Part shown: piece after piece, positions 1 to 41,033 of the stretch
Numbering within the stretch: the stretch's first letter is position 1
Layout of the letters: every line of letters starts with the position of its first letter
Assembly: GCA_027451885.1 (NCBI GenBank)
Contig: DAIDHX010000185.1
Location: forward strand, 1-41,033
From: Planctomycetales bacterium
Lineage (GTDB): Bacteria; Planctomycetota; Planctomycetia; Isosphaerales; Isosphaeraceae
DNA: 41,033 bases
Direction of reading: 5' to 3'
The notes under the pieces: model-generated
The model's input: only the letters and a program-made list of their open reading frames with translations
Databases searched by the model: none
Told to the model about the DNA's origin: nothing
Program-made: the position numbers and the translations under genes

Positions 1-298
1 CGAGCACCGCGACGGCCAGGAGCATGATCACGACCTCGACGGCCTTCATGGCGATGAGGACCGTGCGCTTGCTCAGGCGGTCGGCGAGCATCCCTGCCGG
101 CGCGGAGACGATCAAAAGCGGGATCATGAGCACAATCTGGGCGACGGCGGTGCCTTCCTGTCCCTCACCCTCGGTGGCGGCCTGCCCCATGGCCAGCAGG
201 ATGATGATTTGCTTCCAGGCGTTGTCGTTGAACACGCCGAGCACCTGCGCGGCGACGAGCCCCAGCAGGCGGTTGCCGCGTGAATCCGCACTCCGCAT
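1..298 (-). CDS. MFS transporter, LplT-like, N-terminal part (runs off the window)
   Basis: Only the first 99 codons are present; the gene continues past the left edge. The ATG at 298 follows a G-rich stretch that can serve as ribosome binding site. The peptide begins with a short polar tail and a first helix carrying FNDNAWKQ. This motif is typical of the lysophospholipid transporter (LplT) branch of the major facilitator superfamily. A second helix ends in PAGMLADRLSKR, the usual MFS loop 2-3 motif. LplT-type proteins flip lysophospholipids across the inner membrane and in many bacteria are fused or linked to an acyltransferase/acyl-ACP synthetase; whether that is so here lies outside the window. 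It follows the HTTM gene on the same strand after about 30 bp, so the two may be co-transcribed. The family call is fairly sure, the substrate is inferred. Confidence 0.75.
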   Translation of the reverse strand, partial: MRSADSRGNRLLGLVAAQVLGVFNDNAWKQIIILLAMGQAATEGEGQEGTAVAQIVLMIPLLIVSAPAGMLADRLSKRTVLIAMKAVEVVIMLLAVAVL

Positions 299-328
299 CA
301 CCGCCCCCGATCCTGGCACAGGCCGGCT

Positions 329-1381
329 CTAGCTCCGCCGGCGAGCCGCGCCCCCCTTGTGAGCACCGTCTTTGTGGGCGCCGTCTTTGTGGGCGCTCGC
401 CCGCGCTGGCTCGCCCGCGTCCGCCGCCTCGTGTGATCCCAGGAACATGCGTTCAATCGGCGCCAGGATGACCCGGATGGGCTCGGGCGGCAAGAACGAC
501 ATGCAGCCAATCAGCATGATCAGCGAAAAGGTCCAAAGACCGAGACACTCGCCGATCCCCGCGTGCAAGAAGACCGAAGTTAAGAGCACGAGCGGGCGCC
601 ACATTCTGTGCCAGATGAGCACGCAGAACGAGAGCTCCCAGGCGATCGTGAGATGGCAGAGAGAATTGAGCATCCAGGGATGCCAGGCCAGCCAGTCCAC
701 GTCGATCGTGCGGTATTCGGAGTTGGCGAGTGCGAGCCACATGGCGTTGCCTGTCCACCAGGCGGGTCCGCGGAGCTTGGAAATGCCCGCGAAGAAGTAG
801 ATCATGCACATATGGACCTGGATCAAGCGGATGCCCAGGTTGGCGCCTGCGCTTGGGGTCCAGGCTGGGCCTTGCCGGCGTCTCCTGAGCAGGCGGTCGA
901 CCGAGAGCGCCTTGCCGGAATCGCCGATGGCCAGATAGAAGACCAGGATGACCTCGAGCTTGTCGAGACCGAAGAGCGCCTCGGGTACGCGGAGGACGTA
1001 GGAGAGGATGGCGATGAACGACAGGATGGCTGAGATCCGGGTGCAGAATCCCACGGTGAAGGCTGTGAAAACGATCATCGTGAGCGCAAAGACGGGCCAC
1101 ATCCAGGCGTCGGGCACGATGTTCCAGAAGGAGTAAGCGTACTGTCCGCCGGAGACCGAATGGGCGAGCTCGGGGCTAACCCAGCCGTATGGGCCCAGAA
1201 AGTCCTTGAGAGCGAGCCCCCAGACGGCGTGTGTATAGAGAACCATGAGCCCGGTGCAGACGCGGATGAGCCCGAGCACGATGGGATCGGCGGGGGTGTG
1301 CCAGAACGTGTTCCAGCCCTCGACGAGCCAGAGCGCGAACCGCCACGGATAGGTTGCCAGGGAGAGGATCAGTCCTCGCAT
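329..1381 (-). CDS. HTTM domain integral membrane protein
   Basis: A 350-residue polytopic membrane protein. It has the layout of the HTTM family (horizontally transferred transmembrane domain, related to the membrane part of vitamin K-dependent gamma-carboxylase). Family-like segments are PADPIVLGLIRVCTGLMVL near the start, a DFLGPYGWVSPE loop, RLIQVHMCMIYFFAGISKL around the middle and a late SVFLHAGIG. The ATG at 1381 has GGAG seven bases upstream and lies inside the end of the preceding gene, so the two are probably translationally coupled. The C-terminal tail is hydrophilic and carries AHKDG repeated twice plus AHKGG. The DNA of the two perfect 15-bp copies is at 366-395. HTTM proteins in planctomycetes are common but their reaction is unknown; no carboxylase activity should be assumed. 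Confidence 0.85.
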   Translation of the reverse strand: MRGLILSLATYPWRFALWLVEGWNTFWHTPADPIVLGLIRVCTGLMVLYTHAVWGLALKDFLGPYGWVSPELAHSVSGGQYAYSFWNIVPDAWMWPVFALTMIVFTAFTVGFCTRISAILSFIAILSYVLRVPEALFGLDKLEVILVFYLAIGDSGKALSVDRLLRRRRQGPAWTPSAGANLGIRLIQVHMCMIYFFAGISKLRGPAWWTGNAMWLALANSEYRTIDVDWLAWHPWMLNSLCHLTIAWELSFCVLIWHRMWRPLVLLTSVFLHAGIGECLGLWTFSLIMLIGCMSFLPPEPIRVILAPIERMFLGSHEAADAGEPARASAHKDGAHKDGAHKGGAARRRS

Positions 1382-1938
1382 GGAAACTCTCCGAGATAGA
1401 AGCGCTCGTAGAGAATCGGGTCATCGTCCTCGTATCCCGAGCGGACCATGGTGGGGGACGGCGGAGAATGAACGAGGGTGGTCAGCCGCACGCGCCTGGC
1501 TCCCAAGGCATGGCAGAGATGGCGGGCATACGATCTGTACCATTCATCGTGGCGGTCGGCGGGGGCGAGGTGCAGGTGTTCGGTAAGCAGCAGGTTTCGC
1601 TGATAGAGGAGGCGTGGCTGGATGCCCTCGATGGGTGGGTTTCGCCCTGACTTGACAGAGCCATCAGGGAGCACGGCCTCGTACTCGAGCATCATGCTGG
1701 GGGCGGGCTCGGGGGCGAAGAAGCCGTAGCCGTGATTCAAATAGAGCACCTGGAGGTAGGGTTGAAACACCTTCCAGAGTGATTCATGGAGCTCCGAGCC
1801 GGGACCGGCGGTCGCCGCGGCCGAGAAGATCGCCACGAAATGGAGCACGATCCAGACATTGACCAGCCCGCGCAGGAAGTTGCGTACCATGTTGGGCGCG
1901 GGCTCGCGCTTGCTCCCTACCTGTTGTTCTGCCGCCAA
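1369..1938 (-). CDS. HTTM-partner protein, one membrane helix, unknown function
   Basis: A 189-residue protein with one N-terminal hydrophobic helix (NVWIVLHFVAIFSAAATAG) and a soluble domain that contains LYLNHGYGFFAPEPAPS and QPRLLYQRNLLLTEHL. I believe proteins of this kind commonly accompany HTTM proteins in planctomycetes; their role is not known to me. The start is uncertain. The TTG at 1938 is chosen because GGAGG sits eight bases upstream (1947-1951 on the complementary strand). A TTG at 2046 lacks such a site. The ATG at 1890 would remove 16 residues and begins right at MVRNFLRG, but has no clear binding site. The 3' end overlaps the HTTM start by 13 bp. It lies divergent from the large plus-strand gene at 2349. 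Confidence 0.7.
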   Translation of the reverse strand: MAAEQQVGSKREPAPNMVRNFLRGLVNVWIVLHFVAIFSAAATAGPGSELHESLWKVFQPYLQVLYLNHGYGFFAPEPAPSMMLEYEAVLPDGSVKSGRNPPIEGIQPRLLYQRNLLLTEHLHLAPADRHDEWYRSYARHLCHALGARRVRLTTLVHSPPSPTMVRSGYEDDDPILYERFYLGEFPCED

Positions 1939-2348
1939 GGGTCGCGCCTCCGTGTCCTGCTCCTGCCTGATCGCTCCCTCGCCCGCCAGCGTCCTACGAC
2001 CGGCATCATGACGATATGGCCCTTTTCTGTCGAGCGTTCGCCCCAAAAGCGGCCTTTTGGTGCCATTTTATGAATGCACTCTGGCATTTATGGCACAAGG
2101 AGGGGTGCGGCGGCAGCGCTCGCGCTACGAGTCCCGAGCGCGTTCCGCCCAGGCGGCCTGCTGGGAGATCTTGAGCGTCCTGGATTTTCGCGCAGCACGC
2201 GGCTCGACCGCGGAGGGGCTGGGTGGTAGAGCGCCCGGAACGGGGAATCGGAGAAAATCGGGGACAATCCTTGATCCCGGCGGGTTGTTTACCGCGTATA
2301 ATGACGGGGTTGAAGTCAGGATCTCCGTCCCTCTTACGGAGCCGCCGC
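1939..2348. other. Divergent intergenic region
   Basis: About 410 bp separate the HTTM operon from the large plus-strand gene. Apart from the candidate promoter at 2271-2302 I see no gene, repeat or RNA structure. Open frames exist on both strands but have no start context and are not supported by resemblance to any protein. Confidence 0.6.
2271..2302 (+). promoter_or_regulatory. Candidate promoter for the 2349 gene
   Basis: A perfect TATAAT lies at 2297-2302, about 47 bp before the ATG at 2349. The best upstream hexamer is TTGATC at 2271-2276, but the spacing of 20 is long, so the -35 assignment is weak. The position argues against a translation start at 2223, which would lie upstream of the promoter. 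Confidence 0.5.
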
Positions 2349-5300
2349 ATGAGCCTGGGGACGCAAGCACCCTCGCGGGGCAAGGTGCTCGAATTCGGCC
2401 AGTTCGTGGATTTGCAAATCGCCCGCACGCGAACGCGAATCAAAACCACCGACCTCGCGACCTCGGGTCTCACACTCTTGCTGGGGTTCCTCGGTCTGCT
2501 GTTTCTGGAGATTGTGCTCGACCACCTGGTGGGGCTGCCCGCCCCGGTGCGGAAAGCGCTGTTGATCCTGGGGCTGACGGTCGGCTTCGCCTACGCCATG
2601 CTCAAGATGGTGATCCCGCTTCTGAGCAAGGTCAACGTGCTGTATGCGGCCAAGACGATCGAGCAATCGGACCAGAGCTTCAAGAACAGCCTGATCAACT
2701 ATCTCGAGCTCAAGCGCGACCCCTCGCGGATCTCCAGGACCGCGCTCCTGGCGCTGGAATCCCGCGCCGTGGCCGACCTGGCGGATGTCGAGGTGGACGA
2801 GGTCGTGAACCAGGGCCGGCTGATGAACGCGTTTTACGCGCTTTCGGCCACGATTGTGCTGTTTTGCCTGTATGCGTTTTTGACGCCGAAGAGCATCCTA
2901 GATTCAACCAAGCGTGCGTTCCTGGCCGACGTCGTGCGCCCCACGAACACCAAGCTTGTGAACATCAAGCCTGGGACCGATCCCGAGCTTGCGGAGGTTG
3001 TGGCGGGGGCGAACGTGGATTTCGGGGTTGACGTGCAGGGGGTGCGTCCCGGCCGGGTCGTGCTGCATTACAGCGTGGACGGCGGCAAGTTTTATGCCCT
3101 CCGCGACCTTGCTCCGGGCCGGCACGAGTTCGACCCCTGGCAGCACACGATGCCGAACGTGCAGCAGTCGATGGATTATTTCCTCACGGCCGGCGACGGC
3201 GAATCGCTGGTCTACCATCTGAACGTGTTGCCCGCCCCCACGATCAACGAGATCAGCCACGACCTTGATTTTCCCGAGTACACGAAGACCCCGGACCGCG
3301 CGGGTGTGGAGGGGGGGATCATCGAGGCGATCGAGGGAACGAAGGTCACCATCCACGCGGTAACGAACGCACCCGCCAAGGCCGCCACGATCAACATGGC
3401 CGACCAGTCGGTGATTCCCATGGACGTGGAAGCCGATCAGCCCACGCACCTGACGGGGCGGTTCAATGTCGGCAAGTCGGGCAGCTACAAGATTAGTTTT
3501 CGCACCACCGGTGGCCAGTTCAACCCCAACCCGGTTGTTTACGACATCATCGCCATCCCTGACCGCGAGCCGAGCGCCAAGTTCATTCTGCCCGACAAGC
3601 CGGTGGTGAAGGTTCCCGCGAACGTGAAGGTCGACCTGGTCATGACCGGGGTCGACGACCACGGCGTGAAGGACGCCACGCTCCGCGTCAACCTGCGAGA
3701 CGAGGTGGTTCTTTCGAAGAACGTGCTCGAGGGCAAGCCGGCCAGTCCGCAGTTCCAGGCGCGAGAAACGCTCGACCTGGCGACGCTCAATCTCAAGCCA
3801 GGGGACAAGCTCGAGTACAAGCTGTCGGTGCGTGACAATCGGGAGCCGTCGCCCAACCGCTGGGACACGATCAAGCAGGTGATCGAGATCGCGGCGCCTG
3901 TGTCTCCCCAGGAGCAAAAGAAGCAAGAGGCGCAGCGGAAGAAGGATCTTGACCAGCTTGCTCCGCCTCAGGAGCTGGCGGATTCTGGCGAGCCGCAACA
4001 ACCCAATGATCAGCCGCAGGATCCGCAGCCACAGCCCAACTCGGGACAGCAAGGCGCGGAGGAAAACCCCAGCGCCGCGGGGGGGCCAGGCGGCAAGGGA
4101 ACCGTCGACAAACAGCCCGGCAACGCCCAGCCCGGCGCGGACGAGCAGCAGAATCTCGACCAGCAACCCCAGAACCCGCAACAAAAGCCTGACCTCACGC
4201 CCGAGCAGCTCCGCCAGATCGAGCAGGTGATGCGCGATAAGGGGATGCTCAAGCCCAACGAGGGCAAGGGAACGCCTCCGCCGTCTTCCAAGTCCGGCGG
4301 CAGTTCCACACCGAGCGGCAAGCCCCAGAACGGCACCACCACAGGCTCGAACGACACGCCGAACCCAGGCAAGCCCGCCGGGCAACGCCCGCGCATGGAT
4401 ACCGGGGATCAGCAGAAAACGGGCTCGCAGCCCCAGCCGCGGCAGCCGGGCCGCAATGACACGACCGGGAGCGTTGCCAAGGGCGAGCGCGGAACCCAGC
4501 CCCCCTCCACCAACGGAAATCAAGAGGGCGCCCCCAACCCCGCCAGCCCTCGCACGAGTCCTGAGTCCGTCCAGCGCGGCACGGGCGACAACACGCCAAA
4601 TCCGCAGCCCAAAATGGGCGACGCCGCCAATCCGCAGACCAATAAAATCGAGCCCCAGCCTCCAAATCCAGACGCCAGGCCAGGCGAAGCTGGGAAGTCC
4701 GGCGGCGAGTCCAGTGACAAACCTTCCCAGCCTGCCGCGGCGGACACGGCCGAGACGGGCAAGACCGGACAGCAGAAACCCAGCGCGGGCAAGCCAGGCG
4801 AAGGCAAACCCGGCGAAGGCAAACCCGGCGAAGGCAAACCCGGTGAAGGCAAACCCGGTGAAGGCAAACCCGGTGAAGGTCAAGCCGGAACGCAGAAGCC
4901 AGGCGAGACAGGCAAGCCAGGCGAGGCCAAACCCGGTGAGCAGAAGCCAGGTGCTGCCAAGCCAGGCGAGACAGGCAAACCCGGCGAAGCCAAACCCGGT
5001 GACGGTCAAGCCGGTGAGCAGAAGCCAGGTGCTGCCAAGCCAGGCGAGGCCAAACCCGGTGAGCAGAAGCCAGGCGAGACAGGCAAACCCGGCGAGGCCA
5101 AACCCGGTGATGGACAAGCCGGTGAGCAGAAACCAGGCGAGACAGGTAAGCCCGGCGAGGCCAGGCCCGGTGACGGTCAACCCGGTGAGCAGAAACCAGG
5201 CGAGACAGGCAAGCCGAACGCGAATCCTGCTGGCACGCCGAACGCTCCCCAGAAGCCAGGCGGCCAGCAAGGCACGAGCGACCGCGTGAACAATCCGGCG

Positions 5301-7340
5301 AATCCGACCCCTGGTCAAACCGACCCGAATGTTCCCAACCAGCCTCACGGCGATATGAAGAAGGGTGCCGCTGGCGCGACTGGGGAAAAGCCCCAGAACG
5401 GCGAACCTGGGCCGGCGCAGGCCGGCGAGAAGCCCCAGAGCACCGAAAAGGCGGCCAATCCTGGCGAGGGGGGCAAGACCGCGCGACCGGGCGATGAACA
5501 AACCAACCCGGCCAACCCCACCAACACCCGCGAGGGACAGCCCGACCAGCCGAAGCCGGAAGGCGGCGAGCCGGGTTCGCGCAAGGGCGCAGGGGATGAT
5601 ACTGCCTCCTCGCCGACCAGGCCGCCGAAGAATCCCAACGAAGCAGGTCGGCCGATGCCGCGCAACGGCGAGAACCAGGAGCCCGGCGAACCTTCGAATC
5701 CGGCCGACCCGCCCCAGACCGCCCCAAACAGCAAGCCGAACACGCCTCGAGGAGGCACGGGGGCGGCACAGTCGAGCAATCCCAAGCCCGAGGATCAGAC
5801 CGAGCAAGGCAACGGCCGCTCTGGTGAAGGCCAGGCGGGGGGCACGCCACGTCCTGGTTCACAGCCCCCTGAAAACCCCAACACACGCAATCGCCAGATG
5901 GCCCGCGAAGGCACAGGCGGGCAGCCTAATGGCCATAAACCCAGGACCGACGCGGGCACGAACGCGCGTCCTGGCTCGCCGACTGGCAATCAAACCAGTC
6001 CGAGGGCAACCGGCTCGGACCAGCCTGCTGGCAAGAACGCACGGCCAGGCGGTGCGCCTCCTCCAGGCGCGAAGCCAACGAGCACCGAGATCTCGTCGAA
6101 CCCGAACATGGACAAGAACAACCCGCAGCAGGGGAACCCGCAGCAAGGGAATCCACAGCAGGGGAACCCGCAGCAGGGGAATCCACAGCAGGGGAATCCA
6201 CAGCAAGGGAATCCACAGCAGGGGAACCCGCAGCAAGGGAACCCACAGCAGGGGAATCCGCAGCAGGGAAAGTCTGATGCGAACGAAAGCAACCAGACTC
6301 AGGCTGAGAAGAGCGGCCAGCAGCGCGGCGGGGAGATGCAGGGAACCCCGAGCTCAACCCAGCAAGCCGGAAGCGGCGGCGAAAAGTCGAGCCAGCAAGC
6401 CGGAAGCGGCGGCGAAAAGCAAGGCAACGATTCGGGTTCGCCTGGTCGCGGCGCGAAGGGGGGCGACACGCCTTCGCAGGGATCGAGCGGCTCTCAAGCT
6501 GGGGGCAAGCAGGGTTCGGGCTCGCCGAGCTCAAGCCAGGGTGGTGGCAAGTCGAGCGGAGGCTCTGCGCAATCGCAAGGCGGTTCTGCCAGCAAGCCGG
6601 GGGGCGGATCGTCGTCAAGCGGCGGAGGGTCGCCCGGTGGCAAGCCGAGCGGCGGATCACCGAGCGGTGGATCGAACATGCAGGGCGGCCAGCCGGGCGG
6701 CTCCAACAATTCAACCTCGACCGACTCCAACGGCGGCGGCGGCGCAAACCCCAACGGCGAGGGAGGTCGCGGCAAGGGACATTCCGATAAGCCTGGTCCA
6801 GGGCCCGGCGATGGTCCCGGCAACGCCCCGTCCGCTGAGGGGCCTGAGAACCAGTTCGGCGGCGAAAACCTGGCGCCGGAAGGTTCGCCGCAGTCGGATC
6901 TCGTGCTCCGCAAAATCCCTGACCTGCTCAAGGACGACAAGGCAATGAAGGAACTTGAAGATCGGGGCTTCACACGCGGCCAGCTCGAGCAGTTCGCGTC
7001 GAAATTCAAGAAGGCCCCTGCCCTCGGACCCGGGCGCAAGGGCGAAACGATCGAGGCCAAACCCGGCGAGAAGAACACCGACGTGAAGCCGACTCCCGGC
7101 CTGCCAGGCATCGATCCCGCAACGCGCTTCTCTTCCAAGAATCAGCGTGCGCGCGGAAGCGCGGCCCAGGACGACGTCCGCGGCAACCTCGAGGGCATCC
7201 GCTCGCAGCCGCCGGCAGAGTTTCGCAGCAAGTGGAACGGCTACACCAGCCGGCTGAGCCGTGTGGCCGCTCCCCGGGCCACGATTGCCCCGAAAGCCGC
7301 ACCTGCCACAACAACCCCCGCGCAGGGCGCAGGCCGGTAA
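2349..7340 (+). CDS. Giant membrane-anchored protein with low-complexity repeat region (DUF4175-like layout)
   Basis: This 1663-residue protein starts at the ATG at 2349, with GGAG eight bases upstream. Residues 39-57, 70-92 and 161-179 are membrane helices. Residues about 190-560 form a beta-rich extracytoplasmic region with Ig-like segments, such as VVLHYSVDGGKFYALRDL and VDDHGVKDATLRVNL. Residues about 560-1510 are low complexity: Gln/Pro, then Lys-Pro-Gly-Glu pentapeptides, then Asn-Pro-Gln-Gln-Gly, then Gly/Ser. A compact C-terminal segment (about 1515-1620) contains LRKIPDLLKDDKAMKELEDRGF and a Trp-containing end. The layout recalls DUF4175/TIGR02302 proteins and the large 'putative membrane-associated' proteins of planctomycetes that sit near MoxR/DUF58 genes; no MoxR gene is visible here. 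Function unknown. It may be a stalk or envelope-spanning protein. Identity as a real gene is very sure, family is tentative. Confidence 0.85.
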   Translation: MSLGTQAPSRGKVLEFGQFVDLQIARTRTRIKTTDLATSGLTLLLGFLGLLFLEIVLDHLVGLPAPVRKALLILGLTVGFAYAMLKMVIPLLSKVNVLYAAKTIEQSDQSFKNSLINYLELKRDPSRISRTALLALESRAVADLADVEVDEVVNQGRLMNAFYALSATIVLFCLYAFLTPKSILDSTKRAFLADVVRPTNTKLVNIKPGTDPELAEVVAGANVDFGVDVQGVRPGRVVLHYSVDGGKFYALRDLAPGRHEFDPWQHTMPNVQQSMDYFLTAGDGESLVYHLNVLPAPTINEISHDLDFPEYTKTPDRAGVEGGIIEAIEGTKVTIHAVTNAPAKAATINMADQSVIPMDVEADQPTHLTGRFNVGKSGSYKISFRTTGGQFNPNPVVYDIIAIPDREPSAKFILPDKPVVKVPANVKVDLVMTGVDDHGVKDATLRVNLRDEVVLSKNVLEGKPASPQFQARETLDLATLNLKPGDKLEYKLSVRDNREPSPNRWDTIKQVIEIAAPVSPQEQKKQEAQRKKDLDQLAPPQELADSGEPQQPNDQPQDPQPQPNSGQQGAEENPSAAGGPGGKGTVDKQPGNAQPGADEQQNLDQQPQNPQQKPDLTPEQLRQIEQVMRDKGMLKPNEGKGTPPPSSKSGGSSTPSGKPQNGTTTGSNDTPNPGKPAGQRPRMDTGDQQKTGSQPQPRQPGRNDTTGSVAKGERGTQPPSTNGNQEGAPNPASPRTSPESVQRGTGDNTPNPQPKMGDAANPQTNKIEPQPPNPDARPGEAGKSGGESSDKPSQPAAADTAETGKTGQQKPSAGKPGEGKPGEGKPGEGKPGEGKPGEGKPGEGQAGTQKPGETGKPGEAKPGEQKPGAAKPGETGKPGEAKPGDGQAGEQKPGAAKPGEAKPGEQKPGETGKPGEAKPGDGQAGEQKPGETGKPGEARPGDGQPGEQKPGETGKPNANPAGTPNAPQKPGGQQGTSDRVNNPANPTPGQTDPNVPNQPHGDMKKGAAGATGEKPQNGEPGPAQAGEKPQSTEKAANPGEGGKTARPGDEQTNPANPTNTREGQPDQPKPEGGEPGSRKGAGDDTASSPTRPPKNPNEAGRPMPRNGENQEPGEPSNPADPPQTAPNSKPNTPRGGTGAAQSSNPKPEDQTEQGNGRSGEGQAGGTPRPGSQPPENPNTRNRQMAREGTGGQPNGHKPRTDAGTNARPGSPTGNQTSPRATGSDQPAGKNARPGGAPPPGAKPTSTEISSNPNMDKNNPQQGNPQQGNPQQGNPQQGNPQQGNPQQGNPQQGNPQQGNPQQGNPQQGKSDANESNQTQAEKSGQQRGGEMQGTPSSTQQAGSGGEKSSQQAGSGGEKQGNDSGSPGRGAKGGDTPSQGSSGSQAGGKQGSGSPSSSQGGGKSSGGSAQSQGGSASKPGGGSSSSGGGSPGGKPSGGSPSGGSNMQGGQPGGSNNSTSTDSNGGGGANPNGEGGRGKGHSDKPGPGPGDGPGNAPSAEGPENQFGGENLAPEGSPQSDLVLRKIPDLLKDDKAMKELEDRGFTRGQLEQFASKFKKAPALGPGRKGETIEAKPGEKNTDVKPTPGLPGIDPATRFSSKNQRARGSAAQDDVRGNLEGIRSQPPAEFRSKWNGYTSRLSRVAAPRATIAPKAAPATTTPAQGAGR
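4791..5216 (+). repeat. Coding pentapeptide tandem repeats (KPGEG type)
   Basis: Six 15-bp units encoding Lys-Pro-Gly-Glu-Gly run head to tail at 4791-4880. They are followed to about 5216 by longer imperfect units built from KPGETGKPGEAKPG, DGQAGEQ and KPGAA blocks. All repeats stay in the frame of the 2349 gene. The repeated block structure suggests expansion by unequal recombination or replication slippage. Confidence 0.9.
6120..6269 (+). repeat. Ten coding tandem repeats of NPQQG
   Basis: Ten consecutive 15-bp units encode Asn-Pro-Gln-Gln-Gly without a single amino-acid change. The units differ only at synonymous positions (AAC/AAT, CCG/CCA, CAG/CAA, GGG/GGA), so the protein sequence appears to be kept while the DNA drifts. 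Confidence 0.95.
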
Positions 7341-7367
7341 GCCCCGGCGATCCCCGCGCTGAGATCC

Positions 7368-7389
7368 GGGCCCTGCGCAACCAGGGCCC
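7368..7389. other. Perfect 8-bp-stem hairpin upstream of nadB
   Basis: GGGCCCTG (7368-7375) and CAGGGCCC (7382-7389) form a perfect inverted repeat with a six-base loop, in the 67-bp gap between the giant gene and nadB. No T-run follows, so it is not a standard intrinsic terminator. It could attenuate read-through or protect an mRNA end. It lies 18 bases before the nadB ATG. Confidence 0.45.
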
Positions 7390-7407
7390 CAGCTCGAGCA
7401 AAAACCC

Positions 7408-9021
7408 ATGCGGATTCCGCTTGCCGTCGATCGACCGGCCCTGATCGGCTTCTCGCCCGAGGAGCTGCCACACCACTTCACCGACCTGCTCGTCATCGGC
7501 GGCGGCATTGCAGGCTTCCGCTGTGCGCTCGGCATGCCCAACCGCTACCGTACGATCGTGCTCACCAAGGACGAAGACACCGAAAGCAACAGCCGGTATG
7601 CCCAGGGAGGCATCGCTGGAGTACTCGATCCCGAGGACCGCTTCGACAATCACATTGCCGACACACTCTCCGCCGGTAAGGGGCTTTGCGATCCCAGCGT
7701 CGTCGAGATGGTCGTGCATGAAGCCCCCGCGCGGATCGGCGAGCTGATCGAATGGGGCGTCGATTTCGACCAGGAAAACGGCCACGTTGCGCTCGGACTC
7801 GAGGGCGGCCACTCGCACGCGCGCATCGCGCACGCGCTCGGCGATTCCACCGGGCGCGAGATCATGCGCGCCATCATCGCCCAGGTCCGGTCTCGGCCCA
7901 AGATCCGCGTCTGGCGCAATAGCTTTACCATCGACCTGCTCGTGCACGAAGGGCGCTGCCGCGGCGTGATCGTTTGGGACCGCAGGCGAGGCCTGTCGCT
8001 CGTTTGGGCTCGGGCGGTCGTGCTCGCAACCGGAGGCGCAGGGCAGCTCTATCGCGAAACCACAAACCCCTCGATTGCCACCGCGGACGGCCACGCCATG
8101 GCCTTCCGCGCAGGGGCTGCGCTTCGGGATATGGAATTCATGCAGTTCCATCCCACCGTGCTCTACCTTGCCGGGTCGACCCGGCACCTGCTCACTGAGG
8201 CCATCCGCGGCGAAGGCGCCTACCTGCGCGACCGCAACGGCGAACGGTTCATGCCCGGTTATCATGCCCTCGCCGAGCTCGCCCCACGCGACGAGGTCTC
8301 GCTCGCCATCACCGCCCAGTGCCAGAAGACGCGGCATCCCTGCGTTTATCTCGACCTCTCGCATCTCGAACCGGCGCACGTGCGCGGGCGATTCCCAGGC
8401 ATCGACCAGCTCCTCAAGCAGTTCGGGCTCGACATGACCCGCGACCCGATCCCCGTTTGCCCGGGCGCGCATTACATGATCGGCGGTATGGTTGTTGATA
8501 CAAATGGACGTTCCTCGATTCCCGGCCTCTGGGGCGCGGGGGAGGTGACAAGCAGCGGGCTCCATGGCGCGAACCGGCTGGCCTCGAACAGCCTGCTTGA
8601 GGGGCTGGTCTATGGCGCCCGGGTAGCGGAAGACGTCGCAAACGCGCTCGACACGCGCGGTCGCGAACCGCTCGAAGTCCCCCCGATCGAGCGCCCCAGA
8701 CACAGCGGCCCGCCGAGCGGTATCGATCTCGACGACCTGCGCAAATCCCTCCGCGCGCTCATGTGGCGCAGCGTGGGGATCACGCGCAGCGCCGAGGGGC
8801 TCGAGGAAGCCTGGTCGCAAGTCGAGCGCTGGGGACGCTACCTCTTACCGCTCGAATTCCACGAACCGCCCGGCTGGACGATGCAGAACATGCTCATCAC
8901 CGCCCGGCTCATGATCGCCTCCGCCCTCGCTCGCAAGGAATCCCGCGGCGTCCATAACCGCAGCGACTTCCCCACCGCGGACCCAGCGTTCCTCGAACAC
9001 ATCGAGACCGTGCGGGCGTAA
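7408..9021 (+). CDS. nadB: L-aspartate oxidase
   Basis: A 537-residue flavoprotein that oxidises L-aspartate to iminoaspartate, the first step of de novo NAD synthesis; the product is used by quinolinate synthase (NadA). Visible signatures are the FAD-binding GGGIAG at 31-36 and SRYAQGGIAG at 61-70, both characteristic of NadB. Also seen are the active-site regions MQFHPT, EAIRGEGA and GAGEVTSSGLHGANRLASN, and the C-terminal helical domain shared with succinate dehydrogenase flavoproteins. Length is normal for the family. The ATG at 7408 has only a weak binding site. The gene is 67 bp behind the giant gene on the same strand and may be read with it. No nadA or nadC is in the window. NadB is preferred over fumarate reductase/SdhA because of the SRYAQGG motif. 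Confidence 0.93.
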   Translation: MRIPLAVDRPALIGFSPEELPHHFTDLLVIGGGIAGFRCALGMPNRYRTIVLTKDEDTESNSRYAQGGIAGVLDPEDRFDNHIADTLSAGKGLCDPSVVEMVVHEAPARIGELIEWGVDFDQENGHVALGLEGGHSHARIAHALGDSTGREIMRAIIAQVRSRPKIRVWRNSFTIDLLVHEGRCRGVIVWDRRRGLSLVWARAVVLATGGAGQLYRETTNPSIATADGHAMAFRAGAALRDMEFMQFHPTVLYLAGSTRHLLTEAIRGEGAYLRDRNGERFMPGYHALAELAPRDEVSLAITAQCQKTRHPCVYLDLSHLEPAHVRGRFPGIDQLLKQFGLDMTRDPIPVCPGAHYMIGGMVVDTNGRSSIPGLWGAGEVTSSGLHGANRLASNSLLEGLVYGARVAEDVANALDTRGREPLEVPPIERPRHSGPPSGIDLDDLRKSLRALMWRSVGITRSAEGLEEAWSQVERWGRYLLPLEFHEPPGWTMQNMLITARLMIASALARKESRGVHNRSDFPTADPAFLEHIETVRA

Positions 9022-9921
9022 TTCGATCCCCCCAGGAACCCGTTCCGCGCACCACGCTCCATGGCTCGCTTCCTTCGCCGCGGTGACGCAAGCCTCGACC
9101 CGCAAGGCAAGCAATGCCAAGGCTTCAGGTCTCGGCTCAGGCTAGCGACCGCTTCGCACAAGTTGATGCGGAACCGGAGTGAGTCAGCCCGCGAAGCCGA
9201 TCGGCGAGCCTCATGCTCTGGCGTTTCCTTTCGTAACCTAGATCGCGCGTGAGAAGGCAGTGAGCGAGGAGTAGCCCGTGCGAACGGCCTGATACATGCA
9301 TCGCTCGGCGGTCCCGAAATCGCGGGTGCTCGGCGGTCCGCCGGATGGTCGACGATCCCGTCCTCGTGTTGCGGACCCACTGCGCTCCAGCTTACATGCA
9401 CGCCCACTTAACGCTGCCGAGTCGAAGAACGGCCTGACCCATGTCTACCGAGCGAATCTGTCTATCCGGATCTGAGTACGGGCTGCCCTTTGCTACTCGA
9501 ATCCGCTGGGATTCACGAGTCAACAAATCAATTTGATGTGGTAGCAGCATGTAAATGGGCGAACCTCCGACGGCGTCCTGCTCATCTCCCTGACTCTCGA
9601 CAGGTCCTCCTCCATCGGAAGTCAACAAAGACCACCGTTCAAACCGTGCCAGGGCACGACACAAGATACCCCGGCCGCGGATCGTCATCACCTACTTCCA
9701 CAATCGCTTTCTGTGGAGCAATCCGATCGAGGCCTAATCGCCCGGCTGAGAGGGACAAACGGGTCTCTCACTTCCCCTCGCCACCGATGGTAGGACAGCC
9801 GCGCACATTTTACATGGATCATCAATCTGCAAAACTTGGGATTGACTTTGTAAAGGACCCATCAGAAAGTAGATCCATTGGGATCAAGGACGCACGGCAC
9901 TTGAACCGACGGATGCGACCG
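9022..9921. other. About 900 bp without a convincing gene
   Basis: This is the longest gap in the window. It looks poorer in GC than the flanking genes, especially 9500-9900, and has no long frame that looks like protein. Short frames exist at 9061-9252 (plus) and 9392-9691 (minus). A plus-strand frame ending near 9738 reads ITYFHNRFLWSNPIEA. None can be assigned, and they could be eroded remnants. I found no tRNA-like T-loop/acceptor pair and no clear terminal inverted repeats. It borders the Xre/ImmA-PIN cassette, which fits the edge of an acquired segment. Confidence 0.5.
9842..9870 (+). promoter_or_regulatory. Weak candidate promoter for the Xre/ImmA-PIN cassette
   Basis: TTGACT at 9842-9847 resembles a -35 box. 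The hexamer 17 bases later, GAAAGT (9865-9870), matches the -10 consensus at only three positions. It lies about 50 bp before the first gene of the cassette. Offered only because of its position. Confidence 0.25.
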
Positions 9922-10179
9922 ATGGCCGAGAACGAATCGCTCGATTTAGCTTCGCCCCGCGCCCAGCGGTGGAACGCAGACCGGGATGCCGCCCAGAAGG
10001 GCGCTTCGAGCGAGGAAGTCGGAGCGGTCACAAGGAAGACGTTCCTGAAGGCCATGCGCAACGTCGTCAAGCAGTTCGAGGAGTACGGCGTGAGCACGGG
10101 CGACTTCATCAGCAAGCGTGGTTCGCCTTGTGAACTGAAGATGCTCGTCGGGCAAGGAGTGACCCATGCCATCGCTTGA
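9922..10179 (+). CDS. Small hydrophilic protein, first gene of the Xre/ImmA-PIN cassette
   Basis: An 85-residue protein starting at the ATG at 9922. An in-frame ATG at 9913 is an alternative, and the frame stays open much further upstream, but that sequence does not look like protein. No membrane segment or known domain is recognised. The middle (RKTFLKAMRNVVKQFEEYGV) looks like an amphipathic helix. The 3' end overlaps the next gene by 14 bp, which argues for co-translation with it. By position it could be an accessory or antitoxin component. No function is claimed. Confidence 0.55.
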   Translation: MAENESLDLASPRAQRWNADRDAAQKGASSEEVGAVTRKTFLKAMRNVVKQFEEYGVSTGDFISKRGSPCELKMLVGQGVTHAIA

Positions 10180-11398
10180 ACTGGACCCCCGGATTCTCGG
10201 GCAGCGGATCTCCGAGGCCCGCAAGTCACGAGGGAAGACCCAGGAAGAGGTCGCCGAGTTCCTGGGTTACAGCCGTCCCACGTACATCGCCATCGAGAAG
10301 GGAGAGCGAACCGCCAAGCCCGACGAGATCATCAGGCTGGCATCGTTCTTCGGGCGCAAGGTCAACGAACTGGTGCGTTCTGGTGAGCCCGTCACCGACC
10401 TCCAGCCCCATCTGCGGGCGGTCGCCGACAAGATGAAGACGAGCGACCAGTTCCAGGCGGGACTGAGCGCTGCCATCGACCAGCTCCAGGGGCTCGCCGA
10501 GGATTACCTGGAGCTTGAAAAGCTCATGGGCTCGCCCCACCGTCCGAGGTACCCTGCCGAGGTGGTCCTCAACCTCAAGCTCGATCCCACCGAACAGGCA
10601 GAAGTCGTCGCCAACCAGGAGCGGAATCGTCTCGGGCTCGGCGAGCAGCCAGTGATCGAACTCCGCAGCACGCTGGAGTGGGATGTTGGGCTGCGGATCT
10701 TTTACACTCCGGATCTACCGTCGAGCATCGCGGGAATGTACGCCTACTCGGCGGAACTCGGGGCCTGCATCCTGATCAACCGCAAACACCCGCCGGAGCG
10801 CCGTCGGGTCTCGATGCTCCACGAGTACGGGCATTTCCTCCTGAGCACCGACCGGTACAAGCCGGGGATTGACTACCTGACGATGCCCGGCCGCAAGCCC
10901 GCCAACGAGCGGTTCGCCGAGTCGTTCGCTTTGAGTTTCCTGATGCCCGCCACATCGGTCCGGCAAAAGTTCCACGACATCGTATCGAACACGGGCGACT
11001 TCCAGGTGGCCGACCTCTGCCGGATGAAGCACTTCTACTTCGTCTCGCTGGAGGCGATGACGCTCCGGGTTGAGAAACTGGGACTGATCCCGAAGGGAAC
11101 CTGGGACAGTCTAAAAGAATCTGGCTTTGCTCCCAGGAAGGCGAAGGCGATGCTGGGCCTGCCTTCTCAGCCCATCTCCGACGATGTCGTTCCGGATCGG
11201 TACAAATACCTCGCCGTCCACGCTTACGAGCGGGGCGAGCTGGGCGACACGGACCTCGCCCACTATCTCCGGTGCGACATCGCCACGGCCCGTGAGACCG
11301 TGGCTCGCACCCTTACTAGCCGAGAGGTCGAGGCGTCTGGCGAGGAGAAAGCATTCAGGATGCCCTTCGACACGTCCCTCCTGGGTGAGAGCCGGTGA
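10166..11398 (+). CDS. Xre-family HTH regulator with ImmA/IrrE metallopeptidase domain
   Basis: A 410-residue two-domain protein. Residues 10-70 form a Cro/C1-type helix-turn-helix (GQRISEARKSRGKTQEEVA, then YSRPTYIAIEKGER). Residues about 165-300 form an M78/COG2856 zinc peptidase domain with the HEYGH motif at 219-223 and the downstream acidic ligand in NERFAESFA (E252). Proteins of this class cleave or inactivate repressors (ImmA, IrrE), or act as Xre-COG2856 partners of toxins. The C-terminal 100 residues hold a further helical region. The start lies within the preceding small gene. The stop overlaps the GTG of the PIN gene by four bases (GTGA). Context suggests it represses its own operon and responds to a signal by proteolysis; this is inference. 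Confidence 0.88.
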   Translation: MPSLELDPRILGQRISEARKSRGKTQEEVAEFLGYSRPTYIAIEKGERTAKPDEIIRLASFFGRKVNELVRSGEPVTDLQPHLRAVADKMKTSDQFQAGLSAAIDQLQGLAEDYLELEKLMGSPHRPRYPAEVVLNLKLDPTEQAEVVANQERNRLGLGEQPVIELRSTLEWDVGLRIFYTPDLPSSIAGMYAYSAELGACILINRKHPPERRRVSMLHEYGHFLLSTDRYKPGIDYLTMPGRKPANERFAESFALSFLMPATSVRQKFHDIVSNTGDFQVADLCRMKHFYFVSLEAMTLRVEKLGLIPKGTWDSLKESGFAPRKAKAMLGLPSQPISDDVVPDRYKYLAVHAYERGELGDTDLAHYLRCDIATARETVARTLTSREVEASGEEKAFRMPFDTSLLGESR

Positions 11399-11976
11399 GT
11401 CGAAAGCTACGGGCCGCCTCAGCCCAACCAGTGGTCATTGACGCCTGCTGTCTGATCGACCTCCTCGTCACGGGACAGGCCGAGGGCATCCTTCGGGCGA
11501 CGGGCCACGCCTGGCATCTGCCGGTTGCCGTCCAGGCCGAGGCGAAGTACGTGCGGCAGCACGACCCGGACAACCCCGGATCGTATAAGAACCTGCCCGC
11601 CGACCTAACGCCGCTCATCGAGAGCGGCCTCCTGGCCGTGTGCCAGCCCGATGGGGCGCATGAGCAGGCTCGGTACGTCCATTACGCGACGGTCTTCCGC
11701 TCGGACGGCGAGGCGAAGTGCCTTGCGCTGGGAGAGTGCCGGGGCTGGGTCCTCGCGACCGACGACCGAAAAGCGATCAACATCGCGAAGGAGGCGGGGA
11801 TCACGGTTCTCTCCTGCCCTGAACTGATCAAGGCGTGGGCTGCCACAGCGCGGGCATCTCGATCACGGATCGCGCAGGTTCTTGCGGATATCCAGACACT
11901 TGCCCAGTTCCAGCCCAATCACGCAATGCCCGAGTACGCGTGGTGGATCGAGCAAATCTCGAGGGGCATGCAGTAG
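11395..11976 (+). CDS. PIN-domain nuclease-like protein, putative toxin
   Basis: A 193-residue protein starting at a GTG that overlaps the stop of the Xre/ImmA gene (GTGA), so it is very likely translationally coupled. It shows the PIN-fold acidic pattern: D16 in VVIDACCLIDLL, E49 in the next helix, D104 and E106 in RSDGEAKCLALG, and D123/D124 in LATDDRKA. All carboxylates needed for metal-dependent RNase activity are therefore present. PIN proteins are frequent toxins of type II toxin-antitoxin systems. The usual partner is a small DNA-binding antitoxin; here an Xre/ImmA protein and an 85-residue protein occupy that place. A C-terminal extension of about 50 residues contains WWIEQISRGMQ. Nuclease call is strong by motif, toxin role is inferred. 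Confidence 0.78.
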   Translation: MSRKLRAASAQPVVIDACCLIDLLVTGQAEGILRATGHAWHLPVAVQAEAKYVRQHDPDNPGSYKNLPADLTPLIESGLLAVCQPDGAHEQARYVHYATVFRSDGEAKCLALGECRGWVLATDDRKAINIAKEAGITVLSCPELIKAWAATARASRSRIAQVLADIQTLAQFQPNHAMPEYAWWIEQISRGMQ

Positions 11977-12073
11977 AGGCGGGGAAACCTCGGTCAGGGA
12001 ATCCCGTGAGCTCTCGAATCCAGGGCTTCACTGGCCTCGGCAAAGGCTGCCGCGACCCACCCTGCGCCCGGGC

Positions 12074-12967
12074 TCATAGGTGCGAGAGCGCGACCACGCG
12101 TCCTGCCACGACAACCCCGGGGTCCAGCCAGCGTTCCTTGGGAATCACGCGCGGTTCATATCCTGTGACTCGTTCCGGATCAAAGTCACGAATCCGCGCC
12201 AGCCGAGATGCAATCGAGGGATTGCGCGCGGTATCGAGCTTCGCCAGCACCGAAGCATCATCGGTCATCAGGTCGTTGGAGTCGATCACCCCCACGCGCA
12301 AGCCTTCCCGGAGTGCATCGGCGAACTCGTTGTAGATATAGGCCTCGGTCTTGCTTGCCCACCACTCGCGATTCATCACGGCGAAGCGATCGGCTGCCTC
12401 GCGCGCAACCCCAGGGCTGTCGAGCGCGATCCGACCGTCGGCGACAATCAGGCTCGAAAGCATTCGCGCCACGAAGTCCGGCGTGACCACCCCACAGGCG
12501 AGACCATCGCGCAAAAAGTAGTCGAGCCGGTCCGCGCAGAGCCCCGGCAACGGTTGCTCGAGCAACGGATAAATCGAGTCATCCAGAAACATCCCGCTCG
12601 TAAACCCAAGGGCCTCGAGCGCCCGCACCAGATCCGGGCGCTCGAGCATCAGGTGCTTGACTCGCTCGTGGTAATCTTGCTCCTCGGAGGCGAAGATAAA
12701 GTCCACCGCGTGCGAAAAGGCCGTGTGCGAGACGTCGTGCAAGAGTCCAGCGACCTGCTCGACCAGGGGAGCACCCAGGCGTCTGAGGAGCACATACACG
12801 CCCAGGCTGTGCTCATACCGGGTGACATCCTTGAAGGGAAAGGCAAGCGCGGAGGGACCGGCCTGCTTCACACCCCGCAACCGCTGGTAAGTGGGCGTGC
12901 GAATGATCGCCAGCACGCCGGGGTCGGTAATGGACGTCCGTCCATAGACGCGGTCAATCCATTCCAT
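12074..12967 (-). CDS. HD-domain phosphohydrolase (dGTPase/SAMHD1-like family)
   Basis: A 297-residue protein with the HD metal-binding set: H53 in RYEHSLGVY, H77-D78 in AGLLHDVSHTAFSH and D146 in CADRLDYFLRDG. This arrangement belongs to the COG1078-type HD proteins, which include dNTP triphosphohydrolases such as SAMHD1. The N-terminal RTPTYQRLRGVKQAG segment is typical. The substrate cannot be read from sequence. The gene converges on the PIN gene with a 97-bp gap and diverges from the sugar-binding lipoprotein gene. A dNTPase or nucleotide hydrolase next to a toxin-like cassette could be meaningful for defence, but this family is also a normal chromosomal gene and is not in the same operon. 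Confidence 0.85.
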   Translation of the reverse strand: MEWIDRVYGRTSITDPGVLAIIRTPTYQRLRGVKQAGPSALAFPFKDVTRYEHSLGVYVLLRRLGAPLVEQVAGLLHDVSHTAFSHAVDFIFASEEQDYHERVKHLMLERPDLVRALEALGFTSGMFLDDSIYPLLEQPLPGLCADRLDYFLRDGLACGVVTPDFVARMLSSLIVADGRIALDSPGVAREAADRFAVMNREWWASKTEAYIYNEFADALREGLRVGVIDSNDLMTDDASVLAKLDTARNPSIASRLARIRDFDPERVTGYEPRVIPKERWLDPGVVVAGRVVALSHL

Positions 12968-13071
12968 AAGCGAGGTTACTCCGAATCAAGGCATACGGTT
13001 ACGGCGCGCGGGGCCATCCGGATCGTCGAGGAAGAGGGCGGGAAATTCAAGTCGAACCGCGCGCGGGGAGG

Positions 13072-13100
13072 TTCCGCGCACAGGCGCTGTTCGTTATGAT
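13072..13100 (+). promoter_or_regulatory. Candidate promoter for the sugar-transport cluster
   Basis: TATGAT at 13095-13100 matches the -10 consensus at five of six positions and lies 45 bp before the GTG at 13146. The -35 position, 17 bases upstream (TTCCGC), is poor. An activator or alternative sigma factor may compensate. Confidence 0.35.
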
Positions 13101-13145
13101 GCGCCCTTCAATTCGCGCTGGAAATCTGGTCGTGAGGGATATCCC

Positions 13146-14219
13146 GTGAGCGTGCCTCGAGTCGGATGGCGAGCGTTGGCGGCGTTGATCCTGACGGTGG
13201 CGGGCGGGTGCGGCGGCGACGCGGCTCCCCCCGCGCCCGGACCCACAACCAAGGCGGGCGGCAGCTCGACCCCCGCACCCGGCAAGCCACGGCTGATGTT
13301 CATCACCAACAGCTCGTCCGACTGGTGGAACGCCGTCGAGACCGGGATGAATGACGCCGCCAGGGAGACTGGGGCCGCAGTCGAAATGAGGCGCATCGAC
13401 GGCGAGGCATCGCAGCAGATCATGCGGCTGGAGGACGTACTCGGCCTGTCCGATGTACAGGGCGTGGCGATTTCGGTACTCGAGCAGGACACGCCGGGGA
13501 TTGCCGACAAGATGCGCGAGCTTCAAAAAGCTGGGAAGATTGTGATTGCGGTCGATTCCGACGGCCAGAAAGACGCCCGCAGCGCCTACGTGGGCACACT
13601 CAACCGCGATGCGGGGGCTCTGGCCGGGCGCGTGGCCAGATCGCTACGGCCTCAGGGGGGCAAGACCGTCGTGTTTGTCGGCACGAAATCCGCCGCCAAT
13701 GCCATTGCACGCCGTGAAGGCTTCTTCGAGGCGGCCGGCAAGGAGTTCGTTCAGACCGAGGTCTTCGAGGACGGCACCGACCACTCGCGCGCCCAGCTCA
13801 ACGTTCAAAGCGCGATCACCAAGCTGCCGGACGTCGGAGTGTTCCTGGGCTTATGGTCGTATAACGCGCACTTCATCGCCGAGGAAGTCTCCAAGTTCCC
13901 AGACCTGCGCAAGCGTGCCACGGTGGTCACATTCGACCTGGACGAACTTGCCGTGCAAGACATGGACAGGGGTGCGATCGACGCCACGATCTGCCAGAAT
14001 CCCTATCAGATCGGCTACATGGGGGTGAAGCTGCTCAACGCCCTGGTGACCAAGAACCAGGCGGAAATTGACAAGCTTCTGCCGGGCGGCACGGACATGA
14101 TCAACACGGGACTGCGGGTGGTGGTGCCCCAAAAGAACCCGACGATCAAGGAAAAGGACGTCATGGATATCCAGGAGATGAAGGCGTGGCTGGCGACGAA
14201 GGGTTTGAAGTCGACCTGA
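13146..14219 (+). CDS. Sugar ABC transporter substrate-binding lipoprotein (RbsB-like)
   Basis: A 357-residue periplasmic binding protein of the type 1 (RbsB/sugar) family. The N terminus has a positively charged start, a hydrophobic stretch and a lipobox-like AGGC with the putative lipidated Cys at 22, followed by a Pro/Ala/Gly linker. The body starts with PRLMFITNSSSDWWNAVETGM and continues with GVAISVLEQDTPGIADK, VIAVDSDGQKDARSAYVGT and the hinge-side FLGLWSYNAH and QNPYQIGYMGVKL, all typical of this family. The GTG start has GAGG nine bases upstream. It leads a plus-strand cluster with an acyl-CoA dehydrogenase and an RbsC-like permease; no ATP-binding subunit is present. The ligand is unknown, probably a sugar or sugar-like compound. 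Confidence 0.88.
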   Translation: MSVPRVGWRALAALILTVAGGCGGDAAPPAPGPTTKAGGSSTPAPGKPRLMFITNSSSDWWNAVETGMNDAARETGAAVEMRRIDGEASQQIMRLEDVLGLSDVQGVAISVLEQDTPGIADKMRELQKAGKIVIAVDSDGQKDARSAYVGTLNRDAGALAGRVARSLRPQGGKTVVFVGTKSAANAIARREGFFEAAGKEFVQTEVFEDGTDHSRAQLNVQSAITKLPDVGVFLGLWSYNAHFIAEEVSKFPDLRKRATVVTFDLDELAVQDMDRGAIDATICQNPYQIGYMGVKLLNALVTKNQAEIDKLLPGGTDMINTGLRVVVPQKNPTIKEKDVMDIQEMKAWLATKGLKST

Positions 14220-14250
14220 AGCCGCCCGCGCGGACCCAGGAGGGGGATTG

Positions 14251-15402
14251 GTGGATTTTGCATTTTCGGACTCGCAGGCCCAGTGGCATGACGCGGCGGT
14301 GGAATTCGCCCGCCGCGAGCTTGATGAACCAGGACTGATCGAACGCGACCAGAAGGCGATCTTCTGGCGCGAAGGATACGAGCGCTCTGCGCGGTTTGGC
14401 CTGGCCGGGCTGCCGATCCCGCGGGAATATGGCGGCCAGGGCCAGGATATCGAAACCACCATCGCGGCCATGGAGGGCGTTGGCCTGGGCTCGGGCGATC
14501 ACGGCCTGATCTTCGCGCTCAACGCCGCGCTTTGGACCGTAACCCTGCCGATCGCCCACTTCGGCACCGAGGAGCAGAAGCGTAAGTACTTGCCGGGGCT
14601 CTGCTCAGGCCAGCTCGTTGGAGCCAATGGCGCGAGCGAGCCCGAGGCCGGGTCCGACATCTTCAGCATGCAAACGACCGCCCGCAAGCACGATGACGGC
14701 TGGATTCTGTCGGGGGGCAAGACCTGGATCACCGCTGCGCCCGTGGCGGACCTGTTTCTCTGCTTCGCGGTCACCAACCCTGCGCTCGGCGTGATGGGAA
14801 TCTCGGCGTTTCTGGTCGAGCGCAACGCGCCTGGGGTGCGGCTCGTGCGCGAGATCCCCAAGCTCGGCATGCGCACCGTGCCCATGGGGCAAATCGCCTT
14901 CGACGATTGCCGCTTGCCGGCCGATGCGCTCCTGGGCCGCGAAGGCCGAGGAGCCGCGATCTTCCACGATTCGCTCGAATGGGAACGGGGCGGAATCCTG
15001 GCGTTCACCCTGGGCGTGATGAAGCGCAGGCTCGATCAGGTGATCGCGCACGCACGTGGGCGCAGCCAGTTCGGCCAGGCGATCGGTAAGTTTCAGTCGG
15101 TGTCGAATCGGATCGTCGACATGGCCCTGCGGCTGGAAACGTGCCGGCTGCTCGTCTATCGTTACGCGTGGGCGAAGTCGCGCGGGCACGATTCCGCTGC
15201 GCTTGCCTCGATGGCCAAGCTGCACGTGAGCGAATGCTTCGTGCAGAACAGCCTGGACGCGATGCGGCTCCTGGGCGCATCAGGCTATGTGATCGAGGGG
15301 GGCGTTGAGCGCGACCTCCGCGACGGCGTGGGCGCCCTCATCTTCTCCGGAACGAACGACATTCAGCGTAACATCATCGCGCGGCGGCTTGGGATCGGCT
15401 GA
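14251..15402 (+). CDS. Acyl-CoA dehydrogenase
   Basis: A 383-residue flavin-dependent dehydrogenase that introduces a double bond next to the thioester of an acyl-CoA (or acyl-carrier) substrate. Family motifs include GANGASEPEAGSD, GGKTWITAAP, the FAD-contacting RSQFGQAIGKFQSVSNRIVD, and FSGTNDIQRNIIARR. At the position where medium-chain enzymes carry the catalytic Glu (YEGT), this protein has Ser (FSGT, S366). A Glu is present instead in SLEWERGG (E245), the site used by isovaleryl- and long-chain enzymes, so it is probably active. GTG at 14251 is preferred over TTG at 14248 because AGGAGGGGG ends just upstream at suitable spacing. It lies 31 bp after the binding-protein gene and 41 bp before the permease, an unusual neighbourhood. 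Confidence 0.88.
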   Translation: MDFAFSDSQAQWHDAAVEFARRELDEPGLIERDQKAIFWREGYERSARFGLAGLPIPREYGGQGQDIETTIAAMEGVGLGSGDHGLIFALNAALWTVTLPIAHFGTEEQKRKYLPGLCSGQLVGANGASEPEAGSDIFSMQTTARKHDDGWILSGGKTWITAAPVADLFLCFAVTNPALGVMGISAFLVERNAPGVRLVREIPKLGMRTVPMGQIAFDDCRLPADALLGREGRGAAIFHDSLEWERGGILAFTLGVMKRRLDQVIAHARGRSQFGQAIGKFQSVSNRIVDMALRLETCRLLVYRYAWAKSRGHDSAALASMAKLHVSECFVQNSLDAMRLLGASGYVIEGGVERDLRDGVGALIFSGTNDIQRNIIARRLGIG

Positions 15403-15443
15403 ATCCCCCGTTTCGCACCGCCGCGAAAGACCTCGGAACCACG

Positions 15444-16439
15444 ATGACGGCGAATCCCAGCGCACGTGCGAAATCAGTCCCGGCATGGCTCAAGGCCCCC
15501 GAGTTCGGGCTCGTGGTCGGCATCACCGTGATCCTGGCGGTGGTTTACTGGTTCGATCACGACCATGCGTTCTTTCAGGCGTATAGCCTGCAAACCTTGC
15601 TGCATCGCGTGGCCCTTTTCGGGGTGCTCACGGTGGGTGCAGCGCTTGTGATCATTGCCGGCGGCATCGACCTTTCCACCGGCGCGGTGGTGGCACTTTC
15701 GTCGGTCGTGAGCGCCAGGCTCCTCACCGGTTGGCTTTCCTCGAGTCCACCTGGCCTCGGGGTGGTGATTCTGGCGATCACGCTCACCCTGCTCATGGGT
15801 CTGGCGATCGGGCTTTTGCACGCGGTTTTGATCAGCGGGCTCAAGCTGCCCCCCTTCATCGCCACACTGGCAACGATGGCCGGCCTGCGCAGTCTTGCCA
15901 CCCTGATCTCCGGCAACAGGACCATCAACGTCTCGTTTGATGCCTACCGCATGATGGGTAAGGAATCCAGGGTCACGCTCACGATCTTCGCGATCGTGGC
16001 CATTTCCACCAGCGTGATGATGGGCGCGACGGTGCTCGGGCGGCATCTGTTCGCACTCGGAGGCAACGAGGCCGCGGCCAGGCTCTCGGGCCTCAAAACG
16101 AATCGGCTCAAGGCCGTCGCCTACGGCCTCTCCGGGCTGCTGTCCGCGCTTGGGGGGATTCTCTTCACTGGGCTTTCGGGCGCGGCCGATTCGCGGCTGG
16201 GCGTGACCTTCGAGCTCACGGCCATCACCGCGGCCGTGGTGGGCGGGTGCAGCCTGGCGGGAGGCGTGGGCTCGATCCGAGGCGCAGTGCTCGGGCTCGT
16301 GCTCACCCAGGTTGTGATCAAGGCCACCGGCGTGCTCGTGCGCGGTATCGACAGCACCCAGATCGAAGGGCTCGTCCTCGGCATCGTCGTCGTCCTGGCC
16401 GTCGCCTTCAACCAGAAGATCCGCGGCCCCAGGCGCTAA
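15444..16439 (+). CDS. Sugar ABC transporter permease (RbsC-like)
   Basis: A 331-residue polytopic membrane protein of the BPD_transp_2/RbsC type, which forms the channel of ribose/xylose-class importers. It has about eight to ten hydrophobic segments, the family signature VIIAGGIDLSTGAVVALSS, LKLPPFIATLATMAGLRS, and a cytoplasmic GGNEAAARLSGLKTNRLK loop that contacts the ATPase. It ends VAFNQKIRGPRR. It is the natural partner of the binding protein at 13146, with the dehydrogenase between them. The ATP-binding subunit (RbsA) is absent from the cluster and must be encoded elsewhere if the transporter works. The stop TAA directly abuts an ATG (TAAATG), which is not in the frame of the next gene. 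Confidence 0.9.
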   Translation: MTANPSARAKSVPAWLKAPEFGLVVGITVILAVVYWFDHDHAFFQAYSLQTLLHRVALFGVLTVGAALVIIAGGIDLSTGAVVALSSVVSARLLTGWLSSSPPGLGVVILAITLTLLMGLAIGLLHAVLISGLKLPPFIATLATMAGLRSLATLISGNRTINVSFDAYRMMGKESRVTLTIFAIVAISTSVMMGATVLGRHLFALGGNEAAARLSGLKTNRLKAVAYGLSGLLSALGGILFTGLSGAADSRLGVTFELTAITAAVVGGCSLAGGVGSIRGAVLGLVLTQVVIKATGVLVRGIDSTQIEGLVLGIVVVLAVAFNQKIRGPRR

Positions 16440-16528
16440 ATGAAGCGGATTCCTGTCGTTCGAGGCCAAGTCGTATCGCCGCTACCAGTCCTCCAGAAAA
16501 GAACGCCTCATCCCGGCCCGCCAGGGTC

Positions 16529-17554
16529 CTGGCGCGGGCGCGCCCGCTCTCCCGCGCCTCGGAACGCAGGGTCATCTACGGCTTCACGGCGATCCTGGTC
16601 GTCGCCGTCTATGGGATTTGCGGCTACCTCGCTCTGGGCTGGAGCGGGCCAGATGCGATCTATCAGGTGGTCATCACCGTCTCCGGCGTGGGCTTTGGCG
16701 AGGTTCGGCCGATCCTCACGCCGCTCGCCCGCACCCATACCATGCTGCTGATCGCGGCCGGTACCCTTGCCTTTGCCTTCACCCTCGCTTCCTTCGTACA
16801 GCTCCTGACCGAGAGCGAGATCCTCGACTTCCTGGGACGCCAGCGCATGCACAAGCAGATCGAGAAACTCAACGATCACACCATCGTGGCGGGCTATGGC
16901 CGGGTGGGCGCACTCGTGTGCGAAGAGCTGGCGGCCCGCGCGCTTCCATTCGTGGTCATCGAGCAATCGCCGGAAGTCTCCGAGGACGTCCGCGCCCGCG
17001 GTTATCTCTGCGTCACCGGCGACGCCACCGACGAGAAGGTCCTCCGAGAGGCGGGATTTGAAAAGGCCCGGGTGATCGTGAGCGTGATGCCCAACGACGC
17101 CGAGAACGTGTTCATCACCCTCACCGCGCGGCAGACCTGTGCGAATATCACAATCATCGCCCGCGCGGAGCAGCCGAATACGCCGCACAAGCTCCGGCAG
17201 GCGGGCGCGGACCATATCGTGATGCCCGCGGTGATCGGGGCCAATCGGATCGTCTCACTGCTGACAAACCCAGGCGCGGTGGAATTCGCGGAGCTCGTCA
17301 CCAATCGAGGCAGCGTGGAAATCGAGCTCGACGAGGCGCTGATTCAGTCCGCGAGCCCGCTCGTGGGGCACACGCTGCGCGACTCGGACATCAAACGACG
17401 CACAGGGGTGATCATCGTGGCGATCAAGCGGGCTGACGGCCGGCTGGAATTCCCGGTCACAGGGGACGAGATCATGGCCGCTGGCGACCGAGTGGTGCTC
17501 CTGGGACGGAAGTCGAACCTGGATGACTTCCGCAAGGAATACCGCGTGACCTGA
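16529..17554 (+). CDS. Two-TM potassium channel with RCK (TrkA) domains; start codon unclear
   Basis: The protein has two membrane helices around a pore with filter-like TVSGVGFGEVRP. An RCK N domain follows (HTIVAGYGRVG, a Rossmann GxGxxG, and TGDATDEKVL), then a C-terminal RCK_C/TrkA_C domain (GHTLRDSDIKRRTGVIIVAI). This is the MthK-like layout common in cyanobacteria and planctomycetes. It gates K+ flux across the inner membrane, with nucleotide or Ca2+ often the ligand. No ATG, GTG or TTG occurs in frame between the permease stop and the first helix. The first in-frame GTG (16667) would cut the pore. The end given here is a CTG at 16529, which would yield ARARPLSRASERRVIYGF. Either a rare start or a frameshift from the ATG at 16440 is needed. 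Gene identity is strong, start is not. Confidence 0.8.
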   Translation: MARARPLSRASERRVIYGFTAILVVAVYGICGYLALGWSGPDAIYQVVITVSGVGFGEVRPILTPLARTHTMLLIAAGTLAFAFTLASFVQLLTESEILDFLGRQRMHKQIEKLNDHTIVAGYGRVGALVCEELAARALPFVVIEQSPEVSEDVRARGYLCVTGDATDEKVLREAGFEKARVIVSVMPNDAENVFITLTARQTCANITIIARAEQPNTPHKLRQAGADHIVMPAVIGANRIVSLLTNPGAVEFAELVTNRGSVEIELDEALIQSASPLVGHTLRDSDIKRRTGVIIVAIKRADGRLEFPVTGDEIMAAGDRVVLLGRKSNLDDFRKEYRVT

Positions 17555-17613
17555 ACCGACGAACAGATTTCGTACGGTAGATGACACGCATCCGGGTGAG
17601 TTTGACGGTTGAA

Positions 17614-17653
17614 ACGAAAAACGCCGCGGGTCGGAAATCCGACACACGGCGTT
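17614..17653 (-). terminator. Intrinsic terminator of the rplM-rpsI operon
   Basis: AACGCCG (17620-17626) pairs with CGGCGTT (17647-17653), with an inner GTCGGA/TCCGAC stem and an AA loop. Read on the minus strand the hairpin is followed by a T-rich stretch (complement of 17611-17620). It lies 34 bp beyond the rpsI stop. On the plus strand no T-run follows, so it does not obviously serve the converging potassium-channel gene. Confidence 0.8.
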
Positions 17654-17686
17654 CGTGAGGCTCTGTTCGATTTCGTACTGAGTCGA

Positions 17687-18091
17687 TCAGCGCTTGGAGA
17701 ACTGGAAGCTCTTGCGGGCCTTCTTGTGGCCAAACTTTTTGCGTTCGACCATGCGGGAGTCGCGGGTGAGGAGCCCGCTTTCACGCAGCGTCTGGTCCAG
17801 GTCGGGGCGGAAGATCTTGAGCGCCCGGGCAAGGCCAAGCAGCACTGCGCCCGACTGGCTGTGCTTGCCGCTGCCGCGCACGTTCACGAAGACGTCGGTC
17901 CGGGCTTCCATCTCAGTGAGCCTGAGAGGCGAGCGGACGTCCATCTGCTGCACTTCGAGCGGGAAGTAGGTGTTGCACTCGAGGCCATTGACCATGAACT
18001 TGCCGCTTCCCTCACGGATGCGGACGCGGGCGACAGCCGTCTTGCGCCGGCCTGTGCCCCAGGTATATACGCTCGTCGCCGTCGCGGTCAT
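17687..18091 (-). CDS. rpsI: 30S ribosomal protein S9
   Basis: A 134-residue protein with the S9 pattern: GTGRRKTAVARVRI near the start, FMVNGLECNTYFP, GSGKHSQSGAVLLGLARAL, LLTRDSRMVERKKFGHKKARKSFQFSKR at the end. The C-terminal Lys/Arg tail that reaches the tRNA in the P site is intact. AAGGGA precedes the ATG at 18091. It is the second gene of the classic rplM-rpsI pair, 74 bp after rplM, and is followed by an intrinsic terminator. Confidence 0.97.
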   Translation of the reverse strand: MTATATSVYTWGTGRRKTAVARVRIREGSGKFMVNGLECNTYFPLEVQQMDVRSPLRLTEMEARTDVFVNVRGSGKHSQSGAVLLGLARALKIFRPDLDQTLRESGLLTRDSRMVERKKFGHKKARKSFQFSKR

Positions 18092-18165
18092 TTTCGTCCC
18101 TTGGAATCAAAGTCGGTCGCCCCGGCGCCCGCCGGGGCAATGAGTTCGCACGAGTTGGAGCTGGC

Positions 18166-18708
18166 TCAGGCATCGGCCTCAGATTCCGCGGCAGTTGCCC
18201 CGGCCACGGCGGCAGCGTGAGCCAGCAGCCCCTTGGGCAGCGGCGGAAGCTGAATACCGGCGGCAGCAGGACGGCCCGAGTACGCCTCCAGCACGATCGG
18301 CTGCTGCGCCTGGTGGGGATGGTCCGGCCCCACAAAAAGCTTGAGCTTGTCCATCATGTGCCGGCCCAGCTTGCTCTTGGGCATCATGCGCTCGATGGCG
18401 AGCTCAAGAATACGTTCCGGCCTGCGCTGGAATAGCTTCCACGCAGCCTCTTCACGCTGGCCACCAGGATAGCCCGAATAGCGCTGGTAGGTCTTCTGCC
18501 GCCACTTCTCGCCCGTGAAGACGACCTTGTCGACGTTGGTCACGATCACGTAATCGCCCGTGTCGACGTGCGGCGTGTATGTGGGACGGTGCTTACCCAT
18601 CAAAATGGGAGCAATCTGGGCCGCCAACCGACCAACCACGAGCCCCGTGGCGTCGATTACGTACCAGTGCTTGGCCAGCTCCCCAGTCTTCGCTTGATAA
18701 CAGTTCAT
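18166..18708 (-). CDS. rplM: 50S ribosomal protein L13 with C-terminal extension
   Basis: A 180-residue protein whose first 140 residues match L13: WYVIDATGLVVGRLAAQIAPIL, GDYVIVTNVDKVVFTGEKW, the YSGYPGG loop, and AIERMMPKSKLGRHMMDKL followed by KLFVGPDHPHQAQQP. About 35 extra residues, Ala/Pro-rich, follow the usual end (typical length about 142-145); they have no recognised domain. The ATG at 18708 is chosen because a good promoter lies at 18777-18804, which excludes a start at 18804. Confidence 0.95.
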   Translation of the reverse strand: MNCYQAKTGELAKHWYVIDATGLVVGRLAAQIAPILMGKHRPTYTPHVDTGDYVIVTNVDKVVFTGEKWRQKTYQRYSGYPGGQREEAAWKLFQRRPERILELAIERMMPKSKLGRHMMDKLKLFVGPDHPHQAQQPIVLEAYSGRPAAAGIQLPPLPKGLLAHAAAVAGATAAESEADA

Positions 18709-18776
18709 GAACCGTGACGCCTGAATGCCGAGTAGCGCGATCGCCTCCTTGAACAGGCGTCGCTGTCGAAAATCCC

Positions 18777-18804
18777 ATCGTACCACGCTCCGGGCGGACG
18801 TCAA
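18777..18804 (-). promoter_or_regulatory. rplM-rpsI promoter
   Basis: On the minus strand TTGACG (18799-18804) and TACGAT (18777-18782) are 16 bases apart, five and four consensus matches. The predicted transcript would start near 18770, giving a leader of about 60 bases before the rplM ATG. Confidence 0.6.
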
Positions 18805-18956
18805 GGGGTGCGATGCAAATCATGGCGCACGGCCGTCCAGTCGAATGACGTTCGATTCGCATTCGGGCGCGGTCGATTTGAAAAGGAACGCCCTGAACGC
18901 CAGAATGGCGGCCGAATCGCTGCACGCTTCCCGGACCTTCAGGGATTGAACCGACG

Positions 18957-19544
18957 ATGTCGCATGCACCTCGGATACTGGCGTTCGCCGGCAGCACCCG
19001 CGCTGGCTCCTGGAACAAGAAGCTGGTCAAGATCGCCGCCGACTCAGCGCGCGAGGCAGGCGCGGAGGTCACCCTGCTCGACCTGAAGCACTATCCGCTG
19101 CCGATCTTTGACCAGGATCTCGAGGCGGCGGCCGGCTTGCCCGAGAACGCTCAGAAGCTCAAGGCCCTCTTCGTCAGCCATCATGGGCTTCTGATTTCAT
19201 CGCCCGAGTACAACAGCTCGATCTCGGCACTGCTCAAGAACACAATCGACTGGGTCTCTCGGGCGGTACCGGGCGAGCCGCCGATGGCCGCGTTTCGGGG
19301 CAAGGTCGCGAGCCTGATCTGTGCTTCGCCAGGCGCGCTTGGCGGCCTGCGCGGGCTTGTGCACCTGCGCTCGATTCTGGGCAATATTGGAGTGATCGTG
19401 CTGCCTGATCAGGTGGCAATCTCCAGGGCGCATGAGGCCTTCAGCGCCGACGACGCCCTCAAGGACCCTGACCAGGCAGGCAAGGTGCGCGAGATTGGCA
19501 AAACGCTGGCCGAGACCTCGCGGAGGTTGTTGCGGGAAGCGTGA
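18957..19544 (+). CDS. NADPH-dependent FMN reductase family protein
   Basis: A 195-residue flavodoxin-fold protein of the NADPH-dependent FMN/quinone reductase family (YieF/ArsH/azoreductase type). The N-terminal FMN phosphate loop AGSTRAGSWNKKL, the second loop SPEYNSSISALLKNTIDW and the third SPGALGGLRGLVHLRSIL are all present and complete. Such enzymes reduce flavins, quinones, azo compounds or metals with NAD(P)H and are cytoplasmic. It stands alone, divergent from rplM, and converges on the response-regulator gene with a 13-bp gap. The natural substrate cannot be read from sequence. Confidence 0.9.
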   Translation: MSHAPRILAFAGSTRAGSWNKKLVKIAADSAREAGAEVTLLDLKHYPLPIFDQDLEAAAGLPENAQKLKALFVSHHGLLISSPEYNSSISALLKNTIDWVSRAVPGEPPMAAFRGKVASLICASPGALGGLRGLVHLRSILGNIGVIVLPDQVAISRAHEAFSADDALKDPDQAGKVREIGKTLAETSRRLLREA

Positions 19545-19557
19545 ACCCCGCGCTGGT

Positions 19558-20529
19558 TTACGCGGCGGATTTGCGCCTCTTGATCATCGTGATCTGGTTG
19601 CCGCGCTCATTGAACGACACCTGGTCCATGAAGGTGCGAATGAGCAGCAGGCCGCGCCCGCCGATGCGATTCAGGTCCAGAGGGTCGACCGGGCGGTTGA
19701 AGAGTGAGACATCAAAGCCTGGCCCCTCGTCGGATACGACGAAGCAGGCGGCGTTGCGGTCGATCTGGACCTTCACGCGCAGTTGCCGCGACGCGTAAGG
19801 CTCGATTTCACTGCGTGCTTTGACCAGGTCGTCGTAGAGCCGTTCGTCCTGCTGGCGGAGGTCGGAGCTGACTTCCAGGTTGCCGTGGAACATGGCGTTT
19901 GTGAGGGCTTCTTGCAAGGCGACGCCGACCTGCAAAAAGCCGATGGAATCGCAGAGCTCGAGTTCGGCGAGATCCTCCTGGATATGCTTGAGGAGTGGCA
20001 TGATGAGGCTGGGATCGTTTTCGATCTCGAACGCCGACTCCCGGCCCACAGCGCGTTCGAGGATGCGCCTGCGTTCGCGGCTGGAAGCGGTGAGCTCCAG
20101 GATCCGCCTCAGGGTTGGCCGCAGGTCGCGTGCCAGATCTTTTTTAGGGATATAGTTCGTGGCCCCTGCGCGGAGCGCACGAACGGCCGTTTCTTCATTA
20201 CCGTAGGCGGTCATGAGTACCACGGGGATCTCCGGATGGCGTTCCCGAACCTGCTCGACGAGAGCAAGCCCTTCCATATCGGGCATGACGAGATCGGTGA
20301 AAAGGACGGCGGGGGACTCGCGTTCGACAGCTTGGAGACCCTCGCGGCCGTTGGCTGCGAAGGCGACGCGAACGCCTTCCATTTTATCGAGCAGGCGGCC
20401 GACGACGTGGCGGTCGAAGGAACAGTCGTCGACCACGAGAACGGTCACCGGTCCGGTCGATTCCTCAGGTGGGAATAACGAGCAGGTTTCGGGCTGGATT
20501 AACTCAAGCGGCATGGTCGTCGAATCCAT
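19558..20529 (-). CDS. Response regulator fused to a HATPase_c (anti-sigma/serine-kinase-like) domain
   Basis: A 323-residue protein. Residues 28-145 form a receiver domain with the acidic pair D34-D35 (VVDDC), phospho-acceptor D79 (FTDLVMPD), T107 and K129. Residues about 165-320 form a GHKL ATPase with N box LQEALTNAMFHGN, G1 box SDEGPGF and G2 box GGRGLLLIRTFMD. The pattern fits RsbW/SpoIIAB-like anti-sigma kinases rather than histidine kinases, since no DHp phospho-acceptor domain is seen. Phosphorylation of the receiver would thus control an anti-sigma-like ATPase. No sensor kinase, sigma factor or STAS partner lies in the window. The ATG at 20529 is used; an ATG at 20514 is possible. 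It lies 104 bp behind alaS on the same strand. Confidence 0.85.
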   Translation of the reverse strand: MDSTTMPLELIQPETCSLFPPEESTGPVTVLVVDDCSFDRHVVGRLLDKMEGVRVAFAANGREGLQAVERESPAVLFTDLVMPDMEGLALVEQVRERHPEIPVVLMTAYGNEETAVRALRAGATNYIPKKDLARDLRPTLRRILELTASSRERRRILERAVGRESAFEIENDPSLIMPLLKHIQEDLAELELCDSIGFLQVGVALQEALTNAMFHGNLEVSSDLRQQDERLYDDLVKARSEIEPYASRQLRVKVQIDRNAACFVVSDEGPGFDVSLFNRPVDPLDLNRIGGRGLLLIRTFMDQVSFNERGNQITMIKRRKSAA

Positions 20530-20633
20530 GAGCGAGGCAGGGACGAGCCGCGCCGCGACGCGCGGCGGTGCATCGATCCCTGCTGCAATGGTAGGCCATG
20601 CCTGGCGGAGTGTCGGGACGCGTGCAGGAGCGG

Positions 20634-23252
20634 CTAGGCGCCTGTACGGGCATGCGCATAGCGCCTGGCTTCGTCGAGCGCGGCGGGAATCTGGGCAGGA
20701 TCCTTGCCGCCCGCCTGGGCCATGTCCGCCCGTCCGCCGCCGCCGCCGCCGACCCTGGGCGCAACCTGCTTCAGCCACTGGCCGGCGTTCCAGCCCTGCT
20801 CCACCAGGTCTGGCGAGAGCCCGGCCACAAGCAGCACCTTGCCATCGGCAGGTGCGACCAGCAGTGCGGCCAGGCCCCTGGGTTGCTTGCGTTTGAGCAC
20901 ATCCACAAGCTGCCGCATGTCGTCCGCGGAGACGCCTTCGAGCGCGGCGACGACGACCCGCGCGCCGGCGATCGATTCCGCGCCCGCGAGCAGATCGTCG
21001 GCGGAGGTTTTCGCCGCGGCGTCTCTTGGTCGGGAGGCTTGCTTCTTGAGTGTCTTGTTTTCTTCGACAAGCGCCGAGGCACGGACGGCTACCTGCGCTG
21101 GGGGGACGCGAAGGGTTTCCGCAAGGCTCGTGACGAGTTCTTCCTCCTCGCGCACGTGCTCGAACGCGGATGCTCCGACCAGGGCCGTGATGCGCCTGGT
21201 GCCTGAGGCCACGGACTCCTCGCCGATGATCTTGAAGAGCCCCACCTGGGCCACGTTGTCGAGGTGGGTGCCGCCGCAGAGCTCTCGAGAGTAATCGCCC
21301 ATCTGGACGACGCGGACGATGTCGGGATATTTTTCGCCGAAAAGCGCCATCGCACCGCTCTTCCTGGCTTCGTCGATGGGCATTCGAGACCAGACGACGG
21401 GGGCGGAGCCGAGCACGAGGTGGTTGACCTTTTCCTCGATCACCCGCAGTCGATCGCGGCCGACGGCCTCGGGATTGCCGAAGTCGAACCGCAGCCGGTC
21501 GGGCTCGACCTTGCTGCCAGCCTGCTGGGCGTGGCGGCCGAGGACGTCATGGAGTACGTGGTGCAGCAGGTGGGTCGCGGTATGAGCGCGGCGGATCGCC
21601 TGGCGGCGGCGGGCGTCGACCGTGGCCTCGATCCTGTCATTCACGGCGACGCGTCCGGAGACGAGCTTGCCCAGGTGAATGGTGAAGTCATGGTCGCGCC
21701 TGGTGTCGCCGACCTCGAAGACGAAGTCATCCGCCTGGATTGTGCCTGTATCGCCGACCTGGCCGCCTGACTCGCCGTAAAACGGCGTGCGGTCGAGCAC
21801 GAGTGCGAGCGGCGCCTGGGCGTCTGCCGCGCCGGCCTCGACGCTCTCGGCAAGGCGGCCGCCAGCCACGATGCCAATCACCTTGCCCTCGGCGGTTGTG
21901 GTTGCGTAGCCCAGGAATTCGGTCGCGGCGGGATGGCTTGCCTTGAGCGTATCGAGCGGGCCCGCGCTGAAGACCGCGGCCGCCTCGGTCGTGCCGCGGG
22001 AAACTTCCGAGTGCCGTTTCCGTTCCGCGTCGAACCCTGCGCGATCGAGCCCCAGACCCGCCTCGTGCGCCAGGCTCTCCACGACCTCGACCGGGATACC
22101 GTAGGTGGCGTGGAGGGTGAACGCATCCTTGCCCGAAACCGCCCTGTCGCCGGCGGCCTGGGTTTTCTTGAAGGTGCGGTTCAAGAGCCCCAGGCCGTTT
22201 TCAAGGTTCGCCAGGAACTGCTCTTCTTCTTGCTTGATTGTCACGGCCACGCGTGAAGCGCTTTCGAGGAGCTCGGGATAGGGCCCGCTCATCGCCTCTG
22301 CCACAACGGGCGCCACGAGGTGCAGGAATGGCTCGCGGCGACCCATCTGGTAAGCGTCGAGCACCGCGCGGCGAAGCAACCGGCGAATGACATACCCTTG
22401 CATCTCCGGCCCGGGCCGGACGTTTTCATGGATCGAGAAAAGCAGCGCCCGGGTGTGATCGGCCATGCGCCTGATGCGGACGCCGTCGGGGCTCGAGCGG
22501 TCGTACGGCACGCCCAGGGCGTCGGCGACCGCGGCCACAATGGGCTTGAAGATGTCGATCTCGAAGACGGTGTCGACCCCCTGCAAGCAGGCCGCTGCGC
22601 GTTCGAGGCCCATGCCGGTGTCGATGTTTTTCTTGGGCAAGGGCTCGAGCACGCCTGGCCCGGTGCGGTTGAACTGGGTGAAGACGAGGTTCCAGATCTC
22701 GACTTCCTTCGGCCCCGCGCCGTGGTAGAAGATCTCGGAACAGGGCCCGCAGACGCCGTTGGGCCCGTGCGTGGGCGCGCCCGCCGGCCAGAAATTGTCA
22801 TCCTCCCCCATGCGCGTGATCCGCGCCGCGGGCACGTTGATCTCGTCGTGCCAGATGTTGTAGGCATCGTCGTCGTCGAGGTAGACGGTAATGGTGAGGC
22901 GTTCCGCGGGCAGCTTGAGGGTGCGAGTGAGGAACTCCCAGGCCCAGTGGATGGCCTCACGCTTGAAGTAATCGCCGAAGCTGAAGTTCCCGAGCATCTC
23001 AAAGAAGGTCTCGTGGAACGGGGTGCGGCCGACGTTCTCGATATCGCCGGTGCGGAGGCATTTCTGGCAGGTGGTTGCGCGGGTGAAGGCGGGGTCGCCC
23101 AGGCCCATGAATTCGCGTTTGAACTGGTTCATGCCCGCGGGGGTGAAGAGCACGGTGGGATCGTTGGGCACGAGCAGGTCGCTCGGCCTGCGGATGCAGC
23201 CCTTGCTCACAAAGAACTCGAGATACGCTTCGCGGAATTCGTCGGTTTTCAT
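20634..23252 (-). CDS. alaS: Alanine--tRNA ligase
   Basis: An 872-residue class II synthetase of normal length. It attaches alanine to tRNA-Ala and edits Ser/Gly mischarging. Seen in order are the catalytic domain (motif 1 around PTVLFTPAGMNQFKREFMG, motif 2 with RTPFHETFFEMLGNFSFGDYF, and GLERAAACLQGV), the tRNA-recognition helices, the editing domain with HxxxH in RRAHTATHLLHHVL and the matching Cys/His in CGGTHLDN, and the C-Ala domain with a Gly-rich GGGGGGRADMAQAGG. The start is the ATG at 23252, which gives the family N terminus MKTDEFREAYLEFF. No clear ribosome binding site is visible. Confidence 0.97.
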   Translation of the reverse strand: MKTDEFREAYLEFFVSKGCIRRPSDLLVPNDPTVLFTPAGMNQFKREFMGLGDPAFTRATTCQKCLRTGDIENVGRTPFHETFFEMLGNFSFGDYFKREAIHWAWEFLTRTLKLPAERLTITVYLDDDDAYNIWHDEINVPAARITRMGEDDNFWPAGAPTHGPNGVCGPCSEIFYHGAGPKEVEIWNLVFTQFNRTGPGVLEPLPKKNIDTGMGLERAAACLQGVDTVFEIDIFKPIVAAVADALGVPYDRSSPDGVRIRRMADHTRALLFSIHENVRPGPEMQGYVIRRLLRRAVLDAYQMGRREPFLHLVAPVVAEAMSGPYPELLESASRVAVTIKQEEEQFLANLENGLGLLNRTFKKTQAAGDRAVSGKDAFTLHATYGIPVEVVESLAHEAGLGLDRAGFDAERKRHSEVSRGTTEAAAVFSAGPLDTLKASHPAATEFLGYATTTAEGKVIGIVAGGRLAESVEAGAADAQAPLALVLDRTPFYGESGGQVGDTGTIQADDFVFEVGDTRRDHDFTIHLGKLVSGRVAVNDRIEATVDARRRQAIRRAHTATHLLHHVLHDVLGRHAQQAGSKVEPDRLRFDFGNPEAVGRDRLRVIEEKVNHLVLGSAPVVWSRMPIDEARKSGAMALFGEKYPDIVRVVQMGDYSRELCGGTHLDNVAQVGLFKIIGEESVASGTRRITALVGASAFEHVREEEELVTSLAETLRVPPAQVAVRASALVEENKTLKKQASRPRDAAAKTSADDLLAGAESIAGARVVVAALEGVSADDMRQLVDVLKRKQPRGLAALLVAPADGKVLLVAGLSPDLVEQGWNAGQWLKQVAPRVGGGGGGRADMAQAGGKDPAQIPAALDEARRYAHARTGA

Positions 23253-23356
23253 GTTCGATCGTAATCGCCGGCTGGGAGAACGGGGAGCGGCCCGCAAGGG
23301 GCGTGCTCGAAGTCACGTATTGTGGTGCGCAGAGGGGGGAATCATCAACCCGGCGG

Positions 23357-24784
23357 TCACTTGACGACAACGGGGCCGGTGTCGGTCTCGAGCGTCACGG
23401 GTCCAGAGGAGCCGGCGACGGCCTCGGCAAAGCCGCGGGGCGTGGCGATCAGCTTGCCGGCCGCCTTATGGATCAGTTGCCCCTTTTTGAGCCCGGACTC
23501 GGCGGCGGCGCTGCCGTCCACGACCTCGACGACCACGACCGCCTTTCGCGGCCGCTCCGTGAACAAAGGCGCTGCCGCACGCACGTCGAGCGGACTCGGA
23601 TAGTCGACCCGCAGCCCGCGCCAGGGCTTCGGCCGGTTGGTGACAATCACCTCGCCGTCGACGGGATATTTGTCGAGCACCACCGCGCGCTCGAGCACCT
23701 CACCGCCGCGGCGGATCTTGAGCTTGACCTCCTCACCCGGCCCGAACGAGTTGATCGCCAGAATCAGCGTGTCAAAATCAACGACCGTCACACCACCGAC
23801 TGAGAGGATCTCATCACCGCGCAAGAGCTGGGCGTTCGCGGCGGGCGAGCCGGCCTGGACCTGGTCGACATGGTTCGTGAAGCCCATGTCGGCCTTGATG
23901 CCCAGGAAGCCGTACTCGACTTCCTTACCTTGCCGCAGGGTCTCAAGCGCCCTGCGTCCGAGCCGATCCATGGGAATGGCGTAGCCCGCCATGGCGTCGA
24001 ATCCCTGGGGGCTCGCGGCCGAGGTGGTGATGCCGACGAGCTCTCCCTTGAGATTCACGACGGCGCCGCCGCTCATGCCCAGGTTGAGCTTGGCGTCAAG
24101 CTGGAGCAGTGTGGGGTAATTCGGCAGCCGCAAGGCCGCTCGCGGGGCACGCATCTCGTCGAGATCGGCCTCAACCCGCCGCGCCAGGTTCGAGAGAATG
24201 CCCCAGCTTGCCGAGGGCTTGCCGTCGCGGGCGGCATTGAAGGGGTTGCCAAGCGCGAGCAGGAACGACCCCTTCCGGAGCGTAGCCGCGTCGCCAATCT
24301 TGATGGGCCGCAGCCTGGGTCCCGCCATGCCCTCGACCTCGACGGGAGCGATCACCGCCAGGTCGCTACGAGGATCGCCGGCGATCACCTCGGCCAGGAA
24401 TTGCTGGCGTTCCGCCGCGCGGACGATGAGCCGTTCCGCTCCCTTGATCACGTGGAAGGTGGTGAGGATTTCGCCGTGATCGCCCACGACCACGCCCGAG
24501 CCGTAATCGAAGGAGATCAGATCGGGCTCGTCACGTTCGAAGAGGCGAACCGCGCCGACCGGGAAATCCTCGCCGGCTCGTCCCTTGCCGCGGCCTCGCA
24601 CCGCGAGGGTGGTTTCGCTGCCGCTGCTCTTGAAGCGATGGATTGCGACGACCGAGGGCTCAGCCTGGGCGATGGCGCCTGAGATCGCCCGTTCAAGCGC
24701 CTGGACGAGATCGTCGGCAGCAGGGGCCGGCTGCTGGGCGCAGGCGAGCAAGGCAAGAATGGGCGTCAGCAACAGGGCGCTCAT
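23357..24784 (-). CDS. Trypsin-like serine protease with two PDZ domains (HtrA/DegP-like)
   Basis: A 475-residue exported protease. The hydrophobic N terminus ends in LLAC with Cys15, so it may be a lipoprotein, though the N region lacks the usual positive charge. The chymotrypsin-fold triad is H111 (LTTFHVIKG), D141 (DPRSDLAVI) and S238 (LGMSGGAVVN); the last motif reads GMSGG where HtrA proteins have GNSGG. Two PDZ domains follow, about 290-375 (GSPAANAQLLRGDEILSVGG) and 385-475 (SAAAESGLKKGQLIHKAAG). These proteins degrade or refold damaged envelope proteins. The ATG at 24784 has AGGA eight bases upstream. It is divergent from the ExbB operon and 104 bp upstream of alaS on the same strand. 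Confidence 0.88.
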   Translation of the reverse strand: MSALLLTPILALLACAQQPAPAADDLVQALERAISGAIAQAEPSVVAIHRFKSSGSETTLAVRGRGKGRAGEDFPVGAVRLFERDEPDLISFDYGSGVVVGDHGEILTTFHVIKGAERLIVRAAERQQFLAEVIAGDPRSDLAVIAPVEVEGMAGPRLRPIKIGDAATLRKGSFLLALGNPFNAARDGKPSASWGILSNLARRVEADLDEMRAPRAALRLPNYPTLLQLDAKLNLGMSGGAVVNLKGELVGITTSAASPQGFDAMAGYAIPMDRLGRRALETLRQGKEVEYGFLGIKADMGFTNHVDQVQAGSPAANAQLLRGDEILSVGGVTVVDFDTLILAINSFGPGEEVKLKIRRGGEVLERAVVLDKYPVDGEVIVTNRPKPWRGLRVDYPSPLDVRAAAPLFTERPRKAVVVVEVVDGSAAAESGLKKGQLIHKAAGKLIATPRGFAEAVAGSSGPVTLETDTGPVVVK

Positions 24785-24918
24785 GTGCGATTCCTTGGCG
24801 AGGCCGGTCGACTCGTCCGCGGTCGACTCCAGGAAATTATCATAACCGCGCGCGTGGTCCGCCGTGCATCCCCGAGAGCGGTGGCGAGGCGGCCTGTCTT
24901 CGCGGATCGTGCACTGAG

Positions 24919-24947
24919 TTGACACACCTCGCTCCGAGTCCGATAGT
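24919..24947 (+). promoter_or_regulatory. Candidate promoter for the ExbB/ExbD operon
   Basis: A perfect TTGACA (24919-24924) is followed after 17 bases by GATAGT (24942-24947), four of six matches. The predicted leader before the ATG at 25139 is about 185 bases and shows no other gene or recognised RNA element. Confidence 0.45.
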
Positions 24948-25138
24948 CTAGAGTGATGTGATGTCTTGCGGGCCGCGGATGGGGCAGCGCGGCGCGATGG
25001 AGCAAACCCAGGCGCGACCGGCGTTAGGTCACGAGCGGCTTCGAAAATCGTAATTCTGCAAGGCGGCCTGCGACTTCAGGGACCCACGCGCGCGGCGTGC
25101 GGCCAGGTCGCCAGCCGGGGCCTCGGGAGGAGACTTCG

Positions 25139-26008
25139 ATGTCGACTGATGCACAGTCGCGCTTGCGAGTCGGGTCGAGCGGTCGCTGGTTGCTATTCCT
25201 GGTGTTGAGTAGCTGGCTGGGCTGGAGCCATCTGGTTGACAGTGCGCCTGCCCGCGCGCAAGAACCGGCCAAGAACGAGGCCCCGAAAGAAGAGGAACCC
25301 GCGGCCAAGAGCGATGCACCCGCCAAGAGCGATGCGCCCGCCGCCGAAGGCGCAACGCCGCCCCGCCGCGAGAACATGCTTCAGTGGGCCATTCGGGCCT
25401 CGGGTCCGATCGGGCTCTTCCTCCTGTGCCTGTCGGTCTATTTCACCGCCCTCGTGATCCGCCTGTTCATGGAATTCCGGGTGAGCGAGGCCGTGCCCCC
25501 GCCCCTGATCGAGAAGCTCGAAACCGCGATCAAGGAAAAGAAATTCCAGGACGCCTACGACGCCTGCAAGGACGGTGAATCGTTCCTGGCCCGGCTCGTC
25601 CGCACCGGCATCGCCAACCTGCCCGCCGGCAGGCCCGAGGCCAAGGAAGCCATGCAAGCCGCGTCCGAGGAAATCGACACGCACCTTGAGATGAAGATCA
25701 GTTACCTGGCGATCATCGGCACCCTGGGCCCCATGATTGGGCTCGTGGGCACGATCTGGGGCATGATCATGAGCTTCCAGGAAATCGCCACCGCGGCGGG
25801 CGCGCAACCCCGGCCGGAAAAGGTGGCCGAGGGGATCTCGACCGCGCTTTTCATCACGCTCGAGGGGGTCTCGCTCTCGGTCCCGGCGATCTTCTTCTTC
25901 GCGTTTTTCCGCAATCGAATCGCACGCATGTCGATGGAAGCGAACCGCGTGGCCGATCGTGTGATCAATTCGCTCGTTGCCGCGGCCAAGGCGCCCAAGA
26001 CCGCGTAA
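25139..26008 (+). CDS. MotA/TolQ/ExbB proton-channel family protein
   Basis: A 289-residue protein starting at an ATG with a strong GGGAGGAG binding site. Residues 1-41 look like a signal peptide ending APARAQ. A charged Ala/Pro/Lys linker with two copies of AKSDAP follows, then three membrane helices (about 87-108, 183-213 and 238-265). The core motifs LGPMIGLVGTIWGMIMSF and EGISTALFITLEGVSLSVPAIFFF are those of ExbB/TolQ. With ExbD it forms a proton-driven motor that energises outer-membrane or envelope processes. The extra cleavable N terminus is seen in several planctomycete ExbB proteins and differs from E. coli ExbB. It starts a four-gene operon. Confidence 0.92.
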   Translation: MSTDAQSRLRVGSSGRWLLFLVLSSWLGWSHLVDSAPARAQEPAKNEAPKEEEPAAKSDAPAKSDAPAAEGATPPRRENMLQWAIRASGPIGLFLLCLSVYFTALVIRLFMEFRVSEAVPPPLIEKLETAIKEKKFQDAYDACKDGESFLARLVRTGIANLPAGRPEAKEAMQAASEEIDTHLEMKISYLAIIGTLGPMIGLVGTIWGMIMSFQEIATAAGAQPRPEKVAEGISTALFITLEGVSLSVPAIFFFAFFRNRIARMSMEANRVADRVINSLVAAAKAPKTA

Positions 26009-26024
26009 CCGGAGGGCATTGCCA

Positions 26025-26495
26025 ATGGCTGGCTCCGCTGGGGGTGAGTTCAAGGCCGAGCCCAACTTGACGCCCCTGCTCGATGTTGTGTTCCAGTTGA
26101 TCACGTTTTTCATGCTGGTGATCAACTTCAGCAATGACAATTACGACAAGCGAGTCAAGCTCCCCGTGGCCGATTCCGCGCGCCCGGTCGAGGACGCCAA
26201 TCAGGCGAACGTCGACCGGCTCGTGCTCAACATCGACCACGAGGGGCACCTGCTCGAAGGCAATGAGGTCCAGCCGCTGCACAAGGCAATCGAGACCATC
26301 AAACGGCATGCGGGGTTCGTGCGGCTGGGGCTCAAGGTCGCTGGCAAGAAGCCCGACCCAGGCGGTGGGCTCCCGACCGTGATCGTGTTCCGCGTCGATC
26401 GCGACGCCGACTTTTCCTCCCTGAACAGCATGATCAAAGCGTGCCAGGCCCAGGGATTCCGCAAATTCGCCTTCAAGGCGATGTCGGGAAGCTAG
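26025..26495 (+). CDS. ExbD/TolR-family protein 1
   Basis: A 156-residue protein with one N-terminal membrane helix preceded by NLTPLLDVVFQLITFFM. D20 is the conserved membrane aspartate that carries protons in ExbD/TolR. The rest is the periplasmic domain (VIVFRVDRDADFSSLNSMIKACQAQGFRKFAFK). GGAGG lies nine bases before the ATG at 26025, and the gap from exbB is 16 bp. It should assemble with the ExbB protein and the second ExbD. Confidence 0.92.
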   Translation: MAGSAGGEFKAEPNLTPLLDVVFQLITFFMLVINFSNDNYDKRVKLPVADSARPVEDANQANVDRLVLNIDHEGHLLEGNEVQPLHKAIETIKRHAGFVRLGLKVAGKKPDPGGGLPTVIVFRVDRDADFSSLNSMIKACQAQGFRKFAFKAMSGS

Positions 26496-26530
26496 GCCCC
26501 AGGCACGCGCACACGCGGGAGTAATTCGCC

Positions 26531-27040
26531 TTGAAAGCCAGCGAAGCCAGACGCCGGAAAGCGCAGGCGCCCGATGTTCCCATCGCGCCCATGCTCGACA
26601 TGGCGTTTCAGCTCCTCACGTTTTTCGTGCTCACGTATCACGCTGCGCCCATCGAAGGCCAGTTCATGATGAACCTGCTGCCCCCGCAGCCGGCAACCGC
26701 GATCACCCCGGAATCGCCCTCGGAACAGCCGTCCGATGCGCTCCCGACCACGCTGCGCACGCTCCCCACGATTCTTCGCGCAGGCGGCGGCGGCCGGCTC
26801 GATCAGATCAAGGTCGGCGAGCAATCCATCTCGACCGACACCAGGGAGCTCGGCAAGGAACTCGACAAGTACTTCCAGGATCCAGATTTGCCCTTCGACC
26901 AGACCCTGATCAAGGTCGATCCCAAGCTCCGCTACGGCGAGCTCATGCGGGTGATCAATGCGTTTTCCGATGCCTTTGTTCGAGCCAAGAAGCCTCCCAA
27001 GCTGAGCTTCGACGAGCTCCAGCCTGGCGAGTCGGAGTAA
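26531..27040 (+). CDS. ExbD/TolR-family protein 2
   Basis: A 169-residue protein with a TTG start and GGGAG nine bases upstream. The single helix IAPMLDMAFQLLTFFVLTY contains D23, the conserved proton-carrying aspartate. The periplasmic part has a Pro/Thr/Ser linker and an ExbD-like domain ending VDPKLRYGELMRVINAFSDA. Two different ExbD proteins behind one ExbB suggest a heteromeric periplasmic dimer, as inferred for other planctomycete ExbB-ExbD-ExbD operons. Confidence 0.9.
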   Translation: MKASEARRRKAQAPDVPIAPMLDMAFQLLTFFVLTYHAAPIEGQFMMNLLPPQPATAITPESPSEQPSDALPTTLRTLPTILRAGGGGRLDQIKVGEQSISTDTRELGKELDKYFQDPDLPFDQTLIKVDPKLRYGELMRVINAFSDAFVRAKKPPKLSFDELQPGESE

Positions 27041-27047
27041 TCCGCTC

Positions 27048-27956
27048 GTGGATCGTTCATCCTCGTTCTTCCAGGGGACCGAGCTGCCCCGGCTGCTCGT
27101 CCTGGTGGCAATCGCGGCCTTCGGCTGGGGGGCAGTTTGGTGGTATGCACATACCCCCGTGCCCGTGGCCGAGCCGCCCCTCGCCGCCGCGGCAAACCCG
27201 CCCCAGGTGGAACCCGATCAATCGCCCGAATTCGCCGCCGTGACCGATCGCACGCCGCTGTCCCTCACCGACAACGGCGCCTATTCTCTTTTGCTCGACC
27301 GGGCCCGTGCCAGGACGCCCAACGAACTTGCCTCGATCAGCCGCCGCGACGTCATCTTGCCCCATCTGTGGAACGACCCCGCACGCTACCGCGGGATTCC
27401 GATCCACTTGCTCGGGACCGCGCTTCGTGTGATCCGCTATCCTTCCAAGCTGAGCAAGACGGGCTGGTTGTACGAGGCGTCGATCATCACGCCCGAGACC
27501 TCGCGAGTACCCTATATTTGCGTATTCGAGGATGCGCCGACCGGCCTGCCGATCGGAGCCAACGTCTCCGAACGCGTCGTATTCAACGGCTACTTTCTCA
27601 AGATCTGGCGCTACCAGGCTGGCGACGCGGTTCGGGGCGCTCCCTTGCTCGTCGGCCGGCTGGGGTGGTCGCCCAGCGAGCCTGGCCCAGGCACGGGCGA
27701 CTTCACCCTCAAGCTCTCGCTCATCGTCGTCGCCCTGTTTTTCGTGATTTCGTTCCTGCGCTGGGGCTATCAGCTCAGCAAGCTCTTCATCTCCCCGACC
27801 CGGCGGAAAGAAGCCGCGCCTCAGACTCCGCCGGCCGAGTCCATTGCGCCTGACGCCCTGGCCGCGTGGCTCCAGTCCGAAAGCCAGGCCGCTCAGGAGA
27901 GCCCAGCCGCCGAGGAACCGCGCCCAGGCGAACCGGATCCGGCGGCCGAATCCTAG
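27048..27956 (+). CDS. Two-helix membrane protein of the ExbB/ExbD operon, unknown function
   Basis: A 302-residue protein beginning with GTG, seven bases after the second exbD, so co-translation is likely. One membrane helix lies near the N terminus (about 15-33) and one at about 224-244. The roughly 190 residues between them would be periplasmic and contain ILPHLWNDPARYRGIPIHLLGTALRVIRYP, which reads like a beta-rich small domain. The C-terminal tail is cytoplasmic, Ala/Glu/Pro-rich and probably disordered. I recognise no family with confidence. By context it could couple the Exb motor to an envelope partner, in place of TonB or TolA, neither of which is present. Confidence 0.8.
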   Translation: MDRSSSFFQGTELPRLLVLVAIAAFGWGAVWWYAHTPVPVAEPPLAAAANPPQVEPDQSPEFAAVTDRTPLSLTDNGAYSLLLDRARARTPNELASISRRDVILPHLWNDPARYRGIPIHLLGTALRVIRYPSKLSKTGWLYEASIITPETSRVPYICVFEDAPTGLPIGANVSERVVFNGYFLKIWRYQAGDAVRGAPLLVGRLGWSPSEPGPGTGDFTLKLSLIVVALFFVISFLRWGYQLSKLFISPTRRKEAAPQTPPAESIAPDALAAWLQSESQAAQESPAAEEPRPGEPDPAAES

Positions 27957-28051
27957 CCGAGTCTCGATCCGACCGCGCGAAGCGATCGTGAGCCCCAGCC
28001 ACCTGCCGGGCATTCGATCGTTTTCGCCTTGAGCGTTGATATTCAGGCTCG

Positions 28052-28080
28052 TTGACACCAGGATACGGTTCTTCTAGTGT
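28052..28080 (+). promoter_or_regulatory. Candidate promoter for the ATPase-SPFH operon
   Basis: A perfect TTGACA (28052-28057) is followed after 17 bases by TAGTGT (28075-28080), three of six -10 matches including the key first A and last T. If real, transcription would start near 28087, downstream of the ATG at 28083, and translation would have to begin at the ATG at 28146. Confidence 0.4.
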
Positions 28081-28082
28081 CA

Positions 28083-31000
28083 ATGGCGGGCTGCGCCTGC
28101 GTGGCGCACCTTTCCCTCCCTGGCGACCCACCGCGGTTTTGTGCGATGCACCGTGAATATCGACCGCCTGCGCACGCGGGAGCAAGCGCAGCACGTGACC
28201 AGGCCCGCGATCGAGCGCTTCTGGCGTTCACGGTTTTTCTGGGCGTGCTGATCGGGGTCGACCTGGCTGCCGCCTGGCTCATGGGCCGGCCGGTGCGGGT
28301 CTTCGGCATCTCGCTGATCTGGGTCGCGGGCATCGCGGGCGCAGTGCATCTGGTCTATGGCGCCCTGCGCGCGCTCGGCGGCGGGAGCGTGGGGGCCGAC
28401 TTTGCGCTGGCGCAGGCATCGCTGGCCGCGCTTGTGCTGGGAGAGCCATTCGTCGCGGCTGAGGTCGTCTTCATTGCGCTCTGCGGCGAGCTCATCGAGG
28501 CCTGGACATTCACGCGCGCCCAGCGTGCGATTGCGGGCCTCGTGGAACGGACGCCGTTGACCGCCCGAGTCACGCGCGATGGCGAGAGCGTGACCATACC
28601 CGCCGAGCAGGTGCGCATCGACGAACGGGTGACGATTGCCGCGGGCGAGCGCATACCGGTGGACGGCCGCGTGCTCACAGGCCGGTCAACGGTCGACGAG
28701 CGGGCGCTTTCGGGCGAGCCGTTGCCCGTTGATAAAGGGCCTGGCGACCGGGTCTATTCCGGCACGTTGAACCAGTTTGGAGCGATCGAGATCGCGGCCG
28801 AGCGCGTGGGACAGGAGACCACGCTCGAGCAGGTGGCGAAGCTCACGCGGTCCGCGCTTGGCCGCAAAGGCAACTGGGAGCGCACGGTCGACCGGCTGGC
28901 GCGGTGGTTCCTGCCGGCGGTGGAAATTGCGGCCGCACTGACGCTCGTGGCGGGATATGCGCTCGGCTGGCCCGACGTCTGGTCGCGGGCGACCGCGGTG
29001 CTGGTGGTTGCATGCCCGTGCGCGCTTGTGCTGGCCACGCCGGCCGCGATGCTGGCGAGCCTCGCCTGGCTGGCCCGGCACGGGGTGGTGGTGAAGGGGG
29101 GCCGGGCACTTGAGCGGCTGGCGGGTTGCCGCGTTTTTGCCTTTGATAAGACCGGCACCTTGACGCGTGGGCAGCCGGAAGTCAGCGCCGTAATCAGTGT
29201 GGGTGCGTGGAGCGAAGACGCGCTGGTGCGCATGGCCGCGGGAGTGGAGGGATCGAGCGGGCATCCGCTGGCGCGGGCGGTTGTGGCCGAGGCGGCAAGG
29301 CGCGGGCTGGAGCCAGCGCGGCTGGTAGAGTCCGAGACCACGCCGGGCTTTGGCGTGAGCGGGCGTGTGGAGACCGGCGACGGCGGTGCCGCCAGCGTGA
29401 TTGTGGGCAATCGCCGCTTCCTGGCCGATCTGGGATTCACAGTCGCGGACGACTCGCCGGCCGCGGTAGCCATCGCCGGGCTCGACTCCAGGGGCATGTC
29501 GTCGCTGTTCGTGGTCGTCGAGCAGGCAGTGGCCGGGGTGCTCGGCGTCTTCGACCCCGCGCGTGCGGAAGCGCACGACGTGATCCACGACCTGCGGCAC
29601 CTGGGGGTGCGCGAGGTGGTGATTCTGACGGGCGACCGCGCAGCGGCGGCCACGGCTGTCGCCAGGAAGGTCCACGCCACGGCGACCTTCGCCGAGCTCT
29701 CACCAGCGGGCAAGGCGAGCTGGATCGAGGAAAGGCGCCAGGCGGGCGCGCGAGTGGCCATGGTCGGCGACGGCCTCAACGACGCCCCTGCCCTGGCCCG
29801 CGCGGATGTTGGACTGGCGATCTTCACCCCGGGTGCCGACCTCGCGGCCGAGGCGGGCGATATTGTGCTCATCGGCGACCCCTTGCGCGTCCTGCCGGGG
29901 CTCCTCGAGCTGGCACAGAAAACCGTGCGCACCATCCAGGTGAACGTGGTTGCCTTCGCGATCGGCCTGAACGCCGTCGCGGTGCTGCTCGCCAGCCTGG
30001 GCATCCTCGGCCCCATCCCCGCCGCGCTGCTGCATCAGGCGGGCTCGCTGTTCGTGATGCTCTTTGCGCTGCGGCTGCTCTTCTTCGGCGACTGGCAGAC
30101 GTGGGCACCCGTGGCGAAGGCACGCGCTCTTGCAAAGGGTCTCGAGCGACTCGACCAGAAGGTCGACCTCGACGCCATCGCGCGCGAGGCGACAAAGTGG
30201 CTTTTGAGCCGCGCGGCCAGGCGATGGGCGGCTGCGCTCCTGGCGCTTGTGCCGGCGGCGGCGGCGGTGCAGGTCGTGCGTCCCGGCGAGTGCGGAGTCT
30301 CCACCCGTCTCGGCCGTTTCCAGCGCGTGCTCGAGCCAGGCTTGCATCTCGTGTGGCCCGCGCCCATCGGCCGCGTGGCCATCATCCAGACCGACCTCGT
30401 GCGCGGGCTCGAGCTGGTTTTCCGCGAGCCGTCGTCCCCCAGCCGAGACGATGCGCGGGCGCTCGTGCTCACGGGAGACGGCCGGTATCTTGAGATCACC
30501 GCCGCGCTCCAGTACTCGATCGACGGCTCGAGCACCGAGTCGCTCAAACGCTTTGCCTTCACCGGCGACTGGACGGACGAGGGGCTGCGCTCGGTCCTGG
30601 AATCGGCGATTCGCGAGGTTGCGGGCCAGCGGCCGTTGCTCGAGCTTGCGACCACGGGCCGCGCGGAGGCGGAGCAGGCGGCGACCATACTCGTCGCGCA
30701 CAGGCTCCAGGAAGCCCAGGCCGGGTTCCGCGTGCGCGGGGTGAGCTTCCAGGAACTGCGGCCGCCGATCGAGGTGCTCGACGCCTACCGCGACGTCTCC
30801 CGCGCTGAGAGCGACCGGGCGCGGAGAATCACCGAGGCAACCTCTTACCGCGACAGCGAGGTGACCTTGGCCCGCGGCCGCGCTCAGGAAATCACAGCCA
30901 CCGCGGCCGCCGCCGCGGCCCAGGCCACAAATCGCGCTCTGGGCGAAAGCGAGGCCGCAATCGCGATCCTCGCCGCCAGGCGTGGGATCGCCTCGCTGGT

Positions 31001-31196
31001 TGATCTCGAGCTCTACCACCAGGCCATCGCTCGCGCGCTCGACGGGCAGCCGAAGATCGTGATCGAGCAAAAGCCGGGAAGCAAGGGAAGGCTCATCTTC
31101 CCCGCCGCGGGAGGCCCCGCGCTCGGTGCTCTGCTGGCACCCGAGCCCGCGCGAAACGCCGCCAGTTCAGCCGAGAAATCGCAGGTGAAGCCATGA
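28083..31196 (+). CDS. P1B-type metal-transporting ATPase fused to an HflK-like SPFH domain
   Basis: A 1037-residue fusion (numbering from the ATG at 28083). Residues 1-670 are a P1B ATPase: membrane helices, an LSGEP actuator loop, CPC at 311-313 in VVACPCALVLATPAA, phosphorylation site DKTGT at 355-359, the P1B-specific HP in SGHPLA, GDGLND at 562-567 and two final helices. There is no CxxC HMA domain. The last helix carries HQAGSLFVMLFALRL, which fits neither the Cu nor the usual Zn pattern exactly. After about 45 linker residues an additional helix (about 715-732) leads into an SPFH domain (VRPGECGVSTRLGRFQRVLEPG) with an Ala-rich coiled-coil end, as in HflK. The SPFH part would then lie in the periplasm. 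The N terminus has CVAH and CAMH, a possible zinc site, which would be lost if translation starts at 28146. Both downstream genes are also SPFH proteins. Confidence 0.9.
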   Translation: MAGCACVAHLSLPGDPPRFCAMHREYRPPAHAGASAARDQARDRALLAFTVFLGVLIGVDLAAAWLMGRPVRVFGISLIWVAGIAGAVHLVYGALRALGGGSVGADFALAQASLAALVLGEPFVAAEVVFIALCGELIEAWTFTRAQRAIAGLVERTPLTARVTRDGESVTIPAEQVRIDERVTIAAGERIPVDGRVLTGRSTVDERALSGEPLPVDKGPGDRVYSGTLNQFGAIEIAAERVGQETTLEQVAKLTRSALGRKGNWERTVDRLARWFLPAVEIAAALTLVAGYALGWPDVWSRATAVLVVACPCALVLATPAAMLASLAWLARHGVVVKGGRALERLAGCRVFAFDKTGTLTRGQPEVSAVISVGAWSEDALVRMAAGVEGSSGHPLARAVVAEAARRGLEPARLVESETTPGFGVSGRVETGDGGAASVIVGNRRFLADLGFTVADDSPAAVAIAGLDSRGMSSLFVVVEQAVAGVLGVFDPARAEAHDVIHDLRHLGVREVVILTGDRAAAATAVARKVHATATFAELSPAGKASWIEERRQAGARVAMVGDGLNDAPALARADVGLAIFTPGADLAAEAGDIVLIGDPLRVLPGLLELAQKTVRTIQVNVVAFAIGLNAVAVLLASLGILGPIPAALLHQAGSLFVMLFALRLLFFGDWQTWAPVAKARALAKGLERLDQKVDLDAIAREATKWLLSRAARRWAAALLALVPAAAAVQVVRPGECGVSTRLGRFQRVLEPGLHLVWPAPIGRVAIIQTDLVRGLELVFREPSSPSRDDARALVLTGDGRYLEITAALQYSIDGSSTESLKRFAFTGDWTDEGLRSVLESAIREVAGQRPLLELATTGRAEAEQAATILVAHRLQEAQAGFRVRGVSFQELRPPIEVLDAYRDVSRAESDRARRITEATSYRDSEVTLARGRAQEITATAAAAAAQATNRALGESEAAIAILAARRGIASLVDLELYHQAIARALDGQPKIVIEQKPGSKGRLIFPAAGGPALGALLAPEPARNAASSAEKSQVKP

Positions 31197-32146
31197 AAAC
31201 ACGCAAAACCGCCGCCGGGCTGCTCGCCATTCTCGCCGCGCTCGGCGGGATCTATCGCGCGATCGTGGTGGTGGACGAGACCGAGTACGTGGTGGTGACC
31301 AACTTCGGCAAGATCGTCGCCGTGCATGGCGCGCATGAAGGCGACGCGGGACTGCACTGGAAGGCGCCCTGGCAGGAAGCACACCTGATCGACAAGCGTG
31401 TGCGCGTGCTCGACGGCCCGCCGCGAGAGGTGATCACGGGCGACAAGCGCAACCTCGAAGCCGCGGCCTACCTGATTTACCGCGTGGCTGATCCCGTGCG
31501 ATTCTTGACGGGCGCGGGGGGACGCGAAGCGGCTGAGGCCCGGCTACAGGAGCGCCTGGCCGCCGCGCTCTCGGACGTCATTGGCCGCCACGATCTCGCC
31601 GCGCTCGCCTCGACCGAGAAGAACCGCTTCGCGCTCGACGAGATCTCGCGCGAGGTGGCCAGGATGGCCGCGAGCGCCAGCCGGGACGAGCTGGGGGTCG
31701 AAATCCTCGACGCCCGGCTCAGGCGCTATAATCACCCGCTCGAGGTCCGCCCGGCCGTGTTCGAGCTGATCCGCGGCGAGCGCAGGCAGGTCGCCGCCCG
31801 GCTCCGCGCCGAGGGCGAAGCGCAATACACCACCATCACCAGCCAGGCGGATCGCACCCGCGCTGAGATTCTCTCAAGCGCGGAGGCCGAGGCCGAGCGC
31901 ACCCGCGGCAAGGCCGAGGCCGAGGCCGCGCGGATCCTGGGCAAGGCCCACGAACAGGACCCTCGCTTCTACGAATTCCTGCGCACTCTGGAATCGTACC
32001 GCGCGATCCTCGACGGCCGGACGACGCTCGTGCTCTCGGCGTCGAGCCCGCTCTTCAAGCTGCTGGTCGAAGGCCCGCCGCACCCTCCGGCGCAGGATCC
32101 CGGATCAGAACGTCCGATTGTGAAAAACGGAGCCAGCGCCCCATGA
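31193..32146 (+). CDS. SPFH-domain protein, HflC-like
   Basis: A 317-residue protein whose ATG overlaps the stop of the ATPase-SPFH gene (ATGA). An N-terminal helix (about 7-22) is followed by an SPFH domain: VVVDETEYVVVTNFGKIVAV, GLHWKAPWQEAHLIDKRVRVLDGPPREVITGDKRNL, YLIYRVADPVRFL. The last phrase and the ITGDKRNL segment are typical of HflC. A charged Ala/Glu/Arg coiled coil follows (SSAEAEAERTRGKAEAEAAR), then EQDPRFYEFLRTLESYRAIL, again HflC-like, and a Pro-rich tail. HflC forms alternating rings with HflK around FtsH at the inner membrane. Here the partner HflK domains are in the neighbouring genes, and FtsH is not in the window. Confidence 0.88.
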   Translation: MKTRKTAAGLLAILAALGGIYRAIVVVDETEYVVVTNFGKIVAVHGAHEGDAGLHWKAPWQEAHLIDKRVRVLDGPPREVITGDKRNLEAAAYLIYRVADPVRFLTGAGGREAAEARLQERLAAALSDVIGRHDLAALASTEKNRFALDEISREVARMAASASRDELGVEILDARLRRYNHPLEVRPAVFELIRGERRQVAARLRAEGEAQYTTITSQADRTRAEILSSAEAEAERTRGKAEAEAARILGKAHEQDPRFYEFLRTLESYRAILDGRTTLVLSASSPLFKLLVEGPPHPPAQDPGSERPIVKNGASAP

Positions 32147-33051
32147 TCGCTCGCGGTTGGCTTCGCCTTTTCCTGGGAATCGCCGGCGGGGCTGTGGTTG
32201 TGGCTGCGCTTGGGCTCGTGTCGATCGAGCCCGGCGAGGTGGGAGTTGTCAGGCGGTTCGGGCGCGTACTCGATCCGGTGTGGCAGCCGGGTCTGCACTG
32301 GCGGCTGCCGTTCGGGATCGACCGGCTCGACCGCGTGCGCCCGGCGGAGGTTCGGTCGCTTGAGATTGGGCACAAACGTGAAGCAGGGCTCGAAGGAGAG
32401 CTGGGCTCGGGTGAGGTGCTGAGCGGAGACTTGAACCTGCTGAACATCGCGTCCACGGTGCAATACCGGGCAGCGCGGCCCGCGGCCTATGTGGTGCGTG
32501 CGGAGCAGGTGGAGATGATTCTCACGCGGCTTTTTGAATCCGCGGCGAGCCGGGCAATTGCGCACACGGCCGTGGACGAAGCGCTCCGCGGCGGCCGAGG
32601 CGCCATCGCGCGTGAGGTCGAGCAAACCCTCGCGGCCGAGGTGAGCAGGCTACGGTTGGGCGTGGAGATTCTCTCGGTCGGCTTTAGCGACATGCGACCG
32701 CCGATCGAGGTCGAGGCGGATTTCGCCGCCGCACAAAGCGCGGAGAGCGAGCGCGATAGCCGCATTGCCCTCGCCCACGGCCAGGCCGACGCCCAGCTCA
32801 CGCGTGCGAAGGCCGAATCCATCGCCATCGGCGAGCGCGCAAGCGCCCAGGCGCTTGGCCTGGTGCGCCAGGCTCAGGCGCGGGCGGATCGCTTCGCCGT
32901 GCTCGAGCGCGAAACCCGCTCCAGCCGCGTTTTGGCCGAACGCAGACTCTACATCGAAGCCCTGCGCTCGATCCTGCAACGCGTGAAGACACGCCTACTT
33001 CTTCCCGGCGACGACGCGCTCGACATGACCATCCTGGGTACGCCCGGCTGA
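32143..33051 (+). CDS. SPFH-domain protein, HflK-like
   Basis: A 302-residue protein starting with another ATGA overlap. One N-terminal helix (about 5-26) precedes SIEPGEVGVVRRFGRVLDPVWQPGLHWRLPFGIDRLDRV, a clear SPFH start. ASTVQYRAARPAAYVVRA, VEILSVGFSDMRPPIEVEADF and an Ala/Glu/Arg coiled coil up to ERRLYIEALRSIL follow. The order of elements resembles HflK, and the protein resembles the SPFH part of the upstream fusion, suggesting duplication. It ends two bases from the stop of the converging trmB-like gene. The three genes probably make one membrane complex. Confidence 0.87.
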   Translation: MIARGWLRLFLGIAGGAVVVAALGLVSIEPGEVGVVRRFGRVLDPVWQPGLHWRLPFGIDRLDRVRPAEVRSLEIGHKREAGLEGELGSGEVLSGDLNLLNIASTVQYRAARPAAYVVRAEQVEMILTRLFESAASRAIAHTAVDEALRGGRGAIAREVEQTLAAEVSRLRLGVEILSVGFSDMRPPIEVEADFAAAQSAESERDSRIALAHGQADAQLTRAKAESIAIGERASAQALGLVRQAQARADRFAVLERETRSSRVLAERRLYIEALRSILQRVKTRLLLPGDDALDMTILGTPG

Positions 33052-33053
33052 CC

Positions 33054-33839
33054 TTAATCGCGCTGTTCGCGCTCAAGCCGGTCGAGCTCGAGCCAGGGCC
33101 CGCGGCTGCGGAAGCGGGGCAACGGCAACGCGGCCACCCGCGCCCGGGCGGCATCAGTGTCGAGATCGTCGCGCTTGCAGCCTACCCCGCGAAAGATCAC
33201 AAAGCCGCGCGATCGCGCGAGAATCTCGCGCCTGGTCCGCCCCGCGGGCGCGTCAGGCCAGGGCTCGGGATGCTGCTCGAAATCAAACAGCGCGGGGATC
33301 GCCCGGGCCATGTACGTCCAGTAGTCCGGATTGTCCGTCTGGACCACGAAGAGCCCGCCCGGCTCAAGCGCGCGGTGGACCGCGAGCAGGAACTCAGGCG
33401 TGAGCAGGCGTTTGCCGGCCGCGCGGGGGTCGTGGTGCGGCTGGGGATGATAGAGGTGAATCTCAGCCACGCTTTCCGCCGGCACATATCGCGCGAGCAA
33501 GGTCTCGGCGTCCTTGACCGCGAAGCGTGCGTTTGAAAGTCCGCGCTGATTCCCGCGCCGGGTGGCATAGCGAATGACGACCGGCAGGACGTCGATCGCG
33601 AAATGGTCGCATTCCGGCCGGGCAACCGCGCTTGCGAGCGTGAACCGGCCGTTGCCGCAGCCAAGGTCAAGAATCACAGGCGCGCGGCGGCCGAAGATCG
33701 CCTCCCAGTCGAGCGGACCACTCTCAGGAAGCCGCTTGATCCCGGTACGCGTCCAGAGCTCCGGGCGCACGATCCGGCCAGGGATCGGAACTCCCAGCTC
33801 ATACTCGCAATCAGGGGCGGATCCGGGTGCGGGTTCCAT
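33054..33839 (-). CDS. trmB: tRNA (guanine-N7-)-methyltransferase-like protein
   Basis: A 261-residue Rossmann methyltransferase. The SAM loop VILDLGCGNGRFTL, the next acidic turn (FAIDVLPVVIRYATRRGNQRG), and the late GGLFVVQTDNPDYWTYMARAI match TrmB, which makes m7G46 in tRNA. The usual TrmB signature PDPWPKKRHHKRR is replaced by YHPQPHHDPRAAGKRLLTPEFL, which keeps the position but not the sequence, so the substrate or efficiency may differ. The ATG at 33839 is preferred. A start further upstream would run into the promoter of the divergent hisE. The stop is two bases from that of the SPFH gene. Confidence 0.8.
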   Translation of the reverse strand: MEPAPGSAPDCEYELGVPIPGRIVRPELWTRTGIKRLPESGPLDWEAIFGRRAPVILDLGCGNGRFTLASAVARPECDHFAIDVLPVVIRYATRRGNQRGLSNARFAVKDAETLLARYVPAESVAEIHLYHPQPHHDPRAAGKRLLTPEFLLAVHRALEPGGLFVVQTDNPDYWTYMARAIPALFDFEQHPEPWPDAPAGRTRREILARSRGFVIFRGVGCKRDDLDTDAARARVAALPLPRFRSRGPWLELDRLEREQRD

Positions 33840-33876
33840 CGTGTGCAAGCTCGATTGTTGAGAGCCCGGCGGGGCG

Positions 33877-33905
33877 GTGACTCGACGACTCCGAAAGACT
33901 ATGAT
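33877..33905 (+). promoter_or_regulatory. Candidate hisE promoter
   Basis: GTGACT (33877-33882) and TATGAT (33900-33905) are 17 bases apart, four and five consensus matches. The predicted transcript starts about 65 bases before the ATG at 33976 and so supports that start rather than one at 33877. Confidence 0.45.
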
Positions 33906-33975
33906 AGGAAAGTCGTGTGATGAGGATTTGAGTCGTTCCTTCCCAAAACGAGGCCCACCTGGAAACGCTCCAGCC

Positions 33976-34323
33976 ATGACGGATCGCCCAATCCTGGATG
34001 CGCTCGCGGAAGTCATCGAAGCGCGGAAAAGAGCGCCTGCCTCGCAACCCTCCTACGTGGCCAACCTGCTCAAGGGCGGAATCGAGAAGATCGGCCAGAA
34101 GATCATCGAGGAAGCCGCCGAGGTTGTCGAGGCCGGGGCGGAGCCGGGTGAGGAGGGCGAGCGTCATCTGACGCGAGAGGTTGCGGACCTGGTCTTCCAC
34201 ACGTTCGTGCTTCTAGGCTGGCGGGAGGTGCCGTGGTCGGCCGTGGAGGCTGAGCTCGCGCGTCGATTCGGCACGAGCGGCCTGGTGGAAAAGGCGTCTC
34301 GGGGCGAGGCTGGGACGACGTAA
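33976..34323 (+). CDS. hisE: Phosphoribosyl-ATP pyrophosphatase
   Basis: A 115-residue MazG-fold protein that hydrolyses phosphoribosyl-ATP to phosphoribosyl-AMP, the second step of histidine synthesis. The metal-binding helices are GGIEKIGQKIIEEAAEVVEAG and HLTREVADLVFHTFVLL (EExxE and ExxD pattern). The spacing YVANLLKGG before them is typical of HisE. It is a stand-alone form without HisI. No other his gene is near. The tail past 100 residues is variable. Confidence 0.9.
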   Translation: MTDRPILDALAEVIEARKRAPASQPSYVANLLKGGIEKIGQKIIEEAAEVVEAGAEPGEEGERHLTREVADLVFHTFVLLGWREVPWSAVEAELARRFGTSGLVEKASRGEAGTT

Positions 34324-34417
34324 CTGCGCGGGTTCTGGGCTGCGTGGTTGCGCCTGGGGCCGGGAGTATGCTGGCGGCAAGTGGCTCGATGATGCGTCTG
34401 GGCGTGGAGTTTGGATA

Positions 34418-37400
34418 ATGAAAAGAGCGGCGAGCACAGGCGGAACGCTGGGGATCCTGGCGGCGGCTTTCATGTTGGCGGCGGGTGTGTCCTCCGCGCA
34501 AGAAGGCGCGATCCCGCCCCACTGGATCTGGCGCGACACCGGCAAATCGCTCGGCGAGACACCCGGCGAAACGTGCTACCTACGCAAGTCGTTCGACGTC
34601 AAGGAACCCTCGCGGCTCACGATCGACGTCACCGCCGACAACACATACACGCTTTACCTGGATGGCAAGGAGGTGGCGTCGGGCTCGGACTGGAACAGCT
34701 CCACGCGCGTGCTGCTTGCGATCCGTCCAGGACCGCACGTGCTGGCGGCCAAGGTTTCGAACGAGGCCCCAGGCGCTGCGGGATTTGTTCTCGCCGGCGG
34801 TGTGCTGCCGCTCGGCCAGGGCATTCCCATTCACTCGAACGCGAGCTGGCGCGGAACCGCGACTGCGCCCACCGGCCTCGACTGGACAAAGCCCGGCTTC
34901 GACGACTCGCGCTGGCCGCACGCACGCGACTGGGGCGCGCTGGGCATGGCCCCCTGGGGCGCGATCGCGCTCGGCAAGGACGCGGCGGAGCGGTTCAAGT
35001 CAGGCACGGGGCTCAAGGTCGAGACCGCGGCCGACCCGGCCGTGACCGGCTCGGTCGTGGCCTTCACTTTCGACCCCCAGGGCGCACCCTGCGTTTCCAT
35101 CGAGCGCGGACCGATCGCCCGCCTGCGTGACGACGACGGCGACGGCCGCTACGACCGCCGCGAGGTCATCGAGGACGCGGTCAAGAACTGCCAGGGCCTT
35201 GTCTTCATTGGCGATGCGCTCTGGGTCATCGGCCAGGGCCCGCACGAAACCGGTCTGCATCGGCTCCATGATCGCGATAAGAACGGCCTCTACGAGACGG
35301 TCGAGCTCGTCCGGGGTACGATTGGCGGCATGGGCGAGCACGGACCGCACGCGGTCAATCTTGGGCCCGACGGCCTGCTCTACGTCAACAACGGCAACCA
35401 CGCGCACTGGAAGCCGCCCATCGCCAGTAATAGCCCCGTCAACATCGCCTACGAGGGTGAGCTGCTCGGCCACTACAACGACCCGCGCGGGCACGCGGCG
35501 GGCATCATGGCGCCCGGCGGCGAGATCATGCAGTCGCCCGACGGCGGCAAGACCTGGGAACGCGTGGCCGCGGGCTTCCGCAACGAGTACGACTTCGCGT
35601 TCCACGCCGACGGCTCGCTGTTTTCGTTCGATAGCGACATGGAATGGGACGTGGGTGTGCCCTGGTACCGCCCGGTGCGCGTGGTCTTTTGCCCCACGGG
35701 CGTGGAGTTCGGCTGGCGCAACGGATCTGGCAAATGGCCCACCTATTATGCCGACAGCCTCCCCGCCGTGCTCGACGTGGGCCGCGGCAGCCCCACCGGC
35801 GTGACCTTCTACCAGGCCAACCGGCTCCCAGCCGCGTATCACGACAACTTCCTTATCTGCGACTGGTCGCAGGGCCGCATTCTCGCGATCAAGCTGGAGC
35901 GGCAAGGGGGAAGCTACCGGGCAACCGCGAGCGACCTGGTCACCGGCCAGCCGCTCAACTGCACCGATATCGAAACGGGGCCCGATCAGGCGGTCTATTT
36001 CACCACCGGCGGGCGCGGTACACAGGGGGGGCTTTACCGCGTGGTTCCGGCGGCCGATTCGGCGGTTGCCACACCCCCCGCCACGGCGCGGGGCGCTCTT
36101 GCGCTCGGCTCGCCACTCGCGAGCTTCACGCAGAAAAAATATGCGGAGATCAAGGCGGCTGACGCCTCCTGGGCCGCCACGCTCGAAGCCGTGGCGCGGA
36201 ACGCATCGGGGCAAGAATCGGCGGCCGATCGGCTGCGGGCGCTCCTGATCCTCTCGACCGCCGGCCCGAAGCCAGCCGATGCCCTGCTCTTCGGCCTTGC
36301 GAGCGACACCGACGCCGCGGTTCGCGGCCGGGCGATCGGCTTGCTCGGCCTGCGCCCAGGACCCGAGACGGCCATGGCGCTCGTCAAGGCGCTTGCCGAC
36401 CGTGATCCCTTCGTGCGGCGGCTGGCCTGCGAGGGCATGATGCGTCAGCGTGCGGACGCGATTCTGATTCCCGCGCTCGGCCCCCTGCTCGTCGACCCCG
36501 ACCGCTTCGTGCGCTCGGCCGCACGCACCGCCATCGAGCACGGCAAGGTGAGCGACTGGAAGAGCCTGCTGCTCGCGTTCCCGCCCAGCCACGCCCTCGT
36601 CGAGGGAATGATCGCCATCGCCCGCGCGACCAGGCTGGACGCAGACGCCCAGGCCGACCTGCTCAAGCGGCAGGAGGCCCTGATCCCAGCCATCAGCGAC
36701 GACGCCCTGCTCGCCGACTTGCTCCGCGCCATGGAGCTCACCTGGATCCTGGGCCCGAAGAAGCCCGCGGACGTCGACACCACCAGCCTGCGCAAGCTGC
36801 TGCTCGGCAAGTTCAACCGCGCTGCTGATACACCGGCCAATCGTGAGCTGGCCCGGCTGCTCGCCTACCTCAACGAGCCCGACGCCGTGGCAGCCATCGT
36901 GGAACACCAGCGCACGGTCGCCGACCATGCCGCCCAGATCCACGACTCCTACTGCCTGCGGGCGCTCAAGAGCGGCTGGACCTCGGATTCGAAGAAAGCC
37001 CTGTGGGCGTGGTACCAGACCGCGAGCGCCTGGGAAGGCGGCTTCAGCTTTCAGGGCTATCTCGACGGCATGCTCCAGGAGCTTGTGGCCGTGATGACGC
37101 CCGAGGAACGCGCCTGGGCCCTTGCGGCCGGCGAACGCGCTCCGTTCCCCACCCGGATTCTGGTGCGCGGGCTTGATCTGGGCTCGGACCCCAGGCTCGC
37201 CACCATGCTCGAAGCGCTCGATCAGCGCCTCGGCAGCAGCGCCATGGAACGCGACCTGAGCACGGTCATCATCGAGAAGCTCGGTCAGGTCGATACGCCC
37301 GAGACGCGCAGCGCGCTTAAGCGCGTCTTCGAACGCGACCCGGCCCGCCGCGATTCAATCGCGCGCGCGCTTATGCGCAGGCCGCGCGAGGAGGATCTGC

Positions 37401-38203
37401 CCATTCTGGCACTCGTGCTTGAATCGAACGATGAGAACATGGTCCGATCCGCGCTCCGCGCCCTCGAACGGCTGCACGGCAAGCCGGCTGGACCGGAACC
37501 GCTCGCCGCGCTCCTCCGCAGCGCACGGCGGCTCGGCCCCGGCATGAGCGATGCGCTCAACTTGCTCGCCTCGCGCTGGACCGGCCAGGCCGCGCCCAGG
37601 GCCAAATCGGGCGGGTTCAACGCACTCCTGGCCGCGTGGGAAAAGGTCTATCACGAGCGCTATCCGAATGGCCCCACGCTCGATCGCGCCCGGCCCGCCG
37701 AGCACAATTACACGCTCGCCGAGCTTTCCCACGCAATCGTCGATTCGGGGCTGATCAAGAAGGCCTCACCCGCCCGCGGCCGCGAAGTCATCAAGCGGGC
37801 CAAGTGCCTCGATTGCCACAAGTTTGGCAATGACGGCCAGGGCGTCGGCCCCGACCTCACCACTGTGAACAGCCGGTTCCGGCCGGCGGAGATTCTGGAG
37901 TCGATCCTCGAGCCCTCGAAGGTCATCTCTGACCAGTACAAGCCGCTCACGGTCGCCACCGTCGACGGCAAGACCTTCAACGGCATGCCGATCGCCACCG
38001 ATCCCAGGAACCTGGTGCTCCTGCTTTCGGACGGCACCAAGGCCACGATCCCGGTCGCGGACATCGAGGCCAGGAAGGAATCGACCGTTTCAGTCATGCC
38101 GCAAGGGCTGCTCAAGACGCTCACGGTGGCTGAGGTCGCGGACCTTCTCGCACTCTTCGAGTCGGCTCCGCGGGTGGCTACACCTGGAGCCAAAACGCCA
38201 TGA
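34418..38203 (+). CDS. PVC-type secreted dehydrogenase with HEAT repeats and a c-type heme domain
   Basis: A 1261-residue protein with a signal peptide (cleavage near VSSAQ, residue 28). Residues about 30-200 form a galactose-binding-like domain (KSFDVKEPSRLTIDVTADN). Residues about 210-545 form a beta-propeller of the PVC 'membrane-bound dehydrogenase' type (GEHGPHAVNLGPDGLLYVNNGNHAHW, CPTGVEFGWRNGSGKWP, DWSQGRILAIKL). About 570-1090 is HEAT-repeat helical (DRDPFVRRLACEGMMR). The C terminus has the heme site CLDCH at 1130-1134 followed by GVGPDLTTVNSRFRPAEILESILEPSK, the PVC heme-binding domain. It should be periplasmic and pass electrons from an unknown, perhaps sugar-like, substrate to cytochromes. 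The ATG at 34418 has GGAG about nine bases upstream. The stop overlaps the mnmA ATG (ATGA). Confidence 0.93.
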   Translation: MKRAASTGGTLGILAAAFMLAAGVSSAQEGAIPPHWIWRDTGKSLGETPGETCYLRKSFDVKEPSRLTIDVTADNTYTLYLDGKEVASGSDWNSSTRVLLAIRPGPHVLAAKVSNEAPGAAGFVLAGGVLPLGQGIPIHSNASWRGTATAPTGLDWTKPGFDDSRWPHARDWGALGMAPWGAIALGKDAAERFKSGTGLKVETAADPAVTGSVVAFTFDPQGAPCVSIERGPIARLRDDDGDGRYDRREVIEDAVKNCQGLVFIGDALWVIGQGPHETGLHRLHDRDKNGLYETVELVRGTIGGMGEHGPHAVNLGPDGLLYVNNGNHAHWKPPIASNSPVNIAYEGELLGHYNDPRGHAAGIMAPGGEIMQSPDGGKTWERVAAGFRNEYDFAFHADGSLFSFDSDMEWDVGVPWYRPVRVVFCPTGVEFGWRNGSGKWPTYYADSLPAVLDVGRGSPTGVTFYQANRLPAAYHDNFLICDWSQGRILAIKLERQGGSYRATASDLVTGQPLNCTDIETGPDQAVYFTTGGRGTQGGLYRVVPAADSAVATPPATARGALALGSPLASFTQKKYAEIKAADASWAATLEAVARNASGQESAADRLRALLILSTAGPKPADALLFGLASDTDAAVRGRAIGLLGLRPGPETAMALVKALADRDPFVRRLACEGMMRQRADAILIPALGPLLVDPDRFVRSAARTAIEHGKVSDWKSLLLAFPPSHALVEGMIAIARATRLDADAQADLLKRQEALIPAISDDALLADLLRAMELTWILGPKKPADVDTTSLRKLLLGKFNRAADTPANRELARLLAYLNEPDAVAAIVEHQRTVADHAAQIHDSYCLRALKSGWTSDSKKALWAWYQTASAWEGGFSFQGYLDGMLQELVAVMTPEERAWALAAGERAPFPTRILVRGLDLGSDPRLATMLEALDQRLGSSAMERDLSTVIIEKLGQVDTPETRSALKRVFERDPARRDSIARALMRRPREEDLPILALVLESNDENMVRSALRALERLHGKPAGPEPLAALLRSARRLGPGMSDALNLLASRWTGQAAPRAKSGGFNALLAAWEKVYHERYPNGPTLDRARPAEHNYTLAELSHAIVDSGLIKKASPARGREVIKRAKCLDCHKFGNDGQGVGPDLTTVNSRFRPAEILESILEPSKVISDQYKPLTVATVDGKTFNGMPIATDPRNLVLLLSDGTKATIPVADIEARKESTVSVMPQGLLKTLTVAEVADLLALFESAPRVATPGAKTP

Positions 38204-39321
38204 GTTCACGTGTTGTCGTGGCGATGAGTGGCGGAGTCGATAGCTCGGTCGCAGCCGCGCTTCTCAAGGAGCGCGGCCACGACGTCGTCGGCATCTTCAT
38301 GCGTACCGGAGCCTCGGTCGAGACCGAGCGGCGCGAGAAGACCTGCTGTTCCGCCCTCGACGCGCTCGACGCCCAGAACGTGGCCGATCGGCTCGACATC
38401 CCGTTCTACGCCCTTGACTTCGAGCACGACTTCGCCCGCATCGAAGACTACTTCGCCGACGAGTACATGGCCGGGCGCACGCCCAACCCGTGCGCCATGT
38501 GCAACATCTGGCTCAAGTTCGGCAAGCTCTGGGCGCACGGCAAGAGCGTCGGTGCGGACTTCGTCGCCACCGGCCACTACGCGCGGATCCAGCACGACGC
38601 CGCGGGCCGCCCTCGCGTGGCCAGGGCCGTTGATCGAGAAAAAGATCAATCGTACGTGCTCTTCGGCCTCACGCCCGCCATCCTCCCCCGCGTGCTCCTG
38701 CCGATCGGCGACTACACCAAGGACCAGATCCGGTCCCTCGCACGCCAGCGCGGACTCCCCGTGCACGACAAGGCCGACAGCCAGGATATCTGCTTCGTAC
38801 CCGACCACGATTACCTGCGATTCGTGCGCGAACGCAGGCCAGATGCTCAGGGTCGATCGGGCGACATCGTCGATGAGCAAGGCGCACCCCTGGCCCAGCA
38901 CTCCGGAGTCGAAGGCTTCACCATCGGCCAGAGACGCGGGCTCGGCGTGGCCGTGGGCGAACCGCGCTACGTGGTGAAGATCGAGCCGCTCTCGCGCACC
39001 GTGACCATCGGGCCGAAGTCCGCCCTCCTGAGCGCGGGGCTGGAATCGTCGCGGATGAACTGGCAAGTCGAGCCCCCATCGGAAGCCCCGATCGCATGCC
39101 TGGCCCAGATCCGTGCCCGGCACAAAGCGGTGCCCGCAACCGTCTTACCCATCGACGGCGCCAGAGCCCACGTGCGGTTCGACACCCCCCAGCCCGCGGT
39201 CGCACCTGGCCAGATCGTCACCCTCTACGAAGACGACCTGGTACTTGGAGGCGGCTGGATCGACCAGGCGATCTCAACGCCGCGCGAACAGGCGCTCGAA
39301 GCCGCCCCATGCCTTGATTGA
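38200..39321 (+). CDS. mnmA: tRNA-specific 2-thiouridylase
   Basis: A 373-residue enzyme that thiolates U34 of Glu, Gln and Lys tRNAs. The ATP-pyrophosphatase P-loop SGGVDSS is at 10-16. The active-site cysteines are C101 in TPNPCAMCN and C198 in DSQDICFV. The ATP/tRNA motifs ATGHYAR and DQSYVLFGL are intact, followed by the C-terminal beta-barrel with FTIGQRRGLGVAVGEPRYVV. The length fits the family. The ATG overlaps the stop of the PVC dehydrogenase gene by four bases, so the two are translationally coupled although functionally unrelated. Confidence 0.96.
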   Translation: MSSRVVVAMSGGVDSSVAAALLKERGHDVVGIFMRTGASVETERREKTCCSALDALDAQNVADRLDIPFYALDFEHDFARIEDYFADEYMAGRTPNPCAMCNIWLKFGKLWAHGKSVGADFVATGHYARIQHDAAGRPRVARAVDREKDQSYVLFGLTPAILPRVLLPIGDYTKDQIRSLARQRGLPVHDKADSQDICFVPDHDYLRFVRERRPDAQGRSGDIVDEQGAPLAQHSGVEGFTIGQRRGLGVAVGEPRYVVKIEPLSRTVTIGPKSALLSAGLESSRMNWQVEPPSEAPIACLAQIRARHKAVPATVLPIDGARAHVRFDTPQPAVAPGQIVTLYEDDLVLGGGWIDQAISTPREQALEAAPCLD

Positions 39322-39376
39322 CCGCCACCACCGCTCTCATTCACATGAATACACGCACGCTCGCTCGCTGCGAGCC

Positions 39377-39405
39377 TTGCCCAAATCGGGACAGTGTACT
39401 AGAAT
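39377..39405 (+). promoter_or_regulatory. Candidate promoter for the GtrA-fusion gene
   Basis: TTGCCC (39377-39382) and TAGAAT (39400-39405) are 17 bases apart, four and five consensus matches, in an AT-rich pocket of an otherwise GC-rich gap. The leader to the chosen start is about 100 bases. Confidence 0.5.
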
Positions 39406-39512
39406 TATCATGATCGAAAACTGCGCGACCTGACGTCAGGATGCTCGTATCCGGTCGGGTTTGCGCCTCTTGCCATCGTCGGTTCTGCCGAATCCTCGGA
39501 GCCAAAGCGCGG

Positions 39513-40598
39513 ATGATTTCGAGCGTGGAAAGCCGTGCCGACACCGAGTCAGCGCGGGTGCTTTTGATCCTGGCAGGGCCGGTCGAGCCAGCAAAACACG
39601 ACGCGATTCTGGCCGCGGTTGCCGCGGTTCCCGGGCTCGCGGACGTGCATGTTCGCACAGCAAGTGCAGGTCTTGAGTGCGAGCTTGAGACCAGCGGGAA
39701 CGAGATCCACGTGGTGCTGGACCCGGCCCGGGGTTACGCACCCTCGGCGGTCGCGGCCGTGGTTGAAGCGGTGGCCGCGGGTCGGGCTCCCGTGGCCATT
39801 GCGGTCGGACCGAGGCCGCCGCTCCTGGCCTCCCCACGCAAGTGGCTCCAATTTCTGGTCGGTCAGTTGAGCTGGGTTTTCCTGGGCACGGCGGAGCTCT
39901 TTTCCGGGCTCTTCGCGGCAGATCCCCGCGCCTGGACTGTTGCGGGCCTCGATCTCGAAACGGATCCTGGGCTCATGATCGGCCGGTTGCTCGGTCAAAA
40001 GCAGAAGAGCCTGGACGTCGTGGTACCGGTGGGTGAGTCCTTCGAGGCCCACCCCCTTGAGTTCTCGGATCTGCGCCCGCTCAAGAGACTGCTCGACGGC
40101 CGGTACGGCAATTTCTCGCGCCTGGTGCAGTTCTGCATTGTGGGTGCGTCGGGCATGGTGATCGACCTCTCGATGTACGCTCTCTTGCAGTTCCTGCTCA
40201 GGTCCACAAGCCTGGCCGGCAGGCACTCGACGGCCTTCGGTCTCGAGGTGAGGGCCGACCTGGCGATCGCGGGCGCGATCGCGATTGCCACCGCGCTCGT
40301 CTGGAATTTCTCCCTCAACCGCCGTCTGACCTTCAACGACGCACGCGATGGCGCGATCCTCCCGCAGTTTTTCAAATACGTCCTCTCGAACGCGATTGCG
40401 ATCCTGCTGAGCTTCTCGGTGCGTGTCTACCTGCCGGAACAGGTTCAGTTCTTCGACCGCCACAAGCTGGCCGCGGCGGTGGTGGGCATTGTGGCGGCCA
40501 CGGGCATCAGCTTCTCGATGTCGCGCTGGCTGGTCTTCTCACGCAAATCGCTGCCTCAGACCGCTCTCGAGCCGGCCGTGGAGACGTCGTCGGTCTAG
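39513..40598 (+). CDS. Degenerate glycosyltransferase (DPM1-like)-GtrA fusion protein
   Basis: A 361-residue protein. Residues about 1-195 follow the layout of a dolichol-phosphate-mannose-synthase-type family 2 glycosyltransferase (AVVEAVAAGRAPVAIAVGPRP, then SGLFAADPRAWTVAGL, ETDPGLMIGRLLGQ, FEAHPLEFSDLRPLKRLLDG). I cannot find the DxD/DADxQ nucleotide-sugar motif, so this half looks catalytically dead. Residues about 205-345 are a GtrA domain with four membrane helices (FCIVGASGMVIDLSMYALL, ALVWNFSLNRRLTF, FFKYVLSNAIAILLSFS, ATGISFSMSRWLVFSRK). GtrA proteins help move polyprenyl-linked sugars across the membrane. The ATG at 39513 is used because similarity begins there; the in-frame ATG at 39441 would add 24 unusual Cys/Arg-rich residues. 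It converges on an ArnT-like gene. Confidence 0.8.
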   Translation: MISSVESRADTESARVLLILAGPVEPAKHDAILAAVAAVPGLADVHVRTASAGLECELETSGNEIHVVLDPARGYAPSAVAAVVEAVAAGRAPVAIAVGPRPPLLASPRKWLQFLVGQLSWVFLGTAELFSGLFAADPRAWTVAGLDLETDPGLMIGRLLGQKQKSLDVVVPVGESFEAHPLEFSDLRPLKRLLDGRYGNFSRLVQFCIVGASGMVIDLSMYALLQFLLRSTSLAGRHSTAFGLEVRADLAIAGAIAIATALVWNFSLNRRLTFNDARDGAILPQFFKYVLSNAIAILLSFSVRVYLPEQVQFFDRHKLAAAVVGIVAATGISFSMSRWLVFSRKSLPQTALEPAVETSSV

Positions 40599-41033
40599 GC
40601 CTTCTCCGCCGGGCGCGGGCGCAGCCCTGCACAGGCCGCCACAAGCGCGATCGCGGGCACGATCGGCGCCCGCATGCGGATGTCGGTCCAGTAGAAAAGG
40701 TGGACGAGCACCAGTCCAACGATCGACAGCAGCGCGGCGATCCGCGGCCATTCCCAGGCCGACCGCCCCATCACCCCTCGCGCCAGAAGAAGGAAAAGCG
40801 GCACGCTCCAGCACGCCACCGCCAGGCGCACGGCTCCAGGGTAGACCGCCGCCGCGGGCGCAACGGACCAGAAATGCAGAAAGCGCTGGACACATGCCCG
40901 CGCAAACATGATCGGCTGTGATCGCGCAAGGGCAAGCGCCTGGTCGCGCATGTAACGATCGGCCTGGGGCTCGGTCATCCCCGCGGGCTCGCGATTGGCC
41001 TGATCCCACCACGCCTTCTGCTCCTCGCCGGTC
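40595..41033 (-). CDS. Glycosyltransferase family 39 (ArnT-like) protein, C-terminal part
   Basis: The last 145 codons of a gene that enters from the right edge. The sequence begins with a soluble TGEEQKAWWDQANREP stretch and continues with a motif-like ALALARSQPIMFARACVQRFLHFW. Three C-terminal hydrophobic helices end with LVHLFYWTDIRMRAPIVPAIALVAACAG. The FYWTDIRMRAP phrase before the last helix is typical of planctomycete PMT/ArnT-like glycosyltransferases, which transfer sugars from polyprenyl phosphate in the membrane. The stop codon shares the palindrome CTAG (40595-40598) with the stop of the converging GtrA gene. Family call rests on the C terminus alone. Confidence 0.65.
   Translation of the reverse strand, partial: TGEEQKAWWDQANREPAGMTEPQADRYMRDQALALARSQPIMFARACVQRFLHFWSVAPAAAVYPGAVRLAVACWSVPLFLLLARGVMGRSAWEWPRIAALLSIVGLVLVHLFYWTDIRMRAPIVPAIALVAACAGLRPRPAEKA

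Follow-up and report, generated by a model that had tools for sequence, protein, structure and literature searches.

A heavy-metal P1B ATPase fused to an HflK-like SPFH domain and its conservation in Planctomycetota and Acidobacteriota

In a genome of the Planctomycetales, a P1B-type metal pump and an HflK-like SPFH domain are encoded in one open frame, and this covalent fusion of pump and SPFH domain is real and conserved. The stretch of DNA analyzed, hereafter the window, comprises 41,033 nucleotides of contig DAIDHX010000185.1 (assembly GCA_027451885.1). The frame encodes a single protein of 1016 residues that consists of the P1B ATPase, a linker, a ninth membrane helix, the SPFH domain, and a coiled coil (Table 1). 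The SPFH part of the fusion is termed SPFH-A here, and the proteins encoded by the two genes that follow are termed SPFH-B and SPFH-C. The individual parts are members of families already described. What is apparently new, at least to us, is how they are combined, how widely this combination is spread, and a parallel fusion of SPFH with a cation diffusion facilitator (CDF): No paper on a P-type ATPase–SPFH or CDF–SPFH fusion was found in a search that covered mainly the open literature, and a prior mention elsewhere is possible.

Architecture of the fusion gene

A preliminary description of this gene, made from the sequence, had placed a complete P1B ATPase running in one frame into an SPFH domain at 28083–31196. 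The continuous frame is upheld by Pfam, NCBIfam, and the motifs alike. The end at 31196 also stands. The start at 28083 probably does not, and ATG 28146 is most likely the start codon as judged by sequence, because the promoter-like site predicts that transcription begins at 28083 or downstream of it and because homologues begin at MHREY. The MHREY start of L038, L048, L085, L091, and others corresponds to the window codon ATG 28146. Similar TTGACA-17/18-TAGnnT arrangements, as read by eye, precede the fused genes of L038, L045, L050, and L054; a strict promoter-consensus scan does not list the site in the window, the TAGTGT of which is a poor match to TATAAT. On the frame opened at 28083, Pfam assigns E1-E2_ATPase to residues 157–333, a HAD hydrolase to residues 350–575, and Band_7/SPFH to residues 731–920, all well over the cut-offs.

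The ATGA overlaps of the fusion gene with the SPFH-B gene, and of the latter with the SPFH-C gene, imply one transcript. A search for a Zur- or Fur-like box upstream of the fusion gene yielded merely short inverted repeats, which are absent from relatives. The gene after SPFH-C is a tRNA methyltransferase-like frame on the opposite strand.

Table 1. Features of the fusion gene and the genes that follow it, in nucleotide positions of the window
Feature	Position	Strand	Basis or remark
Promoter-like site: TTGACA, 17-nt spacer, TAGTGT	28052..28080	+	Look-alikes before relatives, read by eye
P1B ATPase–SPFH fusion protein, 1016 aa	28146..31196	+	Earlier frame opened at 28083
Pump part (P1B) with eight transmembrane helices and A/P/N domains; CPC, N in M7, HQxGS in M8	28146..30095	+	
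Linker, predicted cytoplasmic	30096..30221	+	Charge count
Ninth membrane helix	30222..30287	+	Hydropathy; AlphaFold2 helix 675–707 of the 1016-aa protein
SPFH/Band_7 domain (SPFH-A), HflK-like	30273..30842	+	Pfam, NCBIfam, alignment to HflK
Long C-terminal helix, counterpart of the HflK coiled coil	30768..30986	+	AlphaFold2 helix 875–947; alignment to HflK 84–350
SPFH-B, HflC-like, 317 aa	31193..32146	+	ATGA overlap with the fusion gene; TIGR01932
SPFH-C, HflK-like, 302 aa	32143..33051	+	ATGA overlap with SPFH-B; TIGR01933

Distribution and integrity of the fusion

The spread of the fusion was followed in a family-level search of 45 genomes and in a class-level search with the SPFH part. In most carriers of the family-level search, the SPFH part belongs to a frame of ~1020–1300 residues, and the class-level search finds the same long SPFH-bearing frames in many families. 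The fused set was drawn from 40 loci read gene by gene and from another 80 named loci; a frame was counted if it comprised over 500 residues of pump together with SPFH-A. It contains 78 fused frames, 58 of which are left after an 80% identity filter. The domain order first described for the window recurs in many separate assemblies, complete genomes among its carriers—including that of the cultured Singulisphaera acidiphila DSM 18658 (L090, NC_019892.1). The fused loci belong mainly to Planctomycetota and Acidobacteriota; further carriers are Singulisphaera sp. GP187 (L089), two Armatimonadota (L095, L131), and a Verrucomicrobia-labelled MAG (L128). Fused loci also occur in MAGs labelled Cytophagales (L133) and Acidimicrobiia (L106), labels that may be binning errors. 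The sampled frequency of the full fusion is at least about 16 of 343 in Planctomycetota and at least 10 of 149 in Acidobacteriota, with few candidates scored per genome. In Pseudomonadota, a search with the fusion model gave 0 of 299 with a fusion at two candidates scored per genome, and a search with the SPFH-A model, dominated by ordinary HflK, gave no fused frame among the matches listed.

Nearly every complete fused locus continues with SPFH-B and SPFH-C, often with ATGA overlaps. In 43 of the 78 fused loci, a fourth gene is present, mostly directly after SPFH-C, that encodes a small membrane-anchored protein of mostly 145–220 residues with one N-terminal helix. No Pfam or NCBIfam family scores over threshold for this protein; its AlphaFold2 model (pLDDT 84) points to an NTF2-like fold as judged by Foldseek. 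The operon of the window is without the fourth gene, and none was found in the window genome by a search that was not paired with a positive control.

In a tree of 62 rows, all fused SPFH-As lie on the same side of a branch that has an SH-aLRT of 98.8, in agreement with a single origin of the fusion. In the tree of all SPFH types, the long-branch placement of L063 and some SPFH-C is unsure, and the order of SPFH-C, CDF-fused, and HflK rows is not readable. Standalone pumps of similar type (L203–L205) occur without an SPFH gene nearby.

Two findings had been named at the outset as speaking against a fusion, an assembly join and relatives with two separate genes; both were looked for, and neither was encountered. 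Two-gene versions of pump and SPFH were sought in close relatives, and none was found. That an assembly or frameshift artifact joins two genes is extremely improbable: The window genome consists of 316 contigs, and frames are interrupted inside the pump in L053, L065, L108, and L122, but none is interrupted at the pump–SPFH junction, and the same junction is open in 78 loci, most of them from separate assemblies and one of them the locus of S. acidiphila DSM 18658. The artifact reading was rejected on these fused homologues.

Metal-site signature of the pump

The pump of the window has CPC, SGE, DKTGT, HP, and GDGLND all intact, and the fusion scores 513 bits on the NCBIfam heavy-metal P-type ATPase model TIGR01525 (cut-off 346). 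All hallmarks of a P1B-type heavy-metal ATPase—a membrane CPx, DKTGT, a TGE-like motif, HP, GDGxND, and eight helices—are present in it. Across the fused frames, DKTGT is found in 78 of 78 and GDGxND in 77 of 78. In a 56-row alignment of the fusions, C290, P291, C292, N609 in M7, and H630 in M8 are invariant. The M8 motif of the fused pumps is H[QE]xxS, and the HEGST of the solved P1B pump 7qbz aligns to its His site. A CxxC motif in the first 150 residues is present in 0 of 78 fused proteins, and many carry His/Asp-rich N-terminal tails.

The P1B-2 class, exemplified by ZntA, is marked by a Lys in M7 and by the Asp of a DTG motif in M8; the P1B-1 class, exemplified by CopA, features MxxSS in M8 and an N-terminal CxxC domain; and the CoaT-like P1B-4 class features a membrane SPC together with HEGGT or HEGST in M8. 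The window pump shares all catalytic motifs, the eight helices, and the fold with ZntA, CopA, and the CoaT-like pumps. However, the combination of CPC, N in M7, and H[QE]xxS in M8 fits none of them exactly, and the fused pump is devoid of the CxxC domain and adds the C-terminal ninth helix and the SPFH domain. Assignment to P1B-2 was rejected on the N in M7 and H[QE] in M8 in place of K and D, and assignment to P1B-1 on H[QE]xxS in M8 and the lack of CxxC in 78 sequences. P1B-4 was likewise rejected: The M8 His aligns, but CPC rather than SPC is invariant in the 56-row alignment. Taken with the missing CxxC and the His-rich tails, the three membrane motifs argue for a divalent metal such as zinc; among divalent metals, one of the zinc class is the most likely cargo.

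SPFH subunits and membrane topology

All three subunits are members of the SPFH superfamily, with PF01145 (Band_7) scores of 66.4 bits for SPFH-A, 81.3 for SPFH-B, and 85.6 for SPFH-C at a cut-off of 23.6. SPFH-B passes the HflC equivalog TIGR01932 (167.9 bits, cut-off 134.4). The HflK equivalog TIGR01933, with its cut-off of 159.4, is reached neither by the window fusion (127.2 bits) nor by SPFH-C (135.1 bits); one acidobacterial fusion scores 197.6 on it. The SPFH part of the window fusion is HflK-like rather than HflK by the NCBI threshold. The description of this region as an HflK-like SPFH domain with a coiled coil is retained as a likeness, which is evident from the alignment of SPFH-A with residues 84–350 of HflK in the solved HflK/C cage and from a 73-residue helix, and does not extend to the equivalog cut-off. 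In the same cage structure, SPFH-B matches HflC (E 3e-34) and SPFH-C matches HflK (E 3e-25). The alignments of all three begin at the membrane helix and extend nearly to the cap, and those of SPFH-B and SPFH-C cover most of the length of these proteins.

The count of eight pump helices plus one added helix, proposed in the preliminary description, is supported by AlphaFold2 and, for the added helix, also by hydropathy. Since the chain is back on the cytoplasmic side after the eight pump helices, and a net-positive linker and the ninth helix follow, the SPFH domain should be on the periplasmic side, as in HflK. This topology had been proposed before, and the positive linker ahead of the ninth helix and the model agree with it. 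The linker has a fusion-family mean of ~41 residues with 8 K/R versus 3.7 D/E. The two flanks of the ninth helix differ modestly in charge, with 3.1 K/R before versus 2.5 after it per 15 residues; among 77 sequences, 39 favor an inside location of the preceding segment, 23 tie, and 15 oppose it. The AlphaFold2 monomer, based on the 56-row alignment, has a pLDDT of 85 and a pTM of 0.67, at which the placement of domains is uncertain. It features the eight pump helices, the ninth helix, the strands and helices of the SPFH domain, and the 73-residue helix. In a Foldseek search with the whole model, P1B structures rank first.

HflK/HflC, the cage around FtsH of Escherichia coli (PDB 7vhp, 7wi3), has the N-terminal membrane helix, the SPFH domain, and the long coiled coil in common with the subunits described here, and the genes overlap within a single operon in both systems. 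In contrast to HflK/HflC, there are three different subunits instead of two, the first of which bears an eight-helix metal pump; many fused loci carry the NTF2-like fourth gene, and ftsH lies outside the window. From sequence and model, we infer that SPFH-A, SPFH-B, and SPFH-C would co-assemble in the manner of HflK/HflC.

A second transporter fused at the same place

In 15 loci, a CDF domain is fused to SPFH-A in place of the pump, with the same B and C genes after it. These loci are mostly from Candidatus Eisenbacteria, with one Victivallaceae MAG (Lentisphaerota) and some Planctomycetota. An additional CDF–SPFH fusion is carried by the plasmid NZ_CP018172 of the alphaproteobacterial Aquibium oceanicum; the other plasmid matches to HflK/HflC that were opened are ordinary hflKC pairs without adjoining P-type ATPase or CDF genes. 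The CDF parts feature HxxxD in the second and in the fifth helix, a combination known from zinc CDFs, and a seventh helix precedes the SPFH domain. Compared with cation diffusion facilitators (PF01545), the HxxxD/HxxxD sites are shared, whereas the usual cytoplasmic domain after the six-helix part is replaced by the seventh helix and SPFH. The CDF-fused rows fall in two places of the tree, and the AU test does not reject one clade for them (p-AU 0.47).

In L149 and L155, the CDF–SPFH gene has close by a separate ZntA-type pump, which shows the M7 Lys and the M8 motif DTG, and an ArsR/SmtB regulator gene is present at L151. Between the trio and the metal ATPase of Aquibium lies a gene for a PpiC-type isomerase, and L149 has one upstream. 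The trio of genome G291 (L063) has a multi-helix SPFH-A of no recognized type and a separate P1B pump.

Two unrelated families of metal transporters fused at the same place of the same trio are the strongest functional argument for a role in metal transport. As judged by sequence, the P1B and CDF fusions appear to link the SPFH trio to metal transport independently, which strengthens the case.

Discussion

A related gene set is found in Pseudomonas aeruginosa, where PA2434–PA2439, which comprise hmtA and three SPFH genes, are up 5.6–14.4-fold in a znuA mutant (PMC4542158), and where the proteins of the hmtA cluster are raised upon zinc depletion (PMC11761036). One study, as cited in a review, saw no binding of Zur to the hmtA promoter (PMC10393844). 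The likeness to the fused loci is one of published gene order—one P1B pump gene clustered with the three SPFH genes PA2437, PA2438, and PA2439 (PMC4542158)—whereas pump and SPFH proteins of P. aeruginosa are encoded by separate, unfused genes. In a 2026 paper, PaFlo5–7 are described as one predicted operon, and HmtA is absent from its main text (PMC13086221). PaFlo5–7 are probably the PA14 counterparts of PA2437–PA2439. The fusions described here suggest that HmtA and PaFlo5–7 may form one system so far studied separately.

For the fused loci, the reading put forward here, to which we give an even chance, is a three-subunit SPFH assembly of the HflK/HflC type, one subunit of which carries the metal pump and which encloses the periplasmic mouths of the pumps. 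The pump would span the inner membrane, with its ATP-driven domains on the cytoplasmic side, and its C terminus would recross the membrane and carry the SPFH domain and the coiled coil to the periplasmic side. There, SPFH-A would join SPFH-B and SPFH-C, like HflK with HflC, in a ring- or dome-shaped structure that surrounds the pumps. Such an assembly would keep the pumps at a particular patch of membrane and cover their periplasmic mouths, and the metal would pass through a confined periplasmic space rather than the open periplasm. We infer the ring of three SPFH proteins over the outer mouth of the pump, and with it the enclosure. As a counterpoint, eight or more pumps may not fit at the rim of one ring. 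The preliminary description had taken the covered side for the exit side of the pump; for the direction of transport, there is a slight lean toward export.

An importer reading overlaps with this dome: The pump would take up zinc or copper from the periplasm like HmtA, and the SPFH assembly would gather or hand over scarce metal. HmtA adjoins three SPFH genes, has been reported to take up zinc and copper (PMC4542158, PMC8456098), and belongs to an operon that responds to zinc starvation (PMC4542158, PMC11761036). However, a later review wants import by HmtA confirmed (PMC10393844), the likeness to HmtA is one of gene order, and the parallel CDF–SPFH loci adjoin ZntA-type pumps, which are an efflux family; we consider import rather unlikely, if the least so among the alternatives. 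Somewhat less probable still is that the trio is the HflK/HflC of this lineage and acts mainly on FtsH, so that the tethered pump is degraded or spared by metal status—a turnover control instead of a chamber. The single FtsH of the window genome and the lack of another HflK/C-like pair there mean that the trio may also serve FtsH, SPFH-B is over the HflC equivalog cut-off, and HflK/C of E. coli governs the access of FtsH to membrane proteins (PMC12048511). Against this, ftsH is on a different contig in the window genome, and the CDF fusion at the same place is left unexplained. In addition, genome G307, which has a fused trio, features another strong HflK-like locus elsewhere, which argues against the trio as a mere local HflK/C.

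SPFH proteins are widely proposed as organizers of membrane microdomains (PMC13086221), and the fusion could be a targeting or stabilizing device by which SPFH-A keeps the pump in an SPFH lipid microdomain with no enclosure. But all three subunits resemble the cage-forming HflK/C, coiled coil included, and a dedicated SPFH pair is conserved that a simple tether would not need, so that this device appears about as improbable as the reading centered on FtsH. The enclosing assembly can be widened into a more general proposal, which we hold tentatively and with less confidence than the dome itself: SPFH cages of the HflK/C kind would be dedicated metal-transport compartments with a three-subunit periplasmic dome, an exchangeable transporter (P1B or CDF), and helpers encoded nearby (NTF2-like, PpiC-type), within which a confined space would serve the release and capture of metal or its loading into exported proteins.

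In a recent survey, none of nine SPFH proteins of P. aeruginosa gave pronounced phenotypes (PMC13086221), and the job of most bacterial SPFH assemblies is largely unresolved. An SPFH subunit fused to two unrelated metal transporters, together with a zinc-responsive unfused set, offers a substrate class, a partner, and a physical link, and a role of such assemblies in metal transport is now testable.

Architectures of the SPFH-A fusion

The HflK-like SPFH-A domain, carried in the window by the P1B metal pump, is fused at other homologous loci (L numbers) to a cation diffusion facilitator (CDF) domain. It is the same SPFH-A in L116, L083, and the other CDF loci, and the same HflC-like and then HflK-like genes follow downstream as in the pump-fused operon. 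In the L063 trio, the pump is a separate gene with CPG in place of the metal-site motif CPC, and the N-terminal region of SPFH-A, approximately 280 residues long, has no Pfam match. The two pump frames of L053 overlap by 4 bases within the cytoplasmic domain; the pump–SPFH junction is still fused despite this division.

Features at the fused loci and in the window
Feature	Location	Remark
CDF (cation efflux)–SPFH-A	L116:7281-9002	
CDF (cation efflux)–SPFH-A	L083:5266-6813	
CDF–SPFH-A, further loci	L123, L127, L135, L146-L149, L151, L152, L154, L155, L159, L162, L163	
SPFH-A, multi-helix N-terminal region	L063:5641-7470	(-)
Pump in two frames	L053:3465-6313	single-contig genome
Fourth operon gene	L103:11062-11574	one membrane helix, NTF2-like domain
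ExbB-ExbD-ExbD genes, 302-residue protein	window 25097-27956	upstream of fused operon
1705-residue protein	window 2223-7340	long, low-complexity KPGE and NPQQG repeats
PpiC-type peptidyl-prolyl isomerase	L083:9402-11096	adjoins CDF–SPFH trio
PpiC-type peptidyl-prolyl isomerase	L149:5247-7319	adjoins CDF–SPFH trio
Putative PpiC-type peptidyl-prolyl isomerase	L155:5244-7298	adjoins CDF–SPFH trio; by position and size only

Neighboring genes

The fourth gene is conserved in L103 and 42 other fused loci and is absent from the window operon; its product matches no Pfam family. Several genomes of the same family (L042, L044, L050, and L053) also encode the 302-residue protein, likewise without a Pfam match, no more than ~10 kb away from the fused gene. 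Elsewhere in the window, an extreme AT skew (0.60) at 4001-6000 arises from the repeats of the 1705-residue protein. The PpiC-type isomerases near CDF–SPFH trios hint at a link to folding exported proteins or loading them with metal.
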